Origin: Corynespora cassiicola
Lineage: Eukaryota > Ascomycota > Dothideomycetes > Pleosporales > Corynesporascaceae
NCBI GenBank assembly: GCA_022059125.1
Contig: JAEUWY010000019.1
Location: 310,001 to 374,000, forward strand
DNA length: 64,000 nucleotides
Reading direction: 5' to 3'
How positions within the stretch are numbered: the stretch's first letter is position 1; the number at the start of each line of letters is the position of its first letter. Positions 1 through 64,000 of the stretch are shown piece by piece. The notes beneath the pieces were generated by a model. That model ran no database searches, was not told the origin of the DNA, and saw only the letters and a program-made list of their open reading frames with translations. A program made the position numbers and the translations under genes.

Positions 1-222
1 AGCTAGTTCGGTACATTCGTAGATGCTCGCACAATTTGTCCAATCTTTTTGTTTGTTACTAGCGTCATAACCAGTATCCTTATCGTGTTCACCAAATTAT
101 CACATTTCATCCAGAATCACCCTCAGGTAAAAATTTTGTCATGAAATCTTCATTGAACTCAATTGAGCATCACACATCATGTGAACACCATTAATAAAAC
201 ATCACACTTCATACTGCCCCCT

Positions 223-1908
223 CTAGAACAGCCGGACTGCCGCCATGGTATGGTTCGTTCCCTCCGTCACATTCCCCAGCACAGTCCCATTGACATCCCC
301 CTGATCCGCCCACGCAGCCTTCAACGCCCACACCCCAACACTCGCCGTCGCACTCTCATTCAGCCCCGCCACCCTCAAAATCATCGTATCAAGCGGTTCA
401 GTAGGAAAGAAGACGGAGCTCGCGCTAATCTCGCCGCCATTCAAAAACATCTCGATGATGCTGCGATCCATGATGCCAGACAGCGTCCAGCTCCCCTCGC
501 CGTCGTACAGCCCCGTGGCCGAGAACTTGTCCGAGAAGTAGGGGTTGTTGGGGAAGCCATCTGTCTTTCCGCGGTCGAGCCACACGTCGCCTGAGGAGAG
601 GAAGGTACCGCCCGAGACCTGTTCGCCGGTGGCGCTGGACAGGAAGGTGAAGTTGAGGGAGCCATCGAGCGAGGACGAGTCGGTCAGGCCGGTGATATTG
701 GCCTCGAAGTAGAGAGCACGGCTGCGCACGGCGCTGTAGTCTACAAAGACGCTGCCGTTGCCGAGGGAGGAGTTGTAAGCAAGCTCAGACTCAATGGCCG
801 CGGAGACGTTCCAGGGGTACGAGATTAAGCTAAGCCCAGCGCGCGGGAGCTCCTTGAGGTAGTGGCCACGTGCTACGCTCATGCTGCTGCGGTAGCCTTC
901 GCTGGCGGTTGGGACGACGTTCGTGTACTGCCAGTTGCTCGCCCAGTTGATGCTGATCTGGTCCTGGCGGGCCTCGACTTCGGGGGTGTAGTAGAAGAAT
1001 TGACCCGCGTAATTGTCCTTGGCAAAGTCGGTGAAGCGCGTCGTCGAGTCCAGCGCCTCGAAGTGGGTACCGTTGAAGTTGCCGATGAAGTACTCAGTGA
1101 TGGAGCCGCCGAGGGGCGCGCCCGGGTTGATCGAAATGAGCATGACCCAGTACGTCTCGTCGCTGTCCTGGACGCGCATCTCGACCATGTTGGGGCACTC
1201 ATATTGAAGGCCCGTGACCCCGTAGTGCGAAAAGTTGGACGTGGGCGTCCAGTCGATGAGGTTGGGTGACGTGTAGATGCCAATCTCAAAATCAACCGGG
1301 AATGCAATGACCATGACCCAGCGCTCGGTTGGCGCATGCCATATCACCTTGGGGTCACGGAACTGGGTGCTGTTGCTCGGGATGACGGGATTACCCTCGT
1401 ACTTGATAAACGAGAAACCATTGTCGTACGAGTAAGCAATGTCCTGGACCTGGCGCTCAGGTGTGTTGACGGTGTAGATGGCCACCACACCATTGGTCTG
1501 GTTGGGGAAGAAACCGGACGTGTTGTTGGAGTCGATCACAGCGGAGCCGGAAAAGATGCCTTCGGTAGGACCTCCGGGAAAGATGGCAATGGGCTGGTTT
1601 GTCCAGGTGTACAAATCTTCGGACGTAGCATGTCCCCAATGCTGATTTCCAGCGACGACAGCGGTGGGATTGTACTGGTAGTAGAGGTGGTATGTCCCTT
1701 CAGCATCCAGGAACATGCCATTGGGGTCGTTCATGAACCCTTGGGGAGGGCTGAAGTGGACCTGAGGTCGCAATGGCCCGTCGTAGTCTCCGGGGAGGGG
1801 CACGCCGGTAGGCACGTTTGGCTGCGAGTATGTGGATGTCGCATCTTGGGCACCGCCAGAGATGACGAGGTAGCCGAGGGCCACAATCAGCGACAAGTAG
1901 GACGACAT
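223..1908 (-). CDS. Secreted GH32 beta-fructofuranosidase (invertase/inulinase type)
   Basis: Intronless, 561 residues. It should hydrolyse terminal fructose from sucrose or fructans outside the cell. Residues 1-20 form a signal peptide (MSSYLSLIVALGYLVISGGA). The GH32 signature FMNDPNG carries the predicted nucleophile Asp61; RDPK gives the transition-state Asp185; the ECP motif gives the acid/base Glu237. A beta-sandwich module characteristic of GH32 follows the propeller. More than ten N-glycosylation sequons fit a secreted glycoprotein. An upstream in-frame Met 41 codons earlier would place the hydrophobic leader internally, so the Met before MSSYL was chosen. Invertase, exo-inulinase and fructosyltransferase cannot be separated by motif alone. 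Confidence 0.93.
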   Translation of the reverse strand: MSSYLSLIVALGYLVISGGAQDATSTYSQPNVPTGVPLPGDYDGPLRPQVHFSPPQGFMNDPNGMFLDAEGTYHLYYQYNPTAVVAGNQHWGHATSEDLYTWTNQPIAIFPGGPTEGIFSGSAVIDSNNTSGFFPNQTNGVVAIYTVNTPERQVQDIAYSYDNGFSFIKYEGNPVIPSNSTQFRDPKVIWHAPTERWVMVIAFPVDFEIGIYTSPNLIDWTPTSNFSHYGVTGLQYECPNMVEMRVQDSDETYWVMLISINPGAPLGGSITEYFIGNFNGTHFEALDSTTRFTDFAKDNYAGQFFYYTPEVEARQDQISINWASNWQYTNVVPTASEGYRSSMSVARGHYLKELPRAGLSLISYPWNVSAAIESELAYNSSLGNGSVFVDYSAVRSRALYFEANITGLTDSSSLDGSLNFTFLSSATGEQVSGGTFLSSGDVWLDRGKTDGFPNNPYFSDKFSATGLYDGEGSWTLSGIMDRSIIEMFLNGGEISASSVFFPTEPLDTMILRVAGLNESATASVGVWALKAAWADQGDVNGTVLGNVTEGTNHTMAAVRLF

Positions 1909-1977
1909 GACGTCTGTTTTTCGTGTTCCGAGACTTCCGATCGAAATCCTGGAGATACATGAAGGGTTACTTGCTGC

Positions 1978-1984
1978 ATTTATA
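1978..1984 (-). promoter_or_regulatory. TATA box of the GH32 gene
   Basis: TATAAAT read on the minus strand, about 70 bp upstream of the chosen start codon. The spacing suits a fungal core promoter and supports that start over the upstream Met. Confidence 0.5.
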
Positions 1985-2668
1985 CACTCCCCGCTTTGGC
2001 TATGTGCCTCGTATCCGAGCCAATTTTTCACAGCGACGTGACGACATTGCGGATCTGTACAAGCTTGGCCGGCATGCAGGCATGCGAGTTGCGGATGCGG
2101 TACTCGATTCTGACCTGGTGATCGGGAAAATGCACGGGAGGAAGATGCTTGCTTTGCTTCCCCGCAAATGGGCTTGCACTATGCCCACGAGGCTGAGCCA
2201 CTAGCATGATGAGCAAGGAACGCGTCGAGAACCGTTGGGATGGGGTGGGACCTGTCAACTAATTCGCCTGGAGCTACGGCGTCGGTGGTCTTGGTTGTAA
2301 TCCAGAAAGAGGTGTAAAAGTGGAGTAGACATTGCGGCGGCCTGCGATGATGCCGATCGCTCCCACTTGGCAAATCAAATCTCCCCGGGAAATCGACCGA
2401 TGCAGAACGCGACGGATGCGCTCCGCCATTTGACATTGACACTATTGACACTATCTACGTCTAGAAGAGGTTCGTAAGCTGGACCTGAGGCTTCAAGTTT
2501 GGTCCAGGCACCCAAAACCTGGTTTTTCCCTCCAGGCAAACCGGATATCATAAAGGAGCGTTCAAAGCGTGTACGCCCAAGTCTTAAAGGCAACGGACAG
2601 CACTGTAATGGCTTGAAGACGATGGTAAGAAGAAGTAAACGTTGAGAATGAGGGATTTTTATGCAATC
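1985..2668. other. Intergenic, no gene recognised
   Basis: Upstream region of the GH32 gene and downstream region of the membrane-protein gene. Only short open frames without recognisable domains or supporting splice structure are present. Confidence 0.5.
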
Positions 2669-3760
2669 CTAGCGCTTTCGTTTGGGTGCCTCGCTCCACG
2701 GTCGTGCAGGCCGCGTCTGTTGTCCTGTCAGAGGCGCCTCTAGACCTAATGGACCGGAAATATCCTCGTCGTAGTCCGCCCTGCTTCTCTCACTCAATTG
2801 CGAGTCCCGGTGTCCCATAACGGCTCCGTCCTCGGCAAAACTCTGTTCATCTTCCTTCAACGGCCATGAAGAAGGCGCCGAAGTCCAGTTGAGTGTAGAT
2901 ATGTCAAGTGCGGTCGTATCCTCGGGCATCGGTTTTTCGGGATCGTAAATGGTAGGAATATTTGAACGAGGAGCGCGTGGCGTGACGGCTGCATAACCAT
3001 GGCCCATGCCCAAGGCAGAGGCAGTAGGCTCAAAAGAGCAACTGTTTTTTTCTTGAGCGCGACGACAGGTCGAGACAAGGGCAGAGATGGATGTCAACAA
3101 GAGAAGACCACTGTCAAGCGTTAGTACCCAAACCGATACTCTGTTTGTTAGGTGAGCAACTTACGTCCCAACTCCGGAGCCAATAGCATGCCCAAGAATC
3201 CTCGGAGAGAGCTTCGCAAAGGCCGCCAAGTCACCTGATGGGCCCGCGTCAAGTGTCGCTCCCCCAAACCGCGTCAAGTCGATTGCGAGATTCAAAGAGA
3301 ACCCAAAAGTGGTGGCCATGGCAAACATGGATAGAAACTCCAAGGGAATGAGCACATATGGTGTAATCCTCATGCGCTCGACTTTGATGGAGAGCAAAAC
3401 TATGAGGCTGGCAAGAAAGCTGAAAGCAGCCTGGATATCGTCAGCACATGGATACGCAAAAGCAGGCATCGCAACATACGGTAGCGACGGTGATCCATAT
3501 GATCAGCTGACTCTCTGCGACGGTACGGAAAAAGTCTCGCCATGCTTCTTCCTTTTCTGCCGGTTCCAACTGCACGGTGCCTAGGATGGCATCGCCACGA
3601 GCTTGGATGTCGTTGATGGTTTGTAGACCTACACGCGATTAGCCAGGTTCTACCGTCATTCACGCGTATACGTACCCCATGCCTCGATGCCGACAACGCC
3701 CAAAGCCACAATTACCACCAACAGCCTTAAGCCTACCAGCACAGCCTCGCTCCAACGCAT
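2669..3760 (-). CDS. Four-helix membrane protein, MARVEL-like
   Basis: Four exons joined across introns 3629-3675, 3431-3479 and 3111-3164 give a 313-residue protein with uninterrupted phase. It has four hydrophobic helices: an N-terminal one (LRLLVVIVALGVVGI), two in the middle (beginning LIIWITVAT and including YVLIPLEFLSMFAMATTFGF) and one after the third intron (GLLLLTSISALVS). A roughly 110-residue, polar, Pro/Asp/Ser-rich tail follows, ending in basic KRKR. Four helices plus a long cytosolic tail resemble fungal MARVEL-domain proteins, but no diagnostic motif was found, so the family is inferred from topology only. It probably acts in plasma-membrane or endomembrane organisation. Confidence 0.75.
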
Positions 3761-6700
3761 AATGGCAGACAAGGTAACTTTCGCAAAATTAAGATGTCAA
3801 AAGAATGTAGGGGTGTAAATCCAGAACCAGCTGGTAGCAACTTCCAGAGCGCGTTGGAAAAGAACAAAGAACAAACGTTCGGCCGCAAGGTGAGGTACAA
3901 AACTCAGGCTGAAGTTCCATGCTTAAAGCACCGTGGGAGCCTGGAGATCCGGTACCCTAAAGGCCCGGTGCGCAGGACAATCGCATCCTCATCCGGCGTG
4001 GCTGCAATGGAGGTCTGCCTGTTACGGCCATGGTTCTCGAATATGCATGTGTGACAGGCCCACTGTGTGATGGGCGCGACACCATCTTGCCGATCACAGA
4101 AGCGGCGTTCCCTCGACGACGTCAAGCAGCGACGTGGAGCCTGAGGCGTCATTGGCTCGAGCCTGACAGAACGCATATCCGGGGTCGTGGCATCCGGTCG
4201 CTGCATGGGTCTGGGGACTCTATGCAGCCGTGCGGTCGTTCTTCTCAGCTCTGGGCTTCTGCAGAAATCTTGATTTTTCGGGTCGCGAAATTCATGCTGA
4301 AACCCGGATGAGGCTGTCTGAGGCATGAATTTTGACACCTATTAAGGCTGAAACGTGTCACAGGACGACCCCTGCATGTTGATTGCCCCTGCATACCATG
4401 AAAGCAGCGCTACATAAGCAGTTGGAATCCCTTCCAATTTGACCTTCATTCGTATGCAAAGAGCGGCGACATTTTCAGATCGGCCTGAGTGCGGAAAACC
4501 AGATGTAGACGATGCGGGTGTCGGCTGCTAGGTTGGTTGAAATGGCAAAAGGCAGAGTGCTGCACAACCTGATTGCGAGCAGTGCAAAACCAATTCTTCT
4601 TCTTTGAGTGGAAAGAAGGTCCATCCGGGTGTGCGATGATAAGCTGTGCAAACCAACCCCTTCCACAAGTGTTGAATAAAAATGCAGCTATGGCGACGCC
4701 ATGGCATTCGATAAGTGCATACAAGACCAGTCCTCCAGGATTGTAGTTGCTTATCAACGGGTACTCTCCCAGACCTGACATACGGGCGACCCTATGCGAG
4801 CCGTTATCCCACAGGTCTAGAGAGGCCATTCATCTGTAGGTATCGCTTCGAGTATTTCCTGCGATTTAAGATGTGCGTGAGTTTGATGGCCGCCGACTTT
4901 AGAATTCCGTCCAGAGACGTCCTCGAGCGAATAACATCCTGGCTTGGTTGATGCATGGGGTATTCCACCGTGGACTGTGCTGTACTTGCTGGTGACAGCT
5001 TCCCACGCTTTAACTCCACTCAAAGCTTAGCGGCATGTCCATGCTCAGAGTTGCTCCCTGGGGTCGCAATCCCCCCGAATTCACCGACGGCTCAGGCATC
5101 CTCCGGAATAACGTAGCTTGTGTTGGGACGCAAGACATCCGCAATGCTGCTCATGCTGAGGCTCCCCAAGGCTCTCAAACGCAGGAGCATAACGAAGGAA
5201 TCATCCGAAGTTCGTGATATGGAGATGGATAAGAAGCCATCTTCGAATGCCAGACATGTCGGTATATGGAGAGAAAGCGATGAAAATGGCATGATTGCTA
5301 TGAAGACGGTGGCGGTGGGAACGAGAGAAAAAAACCAAAAGGCTGCGATCGCAAAATCGCAGATTCAGGGAACACTGGATTAATATGTTCTGGCCACCAA
5401 ATCAAGATCGACGCGTAGCCCTGAGCCGTCGCGTCCAGATTGGTTTGTACGAAAATCTTTTAGCACGCGTCGTCACCCTAATGATGCCGGCGTCATCAAA
5501 ATGAAGCTCTCCACAGGATTCCATAAGTTGGCCTTATTTCAGTCGCAAGAAATAGCACCCCAAAGACTCGGCGTCCAGGAATTGCAGCATTATTAGGTAG
5601 ACCCGAGCCTCGGTGGACAACAAATCCGCGCATGTTCCAGTGTAGCCTTAGGATCTGTCGACGAATCATCGTTTGTAGTATGCTCTCGCCCTGGGAACGT
5701 ATATCCGATCAGATTGAAGGTACGGCTAGACTCCTGAACAGGTCCAGCAGCCAAATGACGAGGCCAGTGGGTCTCCCATGGCGCGACGATCCTATTCTCC
5801 GAGAAAAGTGGAACCTCCAAAAATCATTGATGGCGGGCAACCGTCTCATAGGAGACACGGATATACAAGACACAAAGCAGGCAACTCGAATGGAAAAGAA
5901 TGGCAGTGATGCTCTGTGTAGTAGTGCAGGAAGAGAAGCCTACGGACAGGTGAGTTGGTCCAGCGGGAGAGTCCCAGAACGTACTGGCGTCTTGGCTTCT
6001 GAAATCGGCCCGGTGTCGTTTCCAAGGTTCTGCACGCTTCACGTCTCAACTCCCATCTCCTTTGCAGAGGTCACCATATCAGCATTCATCGCCGCCACAA
6101 CGGATTATCCTGGGAGTCATGCGCTAAAAGCCAAGGTCGTTGGATTTCACATGACGTCTTTCCGTTTCCGCTCAAAGGCTTGGCCTGCTGACATTGTGCT
6201 ACCTGCGGCTGAGTCTACTAACACGAAGCGCACCCGCGGCGTTCGCATGTCAAATATAATGGCTTCTCCAGAGTTCGAGCTCGGCACCCAGCAGTCACAA
6301 GGCCACTGTCATTTGCTTACATCCACGGCTGACGGGCTGACGGGCTGTTAGCTGAAGCAGCCATGGGGCATCCCTCGACACGGCACAGCTTACAACTCAG
6401 AATGAAATTGGTTCACTGGCCGGGTGCCACCGCTATTGGCTCATACATGGCCATCATCTAGGTTGTGTTGTGATCATACCCGAACCAAGTCTCCTGGAAT
6501 GTTTAGGCAAACCCTTTCCGTGGAGCTAACAAATGTGTCTTACATCCCCTGTGAAAAGCAAAAAATAGGCGGTCAACTCTCAGCTGCCGAGAGAAAATGA
6601 CAATTACGAGCTGACCGCTGATCTTCCACAGCGGACTATATCTTACCAGGCTGAAGTGCCTGGTTCCACTACAAAGGACCCTAGCCAACAGCCATCGCGA

Positions 6701-6775
6701 GCTTGCTGCTCAACACTTCTAATAGAATATTTGGTCCTACAACGAAATTTTCAACCTCGAGGCGTCTTTGTACTC
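3761..6775. other. 3 kb without a recognisable gene
   Basis: Several open frames exist, the longest 239 codons at 5632-6351 on the plus strand. Their translations are compositionally random, lack domain motifs, and do not connect through plausible introns. No terminal repeats or transposase/reverse-transcriptase motifs were seen. The last ~100 bases are the leader of the next gene. Confidence 0.5.
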
Positions 6776-9131
6776 ATGGGCTCCATCTCTCAAACTTCAC
6801 TTGGTGGTAGGGTGCTGGAGCGCACTCATATCTTACAGGAGATCTTGGACCACGTCGAAGACTACGCCGCCGAATACAACAAAGTGGATTATCAGTCACT
6901 AAAAAGCGACGTGCTGAAGCCTGTAATTGCCGATCATTTCGATCCAGAAGTCCAGATTCGAGGATTCCTCAAGACCTTCAGACACACATTGGCATACAAG
7001 GCGGCGTTTTCCAAGATTTCCGACCCCGCCCTCAGGGATCAGATTGATGACTTCATCGGTGGCAAGCATGCAAGGGAAGTGGTCGAAAAACAAGGCTTTC
7101 ACCTTTTGTCGCACAAGAGTCCTCCTGTCGTCCACCATTTTTCACTGCTGGAGGAGCTGAAAAAACTGGTCGTCAGCGGCCTAGAGCTCAAAGCAGCCAT
7201 CAAGGACATATTCCATCCCAAGCATAAGCATGTCAAAGATCTTCCTATTCTGTACGAAGATGCCAGCGACACTGAAGTTGTGGAGGTATGCTTTTCTGGC
7301 CAATTATTGGACGAGACTAAAGAGTACAGTGTTATAGCCAAGTTCCGTTTGAGAACTGGGGCCAAACGGTGCATAACTCGCCCCAGTATACGTTCCTCCC
7401 CAACACAGTCAAGGGGGTGCAAGAGATTGTTCGTTTTGCATCTCAAAACAACTACCGCGTACGATGCGCCGGCTACCGGCATAGCTGGTCTTCCATCTTT
7501 GCCCAGGACAAGGAGATATTCATCTCCTTTGTCAACCTGCATACAGTCACCACACTACCTGATCCAATGTCTATCATTCCTGGGGAATATGACCCATCGA
7601 CTGTGCCTGAACTCAAGACCATTGACCTCAAAGAAGAGACCGTTCCTGGACAGAAGCGGCTGTGTCGCATTGGAGCTGCGGTTACCAACGAAGAGTTCAG
7701 ACGCTGGGCTGTCGCTGGAAAGGCTTGGTCCTTACCTGCTGATGTCATTCTAGTAGAGGTGAGCTCGATTTTGAATCATACCAGCCTCTGCTAATCAACT
7801 ATAGGTTACCATGGGTGGCGTCAATGGGCCCATCTGCCATGGAGCCGGCATATCGCACAAGACACTGTCCGACTACGTTCGTCGCATAGAGTACATTGAC
7901 TGCAATGGCAAGCTCCAGATGGTAGATGATTCTCATCAAATCAAGGCGGCCGCTGGTGCATTTGGCTTGCTGGGTGTAGTGACGCACATTACATTTGAAT
8001 TAGACGCAATGACCTACGGAGTCATGGTAAGTTGACAATGAATTCTCTTTTCCAGCACTGACATGATCCAGAAACCACTGAAAGAAGATGTTGGCCTCGG
8101 AGTGCCGCCTCTCGACAAAAACCAGATTCCAGAGGCTCTTCGAAGCGACTGGTTCGATTCCCCCGATGCAAATGAGAAAATTGTCGAAGCAACTGCTGAA
8201 TTCGAGCGTCGAGCTGCCAATGACTATTACAGCGAGTAAGTTTACCTGGCCTTGCTCATGATTGGGACTGAAAACTCACCGCTCAAGGTGGTTCTGGTTC
8301 ACATATCAGAAAAAGGTGTGGACCAACACGTTCAACGTCACCGCGGATCCTACCGGTGCAGTCAATTATCCAGACGATGCAAATGTCTTTCTTCAGTGGG
8401 TCCAGGGCTGGCTTGGTGGTGTGATTACCACTGTGCCATTGTTCAATGCCATTCCTGGCTACTGGCAGGCGCAGCTAATTGCAACTCTCGGCATGGCGGC
8501 GCTACCTCCCACTCTGGGTGAAAGCAAGACCCCAACATACAAAACCTTATTGCCAGATGCTTTACACTTTCGCCGCGGCGTACAAAATATGAGAGTTCGT
8601 GATTTGGAGCTCCAAATCCCTCTGCCGCCCAGAGAGGACGACCCTTCCAAACCAGACTTTAGCATTGTACAGCGGGCTTGGTGGGATGTCATCAACCTTG
8701 TATACGAGGGAACCGAAACAGGCGGTGATCCCTCATCTGCTATGCGTCTGGCACTCGAAATGCGAATCATGGCGGGCAGTGATGTACTCCTTGCCCCGCA
8801 AAAGGGCAACGACCTTGGTACGCTATCGATCGAAGTGCTTACTCTGCCAGACGCCGTGACCGACGACGAATGGCATGGCTTCGCGCAACGAGTCGTCGAC
8901 CTGTGGATGAGCTATGGCGGCAATGTAAGACCACACTGGGCCAAAGAATGGGAGCCTTTCACGTTCAAGGGTCAAGAGGCTAAGAAGTACATGAAAGAGG
9001 TGGCATACAAGGAACAGATTCCCGAGTTCAGGAATGCGCTGATGGACATTGGCAAGCAACAAGGCTGGACCCTCGAACAATTAAAGAGCAGGTACTCGAA
9101 TGAGCTGTGGGACAAGTTGGTGTTTGAGTAA
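6776..9131 (+). CDS. FAD-dependent oxidoreductase, D-arabinono-lactone oxidase/GULO-like
   Basis: Five exons (introns 7286-7329, 7759-7804, 8027-8071, 8236-8287) give 722 residues. Residues 1-170 form a helical, charged N-terminal extension. A VAO-type FAD-binding domain then starts with FENWGQTVHNSPQY and contains GYRHSWSS, the region that holds the flavin-linking His in this family, and GGVNGPICHGAG. The C-terminal half has the aldonolactone-oxidase type substrate domain ending YSNELWDKLVFE. It should oxidise a sugar lactone or similar polyol with O2 as acceptor. The first intron uses the acceptor at 7329, because the more obvious AG at 7337 breaks the frame. The Met at 6776 was preferred to one 40 codons upstream, whose extra sequence looks like leader. 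No signal peptide is apparent. Confidence 0.85.
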
Positions 9132-10261
9132 AAAAACAGGGCATAGTCGAGGCCGTTTGCTATTCTATTGAGATTGACATTATGCTAACAGAAACTTTCC
9201 TTGACAATGCCGCATACTCTCCAATTTTCTATTCGTTGGGATCCAAGTGCTCTTTGTTTATCTTCCTCCGCCCTAGTACTCAATCTAATATATCACCGAG
9301 GGGCTTTCGGCTACGGGTTTCGCTCCGAATAGACGTTCGAAGAAGCCAGCAATTGCGCCTCAGATCAGGCTGCTCTTGCTGTGTTTCGGCTTGTGCATTC
9401 AGGGCATGCGACGCCTGATTGTGGACGATCATGATTTCCTAATACCGTCTTCGCCCCATTCTGGACTCCATTGATGTGCTCTATCTGTGGTGCGTTTCCT
9501 CCCTCAAGAGGACAATACTAAAAAATCAAGATTGCGTTTCGGGCCGTAAGTGGCTAGCGTTACGGACGATCCGGCCCTTGTTCGGCTGTGGCGAGCCTTG
9601 TTTGCTTGTCAACTGGACGTGCGGCTCCATGCAGTTTCGCACCGTGGCCATAAACTCATTTGATTACACGGCAGCCAATTAATGACACATCAGCTACTGT
9701 CAAATCATGTCGTTTTATTGGCGGACCAGCCCCCAGTGTGGCAGATATGCACCTCGGCCGAGCCGTCCCAGAGAGCATCACGAGTCTCATGGCATGTATC
9801 ACTCTCTGCCGTATTCGCGTCGTATTCGCGTCGTATTCGCACTCGTCGAGAGGTATGGCCCTTTCAAAAGCCCCCTCTATAAACAAAGAGGCTTGATCAC
9901 ATCTCTGTATAGAATTTGAAGCTGGTTAAAATCTCACCCGCCTGAAATCTGGAAAGACCTTGCCCGCCTAGCTACCGTCGTTACCACATATATATTTACA
10001 GGGAGGGGGAGGTGCCGTGTGTTTCTCACTTCCTCCACTCAAAGAGTTACCATTGGAGTGGTAATGGACTCCATTGTTTTTTTCCACCGAGCGGAGGGTC
10101 GGACAACACGGCCGACCCTGCTCATTCGCTCATTGCTACCGAAGACACAGATCGATCGCCATATTGCCAATTGCGTTCATCGATCCACATCCACTCACAG
10201 ATATGTCGGCACATTTTTGATCAAGTCCTCTGACGACGCCTTGAATGAGACTTGATCACAG
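9132..10261. other. Intergenic, short tandem repeat near 9810-9840
   Basis: No gene was recognised. Three near-perfect copies of an 11-base GTATTCGCGTC unit lie around 9810-9840. The 3' part is the promoter of the P450. Confidence 0.5.
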
Positions 10262-10268
10262 TATAAAT
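10262..10268 (+). promoter_or_regulatory. TATA box of the P450 gene
   Basis: TATAAAT about 80 bp upstream of the P450 start codon, in the expected core-promoter position. Confidence 0.5.
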
Positions 10269-10343
10269 CCCGCCCAAAGCCTAACATTCAGTGGACCTAT
10301 TACATACAGCTTCGGGTCATCGAAATTTCAAGATCGTACCAGA

Positions 10344-11988
10344 ATGATTACAAGTTCTTCTCTCAACTTTTTCCTAAGCATATTACTGCTTGCAGTAAGT
10401 ATGATACGTTAATGACCCCTGAAAGCGCGCTGAGTGTGTTAGTTTAGCGCATCTGTGATCAGAGTCATTTACAACATATTCCTCCACCCTCTGCGCTCTT
10501 TTCCCGGCCCAATTCTTGCTCGATCTTTCTTCTTCGTATCACAGATACAAAGAATCAATGGAAGATATCATCTTTGGTTACACAAGCTCCACACCAGATA
10601 TGGACCCGTCGTTCGAGTCACACCCAATCAGATATCTACCATCGAACCAGAGGCATGGAAGGAGATATATGGTCACAAGGCTTCAAATTTGCAAAAGGAT
10701 TGGGCTTTCTATGGCCCCGATGCCTTTGGGTCACCAACCGGGATAATTCGCGCCGATAACGTGGCACACAGCCGGCAAAGAAAGCTCGTATCTCCCGCCT
10801 TTAGCGACAGGGCTTTACAATCCCAAGAGCAGATTCTCAAGCGTTACGCTGTACTTTTAGCCAGCCAACTCAAAGAAAATTCAAAGGGAGATGAGCCGAT
10901 CGACATGGTCAGATGGTATAATTTTACAACATTTGATATCATGGCTGACTTGACGTTTGGAGACTCGCTCAAACTTCTTGAAAACAGCGAATACACTCCA
11001 TGGGTCACGAACACATTTGGCAGCGTCAAAATGATCGTGCTGGGTTCCTTGGGGCGAGAATGGCCTCTCTTCTCCAAGATCGTCAATCACTTGATTCCTG
11101 CCAAGACCAAGGAGGAAAGAGATAGACACATGCGGTATACGGTTGAGCGTTTGGAGAAGCGCCTTGCCCGCAAAACCGACCGCCCTGATATCTGGACACA
11201 CGTCATGAAATATGCTGACAGTGAAGAGAACGAGTCCAAAGGTCTGCATCCAATGGAGATGCAAAGCAATGCCTCTACCTTCATGTTTGCTGGCACCGAG
11301 ACTACTGCCACCGAGCTGAGTGGCCTAACCTACTTCCTTCTGAAGAACCCGGAAAAGTTACAACGCCTAACCAAGGAGGTCCGCGACGCTTTTCCAACAT
11401 ACGATAACATCAATATGAATGTCCTCCCAAAGTTGCCGTATCTATGTGCTTGCATCGAAGAGGGCCTCAGGATATACCCTCCCGTCTCGATTGGTCTTCC
11501 CCGACGTACACCACAGGGTGGAGCTCAAGTCGGCCGTAACTGGTTTCCCAGCGGAGTAACGCGTTCCCCGTCTCTGATCACATTGAAAATACACTGAAAA
11601 TAGTAGGTCATCATGTCTGTTCCTCAATACGCGGCTTACCACTCTCCGTTGAATTTCAAGGACCCGGATTCCTTTGTGCCAGAGCGCTGGCTGCCCGAGG
11701 GCGAGTCGGAATATTCCTCCGATCGAAAGGAGGTGCTCCAGCCGTTTTTGTACGGCCCGCGGAACTGCCTGGGGAAGAAGTGAGTACCCACAATAGATAC
11801 GTTGCATGACTAGCATACTGACAGTTCATAGCCTTGCCTACCATGAGCTTCGCCTGATACTCGCGACAACAGTGTGGCACTTTGATCTCGAACTGTGCCC
11901 CGAGTCGGATGGCTGGCCGGATCAGCAGCAGTACCTTTTGTGGGTCAAAGGCCCGCTGTTTTGCAGGCTGAGAAGCGTTCGAGGGTGA
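10344..11988 (+). CDS. Cytochrome P450, CYP65/isotrichodermin hydroxylase-like
   Basis: Four exons (introns 10395-10442, 11556-11606, 11780-11831) give 497 residues, a normal P450 length. Residues 1-25 are a hydrophobic ER anchor, followed by the Pro-rich hinge FPGP. The I-helix oxygen motif is AGTETT, the K-helix is EEGLR, PERW is the meander motif, and the haem-binding loop is [10 protein letters not shown] with the axial Cys. The short first exon holds only the anchor, and the last exon only the region after the Cys loop. It is a microsomal monooxygenase; resemblance to CYP65-type fungal enzymes is from the general pattern and does not reveal a substrate. No secondary-metabolite backbone gene is in the window. 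Confidence 0.92.
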
Positions 11989-12806
11989 GAGGGTTGGTCG
12001 TGATCGGTCTACGAAGAAAAGAAATTCAAGTCTTACCAATTCAGCGGGTCGAGCGAAATGACTTACGCATGGCCAATCCTTGCAGGAAACGGAACGGATT
12101 TTCACATTGTTTTGGGGCATTCTTTTTTTTCCTTCAAAATTAGCAACCAATTTATTGGCTTTTGGTTCCAGTTCGTCATCTTCACCCAGCAACTGCCATG
12201 ATAACGCATACCTCGTTGTTCTCGTGGTTACGTACAGCGTTGATCATGTTTAGAATTTGATCGTATGACACCTTGAGTATGGTTTTCCCTAGGGCCTGTT
12301 ACTCGAGTGGTAGACAGAACCGCGCAGCTGCCCAATCACTTGTTCCTCTGCTTTCTTGACTAGATGCAATCTTCCATGGAAGAGTTGTTATCTTGGGCCT
12401 GTATTTTATTTTATTTTATTTCGACTAGGTCCGGTAAAACCCTACACATTCGTTCGTATTCTGGTATCAGTCACTCAACAGTTCCGATACCACAAGAAGG
12501 ATCTGCACAGGCCTTTCCCTATCTACAACAAGATAGTGTTTTCGAATTTCCTCTTCTGTGTCGGACATAAATGGAACCACGTGTGCGCCTTTTCGTTGTC
12601 GGAGAGAGTACGTCGTTGCCATTGCGCTGTTGCCATCGCACCTTGGTAGTGGTACGTAAACTTGTCCACCAACCAGAGCGCCAGCAACCCAAATACCTCA
12701 AGACCCCCCAATCTCTCGTTCATATATCCCTAGCACTCCAAATTATATAAAACATTCCAATCCATCTCGACCTTTTCAAAGATAACAAGAGCACTTCCAT
12801 CCAACC
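11989..12806. other. Intergenic, no gene recognised
   Basis: Only short open frames of random composition. A TATATAAAA-like element lies near 12745, about 60 bp before the next start codon. Confidence 0.5.
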
Positions 12807-13382
12807 ATGAACCTCCTCAACCTCGCAAAAGGCCTCCTCGGCCTCGGCAAATCCAAGCGCCATCCCAAGAAACCCCCAACCCCCCTCCCCTCGAGCGAGG
12901 ACCTCATCTCCGACAAACAATTCTACATCCGAAAATCAATCTCCAGCGAAAACATCCTCTACAACCCCATCTACACGCCCTCCTTCAACCCCGCGCCCAC
13001 GCCAACCCACACGCCCGCCCCCGTCGCCACACAGACCCCGCCTCGAACCTCGCACTCGACATTCTCCCTCTCCTCGGCTTCGACGCGCATCTTCTCTCGC
13101 TCCTTCAGCTTCGCGCGCAACGAGGCGGAGCGGCACGACCACGACGGATACGAGTACGACGACGACGAGGAAGAGCGGCCGCGCACGCCGCTGATGACGG
13201 ATCGCTTGCTCGATATAAGGTACCTGGAGCGCACGAAGAGGAGGCCCGAGGTGCATGGGTGGGATTTGCCGTTGGGGGAGATCATTGGGCCGGATAGGGG
13301 GGTGAGTCGGACGCCCGGGGGGAGGCATGTGGAGTTGGTGCCTGTGCCTGCTGGGGAGGGGGGGCGTGATCTCCTAGCCTAG
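12807..13382 (+). CDS. Small disordered hypothetical protein
   Basis: A single open frame of 191 residues of unknown function. It has a short amphipathic N-terminus (MNLLNLAKGLLGLGK), then a Pro/Thr/Ser-rich stretch rich in TP motifs, an acidic patch (YEYDDDEEERP) and a terminal segment containing GWDLPLGEIIGPDRG. Codon use is strongly C-biased at third positions in the first half. It may be an intrinsically disordered cytosolic or nuclear protein. Support for a real gene is the upstream TATA-like element and coding-like composition; there is no recognisable domain. Confidence 0.6.
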   Translation: MNLLNLAKGLLGLGKSKRHPKKPPTPLPSSEDLISDKQFYIRKSISSENILYNPIYTPSFNPAPTPTHTPAPVATQTPPRTSHSTFSLSSASTRIFSRSFSFARNEAERHDHDGYEYDDDEEERPRTPLMTDRLLDIRYLERTKRRPEVHGWDLPLGEIIGPDRGVSRTPGGRHVELVPVPAGEGGRDLLA

Positions 13383-14152
13383 GAGGAGTGTAAAGTGAAT
13401 TGGAGGTTGAAATTGGGAGTGGGGGCGGATATGGGGTGTGGGGATGGTAGGGCGGGCTGGGGTGGTATTGTGGGGGGGATAGTCGCCACCGGGGTAGCAG
13501 AGACGATCTTTACGAAATGAATGGTTTATGTAGCTCGTGAATTATTGATGATGGAGTTGGTTAGGCTTGGATTACTATACACTACTTTACGACGCCAAGG
13601 GTGGGCGGGTTACGCCATGCTTACGATGACATGTACATAGCGGGAATGCTGCCAATGTTTCTCTCTCTTTGAAGTCGTTCCTTCGCGATGCTTGCAGATG
13701 TGTGGTTGATGCTAATATTGAAAAATTCAAGTTGAATATGCCGTTGAGAGAGAATGGACATGTTCTGGACGAGTGCCGAAGCGGTTTGTCCGCGAAAACG
13801 GACAAAGCCTGAAATCCCGATTTATCCCCGGCCGCGGGAACGTTCCGACAGGTCAGTCGAAACTAGACATCCCTGTGCTTTACTAAACGTGGCACATGGT
13901 CACCTAGGCTAGTATAGTGGTCGCATAGTGCTGAGAATTGTTTCGTCTGGGTTACTCGTTTCAGTGGTTTGAGTTCTGTCTTTTCCGGTCAAACTACAGT
14001 TTCCAAGTCCGGGCATGAACGATGTAGCATGACTGGAGTCTCTAGTAGATGGGCCTTCAACAAACTACCGTTGTTTTCCAAACCTGAAGTACCATTGTCA
14101 AGTTGGTCTCAACTAGCAGTTGTTGATATCGCCACTGCTCGTAAGTCGATAG
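13383..14152. other. Intergenic, convergent 3' ends
   Basis: This lies between two convergent genes. The first ~100 bases are G-rich and the rest is unremarkable. No gene was recognised. Confidence 0.5.
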
Positions 14153-15279
14153 CTAATACTGTTCGACGTACGACTCAATATCATCGCCCGCCTTGCGATA
14201 AAACCCCAATGCCTCAATCATCGGCTTATCATCAAACCTATACAGATAAACCGTTTCCCCACCTCCAGCAAAATGCTGATATTCATTCCACGCCGGAACA
14301 CAAAACGTATCTGAGCGCTTCCACTCAAACCTCCTCCCATCGATGAGGGAAAACCCACTCCCCTCAACCACATGATACACCGACGAACACGTCTCCCTTC
14401 TCACGCCCGTCTTCCCCCCTGCATCAATCCTCTCCGCCGACCCCCCCAGAATCCGACTCACCGCCCTCCCCCCCTCCCTCTCATATGCCACAACCGCCCA
14501 CTCACCCTCCGCCGCATCCAGCCTCCCTTTCATCCTCTCCCAGGGAAACACAATGGGCGAGCGCGCCGTATCCACGTCCTCGGCCGGATACCGCGCCTGC
14601 GCGTAGTGCTCCACAAAGTGGACGGGGAAGTGGCGAAACTGCGGGAGGTCGAGGCCATCGAGCCAGATCATGGGGCCCGCGTCTGAGCCGTCCTTGCCGT
14701 GGTCGTGGTAGTGCCAGGTCGGCGTCAAGATCACGTCGCCGCGCTGCATGCGCACGCGGCGGCCGTGGACGGCGGTGAAGCCGCCGTGGCCTTCGATGAT
14801 GAATCGCATGGCGAAGGCGACGTGGCGATGTGCGGGCGCGGTCTCGTGGGGCATAACGAGCTGGAGGCCGGCGTAGAGGGTGTCGGTGGTGTAGGGCGCG
14901 TCTTTGGTTCCATGTCAACTCTATGCGGGTTATAGTTGCGAGAAAAAAAACTAGTAAAAGACAATCGATCGAAGATTGCGAATTTTTTTTATTTTCTTTA
15001 CTTTTTTTCCGCGAAATGGTAGAGAGCTGGCTCACCTCGTGCTGGGTTCACGAGCATTAGCACGCGGCGCTCTGCTTGCTTTTCGGTAATGGCCTCGCCG
15101 GCCCGAATCAGATAGGGCCGAATCTCGTCGTATCGCCAGACATGGGGCACGGTGCGCGGATTGGGAGCAGGAGGGTTGAGCTTGGCCATTTGCGCCCATA
15201 GAGGGAGCGTGTGGGTGCCGTCGAGGTCGGCGACGAGGCGATCGCCCTTTTCGGCGAGGGTGAGGTGGCCGTTGGACAT
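14153..15279 (-). CDS. Gentisate 1,2-dioxygenase-like cupin
   Basis: Two exons split by a 134 bp intron (14902-15035) give 330 residues, matching the family. The protein is a bicupin: the first cupin carries the metal-binding cluster HRHVAFAMRFIIEGHG and HDHG, preceded by the conserved YAGLQLVMP strand; the second includes YHVVEGSGFSLIDG and ends in a conserved DDKP segment. It should open the ring of gentisate with O2 and Fe(II) to give maleylpyruvate, in the cytosol. The donor at 15035 was chosen because it restores the frame from NPAR into DAPYTTDTLYAG; the plain reading frame would stop within the intron. It is divergently arranged with a Zn2Cys6 regulator 278 bp away, a common layout for a catabolic enzyme and its regulator. 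1-Hydroxy-2-naphthoate or salicylate dioxygenase activity is also possible. Confidence 0.88.
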
Positions 15280-15557
15280 GGCGGGTGAGGACAAAAAGCA
15301 ACCAACTACAAGTGTCAACTTTTTTGCGGAAAAGCTACACGTCTCCAAGGTCTCTTATTTAGTTTATCAAATATCCCTCCATTGCCCCCAAGAATGATGA
15401 GACGGACTCGTCGTATGGGTAGTCTGGGATACCGTGTTGCTCGTCCGGGCCCATCGGGCGGGGCGGGGCTAGAACGGGAGACTATTTAACATCCGACCGT
15501 TCCCCATCCTACCATTGCACTCTCGTCGAATCCGTGGATCATCGCCTGGCCTGCATC
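15280..15557. promoter_or_regulatory. Shared divergent promoter of dioxygenase and Zn2Cys6 regulator
   Basis: A 278 bp interval separates the two divergent start codons. It contains GC-rich stretches including CGG-containing segments near 15446-15475, the kind of triplet bound by Zn2Cys6 proteins. No specific inverted repeat could be assigned with certainty. Confidence 0.4.
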
Positions 15558-18167
15558 ATGTCGTCTCACGAATCTAGTAATGGGGGAGAGGCACGAGGAT
15601 CGAAGCGCCGTCGCATCGCCATGGCTTGCGTCCCGTGCCGTACGCGCAAGTCACGTGTCAGTAACTCTCCCAAGCTTCCACCAGCCCAGCCCAGTAAAGC
15701 CGTGCATCCAGATGGCGACCATGTCTGACCGATTCGCAATGTTTGTTCTTGGTGCTAAGCGTAGTTGTACAGTGCGATGGAGGTCGGCCTCTCTGCCAGA
15801 CTTGTCGCGAGCTCGGCTTCGCGTGCAAGTACACCGAGACTGGCTCCACGGCCAACGTCATTGTGGGAAAAGAGTATCTCTCAGAGCTCGAACAGAGGCT
15901 TGGGATGGTGGAAAAGTCGATTCGCTCCATCAACGCCCGCATGGGCGACGAAAACACTCCTCCCGAACTGCCGCACCATGAGCCACTTCGCGACAGTAGT
16001 GAATCAGTCGACGGCGCAGATGCCATGGGTGCGGTGATTTTCGCAGACGAAAGCGAGACGGGATACTTTGGTAGAGCCTTTCCTAGTTTGGGATCCGATT
16101 GGATCGATTATTGAGTCTGTACAGGGCCATCCTCCAACATTGCTTTTTTGCGGACCATTGCAGAGGTTATATTGGAGCAGAGCAACGTCACGCTGCGATC
16201 ACCAGAGAATAGTGGAGCCAGGAATGCGAATTCCCAATTGCAGTCCTCATCAACCACCAAGCCTCGAAGAGATGTGCTCCCATCGCATGTGTCGCTGGCC
16301 TTGCACGAGCTACCAGCAGATGCAGAGGCTACCAAGATGATACAGAGCTTCTTCTCTAACACGGGATACCTCTTTCCTTATATACACGAGGGCGTCTTTA
16401 TGCGGCGTTACAAGGACATGCTCCAACCCACACAGCAGTCTCCCTCGCGATCGTGGTTGGGACTGCTGAATATCGTGTTTGCCATGTCCCTGAGCACGCA
16501 GACGGACAAGGCAACCAATGCCGCCCAGAGACGCCAGCAAGCCAGCTCCTACATTCAAAAGGCCTTGGCTCTCTGTAGTACGCAAGTGATGCGTGGGGCG
16601 AATCTCGACACTTTGCATTTCCTTCTTCTCTGGGGTCAGTACCTACAGGGCACACAGAAGCCACTGGAGGCATGGACAGTCCAGGGGCTAGCCGTCAAAG
16701 CCGCCTTTCAACTCGGCATACACCGCGCCTCCATGTGCGACAAACTCGACCCCGTCGAGCGAGAGATACGAAAACGCACATGGCTCGGTTGCGTGTGTCT
16801 CGACAGGTCAGTGGTTGTTGGGTAGGTGGATGGGGCTAGCTAACAATCTACAGGACACTGAGCATGACCTTTGGACGCCCCCCATCGATTCCACACTTCT
16901 ACGTTCGGGACGAATTCCCCGAATCCTACCCTCCTGATGCAAACTCCCTGTCTACCCATCTCACAGTGGAGCAGCTGAACCCCGGAAACGTCTCTTTCTT
17001 CGCCGCAACAGTGTACGTGCCCTGTCCCCGCGATCCCTCCCCCATCCTCCTCACTCCCCACACCCCAGTACCCAAAGCATATGCCCCAACTAAAATGCCC
17101 ACAGAAAACTATACTCCATCCTCGCCACCATAATAGCCCAACTCTACGCCCAAAACCTCGGCTACGACCCACCCCTCCCCGCCTCCCAAGCCCTGACACC
17201 CATCTTCACCCTCGACGCCCGCCTCTCAACCTGGCAGCGCGACCTCCCCGCTTCCCTGCCGCCCATTTCGCCCGAGGAGATAGTGCAGTACCTCGCTACC
17301 CCCTCAACTTCTGGCCACTTCGCAGCTCCCTCAGCTGCGGCGGCTGCGACGACGCTGAATGTGAAGCTCCGCACAATACTCACGCTCCGGTTCTTGAATG
17401 CGAGGATTCTGCTGCATAGGCCGGTGCTTGTACGGTGTCTTCCGCGGAAACAGCACCAGCAGGTAGATTCCACAGACCCCCTCCTCATCGCACACCTCGC
17501 GCCCCCAAGCCTCAGCGCGTGCCTGTCCAGCGCAGAGGTCACGATCCGCATCGTGGCTGCCGCGTTACAACACTCCAGTGGAGGGGGCGAGGGCGAGGGC
17601 GAGGCGGTGCTGGGCGCGTGGTGGTTCTCCGCGTGGTACGTGTTTTGTGCGGGGTTGGTGGTGTTTGGGACGTACCTCGCCTCTCACCCTCCCGGCACCT
17701 CCACCCCCTCCTCTTCTGTTGCTGCTGCTGCTGCTGCTGCTGGCAGTACGGTGGGAGGTGGATCAGGGGTAGTTGGAGTGGAGAAGGAGCGCGTTGTCGA
17801 GTTGCTGAACCTAGCCGTGGAGGCGTTGGGGCGGTTGGAGGGCGAGGGCAGGGCGGCGGTGGGGAGGTGTAGCTATTGCTTGGACATTTTGGTAAGGTGT
17901 GTTGGTGCTTCTCATACCTCTACTTCTGGCTCTGGTTCTGGTTCCGGAGATACGGGGGAGTCGGGTGCGGTGGACGGGGAGGGAGCAGGCGTGGGGGTTG
18001 GCGTCGATGGGAAGGGGTTGCTGGAAGGGTTTGATGCGAATTTTTTGGACGAGCTGTTTAGCTTTCATGACTTAAGTAATGGGGTTGTGGGACCGGGGGG
18101 TGGGCTGGAGGAAGAGTTTGGCGGGGGGATGGAAGGGGGCGAGTTTTTTGGGGGGGTGGGATTTTGA
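15558..18167 (+). CDS. Zn2Cys6 transcription factor with Fungal_trans domain
   Basis: Five exons (introns 15657-15772, 16071-16124, 16807-16853, 17013-17104) give 766 residues. The N-terminal binuclear zinc cluster is intact across intron 1: CVPCRTRKSRC then CQTC and a final Cys in GFAC. A short coiled-coil linker (EYLSELEQRLGMVEKSI) follows. The middle region carries the fungal regulatory-domain landmarks GPSSNIAF, GYLFPYIHEGVFMRRY and LSMTFGRPPSIP. The C-terminal third is low complexity, with Gly-Glu repeats, eight consecutive Ala from a GCT-type run and a Ser-Gly run, so its length may vary between strains. It is a nuclear activator or repressor; divergence from the gentisate-dioxygenase gene suggests that gene as a target. 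Confidence 0.9.
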
Positions 18168-18600
18168 TGTTGCTGTAGAAGAAAGATATGAAGTCTTTTG
18201 GTGACTTTTAAATGGTCCATACGTCCGGTGATTCATCCTTGAAATCGAGATTGGGTTGGCAATGCTAAGATTTGGTTACTCAAAGAATTATATAGGGGGG
18301 CCATAGAAATAAATATAGGTATATGGGTAAATAATATAGAACTTAAATTAGGCCTCTTCATCATACAACATAAAAGGACTCCAAACGTTTAGCATTAAGC
18401 TCAAAGTGCGTCGTGGAGTGGAGGCTAGGCTGAAGAGGCTTCAACTAAGTTCTCGTGGACGTCTACTGGACATAAAATCCCCTGAAAAAGTTAATTCCCA
18501 CCCTCTCCTCCACCCCATACTCGTTCTTCTAGAGACTGATGATTTTCAGGGTATGGAGTATGTATTAAATCCATCAGGGTGGAATAGGATGTCATGTCCA
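18168..18600. other. Intergenic, AT-rich convergent 3' ends
   Basis: Between two convergent genes; AT-rich with no gene seen. Confidence 0.5.
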
Positions 18601-19793
18601 TCACTCCTCCTCTACTCCATACTCCTTCCTCTCCCCGGCATCTCTATATCTCGCCCGTCCCACCCCCTCCAACCCCCTTAACCTCCCCTCCAAAATGCCC
18701 TCCAACACCTCCCTCCCCCCATCCCCGCCCTCCCAATCATCCCCCAAATCAAAATTCCTATCCCCTGGCTCCCCCACGCCTTTGCAAACCCCCACCGCCC
18801 TCCCCCTAGCCGCCTCATCGCACGCCACGCGCACGACCGCCGCAACGACGTCCGCCACCTCGCCCATTTCAATGTCCATGGCGCGGAGCCCGGGCTCAAT
18901 GGCAGCGGTCATCTGCGTGCGGATGAAGGTTGGGCAGATGAGGTTGCAGCGGAAAGACGGCGTCGAGGGGTCGGGGCCGAGGATGGAAGACGAGTTGCGC
19001 ACGGCGCGCCAGAGGCCGCGCACGCCGTATTTGGAGGCGTTGTAATCTGCGATGTTGAGGAGGGGGACATAGGCTGCGAGGCTGGAGATGAGGAGGAGGT
19101 GCTTCGATGTCGGCTTTCCCTTGCCCTTGCCCTCCTCCTTCCCATCTTCTGTCCCCCCCCTTGGGGTGCTGGTCGCTTTGAAAAAGTGCAGTGCGAGATG
19201 CAACGTCCAATACAGCCCAAGCAAATTCACATCCAGGGTGGCCGTAGATGGCGGTGCGGGATCCGTAGAGAGGTCCTTGGGCGTGGTCTCGAGCCACGAC
19301 TCTGCGGAGCGGCCGGTGAGGCCGGCGCTGGCGAGGACTAGGTCCAGGGTTGGCACGGGGGTGAAGTTGATGGCGGATTTGAAGGCGGCAAGCTGCGAGT
19401 CCCAAGATGTGGTGTCTGTTTTGATGAATTGGACGCTGAAGGGATGGCCCAACATTAGCACGGTTTGTTGGCCTTTCGGGTGTGTGGCGGCCTTACTGGT
19501 ACTCCTTTTCCGTCAACGCGTCTGCGACTTGCTGGCCCTTCTCTTCCGCAATGTCCAAGATGGAGACGTAGGCGCTGTGCAGCGTCAGTCTTCTACGGGC
19601 GGGTAGTTAGTTCAGGGTGCTTGCTTGCTTACCCAGCCTCGGCGAACGCCTTCACGCACCCCTCGCCGAGTCCATTGGCTCCCCCTGTGACGATGACGTT
19701 CTTGCCCTTGAGGTTGGACGTGTCGATCGTTTTGTAAAAGTCAATCTTTGGCGTGCAGACGAAGCTCGCTGGGAGAGTGGATGGAGGCGCCAT
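18601..19793 (-). CDS. Short-chain dehydrogenase/reductase (15-PGDH-like)
   Basis: Three exons (introns 19575-19632 and 19436-19496) give 357 residues. The cofactor motif TGGANGLG (TGxxxGxG) is in exon 1, before the exon border. The catalytic Ser lies in LLLISSLAAY and the Tyr/Lys pair in YNASKYG. The long exon could be read from an internal Met (MLMLGHPFS), but that Met is in intron sequence before the acceptor at 19436, and starting there would lose the Rossmann motif. A Lys/Gly/Glu-rich insertion (DGKEEGKGKGKPTSK) precedes the catalytic strand. It is a cytosolic NAD(P)-dependent oxidoreductase of unknown substrate. Confidence 0.86.
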
Positions 19794-20450
19794 GTTCGGT
19801 TTGGTCTCCTACGTGGGGAGTACCTAGGTAGTGAGGGTAGGGCGCAGTTGGAGCAACGGCGAGGGTATACTTATATATATTTGCGCGCACCATCCGACTC
19901 CGAAGCCGAGGATCGCGGAATGGGCGGTTACGTACGAAACGGATGTATCTGTCATCTTCTGGCGTGGGAGATCATCTGTTCTTCTGCAGCGCTGGTGCCA
20001 TCTGCCGCGGCGTCGTGCGGGGAAGCCTTCAATGTCAGATGAACCGAGCAAGCTGACTACGACGACTGCATCGCGTAAACAAGCTAAGCAGAAAATTCTG
20101 GATGCTAGACTAGATAGAGTAAGCATGTAAGCGCACCGTTCTAGAAATGGCCAATATCGCGGAATGAGTGTTTTTGGCCTGCATTGGCATGAAATGCTCT
20201 TGGCTGCCTTGGTCATTGTTGCCAAGAGGATTGCTTACACATGAGTGCACTGCCCTATACTGTACTCTGATAAAGACTTACAATTCTTCCTATTGCGAGC
20301 TATTGGCAATTTGTCGCTGGATCCAGTCTGCGCATCGTTAGACTAATTATTTACCAATAAGCCACATACATCACGCAAAAGCATTTTCGATTTTTTTTTT
20401 TTAAAAAAATATGACTTTTCTATCTATATTGTCTATATGAAAACGCTAAT
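19794..20450. other. Intergenic with homopolymer A/T tract
   Basis: Contains the SDR promoter and the 3' region of the repeat precursor. An abrupt T11/A7 tract lies near 20390-20408. No gene was recognised. Confidence 0.5.
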
Positions 20451-22697
20451 CTAGCAAGAAGATTCTGGTCGGCCGCAAACATCGAGAAACGCTCCGTTAG
20501 ATCCAGGCAGGCGACCCCCACCGATGGCGGGGTCAGAGTCGGACCCATCCTGCCTCTTCTGTACTGCCTCGTCGTCAAAGAATGGGCCCTCCAGGGGCTC
20601 TCCGAGGGCATCAATGTCGGGGATGAGGTCCTCCTGCCTCTTCTGAGCGGGCTGGTTGACAATGTCGTTGATGGTGAGAATGTCAGCAGCAGCACCAAGG
20701 CCACCAGCACCGACCTCCGCAACATTGCCAGCACGGGAAAGACCACCGCGGCGCTGAGGATCGGGGAAGGCCTCGCGCTTCGCGGGGGCGGGCTGGTTGA
20801 CAATGTCATTGATGGTCAGGACATCAGCAGCGGCACCAAGACCACCGGCTCCGACCTCAGCGGCATTACCCAGGCGGCGGAGACCACCGCCGCGGCGCTG
20901 GGGGTCAGCCTCTGCCTCACGCTTCGCAGGGGCGGGTTGGGTAAGAGCTCCAATAGTACCGATATCAGCAGCGGCACCAAGGGCGCCAGCGCCAACCTCA
21001 GCTGCATTACCCAGGCGGCGGAGACCACCGCCACGACGCTGAGGGTCGGCCTCTGCCTCGCGCTTCGCCGGAGGAGGCTGAGAGATGGCGACAATAGTAC
21101 CAACATCGGCAGCAGCTCCAAGGGCGCCAGCGCCAACCTCAGCTGCATTACCCAGGCGGCGGAGACCACCGCCACGACGCTGGGGGTCGGCCTCTGCCTC
21201 GCGCTTCGCCGGAGGAGGCTGAGAGATGGCGACAATAGTACCAACATCGGCAGCAGCTCCAAGGGCGCCAGCGCCAACCTCAGCTGCATTACCCAGGCGG
21301 CTGAGACGACCGCGGCGCTGAGGGTCTGCCTCTGCCTCACGCTTCGCAGGGGCGGGCTGAGAGATGGCGACAATGGTTCCGACATCAGCAGCAGCTCCCA
21401 GAGCACCAGCACCGACTTCAGCAGCGTCGCCGAGGCGGCCAAGACGACCACGGCGTTGAGGATCGGCCTCACGCTTCTGAGCAGGGACAGGCTGAGTGAG
21501 GGCACCGATAGTGGCAGCGTCGGCAGCAGCACCAAGAACGTCACCACCAACCTCAGCAGCGTTCCCGAGGCGAGAAAGGCGACCACGGCGTTGAGGATCG
21601 GCCTCTGCCTCACGCTTCTGAGCAGGGACAGGCTGAGTGAGGGCACCGATAGTGGCAGCGTCGGCAGCAGCACCAAGAGCGTCACCACCAACCTCAGCAG
21701 CGTTCCCGAGGCGAGAAAGGCGACCACGGCGTTGAGGATCGGCCTCTGCCTCACGCTTCTGAGCAGGGACAGGCTGAGTGAGGGCACCGATGGTGGCAGC
21801 GTCGGCAGCAGCACCAAGAGCGTCACCACCAACCTCAGCAGCGTTCCCGAGGCGGCTGAGACGACCGCGGCGCTGAGGGTCTGCCTCTGCCTCACGCTTC
21901 TGAGCAGGAGCGGGCTGAGTCAGAGCAACAATGGTGGCGGCGTCACCAACAGCTCCAACGGCATCGCCAGCACCACCTAGAGCACTCCCAAGGCGAGAAA
22001 GGCGACCACGGCGTTGAGGATCGGCCTCTGCCTCACGCTTCTGAGCAGGGACAGGCTGAGTGAGGGCACCGATGGTGGCAGCGTCGGCAGCAGCACCAAG
22101 AGCGTCACCACCAACCTCAGCAGCATTTCCGAGGCGGCTGAGACGGCCGCGGCGCTGAGGGTCGGCCTCTGCCTCACGCTTCTGAGCAGGAGCTTCGGGA
22201 ACGGGCTGGACAAGAGCGCCAATGGTAGCGGCGTCACCGACAGCCCCGATAGCATCACCGGCACCACCAAGTGCACTCCCAAGGCGAGAAAGACGGCCAC
22301 GGCGCTGAGGGTCGGCCTCGCGCTTCTGAGCAGGAGCTTCGGGAACGGGCTGGACAAGAGCGCCAATGGTAGCGGCGTCACCGACAGCCCCGATAGCATC
22401 ACCGGCACCACCAAGTGCACTCCCAAGGCGAGAAAGACGGCCACGGCGCTGAGGGTCGGCCTCGCGCTTCTGAGCAGGAGCTTCGGGAACGGGCTGGACA
22501 AGAGCGCCAATGGTAGCGGCGTCACCAACAGCCCCGATAGCATCACCAGCACCACCCAGTGCGCTCCCAAGGCGACCGAGGCGGCCACGGCGCTGGGGAT
22601 CGGCCTCGCGCTTCAGAACATCGCCCTGAGCAACGGGAGCGGCAAAGGTCATGCCAGCCGTGAAGGCGAGAATGGCGGCAGCTGTAGAGGCACGCAT
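20451..22697 (-). CDS. Kex2-processed repeat protein (KEP), 14 tandem peptides
   Basis: Intronless, 748 residues. Residues 1-19 are a signal peptide (MRASTAAAILAFTAGMTFA). After a short pro-segment come 14 repeats of 40-44 residues, each starting DPQRRG and followed by a Lys-Arg site, then two non-repeat tail peptides: 16 Lys-Arg sites in all. The spacers after Lys-Arg are EA, EAEA or, once, EAFP. Each core has an Arg-rich head (RGRLSRLG), a Gly/Ala-rich helical or GxxxG-like middle and a Pro-rich end (QPVPAQ). The 14 cores lack Cys, Tyr, Trp, Met and Lys. This architecture matches fungal KEPs, a class that includes the repellent Rep1 of smuts and precursors of pheromones, dikaritins and Ece1. 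No UstYa/DUF3328, tyrosinase or methyltransferase gene is nearby, and the cores lack Tyr, so a cross-linked dikaritin is unlikely. Starting at the Met at codon 70 of the longer open frame places the signal peptide at the N-terminus. The function is unknown. Confidence 0.92.
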   Translation of the reverse strand: MRASTAAAILAFTAGMTFAAPVAQGDVLKREADPQRRGRLGRLGSALGGAGDAIGAVGDAATIGALVQPVPEAPAQKREADPQRRGRLSRLGSALGGAGDAIGAVGDAATIGALVQPVPEAPAQKREADPQRRGRLSRLGSALGGAGDAIGAVGDAATIGALVQPVPEAPAQKREAEADPQRRGRLSRLGNAAEVGGDALGAAADAATIGALTQPVPAQKREAEADPQRRGRLSRLGSALGGAGDAVGAVGDAATIVALTQPAPAQKREAEADPQRRGRLSRLGNAAEVGGDALGAAADAATIGALTQPVPAQKREAEADPQRRGRLSRLGNAAEVGGDALGAAADAATIGALTQPVPAQKREAEADPQRRGRLSRLGNAAEVGGDVLGAAADAATIGALTQPVPAQKREADPQRRGRLGRLGDAAEVGAGALGAAADVGTIVAISQPAPAKREAEADPQRRGRLSRLGNAAEVGAGALGAAADVGTIVAISQPPPAKREAEADPQRRGGGLRRLGNAAEVGAGALGAAADVGTIVAISQPPPAKREAEADPQRRGGGLRRLGNAAEVGAGALGAAADIGTIGALTQPAPAKREAEADPQRRGGGLRRLGNAAEVGAGGLGAAADVLTINDIVNQPAPAKREAFPDPQRRGGLSRAGNVAEVGAGGLGAAADILTINDIVNQPAQKRQEDLIPDIDALGEPLEGPFFDDEAVQKRQDGSDSDPAIGGGRLPGSNGAFLDVCGRPESSC
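20643..22601 (-). repeat. 14-unit coding tandem repeat
   Basis: Units of about 138-150 bp. Units 1-3 are one subtype (LGSALGGAGDAIGAVGD), units 4 and 6-8 a second (LGNAAEVGGDALGAAAD), unit 5 is mixed, and units 9-14 form a third (AEVGAGALGAAADVGTI). Units 2 and 3, and units 6 and 7, encode identical cores, and about 140 bp around 22170-22450 recur almost base for base. This points to recent unit duplication or gene conversion. Confidence 0.93.
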
Positions 22698-23964
22698 TTT
22701 GATGTTGGAAGAGGAAGGTTGAAAAATTTGGTTGGAATGAGGGTATCTGGAAATGAACAGGAAGTTCTGAATCGAAGAACTGAAGAAGCTGAAAGTCTGA
22801 AGGTAACCGGTACGATCGAGGATCTGAGCTTGCAGATGTGAAGAAGAAAAGTGAAGAGAAGAGAAGAGAAGAGAAGGCGAGTTGATGCTGTGATGCTGAT
22901 CCAAATGGCGAAGATGAAGCTACCCTTTATACGAACCTGCGGGCCCATTGTATGAAGCCATCATCTATATCGGCCTGTCCGTCATATGCCGTCCGCTGTT
23001 TACCAAACTGTCATTTGGCCGTGAAACAGACTCACAAGAGTCGGACAAATCTATCTCCTTCGACGCCAAGTGGTGTTGCATGATGGTTGTAAGTATACTT
23101 GAGGTCCGTGGGGAAAGATGCAATGTTCCGGAAGACTGTGGAAAGGTTAGCGTGAACGCACCCCAGACACGGGGCCAAGGCAGCGCATCAAGTGTCAGCC
23201 GCGTTGAAACAAGACACGCCCAGCAACGCCTTGGTCGACAGCGGCCGTGCGACTTGGTTGGAACACGTCTTGGAAGTCTTGTCGGCGCTCGGCGTTCATG
23301 GCGCATTGCCCAACCAGCGTAGGAGCAATCTGTCAGCCCAAACAAGGCACTCTGCAAGCGCTCATGGCATAGGATTCGGCGAAATGGCATTGTAACAGCC
23401 ATCGCGCAAAACCAGCCCAGACTATTTTTCGACACTTGTTTGCCCCGCAAACCCTCGCTCTACCTCTCACCTGGGGACGTCTTGGCAAGAACTGGCAACA
23501 ATTAAACCTCGGCGCGTGATGGTGTTTGGCTGTTTTGTTAGCCTAGATTGAGAGCTTGAGATCATGCGGAGTAAACAACTCAAGCCCAGATTGAAACCCT
23601 CAGCTTCATGCGATTAAAATGTTCAATGTCAACTTGAGAACTTGGGCATTGAGCGGACGAGGATGGCGGACTTGGTGACACTTGTGCGTCTGTCACGAGG
23701 CATCGACCAGGCCAACTACAAAGGCAGCGCTCTTCGCTCGTCTTTGACAAACCCAGATCATACGAGCGTTTCTTGCTTGAACAACCACCTTCTTCTCTTC
23801 TTCTCCAGCGGTCCGTAGTTTTGTCTTGGTACAATCTGCGGCTTTTGCCTTTTTTTTTCAAATCGCTTTTTCTGTTCCAAGTCAGCTCTTGTCTCTTGAC
23901 ATCTTCTCATCGCGACTCTTCTTTTTTTACTGTCTCACAACATTCCATCTGGCCAGTTTCCAGA
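22698..23964. other. Divergent intergenic region with GA-rich leader
   Basis: Contains the leaders of the repeat precursor and of the GPI-type protein. On the plus strand a GAAGA/AGAGAAG purine tract lies at about 22838-22878, and a matching CT-rich stretch lies just before 23965. No gene was recognised between. Confidence 0.5.
22925..22931 (-). promoter_or_regulatory. TATA box of the repeat-precursor gene
   Basis: TATAAAG on the minus strand, about 230 bp upstream of the start codon. This implies a leader of roughly 190-200 nt that includes the purine/pyrimidine tract. Confidence 0.4.
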
Positions 23965-24946
23965 ATGCCTCGCGTTTCTTCTCTCGCTGTGTTGCTGCCG
24001 CTGGCCGGCGTCGCTCAGGCGGCGATGCAGCCATCGATGAACAACCTTACGGTCAACTTCTTCACCCCTGTTGGAAGCGCCGGTACGTACCTCTTCCCGA
24101 GACTTTCGGGCCTTCCTTCAGCATGCTGTACAGGCCTGAGGCTCAGATACTACATCCCTCATACATCTTCCCTTGTCAAACATGCATTCAAGGTAGCATA
24201 CGTTGTATCATGTCCAGCCGCAGGATGCTTTCCTGGGACTTCTTCTCTTGGATTTTCTTTCCAATTCCACATCTTGTATCCATTTGACCTGTTATACCCT
24301 GCTCCCCTTGTCCTATTCTCCATTTCTGGATATTGCGATACCTTCTCTCTTGATTGTTCAATGCTCCCTTCAAACGCATCACTAACAATCGCTAGAATCT
24401 ACCCAGGCGGCCCGAATCGGCACTGAAGAGCGCCTGACTGGAACCTACGCCCTCCTCGTCTTTGACGAAGATCGCTGCGCCGACGGTGCCCTCTGCACTC
24501 TCGCCACAAACCTCACTTCCGCCGAGGCGACCGTCCAACTCGGATCCAACACCGTACATGAGCTGCTTCCGTCCAACAGAAACTCAGGCAACGGCGCCGT
24601 TACGCTTCCCGAGGAGATTGATTCGCCCGATGGCACCATGCGACTGCTTTTCAACACGACGGATAACCCTGCTCCGTCAAACGCGGCCGATCTCCTCAAC
24701 GCGCCGTGGTCGAACGACAGGATTGTGGCGGGCAGCGAGGACACGAAGCCGAGGAAGTGCAGGGCCAGGGGCCGGAAGGGACGCAGACGGTGCAGGACCA
24801 AGTCCGCTGGCGGCGCTGGAAGTGTGGTGAACAGCACTCTGGACTTCCTTGATGGTGAAGAGAGTGGCGCCGCTGGAGTTTTCGTTGCGGGCAGCGGTGT
24901 TTTGGGATGGGCTGTGGCTGGTCTGGCGATGTTGATCGTTGCATAG
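23965..24946 (+). CDS. Secreted GPI-anchored-type surface protein
   Basis: Two exons around an unusually long 313 bp intron (24083-24395) give 222 residues. A signal peptide (MPRVSSLAVLLPLAGVAQA) leads the protein. The mature part has Cys pairs, several N-glycosylation sequons (NNLT, NLTS, NTTD) and an unusual basic block, KPRKCRARGRKGRRRCR. The C-terminus is a hydrophobic tail (VFVAGSGVLGWAVAGLAML) preceded by small residues, as expected for GPI attachment. The phase across the intron is exact. The protein family was not recognised. It is likely a cell-wall or plasma-membrane surface protein. Confidence 0.75.
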
Positions 24947-25862
24947 AGGATTTCATTTTTACCTTTTGCCTTTCCCTCTCTCTTTCTTTTTGTTCACTCG
25001 TTATTCTCCATGTTTTTCTGGCGCGCATGTCCGGGCGTTTCTTCGGTGTTGCATCGATTGAGCATGGTTCTCGGCGATAGTGGCAGGCAGGAAGGGTTCC
25101 TTGGCGGGGCTTCGACATGAAATGGATCCCCACTGGAATGAAGTCAACCTTCAGGCGTTTGGCTGGAGACGAAAAATACAAAAAAATTCTGGCTAGATTG
25201 ATCAGGCAGGCTGTGAAATTCATCTCGCGTAAAACCCACGTGCTGACATCTTGCTCGATGCAAACGAAACGCGTTCTTGATGATGCCCACCATAGCCATA
25301 GAAATGACGTCTTGTAGGAAGCAGTGCGTGCATGAATGAAACCGTTGGCATCGAAACCCCTGTCGTCATGCGCGGGATGGATTGGGCGGGGAACGTTGGA
25401 GCCTCAGCTATTTTTAAGGGACTATAAGATGAACGATAAGCGAACACGACCATCTAGATCATACCCTAGAACTAGCGCATGGCTTGGGTGCGAAACCGGG
25501 GCCTAGGTCCCGACATCGTGCGCAGGACAATGGGCGAGGCAGGGCCGGTCGAGTGTATCGGTACCGGGGGTAGATCGGGTATGCCCGCGGAAATACCGGG
25601 ACTGTCGGTCAGGCAGCAGGAGAATGTGTCCAGAATACCGTGGGATGTAATTACATGAAATCGGATATGATGCTCGTCCATCGCCCATCGACTCGCCTTT
25701 GAACGAGCAGAAACAACCACCAGGATCGCATAGTCTTACTAAGTTTTGTCCTTTGATCGCCAAGGTTTGTATCCGGAACTAGTCGGCCCTATGGCTGTCA
25801 TGCAGGTTGGGTGTCCAAAACTCAAAACGAGCTGCCGGTTTGACACGAGACTGACATTTGAA
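24947..25862. other. Intergenic, no gene recognised
   Basis: The 3' region of the GPI-type gene and the upstream region of the monooxygenase. Only short open frames without motifs. Confidence 0.5.
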
Positions 25863-27439
25863 ATGCGCCCTTTGTACCCTACCAACAGCTTGAAATTTCT
25901 GGATAAACTTTCTGGACAGAATGGGCATCATGTCGCCAACGATGCAGTGCACATCAGGCCGAGACTTGAGGTGATTGTCGTCGGAGCCGGTTTGGGTGGA
26001 TTGGCTACTGCAGTGGCCCTGCAATTGTATGGGCACAGGGTGACTGTGTTGGAACAGGCGCCTTTCCTAGCTGAAGTGAGTATCGGGTGATGGTTTGTGA
26101 CAAGGGGAATGAGAGCAAGATTGACAAGCTGCAGGTTGGCGCCGGTATCCAGATTCCGCCCAACTCTGGCCGCCATCTACATGACTGGGGCCTCGAGCAT
26201 CGCCTTGCCGCCGTGGGTACACGACCCGATGCCATGACCTTTAGAAGATGGGAAAATGGAGATGCCATCGGGCACACAGATCTTGGGCCAGAGTATCGAG
26301 CAAAATTCCACGCTCCTTATTACGTGATCCATCGAGCGGACTTTCATGAGATACTGCATGCGCGAGCTATTGAACTTGGAGTCGACATGCACTTGTCATC
26401 CAAAGTCACCTCGTACGATCCCGACGGACCTGCAGTGAGTACGGATGACGGAAGGGTTTTCAAGGGTGATTTGGTCGTTGCTGCAGATGGTCAGTGTCGA
26501 GGTTCAGAGCCTGGCCGATGTTACTGATGGCCCTAGGGATCAAATCGATTGCACGCAGTATAATTGACTCGTCTGCTGAGAATGCGAAGCCGACGGGATT
26601 CGCAGCATACAGGGCGACAGCATTGACTGAAACTATGCGAAAAGATCCGGATACGGCTTGGCTGCTTGAGAGACCCGACCTGAATATTTGGTACAGCCCG
26701 GCCAGGTGCCTAGTGCTGGCAATCACTGACCTTGCAATTTAGGATCGGCGACGGCAGGCATGTAATGTCTTATATGATTTCCGGTGGAAAGACGTTCAAC
26801 ATGGTTCTGGTGCACCGAGACACATCAGACCCCTCGGCATGGAATGCGGCCTCTGCGCGACGAGACATGGAAGAGCAATTCCAGGGCTGGGACCGCAGTC
26901 TGACAAAGGTCATCTCGCAGGTAGACAGATTCCAGAAATGGCCTTTGATGACGGGGGGCAGGCAAAGCCGTTGGGTGGCAGAATCCAAGAAGATGCTCAT
27001 CCTTGGCGATGCGGCACATGCCATGCTTCCGTTCATGTCGCAGGGTGAGTGGACAGATCCAAGCCTGGACAGTTGGCTGACCAAGAGTACAGGCGCGGCA
27101 ATGGCTGTTGAGGACGCAGCGGCGCTGGCTACGGCGCTACATCACGCCAAGGGGAAGGGCGACATTGCACGGGTGCTCGACGTCTTCGAGTCGGTGCGCC
27201 GGCTGCGCACGCAACAAATGCAGCAAGCAAGTTCACTGAATGCCGAGCTTTGGCACTTTTGCGATGGCCCGGAACAGCGCGCGAGAGATGAAGCGATGGA
27301 GGCGGAGGTCTTGGGCCTGCAATTCAAGCAGAGCGCGAACCAGTGGAGCGATCCCGTGACACAGCGATGGGCATATGGGTTCGATGCAGCCGCTTCGGTT
27401 CATGAGCAGCTAGAGGCGGACGGACGGTGCGGTCTGTGA
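25863..27439 (+). CDS. FAD-dependent aromatic monooxygenase, salicylate hydroxylase-like
   Basis: Five exons (introns 26076-26134, 26490-26536, 26691-26742, 27045-27092) give about 456 residues. The dinucleotide motif VVGAGLGG (GxGxxG) is near residue 40, the DG-type NAD(P)H/FAD region includes HRADFHEIL, and the GD motif is ILGDAAHAMLP. These are the three marks of class A flavoprotein hydroxylases. It should add one oxygen to an aromatic ring using NAD(P)H. The start is uncertain: in-frame Met codons also lie upstream (25746, 25791), and the stretch before VIVVGAG is longer than usual. The product of such enzymes (catechol or gentisate) could feed ring-cleavage enzymes such as the one at 14-15 kb. 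Confidence 0.85.
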
Positions 27440-27781
27440 ATTGGTCGTCGAGGACGCGGCATGCGGCAGTGGGAGTAGAGCGCGGAGAGGGAACAGGTCC
27501 AAGGCCTGACGGCAGTTTGAGGTAGATCAGCATTCTTAGCAAATGGAGACAGCGACACCACACGACTGATGCAGTGGCCGAGGGTTGGCGATGTTATATC
27601 TGAGCAGTGGCAAGCCCGAAAGTGAGGCGGTCGGTGACGTAGCGCGAAACCAGAGGCGCGTTCGCGTCGAAGAGTCCAAGGGCCGCGGCTTGGCGTCCAG
27701 AAATTTTGGCCCCTCGCCTGAACCCCGCCAAAACGGCGAAGAGCCTGCAAAGCCCCGCCACACGTATAGACCTCTACAAAA
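27440..27781. other. Short intergenic region
   Basis: The 3' end of the monooxygenase and the promoter of the RING-like gene. No other gene was seen. Confidence 0.5.
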
Positions 27782-28631
27782 ATGGCTGCCTGTGTCGCCT
27801 GTAAGAGCCCGCTGGTGGTCGAGATCGAGCCAGACGAGGACGAAGATGTCCAGATGGGCGGCTCCTCCAGCAAGGCACCTGCTGCCGGGCCCGAGACTGT
27901 ACCAGACGACGTGCATCTCAACTGCGGATGCCATTTCCACTGGTACGAGACCTCTCCAGGCCCATTGTCTGTGTTTTTGCTGACTCGACGCGTCCAGGGA
28001 CTGCCTCCTCGAAGCCTACCAAGTCACCGAATGCCCCAGTTGCGGGAAGAACATTGCTACCAGCACGCCGACCGGACAGCAGGTTCTGTGCAGCCTGAAC
28101 AACGAGGGTGGTCTTCAAGAGAACCTCGATATCCTTCCGCTGCTGGTAGAGGAGAGCTACCTGAGGGCTTACCCCGAGGAGCGCAAATGCCGGGCCTTTC
28201 TCGAGTTCTGCCGCGAAGGCGACGTCAAGGCCATAATCGATATGCTACAAAACGAGGAGGTCGACGAGGACGATGACGACGACGAAATGGACCAGGGCGA
28301 GCAGTCTGGCAGGACCATCGGCGCCGACGAGATGCTGCGGTACCAGGACCCCATTGGCGACATGCAGTCTGGTCTCCATGCGGCTGTCCATGCGCAGAGC
28401 CGAGAGACGGCCTGGCTACTGCTGCTGCTGGCGAGTAACCTGGATCTGACAGAGTTCCCGGCCGAAGTCTTCCAAGAGGCTGAGGCGCTGGGCATCATGA
28501 GGGGCATCACCGAGGACAAGACGGATATCAGGAGCATGAAGGATGGGAATGGAAAGACGGCCGAGGACATCGCGAAGGAGGTTGGGGGCGTGTGGGTGGG
28601 ATGGATTGGCAATGGCAGGTTGGCCATCTGA
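27782..28631 (+). CDS. RING-like / ankyrin-like conserved protein
   Basis: Two exons (intron 27943-27997) give 264 residues. The N-terminal 80 residues hold paired metal-ligand motifs: CVAC, then NCGCHFHW with DCLLE directly after the intron, then CPSCGK, a spacing like a RING or related treble-clef zinc domain with Cys/His ligands. An acidic insert (VDEDDDDDEMDQGEQ) interrupts a helical region. The C-terminal half has ankyrin-like helices (GLHAAVHAQSRETAWLLLLLASN and DGNGKTAEDIAKEVG). A role in ubiquitin transfer or as a scaffold is inferred from the zinc module only. Confidence 0.75.
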
Positions 28632-29708
28632 ATAGGTCCAGGTCTGTGAGTGAGGGTGCGGTCAACACCGAGCCCATCAGGGTTCTCAGACGATCCCCCC
28701 GGTCGATGAATTGCACTGTGGACCGACATGGAGCTGATGCGTACATTAGACAAAAATACCCCATTGATGTTTTGTTGGTTTCATTCCTTTCTCGCACGCT
28801 TCTCAGATGGGGTATTTGGCCTCCTCGATTGTGCGTCACGTGTCGGGCACCTGGCCAACCATCTCAAGTCAGATGGGATCCGGGCACATGACGAGTGATC
28901 TACCTTGGTAGGTATATGCTCTAAACTTCATAAATTCTACATCATTACCCGAGGATTATCACAAACGCCGTCATAACGCTGACAGGGCGCATGTTTCGAG
29001 TCCCCTGCATACTACCCAAGTACCGCCCAGATAGGCCCCAAGGGAGAAAGGGTGAACAAAAATCAAATCATAATTTTCACTCCGAGTCTAATATCCTACT
29101 GCCAACCTGTTGCACACGTCATTTGCCCTCCCGGATTGGTGAACGGGAAGATGCCGAACGTCGGCATCTCTGATCAAACACTAAGCTCTACTTGGTAAAA
29201 GCCAGCCATATGCATCAGCACCAGGTTGGATCTCTCCAGTCCGCAACGCGTAGCCCATTTAGAAGAATTCACAACTAGAATTCAGTTTTCCATTATTCTA
29301 TTCTCCGCGCGTACGAGCAAGTTGTTGCAGACTTGGAGTAGGAATTGCGATAATGACAGAGACGAGGTAGAGCTTTGTGCCGTCGGCGGCATCGGCCTTA
29401 TCGGCATTTCATACCAAGAATCTACTACCCAAGCCTCTAGATAGCGCAGGATACGACATCTGGCCACTAATGTCGACACTTGCGCTTGCGATATCCCCAA
29501 AATGACATCTGTGGTGGGGGTCATCCACTTCTCGCCATACACCCGACCCCACAGCCCATTGCGCGCCCTGAGATCCATTCAAGGATAGACTCTTCTCAGT
29601 ATATGGTGGCGCACTCGGGTAATTCCCGAGTTATCAGCGCCTCGAGAAGACTTTTTTTTTCTATACTTGACGGATCAGCCGACATACTCTTCCCCAGCTG
29701 CTCAGATG
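28632..29708. other. Intergenic, no gene recognised
   Basis: Short, unconvincing open frames only; the right end is the nitrilase promoter. Confidence 0.5.
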
Positions 29709-29717
29709 TATAAAAAG
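29709..29717 (+). promoter_or_regulatory. TATA box of the nitrilase gene
   Basis: TATAAAAAG about 67 bp upstream of the start codon, a strong match to a fungal core promoter. Confidence 0.55.
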
Positions 29718-29775
29718 AGCCCGGTCTCATCTGGTACTGGCTACCCATCTCAGCGAACTCGACCAACGCGTCAAG

Positions 29776-30899
29776 ATGTTGTCCATTGCCTCCCTCGCCT
29801 TGTTCCTAGGAACCGTGGCCGCGGCTCCAGCTGCGGTGCCATCGAAACCTGCCGCAACTCCAGACTATAACAACCTCACCGTCGCGATCGTCCGCGCAGA
29901 ACCGGTCAACTGGCCCATGCCCATCATGAACACTAATTGGACTGGCCGGCAATTCGATCTTAATGCTACCGTGACAAAGGGCATCCGACTCATTGAAGAG
30001 GCAGCGAGCAACGGCGCCAACCTCGTCGTATTCCCCGAACTATGGTTCCCTGGGTACCCTCAAGGCATGGCCGACCGCTCTAGCATGGGCCCCTGGCTCG
30101 AAAACTACATTGAAAACTCCCTCACCCTCAACTCCTCCCACTGGACCGCCCTCGTCAAAGCCGCAACTGACAACAACGTCTACCTCTCCCCCGCCTTCTC
30201 CCACCGCGAGGACGGCAACATCTACATGGCCCAGGCCCTCATCCATCCGGACGGCTCCACCTTTGTACGCCACAAACTCCGCCCCTCGGGCGGAGAGCGT
30301 ACCCTCTTCTCCGACGGCACCACCGACGACTTGAAAGTCATTGCCACGCCCTACGGCCGCTGGGGCATCCTGGAGTGCTGGGAGCACTTCCATCCGTCCA
30401 TGACGTTCAACGTGCAGGCACAGGTCGAGACTTTGCACATCGCTGCGTGGCCGTGTACGTTGCCATTCCCGTCCCCCTTCTATGCTACCACCTCACTGAC
30501 GCCCGCCGAATAGATACTCCCGATGCGGGCGACCCGCTCGCCCAGCCCTTCGAAACCCTCGAGTCCAACCTCGCTGCTGCGCGCGTCTACGCCATCAGCG
30601 CTAACTCCCCCGTAGTATTTGCCTCAGTGGGCAACGTGCGCTTCTTGGATGCGCAGGGTGTGGACTTGGCGGTGGTCGAGGCGGCGGTTTCGACGGTGGA
30701 GCAGCCGCTGGCGTATCACTCGTTTAATACGACGGGATTGGCGGAGACGGAGCCTTATGCGCCGAATGATGAGCAGGCTTGGGGGACGCTGCAGCAGATT
30801 GTGCAGAGCTTTCCGGCGTATATTCCTAGGGTGAAGGGGAGCTTTGTAGCGAAGAAGCTTAATCCGATTGCTGAGATGTTGGCTGGGGAGGGGCACTAG
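29776..30899 (+). CDS. Secreted carbon-nitrogen hydrolase (nitrilase superfamily)
   Basis: Two exons (intron 30455-30513) give 354 residues. The catalytic triad is visible: Glu in FPELWFPGYP, Lys in RHKLRPSGGERTLFSDG, and Cys in GILECWEHFHP. It should hydrolyse a nitrile or amide. Unusually for this superfamily, residues 1-16 form a good signal peptide (MLSIASLALFLGTVAA), and there are N-glycosylation sequons (NLT, NWT, NAT, NSS), so the enzyme is probably exported or vacuolar. The residues after the catalytic Cys (WEHFHP) resemble the fungal nitrilase/cyanide-hydratase branch. Substrate choice cannot be settled by reading. Confidence 0.9.
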
Positions 30900-31710
30900 G
30901 AGACCTTGAGAGGTTGGTTGTAATAATATGAACAGTCGAGGGAGATGAACTGATAATGCTGATGAGCATCCATAGACTTGGGCTAGAAAATAGATACTAA
31001 TGATTCTACATATTTCTGCACTACTGACTCTTTTATGCAGGAAAAGAAAATCATACGTTTTCTACTGCCCTGTAACGTCTGTCAAATGCAACATAAAGGT
31101 TCCAGGTCAGCTTTCAAGTTGTGATTGCCTTTTTAAACGTCGTTGGAGGATTGAATAACTAGTCTGTTTAAACACAGGATATCCTACAACAGACTTATAG
31201 CTTTGTTTATCCCACATTGAACATAAGGTTTTAAGATGTAATGAGTAATACTTGGTTGTTAGAACGGCTGTAAGTTGTATTAAGCCCGTAATACGACCAG
31301 AATGTCGCTGCTGAGGCTGTGGTGATGGCATAGTCTGGAGACGGCATGTTCACACACCGAGCAGCAATTCTTGCGCTTAGCCACAAATTAATTCAATGCA
31401 AATCTTACTACGATCGAGATAGGTAAGAATCTTAAATGGAAAAACGCTCAATGATGTCAACATTCCGCTAACCGAAATTGGTCCCGAAGATTTACCTATC
31501 GGCATCGGCGGTATGCCGTATCGCTGTTTTGTTATGTCACACCTCTCCACAAGCCTGCTTGTCAATCTTCTTCAACGCATGGTCATGTCCAGTCGCAGAA
31601 ATAATCGAAAAGTCGCCCTCGTAATGCCATTGAGATCATCCGGCAGCCAAAAGCATCTTCTATTCGATAACAACTTACCACGCGCCCCATAACGCCACCT
31701 GAACAAATCC
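30900..31710. other. Intergenic, AT-rich
   Basis: AT-rich; no gene recognised. Confidence 0.5.
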
Positions 31711-34256
31711 ATGAATCGACAGCGACTCGACAAGCGGAGAAGAGTCGCACTCGCTTGCGAGGCATGCAGAGACCGAAAAGTGCGATGCGATGGAGTAAAG
31801 CCGGTCTGCAAACAGTGTGATCGGCGCGGCTACACTCTCTGCAATTACTCCATCATAGCTAGCAGCGCACAACGCCGAAGCGAACAAGAGTATACATCAT
31901 AGATCTGGCCTCGCATAAATCTGCTTCTCCTAAACTTTTATAGGTTCATTGCAAGCCTGAAAAGGCAAGTAGAGGAGCTCCAAGATCGTCTGGGGCAGAG
32001 TACTCCAAGAGCTCACCATGCGACTCCAGCTGTAGACGGAAGAATGCAGACTGCTCATGCCGAAGAAGAGCACCTTCGATCATTTGCCACCGAGGCTTCA
32101 CCAGACGGCCTCAAATCACATGACCAGAGGCCTTCCACTATTATATCACATCTGCCACATGGGTCGACTTCCAACACATCTACACCCGAAACTATCAGAA
32201 GCCAGGTTCATCTGCGAATCGGGCGCGACTTCAATCTTAGTAATCAGAATGATGGCCCAACTTCCGTCAGTGCTATGGGCGCATCACTATCACTTACAGG
32301 ACAAGCTCAGTCACCCTCCGAGGGATTTTATGGTCAATCCTCAGTGGTGGCGTTGCTGAAAGAGATTCACTCTCCTGGTGTGCAGTCTGATTGCACCAAC
32401 AACTCTCCGCAAATGCGATCCAAGCCAGAACCATCTTCTTCTCATCAGGCAAGTCGTAATGATAGATTCATCGATTATCTTCGACCTGCGTACTCCCTGC
32501 CCCCAAGGAGTATCGCAGATAAGCTTTCGGGACTCTACTTCCAAAGTGTACACATCTTTTACCCTTGGATCCATGCGCCGAGCTTTCAGGATAGCTTCGA
32601 GCGCATATGGACTGGCGCACACGAAGCTGGCTATGTCGCAGAAGCTGGCCCCGATATAGGGCTGGGCGGCTCAAAATGCTCCACTGCCGCATTTTACTGT
32701 GCTCTCAACGCCATGTTCGCGTTGGGCTGTGAGTTTTCTGATCTCCCCGCTGAGGTCAAAGACGAGACTTCGGCCGGTTTTTACCAGAGGATGAAGGAGT
32801 TACTGCCCATGAATATCCTTGATAGTGGAAGTCTTGCAGACATTCAGACTTTATTGTTGGTTGGGCAATATTTATTGTGTACCCAGAATGCCACCAGATG
32901 CTGGAATGTGGTCGGGCTTGCGTGCCGGATGGCGTTGGGTATCGGCCTACAATCAGAGCCAGCCGTTAATTCGTCCAACTTGGAAGTTGAGATGCGACGA
33001 CGTGTTTGGTATGCCTGCATACAAATGGACATGTGAGTTCTCCATTATTCCTGAGCTTACCCAGGGTCGCTCATCTCAAAAAGGACCGTGAGCATGACTT
33101 TGGGTCGTCCACCAACCATGCGTGACAATCGTAGGGTCCCCTTGCCGAGCCCAATCGACGACAAGTTTCTTTCCTACTCGACATCCGACTCCGTACAACC
33201 CCCTGAAAAATTTTCAATCAATCATTTCTGCGTCGAAAACATAAAGCTCGCCGAGATCCTGGCGGATATTCTCGAACATGTCTACCATCCGAGGTCGACC
33301 ACGTCAAATCTTAGACCCAGCCATTTCAATCCTGCCAATTATCAAAATAGTTTCGACACCATCATGGCGCTTAACTCATTGTTAGACGACTTCGCCACAG
33401 CACTACCCGAAAAACTCCATTGGGACAAAATCCAATCCTTACAAAACGTCGACCCCATCGTGCGCCGCCAATCCAACGTCCTCCACGCAAGGTACTCCCC
33501 CTCCCCATACCCCCATCCACCCACTAACCCCGTTTCTTCCAGATACCTCCATCTAAAGATCCTCCTTCACCGCCCCAGCTTCACCCACTACTGCTCCTCC
33601 GCCCGCCAACCGTCAAACACCCGCACCACGCACCAAAGACTCGCCTCCTCCCTGCACGCAGAATGCGCCTTCATCTGCGCAGAAACGGCATGCCAGCTCA
33701 TCCACTCACTAGCCGCAGCCGCCCAAACAGACTCCACGGGCGCATGGTGGTATAGCGTTTTCTGTAAGCCCCCTCTAGCTACCTAGGCATGAGTCCCACT
33801 GACGCACCTGCGGCAGATATCGTGACATCTGCCGCTATCCTTATCCTCGCTGAGTCTACAGAGGCGCTCGCGAGGCGGTTTAGCGACGGGGAGTTGAGGC
33901 GGGCGTGGGAGGGGTGTCGGGGGTTGTTGGAGAGGTTGGGGGAGAGGCATGTGCGCGCGGGGGTGTATGTGAGGTCGCTGACGGGGTTGCGGGAGGGTGT
34001 GCGGCCGCAGGGAGGGCCTTCAACGATGATTCAGACCCTTGTTGGGGTAGATGAGGGTGTTGGTGGCTCGAATGATGTGCATGGGTGGGGAGGTGCTGGA
34101 ATTAGGGGCGTGGGTGTGGTTCCTGGACCGCAAGATCATGCAGGTGAGCCTATGTGGCAGGGTGATGGTTTTGTGAGTGATCAGAGTATTTTTACGCTGT
34201 TAGATGATTGGGAGGCGGGGGTTGGGAATATCATGATGCCCGATGACCAGTGGTGA
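31711..34256 (+). CDS. Zn2Cys6 transcription factor with Fungal_trans domain
   Basis: Five exons (introns 31890-31943, 33033-33083, 33492-33542, 33764-33816) give 778 residues. The zinc cluster CEACRDRKVRC ... CKQC ... C sits at residues 16-44, followed by the heptad linker FIASLKRQVEELQDRL, a typical dimerisation coil. The central regulatory domain shows YFQSVHIFYPWIHAPSFQDSF, RVWYACIQMDM and TVSMTLGRPPTM. The C-terminal part is Gly-rich, ending in an acidic LLDDWEAG segment that could be an activation tail. It is a nuclear regulator. The nearest genes are the nitrilase upstream and the Tyr-less SDR downstream; no target can be read from sequence. Confidence 0.92.
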
Positions 34257-36360
34257 GGATTCAGCGATGGAGTAGGCCATGGTGTGTTGTAATTGCATAG
34301 CTTATATCCCTTCTCAGCTCTCGTGCTGATGAAAGCCGGTGAATTGCTTGGAAGGCAGTTTAGAGTATCTTAGATTTTGTGAAGACGCAATGCTTTGACG
34401 TTGCGATATTTTCCTTTGATTAACAGCCGGGTAGTGTCAGTCTAGACTTCTTTTACGTGAGAAAGGGCTTACCGTTAGCGAATTACTAGTCTGCGTTTTT
34501 GTAGAGGTATAAAACTTAAGAAAGTATAGCATAGTTCATGCCACGTATAATACCAGAGTGGTTGAAGTTAGTACCAATACCAGAAATAGGTCTACAATTA
34601 GACCCTCGCGATCTGTTCCTGCAGTGGCAAGCAGTCGGCCCTTTTACCTGGCCTCCATTGCACGAAAGCTCTCGCGCACAACCCGATTAATCTTATTCTC
34701 TGTTGATGCAATCAAGATCCAATTAGATGATGGAGTCGGCGGCACCAGCGACTCTTTATCAGCTTTGTTCCGCACGCCTACTTCACGCATCCGCAGGTGT
34801 GGGGGCGCATCGGGGCTACTCCAGCATTCGGCCGAGTCGACGTCGGGTGGTGTCCGAGGGCAACATCTGCACTTCGGGAACGTCCCGCAGCCCTCGGGAC
34901 GGCAGTACCAGCCCGAAAAATGGACGATAACGCACAAAATTTACGTTTTTATACTTTGTCTTTTTTTCCAAACTCCATTACATATCTTTTGATTTTAAAG
35001 ATGAGATGGATTGTTTTTCATGGCTGACATTTTGCGGATAAGAAAAGTGTTTGGATAAAGGTGTTAAGATCAACGGAAGAGGAAGTTTTTGCTCTGTGCT
35101 CGAATTCGGACGGTCAGGTGTTAGCTGAGTAGTTCTAAGCACTGAGCTATAATTGCGCTTGTATAGTTCCTGCTGTGAGTGTATATTCCATATATGCTGT
35201 AAAATCAAGGAAAGCGGATGGGGTTCCTTGCTTCCAACAGAGTGTGCCGAAATTTCTTCGATAGGGTGAGATTGGTGTGTGCACGTACACATTTTATCTG
35301 CAAACGTGTATTAGCGATAGTCCCTCTTGATTGTGTTCGGGCTCATGAATCCTTTTTATACCGCCTGACAACAATCTTGATCTTGTACTAGTTCTTGTGA
35401 TCTGCAGTTAAGGGTCTACTAGTGGTAGATTATGCCAAGACCCCCTCATCCTAACGCCCAACCTTCCAGACTCTGCTTGCATATTTGAGCTCGCGTCCGC
35501 ACTTGCAAGGCAGATCGTTCATTTGAAATGATCAAAAGAGTGTTTTGGAGCAGATATACGGACGTGAAACTCGGGTTATCAACGATTTGGGCATTCTTAC
35601 CTGATGGAGATATCTGTTGGGTGATGCTAGCAACTGCTATGAAGGACTATTTATCCATGGAATACACATATATCAGCTACAACAATTGATATGGCGTTTT
35701 TTTGAAATTCAAACCAAATAGTTTTAGTAGAGAGCCATGAGCCATTTGTTGATGAGCGGATGCATTCCCCGCACCTTTTGAATCCGTTGCTGGGCAATCT
35801 GTAAGCAGATTATTAGGGCGTTATAGAGAAAACGGGACGCGAACGAATGAAATGGCTAGATAGAAATTTAATGTTTCTTCAAATATCTAGTTCCACGTAC
35901 TACTGTAAGCCTACGATGTCTTGGAAATATACAGGTGATAAAATTTGCGGAAACGGACAAGTCGTGGACCGGTATTTGGAAAATCCGTACCAATTAAATC
36001 GACAATCTTAGCTTCAACCAAGAGATATGTGTAGCCATTTCGTACGATATTAGTCCGGAGGTATGCTCCTAGTCCCAAAGTGTTTTGGATCTTGAGTAGG
36101 TGTTGTCTACAGTAAAGTTTGACGGTTCATTTTCTGGCTCTTCCTCGACTGATAAACCATTGCCATCACCTCCAGGGCTACAATAACACTGCTCGAAGCT
36201 GAAGGGAGATCATTGATACATCAATGAAAAAGGAAGAATCAAGATCCTCGTGCTCCCCTTTTTAATCTGTATCCACTATTCCAAGTCTTTGAACCGTCCC
36301 AGAGCCTGTCATTACTTGCGTCAATATAGGATATTGTATTGGATCTAATTGATCGTCAAT
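34257..36360. other. 2.1 kb without a recognisable gene
   Basis: AT-rich and gene-free by inspection. One stretch at about 35090-35170 (minus strand) resembles tRNA promoter boxes but does not fold as a tRNA. Confidence 0.5.
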
Positions 36361-37164
36361 ATGGCCAACACTACCAATCAGGCTCTCAAAGGCAAACTTG
36401 CCCTCATCACTGGAGGCTCGCGCGGCATCGGTGCTGCTACTGTTCTGGAATTAGCCTCCCGCGGCGCAAACGTAGCTTTCACCTATATCTCCCCCAGCAG
36501 CGCCAAACTCTCCTCCGACATCATCGCCCAAGTCGCCGCCCTCCAAAACGGCACCTCCGCCACCGCCATCCAAGCTGACCTGAGCGACCCCGACTCACCC
36601 GCCAAAATCATCAAAGAAACCCTCTCCGCCTTCAACACTACCACCATCGACATCCTCGTCAACAACGCCGTCGCAGACCAGTCCGTGCCCCTCGGCCAGT
36701 ACACGCACGACCTTTTCACCCGCCTCTTTGACACGAACCTGCGCGGCCCCGTCTTCCTGACCCAAGCCCTGGTTCCACACCTCCCAGTTTCAGGCGGGGG
36801 TCGCATTATTAACATCGGCTCGCTGGCTAGCCGCATGCCTATCCCGCACGCTGCCATCATGTCGGCCACTAAGGCGGCACTGGAGGCGTTTACGCGGGTC
36901 TGGGCGGCGGAACTGGGCGCAAAAGGGCATACGGTCAACTATCTTGCCGTCGGAGCGGTGGATACGGATTCGGCGCGGAAGGCGAGGGAGAATTCGGCGG
37001 TTATGGCGGAAATGCAGGAGAAGGTCAAGGCGGAGACGCCGTATGAGCAGCGGTGGGCGACGCCGGAGGATATTGCTATTTCTATTGCTATGATTGCTGA
37101 GCCGCAAAGTAAGTGGATTACTGGGCAGGGAATCTCTGTAAGTGGGGGGTTAAGAATGTTTTAA
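36361..37164 (+). CDS. SDR-family protein lacking the usual catalytic Tyr
   Basis: Intronless, 267 residues, standard for classical SDRs. The cofactor motif TGGSRGIG, the NNAV variant of the NNAG motif, the Ser of IINIGSLASR and the Lys of SATKAALEAF are all present. The position of the active-site Tyr (four before that Lys) reads Met (IMSATK) rather than Tyr. The remaining fold, including the C-terminal GQGISVSGGLRMF, is intact. The enzyme may therefore be inactive as a dehydrogenase, use another residue, or act in binding or regulation. The Met at 36361 was chosen over one four codons upstream; both are possible. Confidence 0.85.
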   Translation: MANTTNQALKGKLALITGGSRGIGAATVLELASRGANVAFTYISPSSAKLSSDIIAQVAALQNGTSATAIQADLSDPDSPAKIIKETLSAFNTTTIDILVNNAVADQSVPLGQYTHDLFTRLFDTNLRGPVFLTQALVPHLPVSGGGRIINIGSLASRMPIPHAAIMSATKAALEAFTRVWAAELGAKGHTVNYLAVGAVDTDSARKARENSAVMAEMQEKVKAETPYEQRWATPEDIAISIAMIAEPQSKWITGQGISVSGGLRMF

Positions 37165-37554
37165 GTACAGTAAAGTAACATAAAAAAACACTTTTTAAAC
37201 TATTTGGGGTAAGGTTATAGTTAACTAGCTAAGCCGTCCCGCCGTTTTCATGAGCAAGTTCACCTACAATGCCAAAATTGTCAATTTATCTCTTTCTCTG
37301 TTTTTTTATACCCGACTTTGTTCAAGCTCGAATGTCTCTGGGGAAGTGAAGCTCGTGTCAGCTAGCAGAAAAGTACTTGTGAGCCCCACTCGCCAGGCAG
37401 GTTATCATGTAGCTAATTTTAGCATTTTCAACCACTGCACAAAGAGGATGTTGAGCATGGATTTTGGATTTACGTACTGAACATCCTTTGCGCAGAATGC
37501 TTCAGTTCTTTTTTGTGATACTGTAATTTTTGGTTCTTTCTGAAGTAGAAAGAA
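37165..37554. other. Intergenic, convergent 3' ends
   Basis: AT-rich; no gene recognised. Confidence 0.5.
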
Positions 37555-39939
37555 TCATGGCAAGCTCCGGCAAAAGATGTTCATTGCTTCTGCAAGGATG
37601 TGTTGGATACCCCATGAAGCGCAGCGCCTAATAATCAGGGTCCAAGCATACACCACCTGCGTCCAATAGGGTTTTTGAGTGATCAGGTCGTTCAAATTGA
37701 CTTCCTTGAGCGCCTCTTCTACAAGTCTGACAGCCTCCAACTCCTGCGGGCTTCTATCGAACTCTGGAACCTTGCCAAGCTGTTTCATCCATGCCATCAA
37801 AAAAAGACCTAATACAATATATCAGTCCTACCACGTACCAAGAGTACGCCGTACTTACAGGACTCAATGAAAAGGAGATGTACAAGATAATCTTGGCTCT
37901 CAGACCCTCCACGCTCTGTTGCCATTCCTAACTTGATTCTCGTCCTCAGTGCCTGTATCGCATGTAATGCAGCCTTCAAACTAAAATCGGATCGATCAAG
38001 TACGATTGAGAACGATGACATACTTTGAGCTATCTTCTTTGCGTCATGCGAAAAGATAGCCGATCGGACAGCCGAGAAGTTGCCGTACGATCGAATGTAG
38101 GCAAGTCGAAAGAATGCAGCGGAGCTAGAAGAGACATCGAAGGTGTTTCCGGGTGCAACGTAGGAATCTGAAATCTGTTCCCAGCACGCTTGCCATTTCT
38201 CTAGGGCATGGTGGGGTACTAGTATGTTGTCTTTTATTCCTTGATAAAACATCTTCCGCTGGATGAGAGCATGCAAGACGACGTAGGCCCCAAAAGGGCT
38301 GATCTTTGCTGTTTGTAAAGACGGAAAAGGTGATAGAATCGAGTTCAAGGCATCTGAAAAGCGAACTGAAGAATTTAGTGAGTGTTTCCTAGCGTCAAAC
38401 CACGCTTCAGGGTTGGCAGCCGTCCAGATGTTTTCATTCGCAGGCAGGATAACATCGCTCATATCAGAGTTCAAGAGTGCTGGCGTTGTATTAAAGCAAA
38501 CATATAGATGATTTAAAAAGCAGAAGACGGCGCATTTGACCCTGTATAGTGTTAGCTCGTTGAGGGTCTCACATACAAGCAAAGGGAGTTCGGAATTACC
38601 TCACCATGGTCTCAGCCTTGATCCAATTGTTCCATGCTAAAAGAGAACAGTGTATCAACTCTGGGTTGGAAAAGGTTGGGATTTCAGTGGCGCGCATGGT
38701 CTAGATATGGAGAATTCCTAATCAGCTACGTCTATTGCATAAGACATATACCAGACTTACGCTAGCTAAAAGTGGTACCCACAACAAAGCATCATGGAAC
38801 GTTTCGTAATTGCCCCCGGAAGATCCGTAGGCTATCAAAAGCATGATTGATTGCGACAAAGTCACAGCTTCATCAGTGTTCCATGCAGGATTTGACTCAA
38901 ACTATGGTTTGTCAGAGGCTGGAGCTGGCCAGGGGAAGATGGGTTTATTTACAAGTCTTAATGCTGAAAGCCTTGCTGCCTGATAGAGCAGATTGGCTGT
39001 GTCGCGTTCGTTATTGCGCATGGCGCTTAAAGCAGCCATGGCCTGTAGGAGACAAGGGTGTGCATGCTCCGCTCGCCATGTCGGGAGATGAATCGAGGAG
39101 AGATATGAAGGAACTATCTTGAAGAAATCTGTAAGTAGCCGTGCAAAGGCTAAACATGACGGGAAGTTGGCATCGCTAAGTTCGGGCCTCTATGTTTGCC
39201 ACCCGTCAATAATTGGTTCATCATCTCCTATATATTCCAGTTACTTACCATGTGCGCAGCCTGTTCTGCCTCCTTCGCCATTTGATTCTGCTTCTCCAGA
39301 GAAATCTCCCATGAACTTCTCCAAGAGTTTTGGCAATGCAATTCGGTTGACGCGGTTGAGACTGAGAAGGGCGTTAGTGGTGATGTGTCAATATTGACGA
39401 AGTCGTTCGATGATCCAATAAAGTTATTGTAGAGTTCATCGGATATATGCTCATGTTCCAGGCTAGCCAGAAATGTGTCGAAAGCGTTGTTTGTGGCTAG
39501 TGTCGGCTCGTCGAGGGTAGGCAGATTGGAGTCTTCTTGAGATCCCTGCGAACCCGTTTGCTCAGTCGCTGCTGAGGAAAATGGTGCGTCCAGGATCCTT
39601 TCTTGTCGCGATGGCGAATGTATCTCAACAGTCAGCACCTGCACGGGGGCCACCGGTGTAAGAGAGGCACCGATAGCTACAGAAACGTCGGAAACGTTTG
39701 GGTGGTAACGCGAATGATGACGTTTGATGACATCTTTACGAGCGAAGCTGCTATTGCAATAATTGCAGTTGTAAGGCTTCTCGTTTCGATCTGAATATAG
39801 AGCGGGCTCGTGAATATGCTTGGAAGTACTTGGAAGTGATGGGAGCCTTACGTGATCGTTCATGTCTAGCTAAGTGTTCGGTGCGCGTAAAAGTTCGCTC
39901 GCAGTATTTGCATCGGCGTACAAGAGACGGTCTAGGCAT
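37555..39939 (-). CDS. C2H2 zinc-finger transcription factor with fungal regulatory domain
   Basis: Seven exons (introns 39791-39851, 39190-39248, 38902-38952, 38701-38760, 38542-38599, 37809-37858) give 681 residues, in frame throughout. Two C2H2 fingers are tandem at the N-terminus: CKYCERTFTRTEHLARHERSH, with its last His created by splicing, and CNYCNSSFARKDVIKRHHSRYH, joined by the RNEKPYN linker. An acidic, Ser/Thr-rich middle follows. The rest is a helical domain containing ESNPAWNTDEAVTLSQSIM and AFFRLAYIRSYGNFSAVRSA, of the kind found in fungal C2H2 regulators with a Fungal_trans-like domain. It is a nuclear regulator of unknown target. Confidence 0.88.
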
Positions 39940-40793
39940 AATATGTAGCTTTTAAAATATAGTGGAGCGAAAACTGCGAACTCGATTCACGACTTCTGTT
40001 TGATTCTATCCAAGACAGAGCCTGTATGGCTGAGTCAATATTGGAGATGATTACGAGGGAAGGCTGCGAAAGTGGGATGGAGGCAATTCGAATATTGGTA
40101 ACTGCGGGTGAGGAGAGGCGCGAAGTCTCCACAATTGCTCCACGCATCTGCTAGTATAGTAAAGGTTAGCACTCGTTTAGAGCTCCGCTCCCCTGCAGCT
40201 ATTGTCGATGTCATCCGTGACCTTGACACAGCAAAGCAGCCAATAAGGGCCTGCCTTTTTGTACGGTCCCTGGCGATTGTACGATTTCAAATCGCCAAGC
40301 CGGCTACTGGAGGGTACTCCCCAGACATACACCATCCGCTCATAGACGCATCACTGTAGACGTAGAAGATTGTCGCACATTTTGTACAGTTAGATGTACA
40401 AATAACCCTTGACGAAAGCGGCTTATCACGAAAACGAGCTCTCGTGTATTCGCAAACCATGTAGGATCTCATGGCGACGAGAATAAACCTATCATCGCAG
40501 ATTGCGAATGAATCGAGCCAAGCGTGATCGGCGTCACGCATCTTCCCACCGAATCACATTTGCCAAGTCGCTAGTCATATTGATATAACCGGCTGCCTCG
40601 CGTTCGGGCTCTAACTTTTCCGCGAAGCTCCGTTCGGACATTTTCTACGCTGCAATGCCGATACGTAAAGGTGGGTCATGTTGAAGACATCGACGTTTGA
40701 AAAAGCCGCAATATCGAGTTCGTTGATTCTAGACTCCAGAATTACAAATGACACTATTATAGCAAGAAGAATTTAGGTTACATTCCTTTTTCG
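39940..40793. other. Intergenic, no gene recognised
   Basis: Promoter side of the C2H2 gene and the 3' side of the VOC pseudogene. Only short open frames. Confidence 0.5.
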
Positions 40794-42054
40794 CTATTCC
40801 AGAAACTCTTGTGGAATATCGGGACCCCGTACTGCAAGGCCCGCATCTCCTGCAGGCCCATACGCGATCGGCGTGTCTTTGTTAACAAGATCACCATCGG
40901 CATAGTGCTCTATCATGTTGCCGTTGACATCCCACCGATAATCGAAGATCTGGCTTTCCAAAAATATGTCGACCTATGCCCCAGACGAGCTTGTAGTTTC
41001 TCTTAGCCAGCCATTGATGACCCAGCGCCTGCGTGTCGTAGTCATGGACCTCGAAACTACAATGCTGGGGGTGAGGTTTCTTGCCAGGCAATGGTGAGGT
41101 CAAGAATAACGTATGGTGATCAACTAAATCTTGCCCACGGTCAATATGGGCGAACGTTGCGACTTCAGTCCGTTTCGTTCCAACCTTTTCCTCCACATAC
41201 AGCAGGTCTGATGGTACTATGTTGAAATATCGTGTGTACCAATCTTTCGGAGCTTCATATTTAACTGCAACAAGACTGAAATGACCAAGCTTACAACCTG
41301 TAAGCGAGAGATTTATGGTGACGGTATTTAAAAAAAAAAAAAAAAAGCTAACCTTGTACACTTCTGCAGGGCCAATCTCAAGTCGCTGAAAGGCTCTCTT
41401 GCGGTTTTTCTCGATCTCATGGTTTAGTGGTAGGTTAGGTCTTGCCTTTGAAGCCTCTTCGATCTGCTGTTGGTCAAGCGATGACTGCCCATGGATGAAA
41501 TTGACTGGAAATCCTTCAGGATCCTCTACTGTCAACACGAAACCACCTCCAGGTGCGTTTTCCGTCTCATTGATTCCTCCCATCACGTTTACGTTTGGGA
41601 TGCTGAGTATTCTAAATAGTCATTAATTACGAATTGCCAAAAATAGATCGCAACTCACTTTTCCAAGTCATGACGGGATTCTACCTCAAAAGCCCCGCCT
41701 AGAAACTGATTATCACCCTTTTTGCATAGCATTGGTCTGGGTCGTATCCTCGAAATCAAATTTCATCTCCGTTACTTGCTGCGATGTGCAGACCGAAATC
41801 TAAGATTGAGTCAAAGCCAGAAACATACGAGATTGGTAAGGGTTGGTTGTGGAATACTAACCAGTCATAAATGCTGCAGTTGCATCTAGATCAGAAACCT
41901 CATATCTCATGTGCGAGACCTTGACAATCCTTACTTGCTATGATGTGTCTATGCCTCATGAATGCTGCCATAACACTTTCGCTTCGCTCTCAGGACCAAT
42001 TGACTCGACATCTGGCCTGGAGAAACCTCTGTTGGGTGGCGGTTTGTCAATCAT
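40794..42054 (-). pseudogene. Decayed VOC-family extradiol dioxygenase-like gene
   Basis: The translated remains follow a glyoxalase/extradiol-dioxygenase (VOC) protein: an N-terminal module (KVSHMRYEVSDLDATAAFM), a middle segment (GGGFVLTVEDPEGFPVNFIHG) and a C-terminal module (HFSLVAVKYEAPKDWYTRYF, FAHIDRGQDLVDHHTLFL, IFDYRWDVNGNMIEHYADGD). Three breaks interrupt it: an in-frame TGA at 41756-41758 within DEI*FRGYD, a frame change near 41717-41725, and another near 40953-40958, where one extra A in a GGAAAG run shifts the frame just before QIFDYRW. At least two introns remain spliceable. A working gene would probably have cleaved a catechol-type ring. One break could be an assembly error; three make decay more likely. 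Confidence 0.78.
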
Positions 42055-42606
42055 AGTGAAGTAAGTTTGTATTCGGGTTATGCGAGAGAAACATTCTGAT
42101 GATCCCGTTGTAATCTAATCGTGGAAGGTGGTAATGGATAAAGTAGCAGACGCTGTTTCTTCTTTCCCTGGAGTTTCACGAACCATTCTCTCATATCCGC
42201 GATCAAATGGAGATTGACTGCCTTCTTGACTTGTAACAAGTCATACCCAAGATTTTGATCACCCGTGGCGCTGACGAGACATGGCCTTGCACTAGATGCT
42301 GCAACATTACTTTGGCAGGGGAATCTTTTTGCTGTAATACCACTTTTCTAGAATATGCCGTGCCCTAGTGCGCTTACGTGCTGCTTTGGAATCTGACCCC
42401 ACCGCTTCCTCGCTTTGGCCCGTACCCCACCTCGGGCGTGGACGTTTCGGCCACGACCTGCGCTAAAGTAAATGGACTGCTAAGTCTTTCCGCCTCAAGA
42501 CCATGTAACTACATCAAACGAACCGACGGACGGACTAGTTCAGGGACTTACGGCCGAAAATCTCGACTCGAAGGCGCACCTCACGGCAGAACAGTGCTGA
42601 AAAATT
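42055..42606. other. Intergenic between two decayed genes
   Basis: It has an open frame from 42378, but its translation before the zinc cluster has no recognisable feature. Confidence 0.4.
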
Positions 42607-43143
42607 GCATGCAAAAATTGTCGCACACGCAAGGTCAAGTGCGATCGAGTGTCACCCACGTGTACAGCGTGTGCACGGGCTGTACAGAAATGCACATACC
42701 CTCAACAGTCAAGAAAGCCCGGCCCGAAATTAGGTAGCACCATCGCAACGCGCAAGCGAAAACACCACAGTGATTTGGGTGCTACTCCTGGCCACGGCAC
42801 TGGCGAGAAACCGTCTCTTGTATCAGAAGGCCTGCAAGATCTCCTTGATCACTCCACGGCTGGGGAAGGGCGCGAAAACAAGCGACCATCTCGGACAACC
42901 ATCACGATTTTCCTTGACAGTAATATAACCGTACGTTTCACCTGAATAACTCCACACTTTTCTGTCTACCGTAGAGAACCGAGGTTGAGCCCTCACTTCT
43001 TGGCTCTAATTTTCAGGTGGAACTTCGCTATGTCGGAGGCAAGCGGAACCCCACGTTCGGCGAGACTCCACCAATAGCGCCTACAAAGTTGGTGGGACGG
43101 GTCACAAAGCCAACAGAAGCCTCCAACTCAAATTGTTCCTAGC
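42607..43143 (+). pseudogene. Stranded Zn2Cys6 DNA-binding domain
   Basis: An intact zinc cluster is encoded here: ACKNCRTRKVKC, then CTAC and the final Cys of QKCTYP, followed by basic RKPGPKLG. A likely intron (about 42911-43017) leads to a short tail ending in a stop near 43143. In this frame a TGA lies at 42598-42600 with no Met and no 3' splice site between it and the cluster, so no start can be drawn. Removing one A from the A-run at 42600-42605 would join it to the upstream open frame. No Fungal_trans domain follows. It is therefore either a truncated regulator relic or a gene broken by a single-base change. Confidence 0.65.
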
Positions 43144-43299
43144 GAATAGAATACTCCCACCAGAAAGCAGTCGAGTTTGCTTCCCTGCCACGTCTGATAA
43201 TTGAGGCGTCCTACTTCTATTTAGCTTCGGTCCCAGTTGAATAGGTCAACCATCTTTTGCGAGCTTCTTTTAGGCAACACACACCAAATTTTGCCTATC

Positions 43300-44847
43300 A
43301 TGGGGATCAGAGATATTCTATTGGATTTGGATCCGACTTCTACCTTTAAACTCCTTGGTGCGAGTCTGGCGTTGTACCTGATTAGCATCGCCATCTACAA
43401 CCGCTACTTCCACCCCTTGAAAGACATACCTGGACCCTTTTTGGCATCCATCACATCCTTCTGGTATTACTGGTCCATCGTCACGAGCAGATGGGAAAAC
43501 TACCAACTCCAAATCCATCATAAATATGGGCCGATAGTGCGCCTTGCGCCGAACCACATCCAGGTGTCTGCCGCTGACGAAATCGAAACCATTTATGGAC
43601 CGAAAAACAATTTTCACAAATCCCAATTCTATGGCCCTTTCGATTCTGGGATTTCCCCAAGGCCTGATAACTTTGCCGTGGTCGATGACAAAGTCCATTC
43701 AGCCCGACGGAGAATGGTGGCCCATATCTACACCCAGGCTGCTGTCCTTCAGTATGAGCCGTGTGTGGATAGGATAATCTCGCTATTCGAGGAACAAATC
43801 GGGCAAGTTAGCAAGTCAGGAGAGGTTTTCGACATGTCCCTCTGGCTCAGAAGATATACGTTCGACGTGGTGGGCGAGATATTCTATGGCCGTGAAGGGG
43901 GCTTTGGCTTTCTTCGCGAAGGCATCGACTACAACAACTGGATATCTCTTTTTGATGTATTGATGAAGCCTATCGCAGCAAACCATTATATTCCCCGTGG
44001 TCTAAAGAGTTTGGCTCTGGCAGGCCAGTTCCTACTCTCATCCGAGATCCGTGCCGGGATGTTGGGCTATCCTACGACTGTCCAACAAGCACATGCAGCA
44101 CTGAAGCAGAGAATGGAAGATATGGCTAGTAGCCGACCAGTGAACAGGAATGATGTTCTCAGCAAACTAATCGATGTTGCCAACTCCGAGGACAAAAAAT
44201 CGGAATTCAACATGCTGGATGTTACCGCGGAAATATTATCAATCATCTTCGCTGGAGCCGACACGACTGCGACGTCTCTCATCTCCATTTTTTACTTCAT
44301 ACATAAAAATCCACCTGTTCTGAAGAGATTATTGGAGGAAATTGATGCCGCATTTAGCGACGGGAGGCTGAAACATCCGGTACGATTCAATGATGCCTTC
44401 AAATTGCCATACCTACGTGCAGTAGTCAACGAATCTATGCGAATACATCCGTCCATGGGATTGAGCCTTCCTCGTATTGTTCCACCCGATGGAGCCCAGA
44501 TCTGCGGCAGGTATATCCCAGGAGGGTTTGAAGTAGCCATGAACCCCCCAGTCGTTCATTTTGATCCCAAAGTCTTTGGCCAAGATGCCGACAAATTTGT
44601 ACCAGAGCGCTGGATCCGCGACGGAGAGCGAGTTGGAGCGAACATGGAGAGACATATTCTCCAATTTGGGTACGGCAAGCGCATCTGCATAGGCAAGCAC
44701 ATTGCCCACACAGAAATGTACAAGCTGCTCCCGACGATACTACACAAGTACGCGTTTGAATTGCAGGTAGAGGAGTGGAGCACGAAGCGTGAGTTCTTCC
44801 AACAGCAGAAGAACGTTCTCGTGAAGGTCACAGGATTGCGGACATAA
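43300..44847 (+). CDS. Cytochrome P450, pisatin demethylase-like
   Basis: Intronless, 515 residues. It has an N-terminal ER anchor (LLGASLALYLISIAIY), the proline hinge IPGP, the I-helix AGADTT, the K-helix ESMR, PERW, and the haem loop FGYGKRICIG with the axial Cys. The start at MGIRDILL was preferred to a Met 21 codons upstream, since the anchor then sits in the usual place. The general pattern resembles the fungal CYP57/pisatin-demethylase-type group, which often acts on plant or aromatic compounds; this is a family resemblance only. It is next to the Zn2Cys6 relic and the VOC pseudogene, yet shows no break of its own. Confidence 0.92.
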   Translation: MGIRDILLDLDPTSTFKLLGASLALYLISIAIYNRYFHPLKDIPGPFLASITSFWYYWSIVTSRWENYQLQIHHKYGPIVRLAPNHIQVSAADEIETIYGPKNNFHKSQFYGPFDSGISPRPDNFAVVDDKVHSARRRMVAHIYTQAAVLQYEPCVDRIISLFEEQIGQVSKSGEVFDMSLWLRRYTFDVVGEIFYGREGGFGFLREGIDYNNWISLFDVLMKPIAANHYIPRGLKSLALAGQFLLSSEIRAGMLGYPTTVQQAHAALKQRMEDMASSRPVNRNDVLSKLIDVANSEDKKSEFNMLDVTAEILSIIFAGADTTATSLISIFYFIHKNPPVLKRLLEEIDAAFSDGRLKHPVRFNDAFKLPYLRAVVNESMRIHPSMGLSLPRIVPPDGAQICGRYIPGGFEVAMNPPVVHFDPKVFGQDADKFVPERWIRDGERVGANMERHILQFGYGKRICIGKHIAHTEMYKLLPTILHKYAFELQVEEWSTKREFFQQQKNVLVKVTGLRT

Positions 44848-45689
44848 GCTGCTTCGTCAAAGCAAGAGCGCAATGAATCAGGAGGTGTGTATATAGCCAA
44901 ACTAAATTGGCAGGAATTCCAAAGTTGGGTTTTATAGCCTTGGATGAGTGGTGGGGTAATGGTTGTATGAAGTCAGTCTAAACTGCAAGCAAGCGAGCCA
45001 CCTCCCTAAGTGCCCCATCTGGTCTTTGGTGTACCGACAGATTGATTGCCAGAGAAATGGGGAGTTTTGGGAGCAGGATTGGCCATGTATACTGACAGCC
45101 TCGAAAATGCAAACATTGTCAGAATATATTCTAGAGTTTACTAGGGGTGGGTAAAGAGCTTGGAGGAGGAAGCTGTAAAGCGCAAAGTTCTGGGTATAAA
45201 TGTTAGGTAATGACTTTTGACGCCGTTGCTCCAAAAAGGATGATGAGGTATACTTTGTGATAAAATTCTTGAACTTTTGAGACGATTTATTTCTTCATAT
45301 ACGAAAGATACGCGCGGTCATGTGCCTAGCCTAAGCCATTAGGTTGGCGTTAATGGGAATGCGAGACATACGAGAGCTTGGGAAGCAGGCGGCAGTCAAT
45401 GCTTTTCTCATCCTTTTATCTGCAGGTACTCTCTTGTGATTTCAATTCTATTCATTTCACACTTCTTTCGCCTCTCCTTCGCTGGCGGATTCCACTTGCG
45501 TGGTACCTCAGCTATTGTCCTCCCAAAGTGGAATCGTATCACGTGATCGCGTCGCTAGCGCGTTTTCGCGCCAACGCGTCATAATGGTGACATTGTCCTC
45601 TCCCTAAACCGCACCTCATCAACCTCACCTCACCAACCACGCCTATTCAACACACGACCGATCACGACAGCACTCTTCATACGACTAGA
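44848..45689. other. Intergenic, no gene recognised
   Basis: The 3' side of the P450 and the promoter side of the SUB1 gene. No supported gene. Confidence 0.5.
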
Positions 45690-46270
45690 ATGCCTCCAAA
45701 AGCGCAGAGGGGCCGCGGCGGCTTCAAGAATTTCTCCAAGAAGCGATCTGCGCCTGCCGATGACGATGAGCCTGTCTCCCCCATCGCCAAGAAGGCCCGC
45801 TCCGAACAGTTTGTCCCCAAGGAATTGGAGACGGCTGATAATGGCGATAAATATGTCGCTGTGCGCATACTCTTTTTCTCCTGCAATGACGTCTACGGAA
45901 ACTAATCTAATAGGCAGCTCAAAGAAAACGGGCTGCGCCGCATCACCATCGGCGAGTGGAAGGGCAGCACCATGATTGGCATCCGCGAGTACTACCAAAA
46001 GAACGGCGAGACGCTTCCCGGAAAGGCGAGTGCAAAAACCCTACTTCGCGAGAAAGCCACTAATTATGTAAGCAGGGCATCTCCCTCACCATTGAGCAAT
46101 ACAATGCTCTCATGGCCGCGCTGCCCTTTGTCGAGAGTGCGCTCAAGGAACGCGATGAGGATGTTGCGCGTCCAGAATTTGACGCTCCTCTTCCACAACC
46201 CAAGGAACCTTCTCCATCCGAGGAGTCCGAAGCCGAGGAGCCCGAAGCCGAGGAGCCTGAGTCGTCTTAG
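45690..46270 (+). CDS. sub1: RNA polymerase II coactivator SUB1/PC4 (p15)
   Basis: Three exons give 157 residues. The basic N-terminus (MPPKAQRGRGGFKNFSKKRSA) precedes the PC4 single-stranded-DNA-binding fold (DKYVALKENGLRRITIGEWKG, STMIGIREYYQKNGE, GISLTIEQYNALMAAL), and an acidic Ser/Glu tail (SEESEAEEPEAEEPE) ends the protein. It acts in the nucleus in transcription and genome stability. Intron 1 is 45861-45917. Intron 2 (46027-46076) begins GCGAGT and ends AG: only this GC donor is in phase, since every GT nearby breaks the PC4 domain. Gene identity rests on the complete PC4 domain. Confidence 0.92.
46027..46076 (+). other. GC-AG intron in the SUB1 gene
   Basis: The donor reads AAG|GCGAGT and the acceptor GCAG|GGC. 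Joining them keeps GK-GISLTIEQY in frame. No phase-compatible GT donor exists within the candidate region. Confidence 0.8.
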
Positions 46271-47011
46271 ACGCCTTCATATAGAAATCCACGAGGTACG
46301 AAATGTATGCCGTTGCGAACAGGACTCGGGAAGTTTTTGAAAAGGCGAAGAAGAGGAATTCCTTTGGTGAAGATCGTTCAGATGGTTATCCACGCGAGTG
46401 CTCCAGAATGGCGTTTCGGCGAATAGACGGAACGGACGTGACGGCAGTTCCCGAGAGATCTGGGCGGATGTATAACATAATTCGCGGGTACGGCATTGGG
46501 GCGTAACGTGATGAGTATTTGCAATGGACTAAAGATCAAGTATCGAAACGAGTCGCGCTATGTGGGTGTGCTATCGTGTTGCCGTCATCAGCCGTGTGCC
46601 CTTTGCTGTGGTGATGATCCGCTTTTGTTGACAATGACAGAATGTTCCGACACCTACCAGACGGAAGCGCACAAGCTAACATCAGCCTCGCAGCCGCCAC
46701 AGCTTTCGCATCCTTTGCTAGACGACTGCAATGCGTCGGAAGGTGGCTTATCAGCCCTATATCGTCGGAAGCGGAACGGAAGAGACCGTCGGACCTCCGC
46801 CGGTAAGATCGCAACACCTCGCGGCCATACCCGCCGTGCGCGGCCCGCCATGAGTATCAACGGCCCGCCAACCACCATCATCGCCCGCCACCCGCTATCA
46901 CGCTGCCACGATGAGGAACCAGATAAGCAGAGGGTATAATACAAGTGCGAAGGCGATGCATCATACGACACAACAGCATCTCCAAGTGCATTCACATCCA
47001 TACACTCCAAA
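46271..47011. other. Intergenic, no gene recognised
   Basis: Only frames of random composition, partly overlapping the promoter of the next gene. Confidence 0.5.
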
Positions 47012-48387
47012 ATGTCAACACAACCCAACTGGCGATCTCTCGACGTGGCCGTCGTCGGCGGCGGCATTGGTGGCCTCTGCGCTGCCATTTCCATGCGACG
47101 CGCCGGCCACAAGACGACCATCTACGAGCGGGCGGACTTTGTCGGTGAGGTCGGCGCTTCCATCTCGTGTGCTGCCAACGGCACTCGGTGGCTGCACGAA
47201 TGGGGTGTGGATGTCGCAAAGGGCGACCCCGTCATCCTGCTCCAGCTGATCAACCGCGACTGGAAGACTGGAGAGCCTGTCTCAGTCATCGATCTCAGCG
47301 ACTACGAGAAGAAGTGGGGCCATGTACGTGCAGGACTAGCCTATCCGCTGCCGCTCTAGGGAGGGAAATGTGTAAGCTAACGCAGTGTCTTATGCAGGTC
47401 TACAACATGTTCCACCGCCAGTACATGCACAAGATGCTTTTGGACACGGCACTCGACACAGCCGGCGAGGGCACCCCTTCCAAGCTCATCGTCAACCACA
47501 AGTGCACCGACATCGACACCGCCTCGGGCACAATCACCTTTGACAACGGCACGACTGCAACCCACGACCTCGTCATCGGCGCCGACGGCATCGGCTCCGC
47601 CGTCCGCAACATCATCGGCGTCCACGTCGAGCGCCGTCCCGCCTCGTCGTCGTGCCTCCACGCAAACGTCACCACCGAGGAGGCCGTTAAGCTCGGCCTC
47701 ATCGACTACTCTAAGAACAACGCCATCGAGTACTGGGGCGGCCACGGCTCCCCCAACAAGATCGTCCTCAGCCCTTGCAACTCGGGATCCCTCCTGTCCT
47801 ACTACTGCTTCTTCCCCCGCGAGAAGGGCGACTACGCCTCCCAGAACTGGGATGCCGAGGCCTCGACCCAGGAGTTGCTGGATCCCTACCCGGACCTCGA
47901 CGACCACGTGCTGGGCCACCTGCGCATCGGCAAGGAGATCCGGCCGTGGAGGTTGTGGGTGCACGAGCCGTATCCGCACTGGCGCAAGGGGTGCGTGGCC
48001 ATCATGGGGGACGCGGCGCATCCGATGATGCCAGATCAGAGCCAGGGGGCCTGCATGGCCATCGAGGATGCGGCGGCGTTTGGCGTCGCCTTCTCGCGGG
48101 GCAACTTCAATGGCGATGTTGCCGAGGCGCTCGACGTGTATGAGCGGGTGCGCAAGCCGAGGGCGACGCGCGTGCAGGCAGCGAGTGCGCGCGCGAGAGA
48201 GAATATCCACGAGAGGATTGGTTTCAGTGATGACGTTACGAATAAGAACTACAAGGTGCAGAGCGAGGATGGGAAGCTGACGATTGAGGAGATGAACCTT
48301 TATGATATGAAGAAGGATGTTGCGGACAAGTATGCGGCGGTGAGGGGTCAGCAGGTCGAGGTGCCGGCTGTGGAGGCTAGGTTGTAA
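47012..48387 (+). CDS. FAD-dependent monooxygenase, salicylate/aromatic hydroxylase type
   Basis: Two exons (intron 47324-47397) give 433 residues. Motifs of class A flavoprotein hydroxylases are clear: VVGGGIGG near the N-terminus, the DG motif region (DLVIGADGIGSAVRNI), and the GD motif IMGDAAHPMMPDQSQGACMAIEDAA. It should hydroxylate an aromatic substrate with NAD(P)H. It differs clearly from the 26 kb homologue: one intron against four, and different spacing. It heads a block of transport and hydrolysis genes, and the amino-acid permease next door runs toward it. Confidence 0.9.
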
Positions 48388-48960
48388 AAATTATTGGAGG
48401 AAAAGATTGAGATGGAAAGAATTGGTTGAGGGAGAGGGCGTGGTTTCACTTCAATGTTCTTATACCACTGGGTTTTGTAGCTGTTTCTACTAGCCTGTAT
48501 CTTTTTTTCTATGCATCAATGAATCCACGGAATTATCAAAGTTCTCAACAAAGGTTCGATGGACACATGTGAATCGCAGAGTACGTGATAGTAGCAAGTA
48601 GAGGTTGATTGGTTGAAATGTTGTAGCTAATAAATAAGAAGAGAAAGTGCGCTTTGCTCAGTATCCAGCTCCGAATACTATCTTCGTCCAACGACAGTGA
48701 GCAATGGCCAGACAAAGGAGAGAAACTACGTGAATCTTATTGTTCAGATTCGTCTTTCGAATGTCTGGTACGATTAAGCATGAGCTAAATGTGTCTGGTT
48801 CTCTTATTGGCAAAGATAAGAGGCTAGGAAATGTTCATAGAAACCAATATCAGCTTTTGTCGCGTTCGTAAATTCGAAGTAAAATTCTTTCAGAAACACA
48901 ACGATCAGCTGCATTCGCAACAAGCGGATTAAATTACTCTAAATTATTCTTTTCCAATAA
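48388..48960. other. Intergenic, convergent 3' ends
   Basis: AT-rich; no gene recognised. Confidence 0.5.
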
Positions 48961-50546
48961 TCAGGAAGAATTGCTGTTATCAGCGCATGAGAACGCTGAC
49001 GCAATCGTCCCATCTGCATACGCATCCATAATCTGAACGATGACCCCATACGTCCCGCCAACTGTCAAAAAGACCGAAATCAAGATCAAGAGCACATGCA
49101 GCCCATAAACAATCCTCTGCCACCAACTGCCCCTCCACCAATCATCATGGTCATAGATCCACAACCACCCGGGCAACCCCAACGCCAGCGGCGCAAACGC
49201 CACGCTCCCCGCCAAACTCAGCAAGTAATTGAAAATGGGCACTCCCGACGCAATCAAGAAGCTCACCACCGTCATGCCCGTGATACACCCCATCCACACC
49301 CCCCAATGCACCACCGTGTTGGCCTGCAGGTGCCGCGAGTTCCGCAGTATGCGCACGAAGACGTACTTTGCGCTGACGTGCACGTACAGCGCGCCGCTGA
49401 CACACAACCCGATGATGCCAACGCCATACGCGACCTTCTTGACCATCGGGCCCGCGCTGCCCAGCGACGGCGAGGCAACCCACTTGCCGCACCACTTGTA
49501 CACGACCAGGCTGAAGGAGAGATACGCGGCGGTCACGAGGCCCATGCACCAGTTCACGGCCTTGGAGTACTCGCGCGGGTTCCGCATCTCGGACATGACG
49601 GGCAGGAAGGCCGAGGTGCCGGCGCCGGAGCAGAAGATGGTGGACGCGGCGGTGATGCCGGCGGCGAAGGTGGGGTGGCCGATTACGTGGTAGCCAAAGT
49701 CGTAGGGGCCGGATTGGGGGGCAGCGGCAGGGCGGTCGAGCGTCGTTACGCCGACGCTGAGAGGAGTGTTAGTCGCAGTCACATTTCCCATCCTTCGCTA
49801 TGTGTATGGAGACACTGGGCAGGAAGTAAGGGGAACTCACACGACGATGAAGACGGCAATAAAGACCGACGCAAAGCCCACCCAGGTGATCCAGGCAATC
49901 TTCTCAAACTTGCGGGCGCTGGCGCATACGGCGACCATGATGGCAGCGATGATGGAGAAGTAGTTTGTGCACATGGAGTGGTTGGACAGGGCGTTTAGGG
50001 CAGTGGAGACGCCGACGATGCCCGAGGCGGCGACGATGATGAAGGCGATGAGGAAGAGGATGCCGGCGATTTCTTTGACGATCTTGCCGCCCACGAGGTT
50101 GCCCATGTCGGCGATGCCTGGGGTTGGTCAGAATGAGCTGGAGATGGTGAAGAGGAAAGGGAGACAGTACTATGGCACCCGGCATGGTTGTTGCGAAAGT
50201 TTCCTTGGACGAGGGCGCAGTAGGTGTTGAGGAATTGCCATCCGAGGACGTTGATGGCGCCTGGGAATGCTCCGAGCGTGTACATGGCCGACGGAATCGT
50301 CAACACACCAGTCGCGAAGATGACTTCAATTGCCAATCGTCAGCTCGAATATCGCAGTCCGATGCCTCGTCACAACATACGCTTGAGAAAAATAACACTC
50401 GTGTGTATCCAGCTGACGGTCCGGAAATCGACATTGCCCTCCCCCCTCTTGAAGATCTCGCCGTCATCCTCGACCTTGCCAATGTTGAGGCTCTCGCTGC
50501 TGCTCTGCACAGGCGCAATGTCGTCCTGCCGCTTTTCTTCCGACAT
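48961..50546 (-). CDS. Amino-acid permease, MTR/AVT (Aa_trans) family
   Basis: Four exons (introns 50324-50380, 50118-50170, 49757-49840) give 463 residues. It has about eleven hydrophobic helices. The N-terminal landmarks FRTVSWIHTSVIFLK and FATGVLTIPSAMYTLGAFPGA, followed by SIADMGNLVGGK, match the fungal neutral/aromatic amino-acid permease group (Neurospora mtr type). Further signatures are SGIVGVSTALNALSNH and STIFCSGAGTSAFLPVMSEMR. It should carry amino acids with protons across the plasma membrane. The splice choice at 50170 restores HAGCHSIADMG, which simpler splicing would break. A TATATAT element lies 133 bp upstream of the start. Confidence 0.9.
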
Positions 50547-51293
50547 GTCTGGCGATGCGAGGCCCGTCAAAAGAACGTCTGAAAAAAAAGAGGTCGTGGA
50601 GGGGGGTTCGCGAATGGGATGACGTTGAGGACCACACCACACAACTAAACTCCCTCGAGGCGACCCTTCACCCAGCCGTATATATATCCGATGCAACGGT
50701 TCTCGGATCAAGGCGCTGATACGGCATGACCAATGCCCAGATAGATAATGCCTGGACAGATAGCACGCGCCCCCTCAGAAATCCGGGGTAGGAGCGTGGG
50801 AGGGCCCCACAGCCCCGTTGTTTTGGAGGTACCTCCAAGCCATGTCGCCCCGATTGTCACAGCTAGGAACGTGCGGGCACGCTGGAATTTCCCGAGAGCT
50901 GGGCGGTGTCATGGCGTTTTTTCCCCCGATATCTTGGGTTTCGAGGGGGGTGATTGTGGTGAACGGATGGTTGGGGTTGGGGCTCAGCCCTATCTGCGAG
51001 GACGACTCCAATTCGGTTCGTAAGGGAGACCCTGGGGTGGTGACGGGTTGTGTTTTGGCAAGAATCTAGACCTTGCGCCATGAAATCACAAATTTTGGTG
51101 CACGATATGGAACATTAGTTGATAAATGTAAGTTGCAGACGGGACGGTGAGTTTACAGGCGATACAAAGACGTGGCTTGGGCGCGGTGGTATATTTGCGA
51201 GGTTTGTTGTGCCGAGATCACTCGATGACATCATGACATGTTTTCAAACGTTTTGGTATTTTTTTTTCGGTTTACACGAAGACCGTTATCTAT
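50547..51293. other. Intergenic, permease promoter
   Basis: GC-mixed sequence without a supported gene, between the permease promoter and the 3' end of the deacetylase gene. Confidence 0.5.
50679..50685 (-). promoter_or_regulatory. TATA-like box of the permease gene
   Basis: TATATAT about 135 bp upstream of the permease start codon; plausible core-promoter element. Confidence 0.4.
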
Positions 51294-52426
51294 TTATTGC
51301 TTGAGCTTAAGTCCAGCTTCCGCGGGCATAATCGCTCCCTCTGGTGGCGGATTCTTCTTTTTGAATTCATCGGCCATTTGCTCCATGGTCACGAATTCCA
51401 CTCCCTCGTGCTTCTTGAAATGCTCGATCAATCTGGAATCAAGTCAGATTAAAATGTCTCCCTTTTAAGTATAGATTAAGCAAAACGCACCTTTCGTGCA
51501 TGAGCAGCACATGTGGTCTTCCCGAAACATCGGGATGAATAGTAATGGGCTGTTGGACACAATCAGCTTTACCCAGGCCTCGGATTCTTTAGACTGCAAC
51601 TTACGAAAATAAACTCGTCGTATTCCCTGTAAAAATAGTCAAAGTGATCCCTCCATAGGTCCTCAATGTCTCTAGCATTGGTGAAGCCGTGGCTGTTAGG
51701 CGCTGATTTGATAAACATCATGGGCGGCAGATCGTCAATGTACCAGTTGGCAGGTATCTCAACCAAGCCGGTTTGCTGTCCAGCAATAAGTGGTTTCATC
51801 CAAGTCTCTGCTTTCTTGGAGTAATCGATCTTGGTCCAGGTATCACCCGTTCTTAGGTAATAGGGCTGGCAGTCGTGATGGCTCATGCTGTGGTCGTATT
51901 CTATGCCGTATGAGAGCAATAGCTCGGCACCCTCTTGACTCGTCTCCCACCTATAGGCTAGTTAGCGATGATTTAGTTATATACGCTTTGATCGCTATTG
52001 AATATTGATCCATAGCCAGTGCTAAAACTGCTTTTTTACTTACCAAGGTGCAACACTGCCCCGTGGAGGCTTTCCCGCGAATTCTGTGAGCATGCGGTAG
52101 GTCTTGTCCAAAACATCCCTCTGCTGCTCCATGGTCATGTCGCTCGGATTCTCATGGCTATACCCGTGAAGACCAATCTCGTGGCCCGCATCGCGGACCG
52201 CTGCCATGTCCTCGGGAAAAGTTTCTAAACTGTGGCCAGGGATAAACCACGTGGTTTTGATGTTGTACTTCTCAAACAACTTCAAAAGACGCTGCGTGCC
52301 CACAGTTCCCGCGAACAGGCCGCGGCTGATGTCGCTGGTGCTGTCTTCTCCACCATATGAACCCAACCATCCCGCGACAGCATCCACATCCACACCGTAA
52401 GAAATGAGAACGCGCTTCTTGCCCAT
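51294..52426 (-). CDS. NodB-fold deacetylase, PgdA/cyclic-imidase-like
   Basis: Four exons (introns 51951-52043, 51550-51604, 51433-51490) give 308 residues. The first strand reads [19 protein letters not shown], with the Asp-x-Asp metal/catalytic site, and [10 protein letters not shown] supplies the two metal-binding His of the NodB fold. There is no signal peptide, so it is cytosolic, which argues against wall chitin as substrate. The [14 protein letters not shown] pattern is that of the bacterial PgdA (HP0310)/PuuE-like group and of the cyclic-imide hydrolases that use this fold. It is divergent from the zinc ADH and close to an amidase, which fits a small-molecule catabolic role. The exact substrate is not readable. 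Confidence 0.85.
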
Positions 52427-52918
52427 GTTGGTCGTTGTTGTTGCCGAAGAAAAGGAAAAAGGATATCGGAACCTTCGGAATGAGTCGAGTTGCGTATATG
52501 TGAACAAGAGATCGACCCTTCGGCGAAACTTCCCCTCCCTTTGACCGATAAATATCGGCAATTGCAAAACGAATAGAGCCACGATAATATCGTGGAAATC
52601 TGTGGCGATATTCGGGGGGATGCGCCTGAAAGGGGTCCGATCGGCGGAGTCTCCACTCCAAAGCCTAGCGCACCCCGCTTCCCAAGCTATCGCGACCTCC
52701 AACTTACTCCAACCACCCGAATTCGGCCCTTGGACCTCCATCCCGCTTGGAGGTCACCGCAGATACCCGCAATTCGCCCAGGGAACCTCGATAAGGATGG
52801 TCAGAGCGGAACTGTCGCGCCGAATGCCTGGGCGATATCTTTCTTGTCGCTGGCCAAATATGCAAGCACCCAAATATCTGCATCAGTGGCTAGTGATCCA
52901 GCAACAAGCGAAGCGAAA
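52427..52918. promoter_or_regulatory. Shared divergent promoter of deacetylase and ADH
   Basis: 492 bp between two divergent start codons, so co-regulation is plausible. No specific operator was identified by eye. Confidence 0.4.
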
Positions 52919-54083
52919 ATGCGAGCCGCGCAGATTGTCCAAGTATGACATCATCGACAATGAAAGGCAGCGTCACTAATGTGCATGTGTAGTTTGGGAA
53001 GCCTTATCAACTCTCAGAGGTGCCTGTGCCCAAGTGCGGTGACGATGACTTGCTCGTCGAGGTGTATGCCGCTGGGTTCTGTCATTCGGACCTTCAAGTC
53101 CTGCAAGGCCAATTCCCAGCAAACCTTCCCATGATCCCGTCCCATGAACCCGCCGGCAAGATAGTTCAAGTTGGCGCCAATGTCAAAGGTCTATGGAAGG
53201 TCGGTGACCGCGTAGGCGTCCTCAACTTTAAGAATGCTTGCAGAGAGTGCGCCGGATGCCGACAGCACATGCGGAGATCGGCTGGTGCGGATCCGCGATT
53301 CTGCCACAAGAGGCTTATGGCCGGATTCAAACATGATGGCGCGTTTGCGCAGTTTATGCTCGCTGATCCCAACACTACGATTTCGCTGCCAGAGCAGGTC
53401 TCCTTCGAGCAAGGTGCACCACTCATGTGCGCGGGTGTAAGTCATTTGCGTACCTAGGCTAGATATCAACACCGATGCTAACTGAACCATAGGCAACAGC
53501 ATGGGGTGCTTTGCAAAAACTTAAGCCTGATGTTAAGCCCGGTGAAACGGTGGCAGTCGTAGGCATCGGTGGTGTTGGTCACCTAGGAATCCAGCTTGCC
53601 AAAGCAATGGGCTACAAGACTGTCGCAATTGATAATCGCCTAGAAGGTCGCCAACTTGCATCTGAAGTGCCGGATCATCTCAAGCCGGATCTGACCGTGG
53701 ACTCCATGGCTACTGATGCAGACGACAAGATCCTAGAGTTCACTGCGGGCGAGGGTCTTGCAGGCATTGTAGTCTGCACGGACTCTATTCAAGCGAACGC
53801 ATGGAGCCTCCAGCAGCTGGGCATCAAAGGGGTAATGGTACCGCTTGGTCTTCCCAAAGATAAATGGCAGTTCGACTCAGAAGCCATGGTATTCCGCGAG
53901 CTTACAATTCGAGGCAGCTATGTCTCTAGTGCTGACGACGTCGAATCGATGCTCAAAGTGGTGGCCGAGTATAGTATCTTGTCTCATCTCACCGTCGTGG
54001 ACTTTGATAAGATTCCTCACCTGGTCGAGATGTTTGAGCAGAAGTCACGAAAAGGACGACTGGTCGTACGGATCGCCCAATAA
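52919..54083 (+). CDS. Zinc-dependent alcohol dehydrogenase (MDR)
   Basis: Three exons, the first only 24 bases (introns 52943-52992, 53437-53492), give 352 residues. The N-terminus MRAAQIVQFGKPYQLSEVPVP is typical. Catalytic zinc ligands lie in GFCHSD and SHEPAG; the NAD motif is VGIGGVGHLGIQLAK. The structural-zinc loop has Cys in CRECAGC plus a fourth Cys in RFC, but fourteen residues lie between the third and fourth Cys, against seven in classic enzymes. It should interconvert an alcohol and an aldehyde in the cytosol. It is divergent from the deacetylase and followed on the same strand by the amidase. Confidence 0.9.
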
Positions 54084-54531
54084 CATGATGGGGGGCTGGA
54101 CAGAATGCATCGCAATAATACACATTTTTTATGAACCCGAAATCACTCTGAATCATAGCAACCTTTCTCGATACTTCTCAGTCATTTGTTCTTAGATGTG
54201 TCGTTGCACTCGGACGCGGAGGCCGGCAACCGACTTCGCCGCCACGTTGGAGGCCGGTGGAGAAGGGCCGACAACTCCAAAAGCAGACCCACATGGCCGA
54301 AGGGCACTCGGTAATTGCTATAACAAACGCCATCATTGCATTTCTAATGTGAATTAGGTATATAGTTCCGGTCAAAAAGTTGTCAGGGCAGCACTATCAT
54401 CGTAAAGAGCATACGCATCTTGATCGCACATTGCAGTCTACCAGACAATTGCCGTCCCTGACCCCCATCTAACATTGTCACTCTGTGCCCTGAAAAGACT
54501 TGCTAGTTTCGGATCATTAGGCGGATTAGAC
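54084..54531. other. Intergenic, no gene recognised
   Basis: Between the ADH stop and the amidase start, on the same strand. No gene was seen. Confidence 0.5.
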
Positions 54532-56260
54532 ATGTCTGTCTTTTTCGATTCACCATCAAGGTTTGCTTTGACCGCCATTTCCATCATTGCAGAATGCTAA
54601 TGTTAGATTAGCAATGATCGCGTAGCTGAAGGCGACGCGGAACTGCTGCTAGCGGGAATCGGGGTTACCGAAGGCATCCCTCAGTCAGAATCATCCGAAT
54701 ACCGCCAATTACTAGCAGCCGTGCACGATGTGGCCGAGCATATTCTGGACCTTCCCGACTACACCGCACGTGCAGATTTAGAGCGGTACCCGCGAGAGCA
54801 ACTTCATCGTCCATCAGCCGAAGAGCAAGATTTTGGCAACGCTTGGGCACACAAGTTCCTCATCCGCGGAAACCCTAATGGCACCCTTCTCAGGGGAAAG
54901 ACTGTTTGCCTAAAGGACAACATCGCTGTGGCGGGCGTTCCGCAATTCTTCGGCACAGATGCGATCCCCGCCTGGACGTCAGACTCGGATGCAACGGTCG
55001 TTACGCGTGCGCTAGATGCTGGCGCGGATATCGTGGGTACCACGATTTGCGAAAACTTTTGCAATTCTACATCGTCGTTTACCAGTGCCCAAGGCACCGT
55101 TCATAATCCCTATGCCGAGGGTTTCTCCGCTGGCGGCAGTACGTCGGGGGGCTCAGCTTTGGTGGGAGCTGGCTTCGTTGATATTGCTATTGGTGCCGAC
55201 CAGGGTGGGAGTATACGCGTACCATCGTCATTTTGCGGATGTAAGTGATCCAAAACTTCTCTGTTCAGCTCCAAGCTTACATTAGATAGGCGTTGGACTA
55301 AAGCCAACTCATGGTCTGGTGCCTTACACGGGTATATCAAGCGGAGACGCAATCAACGACCACGCTGGACCCATCGCGCGAACAGTTAAAAATGTGGCCC
55401 TTTGTCTTGATGCAATTAGCGGAAAAGATGATTTTGATGATCGGACATTGGGTGCGCCTGTTCCAGGAGCCACGCAGTATTCCAGTCAACTCCAAAGCTC
55501 CGTCAAGGGGATGAGGATAGGCGTTCTTATCGAAGGATTCGAGCACCGTCTAGTCAATCCACATGTGAAGAGGATAGTTTCAAATGCTGCCCATCAATTT
55601 TCGAGTCTCGGCGCTATCGTAGAAGAGGTTTCACTGCCCGTGCATCTCGAGGGGCCGGCAGTTTGGACTATACAACAGCGCATCGCAGGTACACTCGGTT
55701 TTATGGGCTATGCCCACGGACGAAGAGGTCTCTTCTCCACAGAATTTGAAGCAGCAAGGCAGCCGTGGACGAACGAATCGTTTCAGAAGCTATTTCCCTC
55801 GACCAAGAACACCATCATCAATGGTCTCTCGCTCATGAAGAGCTACCCCGGGTTGTACGCTAAGACGATGAACATTGCCCAGCAGCTGCGCGATTCGTAC
55901 GAGAAACTCTTCCAAGAATACGACGTTATCGTCATGCCCACAACACCCATTGTTGCCCCTCCCAATCCCGAGTGGAAGCGTGGTGATTCGCCCATGGCGG
56001 CATTGAAGCCGAGTATGGGGATCACAACCAACACTGCGATATTCGACGTCACCGGCCACCCAGCCATGTCTCTTCCTGTCGGGTTTGCACCGTCGGATGT
56101 AGAATCTAGCGTACTATTGCCAGTTGGGATGCAGTTAGTGGGAGGCCTGTGGCAGGAACAAAAAATCCTCGACGCAGCGTTTGCATGGGAGTCTGCGAAT
56201 GAGTGGGAAAAGATTGGCGTGTCAGCTTCTGAAGGCCAGAAACTTCCAACAAAGCTGTAG
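54532..56260 (+). CDS. Amidase (amidase-signature family)
   Basis: Three exons (introns 54561-54611 and 55241-55289) give about 542 residues. The Ser-cisSer-Lys triad is present: Lys in CLKDNIAVAGVP, cis-Ser in SAGGSTSGGSALV, and the nucleophile Ser in GADQGGSIRVPSS, followed by GLKPTHGLVPYTG. It should hydrolyse an amide to acid and ammonia. The start is the least certain part: a 29-base first exon (MSVFFDSPS) is proposed because the main exon is preceded by an in-frame stop and a CTAAT-AG acceptor. Next to the NodB-fold enzyme, it could act on the half-amide that a cyclic imidase would release. Confidence 0.87.
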
Positions 56261-56370
56261 ACAAACTCTGCATATTCATAGAAACGAGCAAATGTGGCAA
56301 TTTGGAGTTAATTGTTTTCCATGCAGCATCATAATTCATGTTCCATCTTCTAGAGAAAAAAAATGAAAAC

Positions 56371-57269
56371 TCAATTAATAGTGTAACCACCATCAACGAC
56401 AAGCGCATGCCCCTGAATGAACGAGGCCTTGGGCGAGCAGAGGAACAATACCGCATTCGCAACTTCGTCAGGTGTCCCCATACGTTTCATTGGTGCAATG
56501 TTGATCGCCGGCTTCAACGCCTCCGCCATCTCCGGTGAAGCAGTGGTCATCGGCGTCTCAATGACTCCCGGACAAACACAATTCACACGAATCCCATCAT
56601 CAGAATAGTCGATCGCATTCGCTCTTGTCATATTGATCACCGCAGCCTTGGAAGCGCAGTACGCAGCTACACACAAATCAGCACATATACGCCCAGCTTT
56701 GGGGAAACTCACCAGCACCCGGTCGCGCAACCACCCCCAGCTGACTCGCAACATTCACAATCGCCCCCCTCTGCCCCGGCGCTTCAGAAAGCGCCTCCTG
56801 CCTTAGCATATTCCTCAATTCTGCCCTGCAGCTTAACCACGTGCCCCGATAATTCACCCCATTCAGCCGATCAAACGCCTCAGTCTCCATCTCGCACGCC
56901 CTCACCGTCCTCCCACCCAGCACCCCCGCGCAATTCACCGCATAGTCGATGCGGCCAAAATGCGCGAACGCGTCGTCAACAAAGGAATCCACGAACGCCT
57001 CGTCGGCGATGTCGCCGGCGCGCGTGAAGACCTCGGCCGAGGGGTTGAGGGCGAGAATCTGGGCGCGGGTGCTGGAGAGGGTAGTAGGATTTAGGTCGGT
57101 GAGGGCAAGGTTGGGGGTTCCCGAACGGGCGAAGGCTTTTGCTACGGCGGCGCCAATGCCTGGGGGGTTTGTGAGGGGGAGTGAGGGGGGAGGGAGGGAG
57201 GGGCGTACCTGTTCCGCCTGCGCCGGTGATGAGGGCTACGCCAGGGAGTTTGTCTGAGATTTCTGCCAT
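56371..57269 (-). CDS. Short-chain dehydrogenase/reductase
   Basis: Three exons (introns 57160-57208 and 56667-56712) give 267 residues. The cofactor motif TGAGGTGIG is completed across the first intron, NCAGVLGG gives the NAG motif, Ser is in VNVASQLG and the Tyr/Lys pair in AYCASKAA, where the Tyr codon lies just after the second intron. The C-terminus FIQGHALVVDGGYTIN is classic. It is an NAD(P)-dependent oxidoreductase whose 3' end meets that of the amidase gene only about 110 bp away. It may belong to the same catabolic block. Confidence 0.92.
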
Positions 57270-57884
57270 GGATTTTGGAATATTTTTGATGGGATTTTGT
57301 TGTTTTGGGTGATTGGTAGACTTGTAGAGACTTGGAGGTGCTCGAGTCAGTGTGATCTGGAATACAGGATGGCTCAGTATGATTGTACCTTCTCTCTAAA
57401 CCCACTGTGATAAAACTCAGCCCACTGATCTGATATCAATCTACTCGTAAAGTTTCATGGTGCATATCAGCCCTCCCAAGTTGTCGGATTTTCGGCATCG
57501 TCACCTTGAGATGTTGGAGTAGCCATCTATCTCGGGCCGATAAGGAGGTGGAGTTGGAGATATCAAGCTCTCGACTTCAAAGTCTAGGCAACCCTCCTAC
57601 CCCACCCAATCTACACCCAGTGCACCCGTTCCCTGGATATCCTGCTAATTCACCCTTGATGCCATTACTGACTCAGTTCAAACAGTATTCTGAACAGCAG
57701 TCTCTGGCTCATGCTATGAAAAAGAGTTATCCGATATCAGATGGGCTAGTCCAAACCAAGCAAAAGGTGCCTTGGCATACGTTAGATCAAACCCCCGACC
57801 CACCAGCCTTCATCGCTCTCCACAAACCTCCAACTTCACCCCTCTTGGGGTCCAAACCAGATCCGACGGCGTCATACCAGCCAG
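57270..57884. other. Intergenic, divergent promoter region
   Basis: Between the divergent SDR and C2H2 regulator genes. The long open frame 57506-58030 overlaps the regulator's first exon in another frame and has no recognisable features. Confidence 0.5.
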
Positions 57885-60526
57885 ATGCACAGACTGGCTC
57901 ACACGTGCGGTCACTGTTCTCGAAGCTTCAAACGCGCCGAGCACTTGACCCGCCATCTGCGAACACGTGCGTGCCTGGAATCTTTAGCCGTTCCACTTTT
58001 TCTCCCAGACATGCGCGCGGAGCTGATTGACTCCAGACACGAGGGAGAAGCCCTACGCATGCCGATGCGGGGCGGCGTTTACTCGTCGTGATTTGCTGAC
58101 GCGGCATTGGCGCATTTCGCACCATGGAAACGCCGTGGGCACCGCGGAGACGACATCTTCGTCTGAAACGGCGACGACCCAAGAGCCTCAGCAGCAAGAT
58201 GCGTCGCATGGGCATGCCTCGTCTCCAAGTGGGATGAATATTGCCAATGAGTGCTCTAGAGACTCGTATCTTGTCGCCCAGGAACATCCAGCATCCACGG
58301 AAGACCCTGTCGCGCCCACGACTTTTCATGACGCGCAGGCAGAGATTACATCTCAAGGTAAGGCAGTATCTTGGCTTCGAAGCTTGGCTCTGTTGTCGTT
58401 ATACTGCAATAGTAACTGCTAGTAGATCTCGCCCCGGAACCTCGTCAAGAAGAAGGCTTCGAAGACTTTCGAGACTTTGTAAACTTCATCGATGGCGTCG
58501 GCTTACTGGCTCAATGGACTCCAGAGTATGACTTTGAGTGGCTGCAGTCGTTAGATCAACATCATGAGTCACGAAGACACTCTCGAGAGCCCGAGGTTCC
58601 TCCATCTTCACGTCCAGAAGACCCGGGGACTCCTTTTAGCACATGGCTTCCCTCAGCACCAGCGGATGACCAAGTCCATCTTGCTTCACAATCGGGCGAC
58701 GGTATGCTTTAACATCTTGACTCTCAAAGACCTTGACTTACTATCCGTGCAGATACTGGCGAGAGGAGAACTCGCAATGGCACTTATAATGTGACAGATG
58801 ACCATCGCAACTTCTTAGTTTCACTGCTCCAAGGCTTTCCTTCTCCCATCTGCGACTTCGAGATACCCTCCCGACATGCTCTGACGCGATACATTACCGC
58901 CTTCTTTGGAGGCTTCCATTCACATTTTCCCTTCATCCATGAGCCCACGTATAAGCCTTCGTGTTCTCCTTTGGAGCTCACGCTCGCCATGTGTTCAGCT
59001 GGAGCACAGTATTGTTTCGAGCGAAAGAGTTCCGAAAGACTCTTTCGTGCAGCAAAAGCTATTGTGTTTCATAGACTGCGGCAGGAAGAATCCCACTTTG
59101 GCCCTCAGACCTTGGCCTTTATCACCTCAACCAACATCCTATCCCCAATATGCGAGCCAATGATCAGACGGTCGGGGCCATGGTCGCCTCTGGATATGGC
59201 CAAAACGCTCTTAATACTGGTGGGGTATGCAACATGGGACAAGAAAGAATTTCTCCAGCAGGCTTTCGCTCTCCGTGGTCTGCTTGTACAGTGTTTGAGA
59301 GACATTGGTCTCAGAGAAGATGAATCCCCCGCCGACGTCTCGACTTCGCGATCTGCCATGTGGGATCAATGGGTCCAGCAGGAATCTTCTCGGCGCACCA
59401 AGCTCGTCGCCTTTTGCTACATTAATGTGCACAGTATTGCATACAACACGCACCCGCTGCTCTGGAGTAGCGAATTGCACCTAAGGCTGCCCTGCTCGAC
59501 GCAAGAGTGGCAGGCTAGAAGTGCCGCACGATGGACTGCATTGCGACGCGAGCAAAAGGAAGACCAAATGCCGTTCCAGCACGCACTTTCTATTCTTTTG
59601 CAAGGAACTGGAGGTACCAATCTGGTGCACCCCATTCCCAGTCCGATCGGAAACTATATTCTCCTCCATGCCTTGCTGCAACGAATCCACGTTGTCCGCG
59701 AGCTCTCATTCCCAGCAATATCGCCAGCCAACATTTCCGCCACAGAACTCCAAGTCATCGGGTACGTTCTCCAACCTCCATCACCCAATCCCCCAAGTTT
59801 GCATCTAACCGCGTCCATAGACGAGCGCTCCGCTCCTGGACCTCCCTCTGGCAACAAACCCCCGAATCCATGCTCGACCCAAACAACGAAAGCGGCCCCA
59901 TCCCCTTCACCTCCAGCGCCCTCCTCGTAATCGCCTACGTCCGCCTCTCCCTCAACATCGGCCCGCACCGCCACCTCGAGTCGCGCGACCCCTCAGCCAT
60001 CGCCGCCGCCCTCGCCCACGTCCCCGACATCGAGCGCAACGACAACCTCCTCTCTGCCTTGCTGTACTCGACGCACGCCATCAGCATCCCCGTCCGCCTG
60101 GGCATTGATCGCGTCGCGAGGAGCCAGGCATTTTTTTGGAGCGTACAGCATGCTATCTCGAGTTTTGAGTGCGCGGTTTTCTTGGGGAAGTGGTTGTGTG
60201 CGCTGCCCTGCCCGTTGAGGGAGGATTCGGTGTCGAGTGTGTGATTTCGCCCCCCCCGCCCTTGTCTCCCCGGCTGCTAATTTCTGGCAGGATCCGAACA
60301 CCGTATCCTGCACTGGGTGCGCTGCATCATCAAAGAAGCGTATGCAGTTGTCGACTTCGATGACGATGGCGAGGGCGTGGATGAGTTGGGGGTCCCGGAT
60401 GAGCCGTTTCAGCTCGGCTTAGCGGTGCTGAATATTTGGTGTCGGTTCTTTCGGGGGAATACGCAGTGGGAGTTTGTGGTTAATTTGGGGTTGAGCTTGG
60501 AGAAGTATATGAAGAGTTTGCGGTGA
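57885..60526 (+). CDS. C2H2 zinc-finger transcription factor with fungal regulatory domain
   Basis: Six exons (introns 57967-58036, 58358-58425, 58702-58752, 59762-59820, 60237-60290) give 779 residues. Two tandem C2H2 fingers open the protein: CGHCSRSFKRAEHLTRHLRTH, whose last His is made by splicing, the linker TREKPYA, then CRCGAAFTRRDLLTRHWRISHH. A Ser/Thr/Gln/Pro-rich linker follows, and from about residue 230 a helical region with ITAFFGGFHSHFPFIHEPTY starts a Fungal_trans-type domain. Starting at MHRLAHTCGHC puts the finger eight residues from the N-terminus; an additional upstream exon cannot be excluded. Its place beside the SDR/amidase/ADH genes makes it a candidate pathway regulator. 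Confidence 0.87.
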
Positions 60527-62187
60527 GGCAGAGTAGGGTACGTAGGGGGCGCGCTGGGGGGGTGATTTATAACTCTAGGAATTTTATCACGATGGAGGTT
60601 GGTTTTTATGATACTTCTAGGTTAATGGGGCGCAGCATGTCTCAAAATGAGCCGCGAATAAGTCTAAGAGAAATGACTTAGGACGCGAATATGGACCGGT
60701 TCCAAACATCTAGCCCATGTAAATTTTCACGCCACGTTCACGGTCCAAATGGGAATTGTTGGAAATACCAGCGCACAGCACATTTACATGACACAACAAC
60801 ACATTACCTTTGTTCACGACCGATAATATTCCGTCAGCAGCCATAGTGAGCCACATGTCGCATTTTTGGCATTCCTAGTTGTTGATGATGGCCATCATCT
60901 TCACTTCGCTTGCCACAAATACGGAGACCATCATGCTAGGGAGTTGGGCTTTTTATTCCACATACCTCCCAGTTAACTCTGTTTTAAAGCAATGCTGCCG
61001 CGAACATCATGTTCCTTTTGGAGATTTTTGTGGGGTTTACACCATGCTATTGATGTTGTTGCTGTTTTAGCTGCGCAAAACACACATTTCCCATGATGTG
61101 TGGTTTATAAGTTGGAGCTGTGTCCATAAATAATAGTCGGACCAATTATAACGAGCAAAGCATTGGTCAGTTTAAAATTTTTGCTGCTTATCTCATTCAT
61201 CGTGCACCATATCATTTAAGAATGCGGGTTTTAGATGCTGGGCAAAAGACATGTTTTGTCATTGTTGATGTTTGAGATACGGAAGACGAAACAAATATTT
61301 CGGGGAGTTTTGTTTTTTATCGAGCCATGTAAACTCTTTCTTGCAAGTTTGAGACCAAGGGTTGGCCCCGGGACATCCCAATACATTAGTTTTCAACTAT
61401 TGTTGAGTTTTGGTGGAAGCCCATGCCATCTTTGACCGCGTTCTCATCTTCATCTTTAAAGCGAACTGGGGCTTTTCCATCAGTCTCAAGTTATTTGTAC
61501 TTTTATTCATTATCCTAGCGGCAATGATATATTGGGATGGTGATGATCTGATGAGGAGGGAGTTTATAAAGTGACAGTCGGGTTCAAAGCCATGGCGTTT
61601 TCCTGTCTTCGATTTATTTGGGGTCTGCTTGGAAGGTCACAATGTCGGGACCATGTGTCTTTGATTAATTGAAATCGACCATCTCCAGATCAACTACAGT
61701 CTGTTCTAAATCAACAATCGACTCTTTATCATCAGAAAGGAATTCGATGCAGAGTTTTTCGAATCAATTTCCAGGTTCTTGATGATTTCAGTTCAGGGCC
61801 ATAGTAAATGGGCCATAAAATGTATATATTCGATTTTCCAGGATTTTTGATGCGCCCGCACACCGATTTTCTCATCTCTCACACACTGACCTAAGCGTGT
61901 TCTCTATTTATTTTCCCCAAAAGACTCAAAACAAGGCTGATACACCCACAAAGAACCGCCATACTCTTTGAGCACACTGTTGTGCTCATAGAATTGTTTT
62001 CTCTGTGTACATTCCAAGATATCCGTATAAGAAAAAGATTTCTAATCGCTGTCTTTGATCTAGAAAATTTACACTGAAAGATCAATCAAATATATTTCAA
62101 CTTTCATAAACACTTAGCACTCCCCTACCTCTCGATTCCCCTTCCTCCTCTTCCAGATTCTCATCATCCCAATCTTCTTCATCCTAG
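60527..62187. other. 1.7 kb AT-rich region, no gene recognised
   Basis: AT-rich with only short unsupported frames. No repeats or RNA genes could be identified by eye. Confidence 0.5.
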
Positions 62188-64000
62188 TTATTTGGTCTGA
62201 TATGGAAAATCAAAGTCTTTTTCTCGTAATAACCATGGCAAAGAAAGAGATTGGAGTGCGATATGTTGCTCGGTTACACCGCTCTTTCTCTTTTTCGTCA
62301 TCTCATGTGAAAATGAGGGGGTTTGTTTCAGCTCATACTCTGTTTCCAGTTTCAATTTGTCTTCCAGATCGTTTTGAGTGACATGATTTTTTTCGATCCA
62401 TTCTTGAGCGAAGGACTCAGAAGCCTTCACGGCATAGTGAGCCACTGCGGATATAGCTGCCATATCCTCAAACCCATTGGGCACAGCCGATACCAAGCTA
62501 CGTGATATTCTGGCCGCTTTGATCGCGCAAAAGTCCTGTTTGCGCCTAATATTGAGTTGAGAGAGGGTGAGCCATAGAATTGTCAGATTTCGGTTTTGAC
62601 AAGCTGCATCTACAAGCGGGTGCCTTTTGCATGAGACAATGAGATCTTTGAGCAAGTTGGAAACCTCGCCAAGGCTCTTATGGAAGTAGCACAGCCGAGC
62701 CTGATAGCAGAGTCGTATGATATTAATGCCATCCTGTTCCGGATGCGTATTCTCTTTTGCTTCGTGGACGTGGTCATAGAATTTAAGGACAGCCCGAAAA
62801 CTTTCCAAGGCCCGTGATGTAAATCTTTTTTGCCGGAGAGACTCGTATTCTGATATGAGAAATTTGCTGCATAGTTCATGTTTGATCTGTATGCCAAAAT
62901 TTCTCTCTATGGTAGTTGTGCTGTTTTCTGTCAGTAGGGTGATCAAGAGGTAGTAAAAGATATTTTGATGCTCATACAGCCGAATGAAACCGATGTACTC
63001 AGATAGCGTAGAGTCCGATATCATTTCGAAATGTTCGTTGATTGCGCGATATGTGCTACGCTTTTGAGTTGATGTTTGTCGAACACTCGCGAGTTTTAGC
63101 CGTGAGAGGGATGTTGCGAACGCCTTATCAGCCTCAGCACCTTGCAACATTGTTCGGTAAAGTTTGAGCATATCTTTACGTGTCGCTTGAGATTCTTGGT
63201 GCTTTCCCTTTATCCTTTGAAAGTACCAAAGTAATGTATATAGTCTGATCGTTTGCAATTCTGAGGTGGTGCAATATTGAAATACCCGTTGTAATTGGTC
63301 TTCAAGGACTGAGATGGCTTCTTCATACTTCCCCATATTCCAGAAACCCCGAGCCATGACATATCTTGAACGTAAGGTCATTTGGTTTATTGCCTTAAAC
63401 CATTCTTCCTCCTGGGGCAAGCAAGACTCGAAGTGATCTATGGCTTCTTCAAAGTGGCGCAGAAGAAATGCTACATGGCCCATGTAGTGATGGACAAGAA
63501 CTCTGAGGCCCTTATTGTTATTTTCTAACCTTCGAAGACAAATCCAGCCCAGCTCATATGACTTGTCGTTCTTTCCTATTCTATGGTAGTAGAATGAGAT
63601 AGAAGCCAGAGGTATAACATGAATTTTTTTCGCCTTTTGCCGGATCACTCTCCAGAAAGCCTCCAGAGGATCGATCATAAGTTGCTTCATCGTCGCGCGT
63701 TGGATTAGCCCAACGAAAAACTCGAACTGACGTCCTATAATTCCTGATTAGGTGTGCTGAAGAAGATTTTGGATGCCTTAAAGAGATATTGAGGCATTTT
63801 GAGATTACTGACTCGTCAGGAATGGTAAAATTGTTGATGTTGAGCATTCAGAGCTTGGTGATTCAGTATCTTGTGACGTGCTAGCATTTTCGCTACTCGA
63901 ATTGCCACGACTTTCGAACATCTTCTTACAGGTAACAGCTGTGTTTTCTGTCATGTTTTGCATATTTTTATCCACATCAATGTTAGAAAAGATTGAGGAT
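62188..64000 (-). CDS. Helical TPR-like repeat protein, 5' end outside the window
   Basis: The main exon encodes over 500 residues and is joined by a likely intron (about 63731-63816, acceptor CTAATCAG) to an upstream exon still open at the right edge. The intron turns ILPFLT into IIGRQFEFFVGLIQRATMKQLMID, better than starting at the Met at 63690. The protein is a chain of helix pairs rich in Tyr, Leu and Ala at regular spacing (YHRIGKNDKSYELGWICLRRL, HYMGHVAFLLRHFEEAIDHF, GKYEEAISVLEDQL), in the style of TPR repeats. No NACHT or NB-ARC motif is within the window; the N-terminus is missing. It could be the repeat part of a fungal NLR-like or regulatory protein. Codon use is AT-richer than in most neighbours. 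Confidence 0.6.

Follow-up and report, generated by a model that had tools for sequence, protein, structure and literature searches.

A 14-unit repeat precursor of Corynespora cassiicola with Kex2- and Ste13-type signals and its relatives in Pleosporales: a candidate family of secreted helical peptides

Background

KEPs (Kex2-processed repeat proteins) are the class of fungal precursors described by Le Marquer 2019 (PMC6339444) and Umemura 2020 (PMC7329392, 838 types), and their functions are given as largely unknown in PMC9769878. Alpha pheromones, of 9-24 aa (PMC6339444), come from precursors for which the Ste13 dipeptide signature is described in PMC6339444 and PMC9769878; the former states that, in Ascomycota, this signature is generally found only for alpha pheromones. 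In Pichia, a precursor of Coprinopsis that has RR sites and bears XA/XP heads was cut at RR, and the peptides obtained started with Gln or pyro-Gln (PMC9769878). In Ustilago maydis, Rep1 is a 652-aa precursor with Kex2 sites, whose 12 imperfect, amphipathic repeats measure 34-55 aa and the peptides derived from them 35-53 aa; Hum3, likewise with Kex2 sites, is an 828-aa precursor with 17 such repeats of 31-36 aa (PMC4617103). Kex2-bounded repeats are also the precursor plan of dikaritins (PMC7329392).

Here, we analysed a window of 64,000 nucleotides of Corynespora cassiicola and focused on a repeat precursor that, judged by its plan, appears most like Rep1 of Ustilago. It resembles KEPs in its KR-bounded repeats, at least three in that class and 14 units here, in a hydrophobic N-terminus that looks signal-type and in the presumed secretion of its cores, but fits none of the conserved core motifs that PMC6339444 gives in its Results text, to which this comparison is limited. 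We rate it as a new family within the known KEP class, set apart by the motifs in published text. Likened by description to Rep1 and Hum3 (PMC4617103), it too has imperfect repeats, predicted to be amphipathic, with Kex2 sites. By description again, Coprinopsis cinerea KEP 490115 also bears XA/XP heads and yields products that start with Gln, in part as pyroglutamate (PMC9769878), but these are 6-7 aa long as printed and the species is a basidiomycete. Candida Ece1 resembles our precursor, as described in PMC5784256, by its KR-separated peptides processed by Kex2 then Kex1 and its amphipathic product; one toxin peptide is described there, whereas 14 units that are alike and bear Ste13 heads are found here.

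Results and discussion

Layout of the precursor

Table 1. Features of the precursor gene (positions in the window) and its two paralogues (positions in loci L009 and L010)
Feature	Position	Strand	Basis or remark
TATAAA, 234 nt upstream of ATG	22926..22931	-	upstream alignment
Pyrimidine (CTTCT) tract, upstream/leader	22842..22876	-	also in both paralogues
Precursor ORF, 748 aa, uninterrupted single frame with stop	20451..22697	-	presumed Kex2-processed repeat precursor; homologues, paralogues
Signal-peptide-like N-terminus, aa 1-20, MRASTAAAILAFTAGMTFAA	22638..22697	-	hydrophobic stretch; resembles both paralogues
Array of 14 KR-bounded units	20643..22607	-	TRF, direct-repeat search, unit alignment
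Predicted mature peptide of unit 1, aa 35-76, QRRG start, end before KR	22470..22595	-	inferred processing
C-terminal region, two KR-bounded segments (aa 688-713, 716-748)	20454..20636	-	without Ste13 heads
Paralogue on contig C4, 606 aa, 12 cores	L009:2437-4257	-	
Paralogue on contig C2, 596 aa, 12 cores	L010:3906-5696	-	

The preliminary description of this DNA had reported 14 units, DPQRRG in each of them and 16 Lys-Arg sites, and a recount in the ORF gave the same figures; the 16 Lys residues of the protein all lie within a KR. Each unit combines an X-A/X-P head (4 or 6 residues) with a Gln-initial core (38-42 residues) and measures 42-46 residues from KR, or 40-44 from DPQRRG, which is present in 14/14 units. 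TRF delineated the tandem array with a period of 141 and a score of 1301, and the direct-repeat search agrees. The residue count also bears out the reported lack of Lys, Cys, Tyr, Trp and Met in the cores: Cys, Tyr, Trp, Met and His are absent from the 14 units, and Phe occurs once, in the unit 14 head.

The signal-type stretch was compared by eye with that of the Bimuria protein P0020, with which it shares 22 of the first 23 residues; it is similar in most homologues reaching the N-terminus and helical at residues 3-17 in the whole-precursor structure model. The C-terminus reads VCGRPESSC, and a VCG...C end is common to both paralogues. Scanned as a whole against Pfam, the protein gave ROXA-like_wH (E 3.5e-7, above cut-off) and DUF3493 (E 0.0014, below cut-off); both were rejected as repeat artefacts because no stretch passed by itself and individual scans of 23 cores gave no match to either family.

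Ste13-type heads and predicted product ends

In the window gene and its two paralogues taken together, 38/38 cores open with one to three X-A/X-P dipeptides followed by Gln, and the other KR-bounded segments bear heads in 0/4 cases. Nine head strings of 2, 4 or 6 residues were found (EA, TA, DP, EADP, EAEP, EAAP, EAEADP, EAFPDP and EASPEP); between KR and DPQRRG, the window units carry EA, EAEA or EAFP. Such heads after KR are the likeness to ascomycete alpha-pheromone precursors, from which our genes differ by core length, composition and motif, and by forming three paralogues with varied cores. Since the heads match the Ste13 signature, Gln is the predicted mature start. The core start had been placed at DPQRRG in the preliminary description; Ste13-type trimming, as indicated by the heads, would move it two residues further.

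Over all 24 proteins, heads precede 102/102 cores and Gln comes next in 89 of these, where cores were taken by the helix pattern only, at 30-50 aa, without Cys, with identical cores counted once per genus and regardless of the head. With a looser core definition, heads were found on 89/90 cores and Gln next in 79; the sole headless core is a segment of P. teres P0016 with arginine alone before EAQ. By group, Gln follows the head in 30/30 cores of our genome, 25/26 of Bipolaris and 28/28 of Pyrenophora, and is rarer in Exserohilum (6/15), Bimuria (0/2) and one further relative (0/1). The acidic spacers that separate the cores in Bipolaris are headless (0/10 unique). Non-core segments are often headed in Pyrenophora (25/32 unique) and Exserohilum (10/19), so that heads would mark other products too in these genera. 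An eleventh 'other' segment of Bipolaris turned out to be a truncated core.

Dibasic sites and processing genes

None of the genome's 38 cores contains Lys. This had been ascribed to avoidance of extra cleavage, an explanation that did not survive comparison: Lys is present in 35/60 unique core segments of relatives, and all 14 window cores carry RR. The window protein contains 17 RR pairs, 14 in QRRG and 3 in GLRR. Located near the core start in 14/14 window cores, RR occurs there in only 1/12 and 0/12 cores of the paralogues. Judged by its letters, the RR in QRR|G may serve as a Kex2 site, and cutting there would cost the peptide its Gln; such cleavage seems no conserved need, as 23/24 paralogue cores are without RR.

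Candidate processing genes were searched in the genome. The kexin P-domain gave one match, in a frame whose C-terminal part includes a membrane stretch, and DPPIV_N four matches, of which the best looks like a type II membrane protein and the next like a secreted form (membrane stretch and protein types judged by eye). Among 30 M28 matches, two genes were picked for the motif DGEEA...DSLYG. Exon fragments of both match glutaminyl-peptide cyclotransferases of the PDB, the top PDB match of both being labelled only 'Peptide hydrolase', and we regard the pair as glutaminyl-cyclase-like genes on sequence grounds. A search of the genome for Glu_cyclase_2 (PF05096) gave no match.

Sequence evidence (three paralogues, four other genera, a kexin gene) lends good support to the earlier proposal of a secreted precursor processed by Kex2; cleavage itself we infer from these features, and maturation by Kex2 and Ste13 is very probable. 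An N-terminal pyroglutamate on the products is rather likely.

Paralogues, selection and homologues

A whole-genome search retrieved the two paralogues with 12 cores each (Table 1). Genome searches with the C2 protein and with two relatives gave the same three loci plus a weak match on C5 (E 5e-4), which was set aside; the one frame of the one strand that was translated there has no such precursor. Telomere repeats stand at the start of contig C4, and the C4 paralogue lies about 14 kb from the chromosome end. Unit 7 of C4 has a mean identity of 0.66 to the window cores vs 0.37 to its own neighbours, and unit 11 of C2 0.59 vs 0.47; two core types thus appear mixed within precursors.

Between cores of the window gene, mean pS is 0.54 vs 0.18 for pN, with pS exceeding pN in 88 of 91 pairs. 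For C4 cores, synonymous differences reach 0.65 vs 0.15 for non-synonymous ones, and the synonymous mean is the higher one in 6/6 comparisons within and between the three genes. The array is beyond chance, because two paralogues keep its plan and synonymous exceed non-synonymous core differences. To judge from these sequences, the arrays look old and maintained by selection on the protein.

Three protein searches, each of which scored only about 8000 candidates sharing most words, provided 21 related proteins (3, 4 and 18 found). Looking for the core in other fungi, as suggested at the first reading, was rewarded with homologues in Exserohilum turcicum, Bipolaris maydis, B. victoriae, B. sorokiniana, Pyrenophora teres, P. 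tritici-repentis and Bimuria novae-zelandiae, as well as two further proteins. Exserohilum and Bimuria were placed in Pleosporales by taxonomy look-up, and Bipolaris and Pyrenophora belong to the same order. The homologues are named 'hypothetical protein', P0009 additionally bearing 'Atrophin-1 domain'; Pfam marks were present on two of them, P0006 (PF00668, PF00550) and P0013 (PF01298). Among the roughly 8000 candidates scored per search, no Ustilago protein was listed as a homologue. Literature searches on Exserohilum turcicum, Pleosporales and Pyrenophora, judged partly by title, yielded no paper on the peptide family among the matches listed, and PMC6339444 was the only one found on KEX2-processed repeats that names Pleosporales.

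Predicted structure of the cores

AlphaFold2, given 23 of the 28 distinct cores of the genome, modelled the core as a single helix over residues 2-32 (pLDDT 86, pTM 0.45), although such a model carries little weight for a lone 39-mer. This agrees with the Gly/Ala-rich helix and Pro-rich tail proposed earlier. Foldseek gave no match of the core model to PDB folds, and a 25-residue PDB chain obtained in a sequence search with the core profile (E 0.019) was taken as a chance match. The whole-precursor model, built on five sequences only, had a mean pLDDT of 31 and showed the signal helix only.

Four residues, Gly, Gly, Asp and Ile at spacings of 11, 4 and 4, are invariant in the cores of the genome in register-free alignments. 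Across 89 registered cores, they are conserved at 0.99, 0.99, 0.97 and 0.93, figures raised by the register, which asked loosely for these residues. Conservation over the 89 cores is periodic at 100 degrees (p = 0.002). Because that register was built on conserved residues, the test was repeated on MAFFT alignments: the genome's own cores gave p < 0.0001, and 0.0008 once the four invariant columns were removed, and the relatives p = 0.014, a signal lost (p = 0.11) without their four most conserved columns. Hydrophobicity also follows a 100-degree period over all registered cores (p = 0.012) and in the MAFFT alignment of the relatives (p = 0.004), but not significantly in the own cores alone (p = 0.15). 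The phases, 149 degrees for conservation vs 330 for hydrophobicity, correspond to opposite faces. It is thus likely that the core forms an amphipathic helix.

Compared with shuffles, the alpha moment of the cores is higher and the beta moment lower. Amyloid-like fibrils are described for Rep1 in PMC4617103, whereas helical periodicity and a beta moment below shuffles are found here; as computed from sequence, the latter speaks against amyloid for these cores. The own cores are 35-44 aa long with a net charge of 0 to +2. KD19 values higher than 1.6 were obtained for 0/30 of them and for 5/59 cores of the relatives. Such low charge and modest hydrophobicity would be weak for a lytic peptide. A glycine-zipper motif was not used, since its enrichment in the own cores (0.90 vs 0.47 shuffled) is not seen in the relatives (0.76 vs 0.79).

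Proposed maturation and alternative readings

On balance, we lean towards a secreted precursor that, after alpha-factor-like processing, would release surface-active amphipathic peptides. The precursor would enter the secretory pathway and be cut by Kex2 after its 16 KR pairs; Kex1 would then remove the C-terminal K and R, and a Ste13-type dipeptidyl aminopeptidase strip the X-Ala/X-Pro dipeptides and halt at Gln, which would probably be cyclised to pyroglutamate. From each precursor, 14 related peptides would thereby arise, 38-42 residues long and built of a cationic N-terminus, one amphipathic helix, on which the invariant Gly/Gly/Asp/Ile face and the hydrophobic face are opposed, and a Pro-rich tail. 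By analogy with Ustilago Rep1, they might form an extracellular blend of amphipathic, self-associating, surface-active peptides, a role that we put forward tentatively. In a broader form, held with similar reserve, a family of Pleosporales may use the Kex2/Kex1/Ste13 line beyond pheromones, the 14 pyroglutamate-capped amphipathic helices of about 40 residues possibly associating by way of their invariant Gly/Asp face and coating hyphal or membrane surfaces.

Signalling ligands, hormone- or pheromone-like and destined for a receptor, with heads marking that use, are a less likely outcome. The heads are indeed alpha-factor-like, and the conserved face of the helix could serve binding. Pheromone repeats are near-identical, however, whereas the repeats of one array of this family differ at many residues. 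The general restriction of the signature to alpha pheromones stated for Ascomycota in PMC6339444 favours signalling, but the own cores exceed the 9-24 aa given there and, lacking Cys, Tyr and Trp, could hold neither of its pheromone motifs (PYG[LM]P[IV]G or the Cys pair). A DNA pattern for PYG[LM]P[IV]G, the Pleosporales motif, matched the genome once, as against 3 and 3 matches for the backwards control; this match is no repeat precursor, and the true pheromone gene was not found by the pattern. Action on other organisms (plant host, bacteria or fungi), as membrane-active peptides or effectors, is unlikely, and a little more so than signalling. The predicted amphipathic helix and cationic N-terminus would suit it, as would the named homologues, most of which come from the plant-associated genera Pyrenophora, Bipolaris and Exserohilum, and the C4 paralogue with its position near a telomere, a usual place for fast-changing effector genes. 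Against it stand the low net charge and modest hydrophobicity, the purifying, not diversifying, selection between cores, and the presence of the family in Bimuria, a genus that is not known as a pathogen.

A precursor that remains uncut and serves as a structural repeat protein in the wall or at the surface is improbable. Wall proteins commonly carry long imperfect arrays, and the precursor has such arrays, but KR stands at every boundary, the heads make sense only after cleavage and, in Bipolaris, headless acidic spacers lie between KR sites; the whole chain is also without a confident fold, although that five-sequence model is weak evidence. Least probable by far is a dikaritin-type RiPP with cores cross-linked by UstYa enzymes. 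Dikaritin cross-linking needs an aromatic core residue, and Tyr, Trp and Cys occur in 0/38 own cores; the genome gave at least 26 UstYa matches, and among these none is closer than 200 kb to any of the three genes, the nearest being on C19, about 211 kb away. Only the Kex2-bounded repeats match the precursor plan given in PMC7329392.

Under the maturation that we favour, the family predicts exact product ends and names invariant residues. In the three paralogues, as in other genera, the Ste13 signature is borne by long cores that are predicted to form helices and lack the pheromone motifs. If this holds true, heads alone would be insufficient ground for calling KEPs pheromones.

Genomic neighbourhood and upstream region

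The window ORFs scanned are metabolic or regulatory: those near the precursor carry cupin, transcription-factor, SDR and FAD-binding domains, and those farther off GH32, P450, carbon-nitrogen hydrolase, amidase and polysaccharide deacetylase domains. A Pfam family was assigned to 6/10 flanking ORFs (seven in the window, two on C4, one on C2) and none to 4/10, and these ten ORFs indicate no common cluster; the window ORFs scanned had nothing in common with the three ORFs beside the paralogues.

Upstream regions of the three genes gave pairwise local scores of 62-74 vs shuffled maxima of 35-42, part of these scores reflecting low complexity since the shuffles break the CT tract. The random-stretch control is void for the two window rows, as its stretches, drawn from the window, could overlap the query (maxima 518-524 for the window gene). 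In the upstream alignment of the three genes, GTATAAAG is invariant.

Cysteine-bearing segments of the precursors and their homologues

A two-Cys C-terminal tail of like kind was common to all three precursors, i.e. the window gene and its two paralogues in the same genome (L009:2437-4257 and L010:3906-5696). These tails (VCGRPESSC, VCGIGVWSGC and VCGQEFSTC) are located behind the final KR and lack a Ste13 head (i.e. X-Ala/X-Pro dipeptides after KR), and each could possibly constitute a separate C-terminal peptide. In four Pyrenophora homologues (P0009, P0010, P0013 and P0014), the helical cores are interspersed with segments bearing both a Ste13 head and a Cys pair, which are perhaps a second type of secreted peptide. 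In P0006 of Pyrenophora teres, non-ribosomal peptide synthetase domains (PF00668 and PF00550) continue from the peptide array within one protein, perhaps through an annotation or assembly fusion.

Genomic surroundings and enzyme genes with signal-like N-termini

Contig C4 starts with telomere repeats, the L009 paralogue lying about 14 kb away (loci L009 and L057). Two M28 glutaminyl-cyclase-like genes (loci L034 and L036) were found in the genome carrying the precursors; their N-termini, as well as that of the carbon-nitrogen hydrolase ORF of the window, appeared signal-like by eye.

Positions of the features discussed
Feature	Location	Strand	Remark
Two-Cys tail, window gene	20454-20480	minus	VCGRPESSC
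Carbon-nitrogen hydrolase ORF	window 29776-30513		PF00795
Locus L009	G000:C4:11500-19500		carries paralogue near telomere repeats
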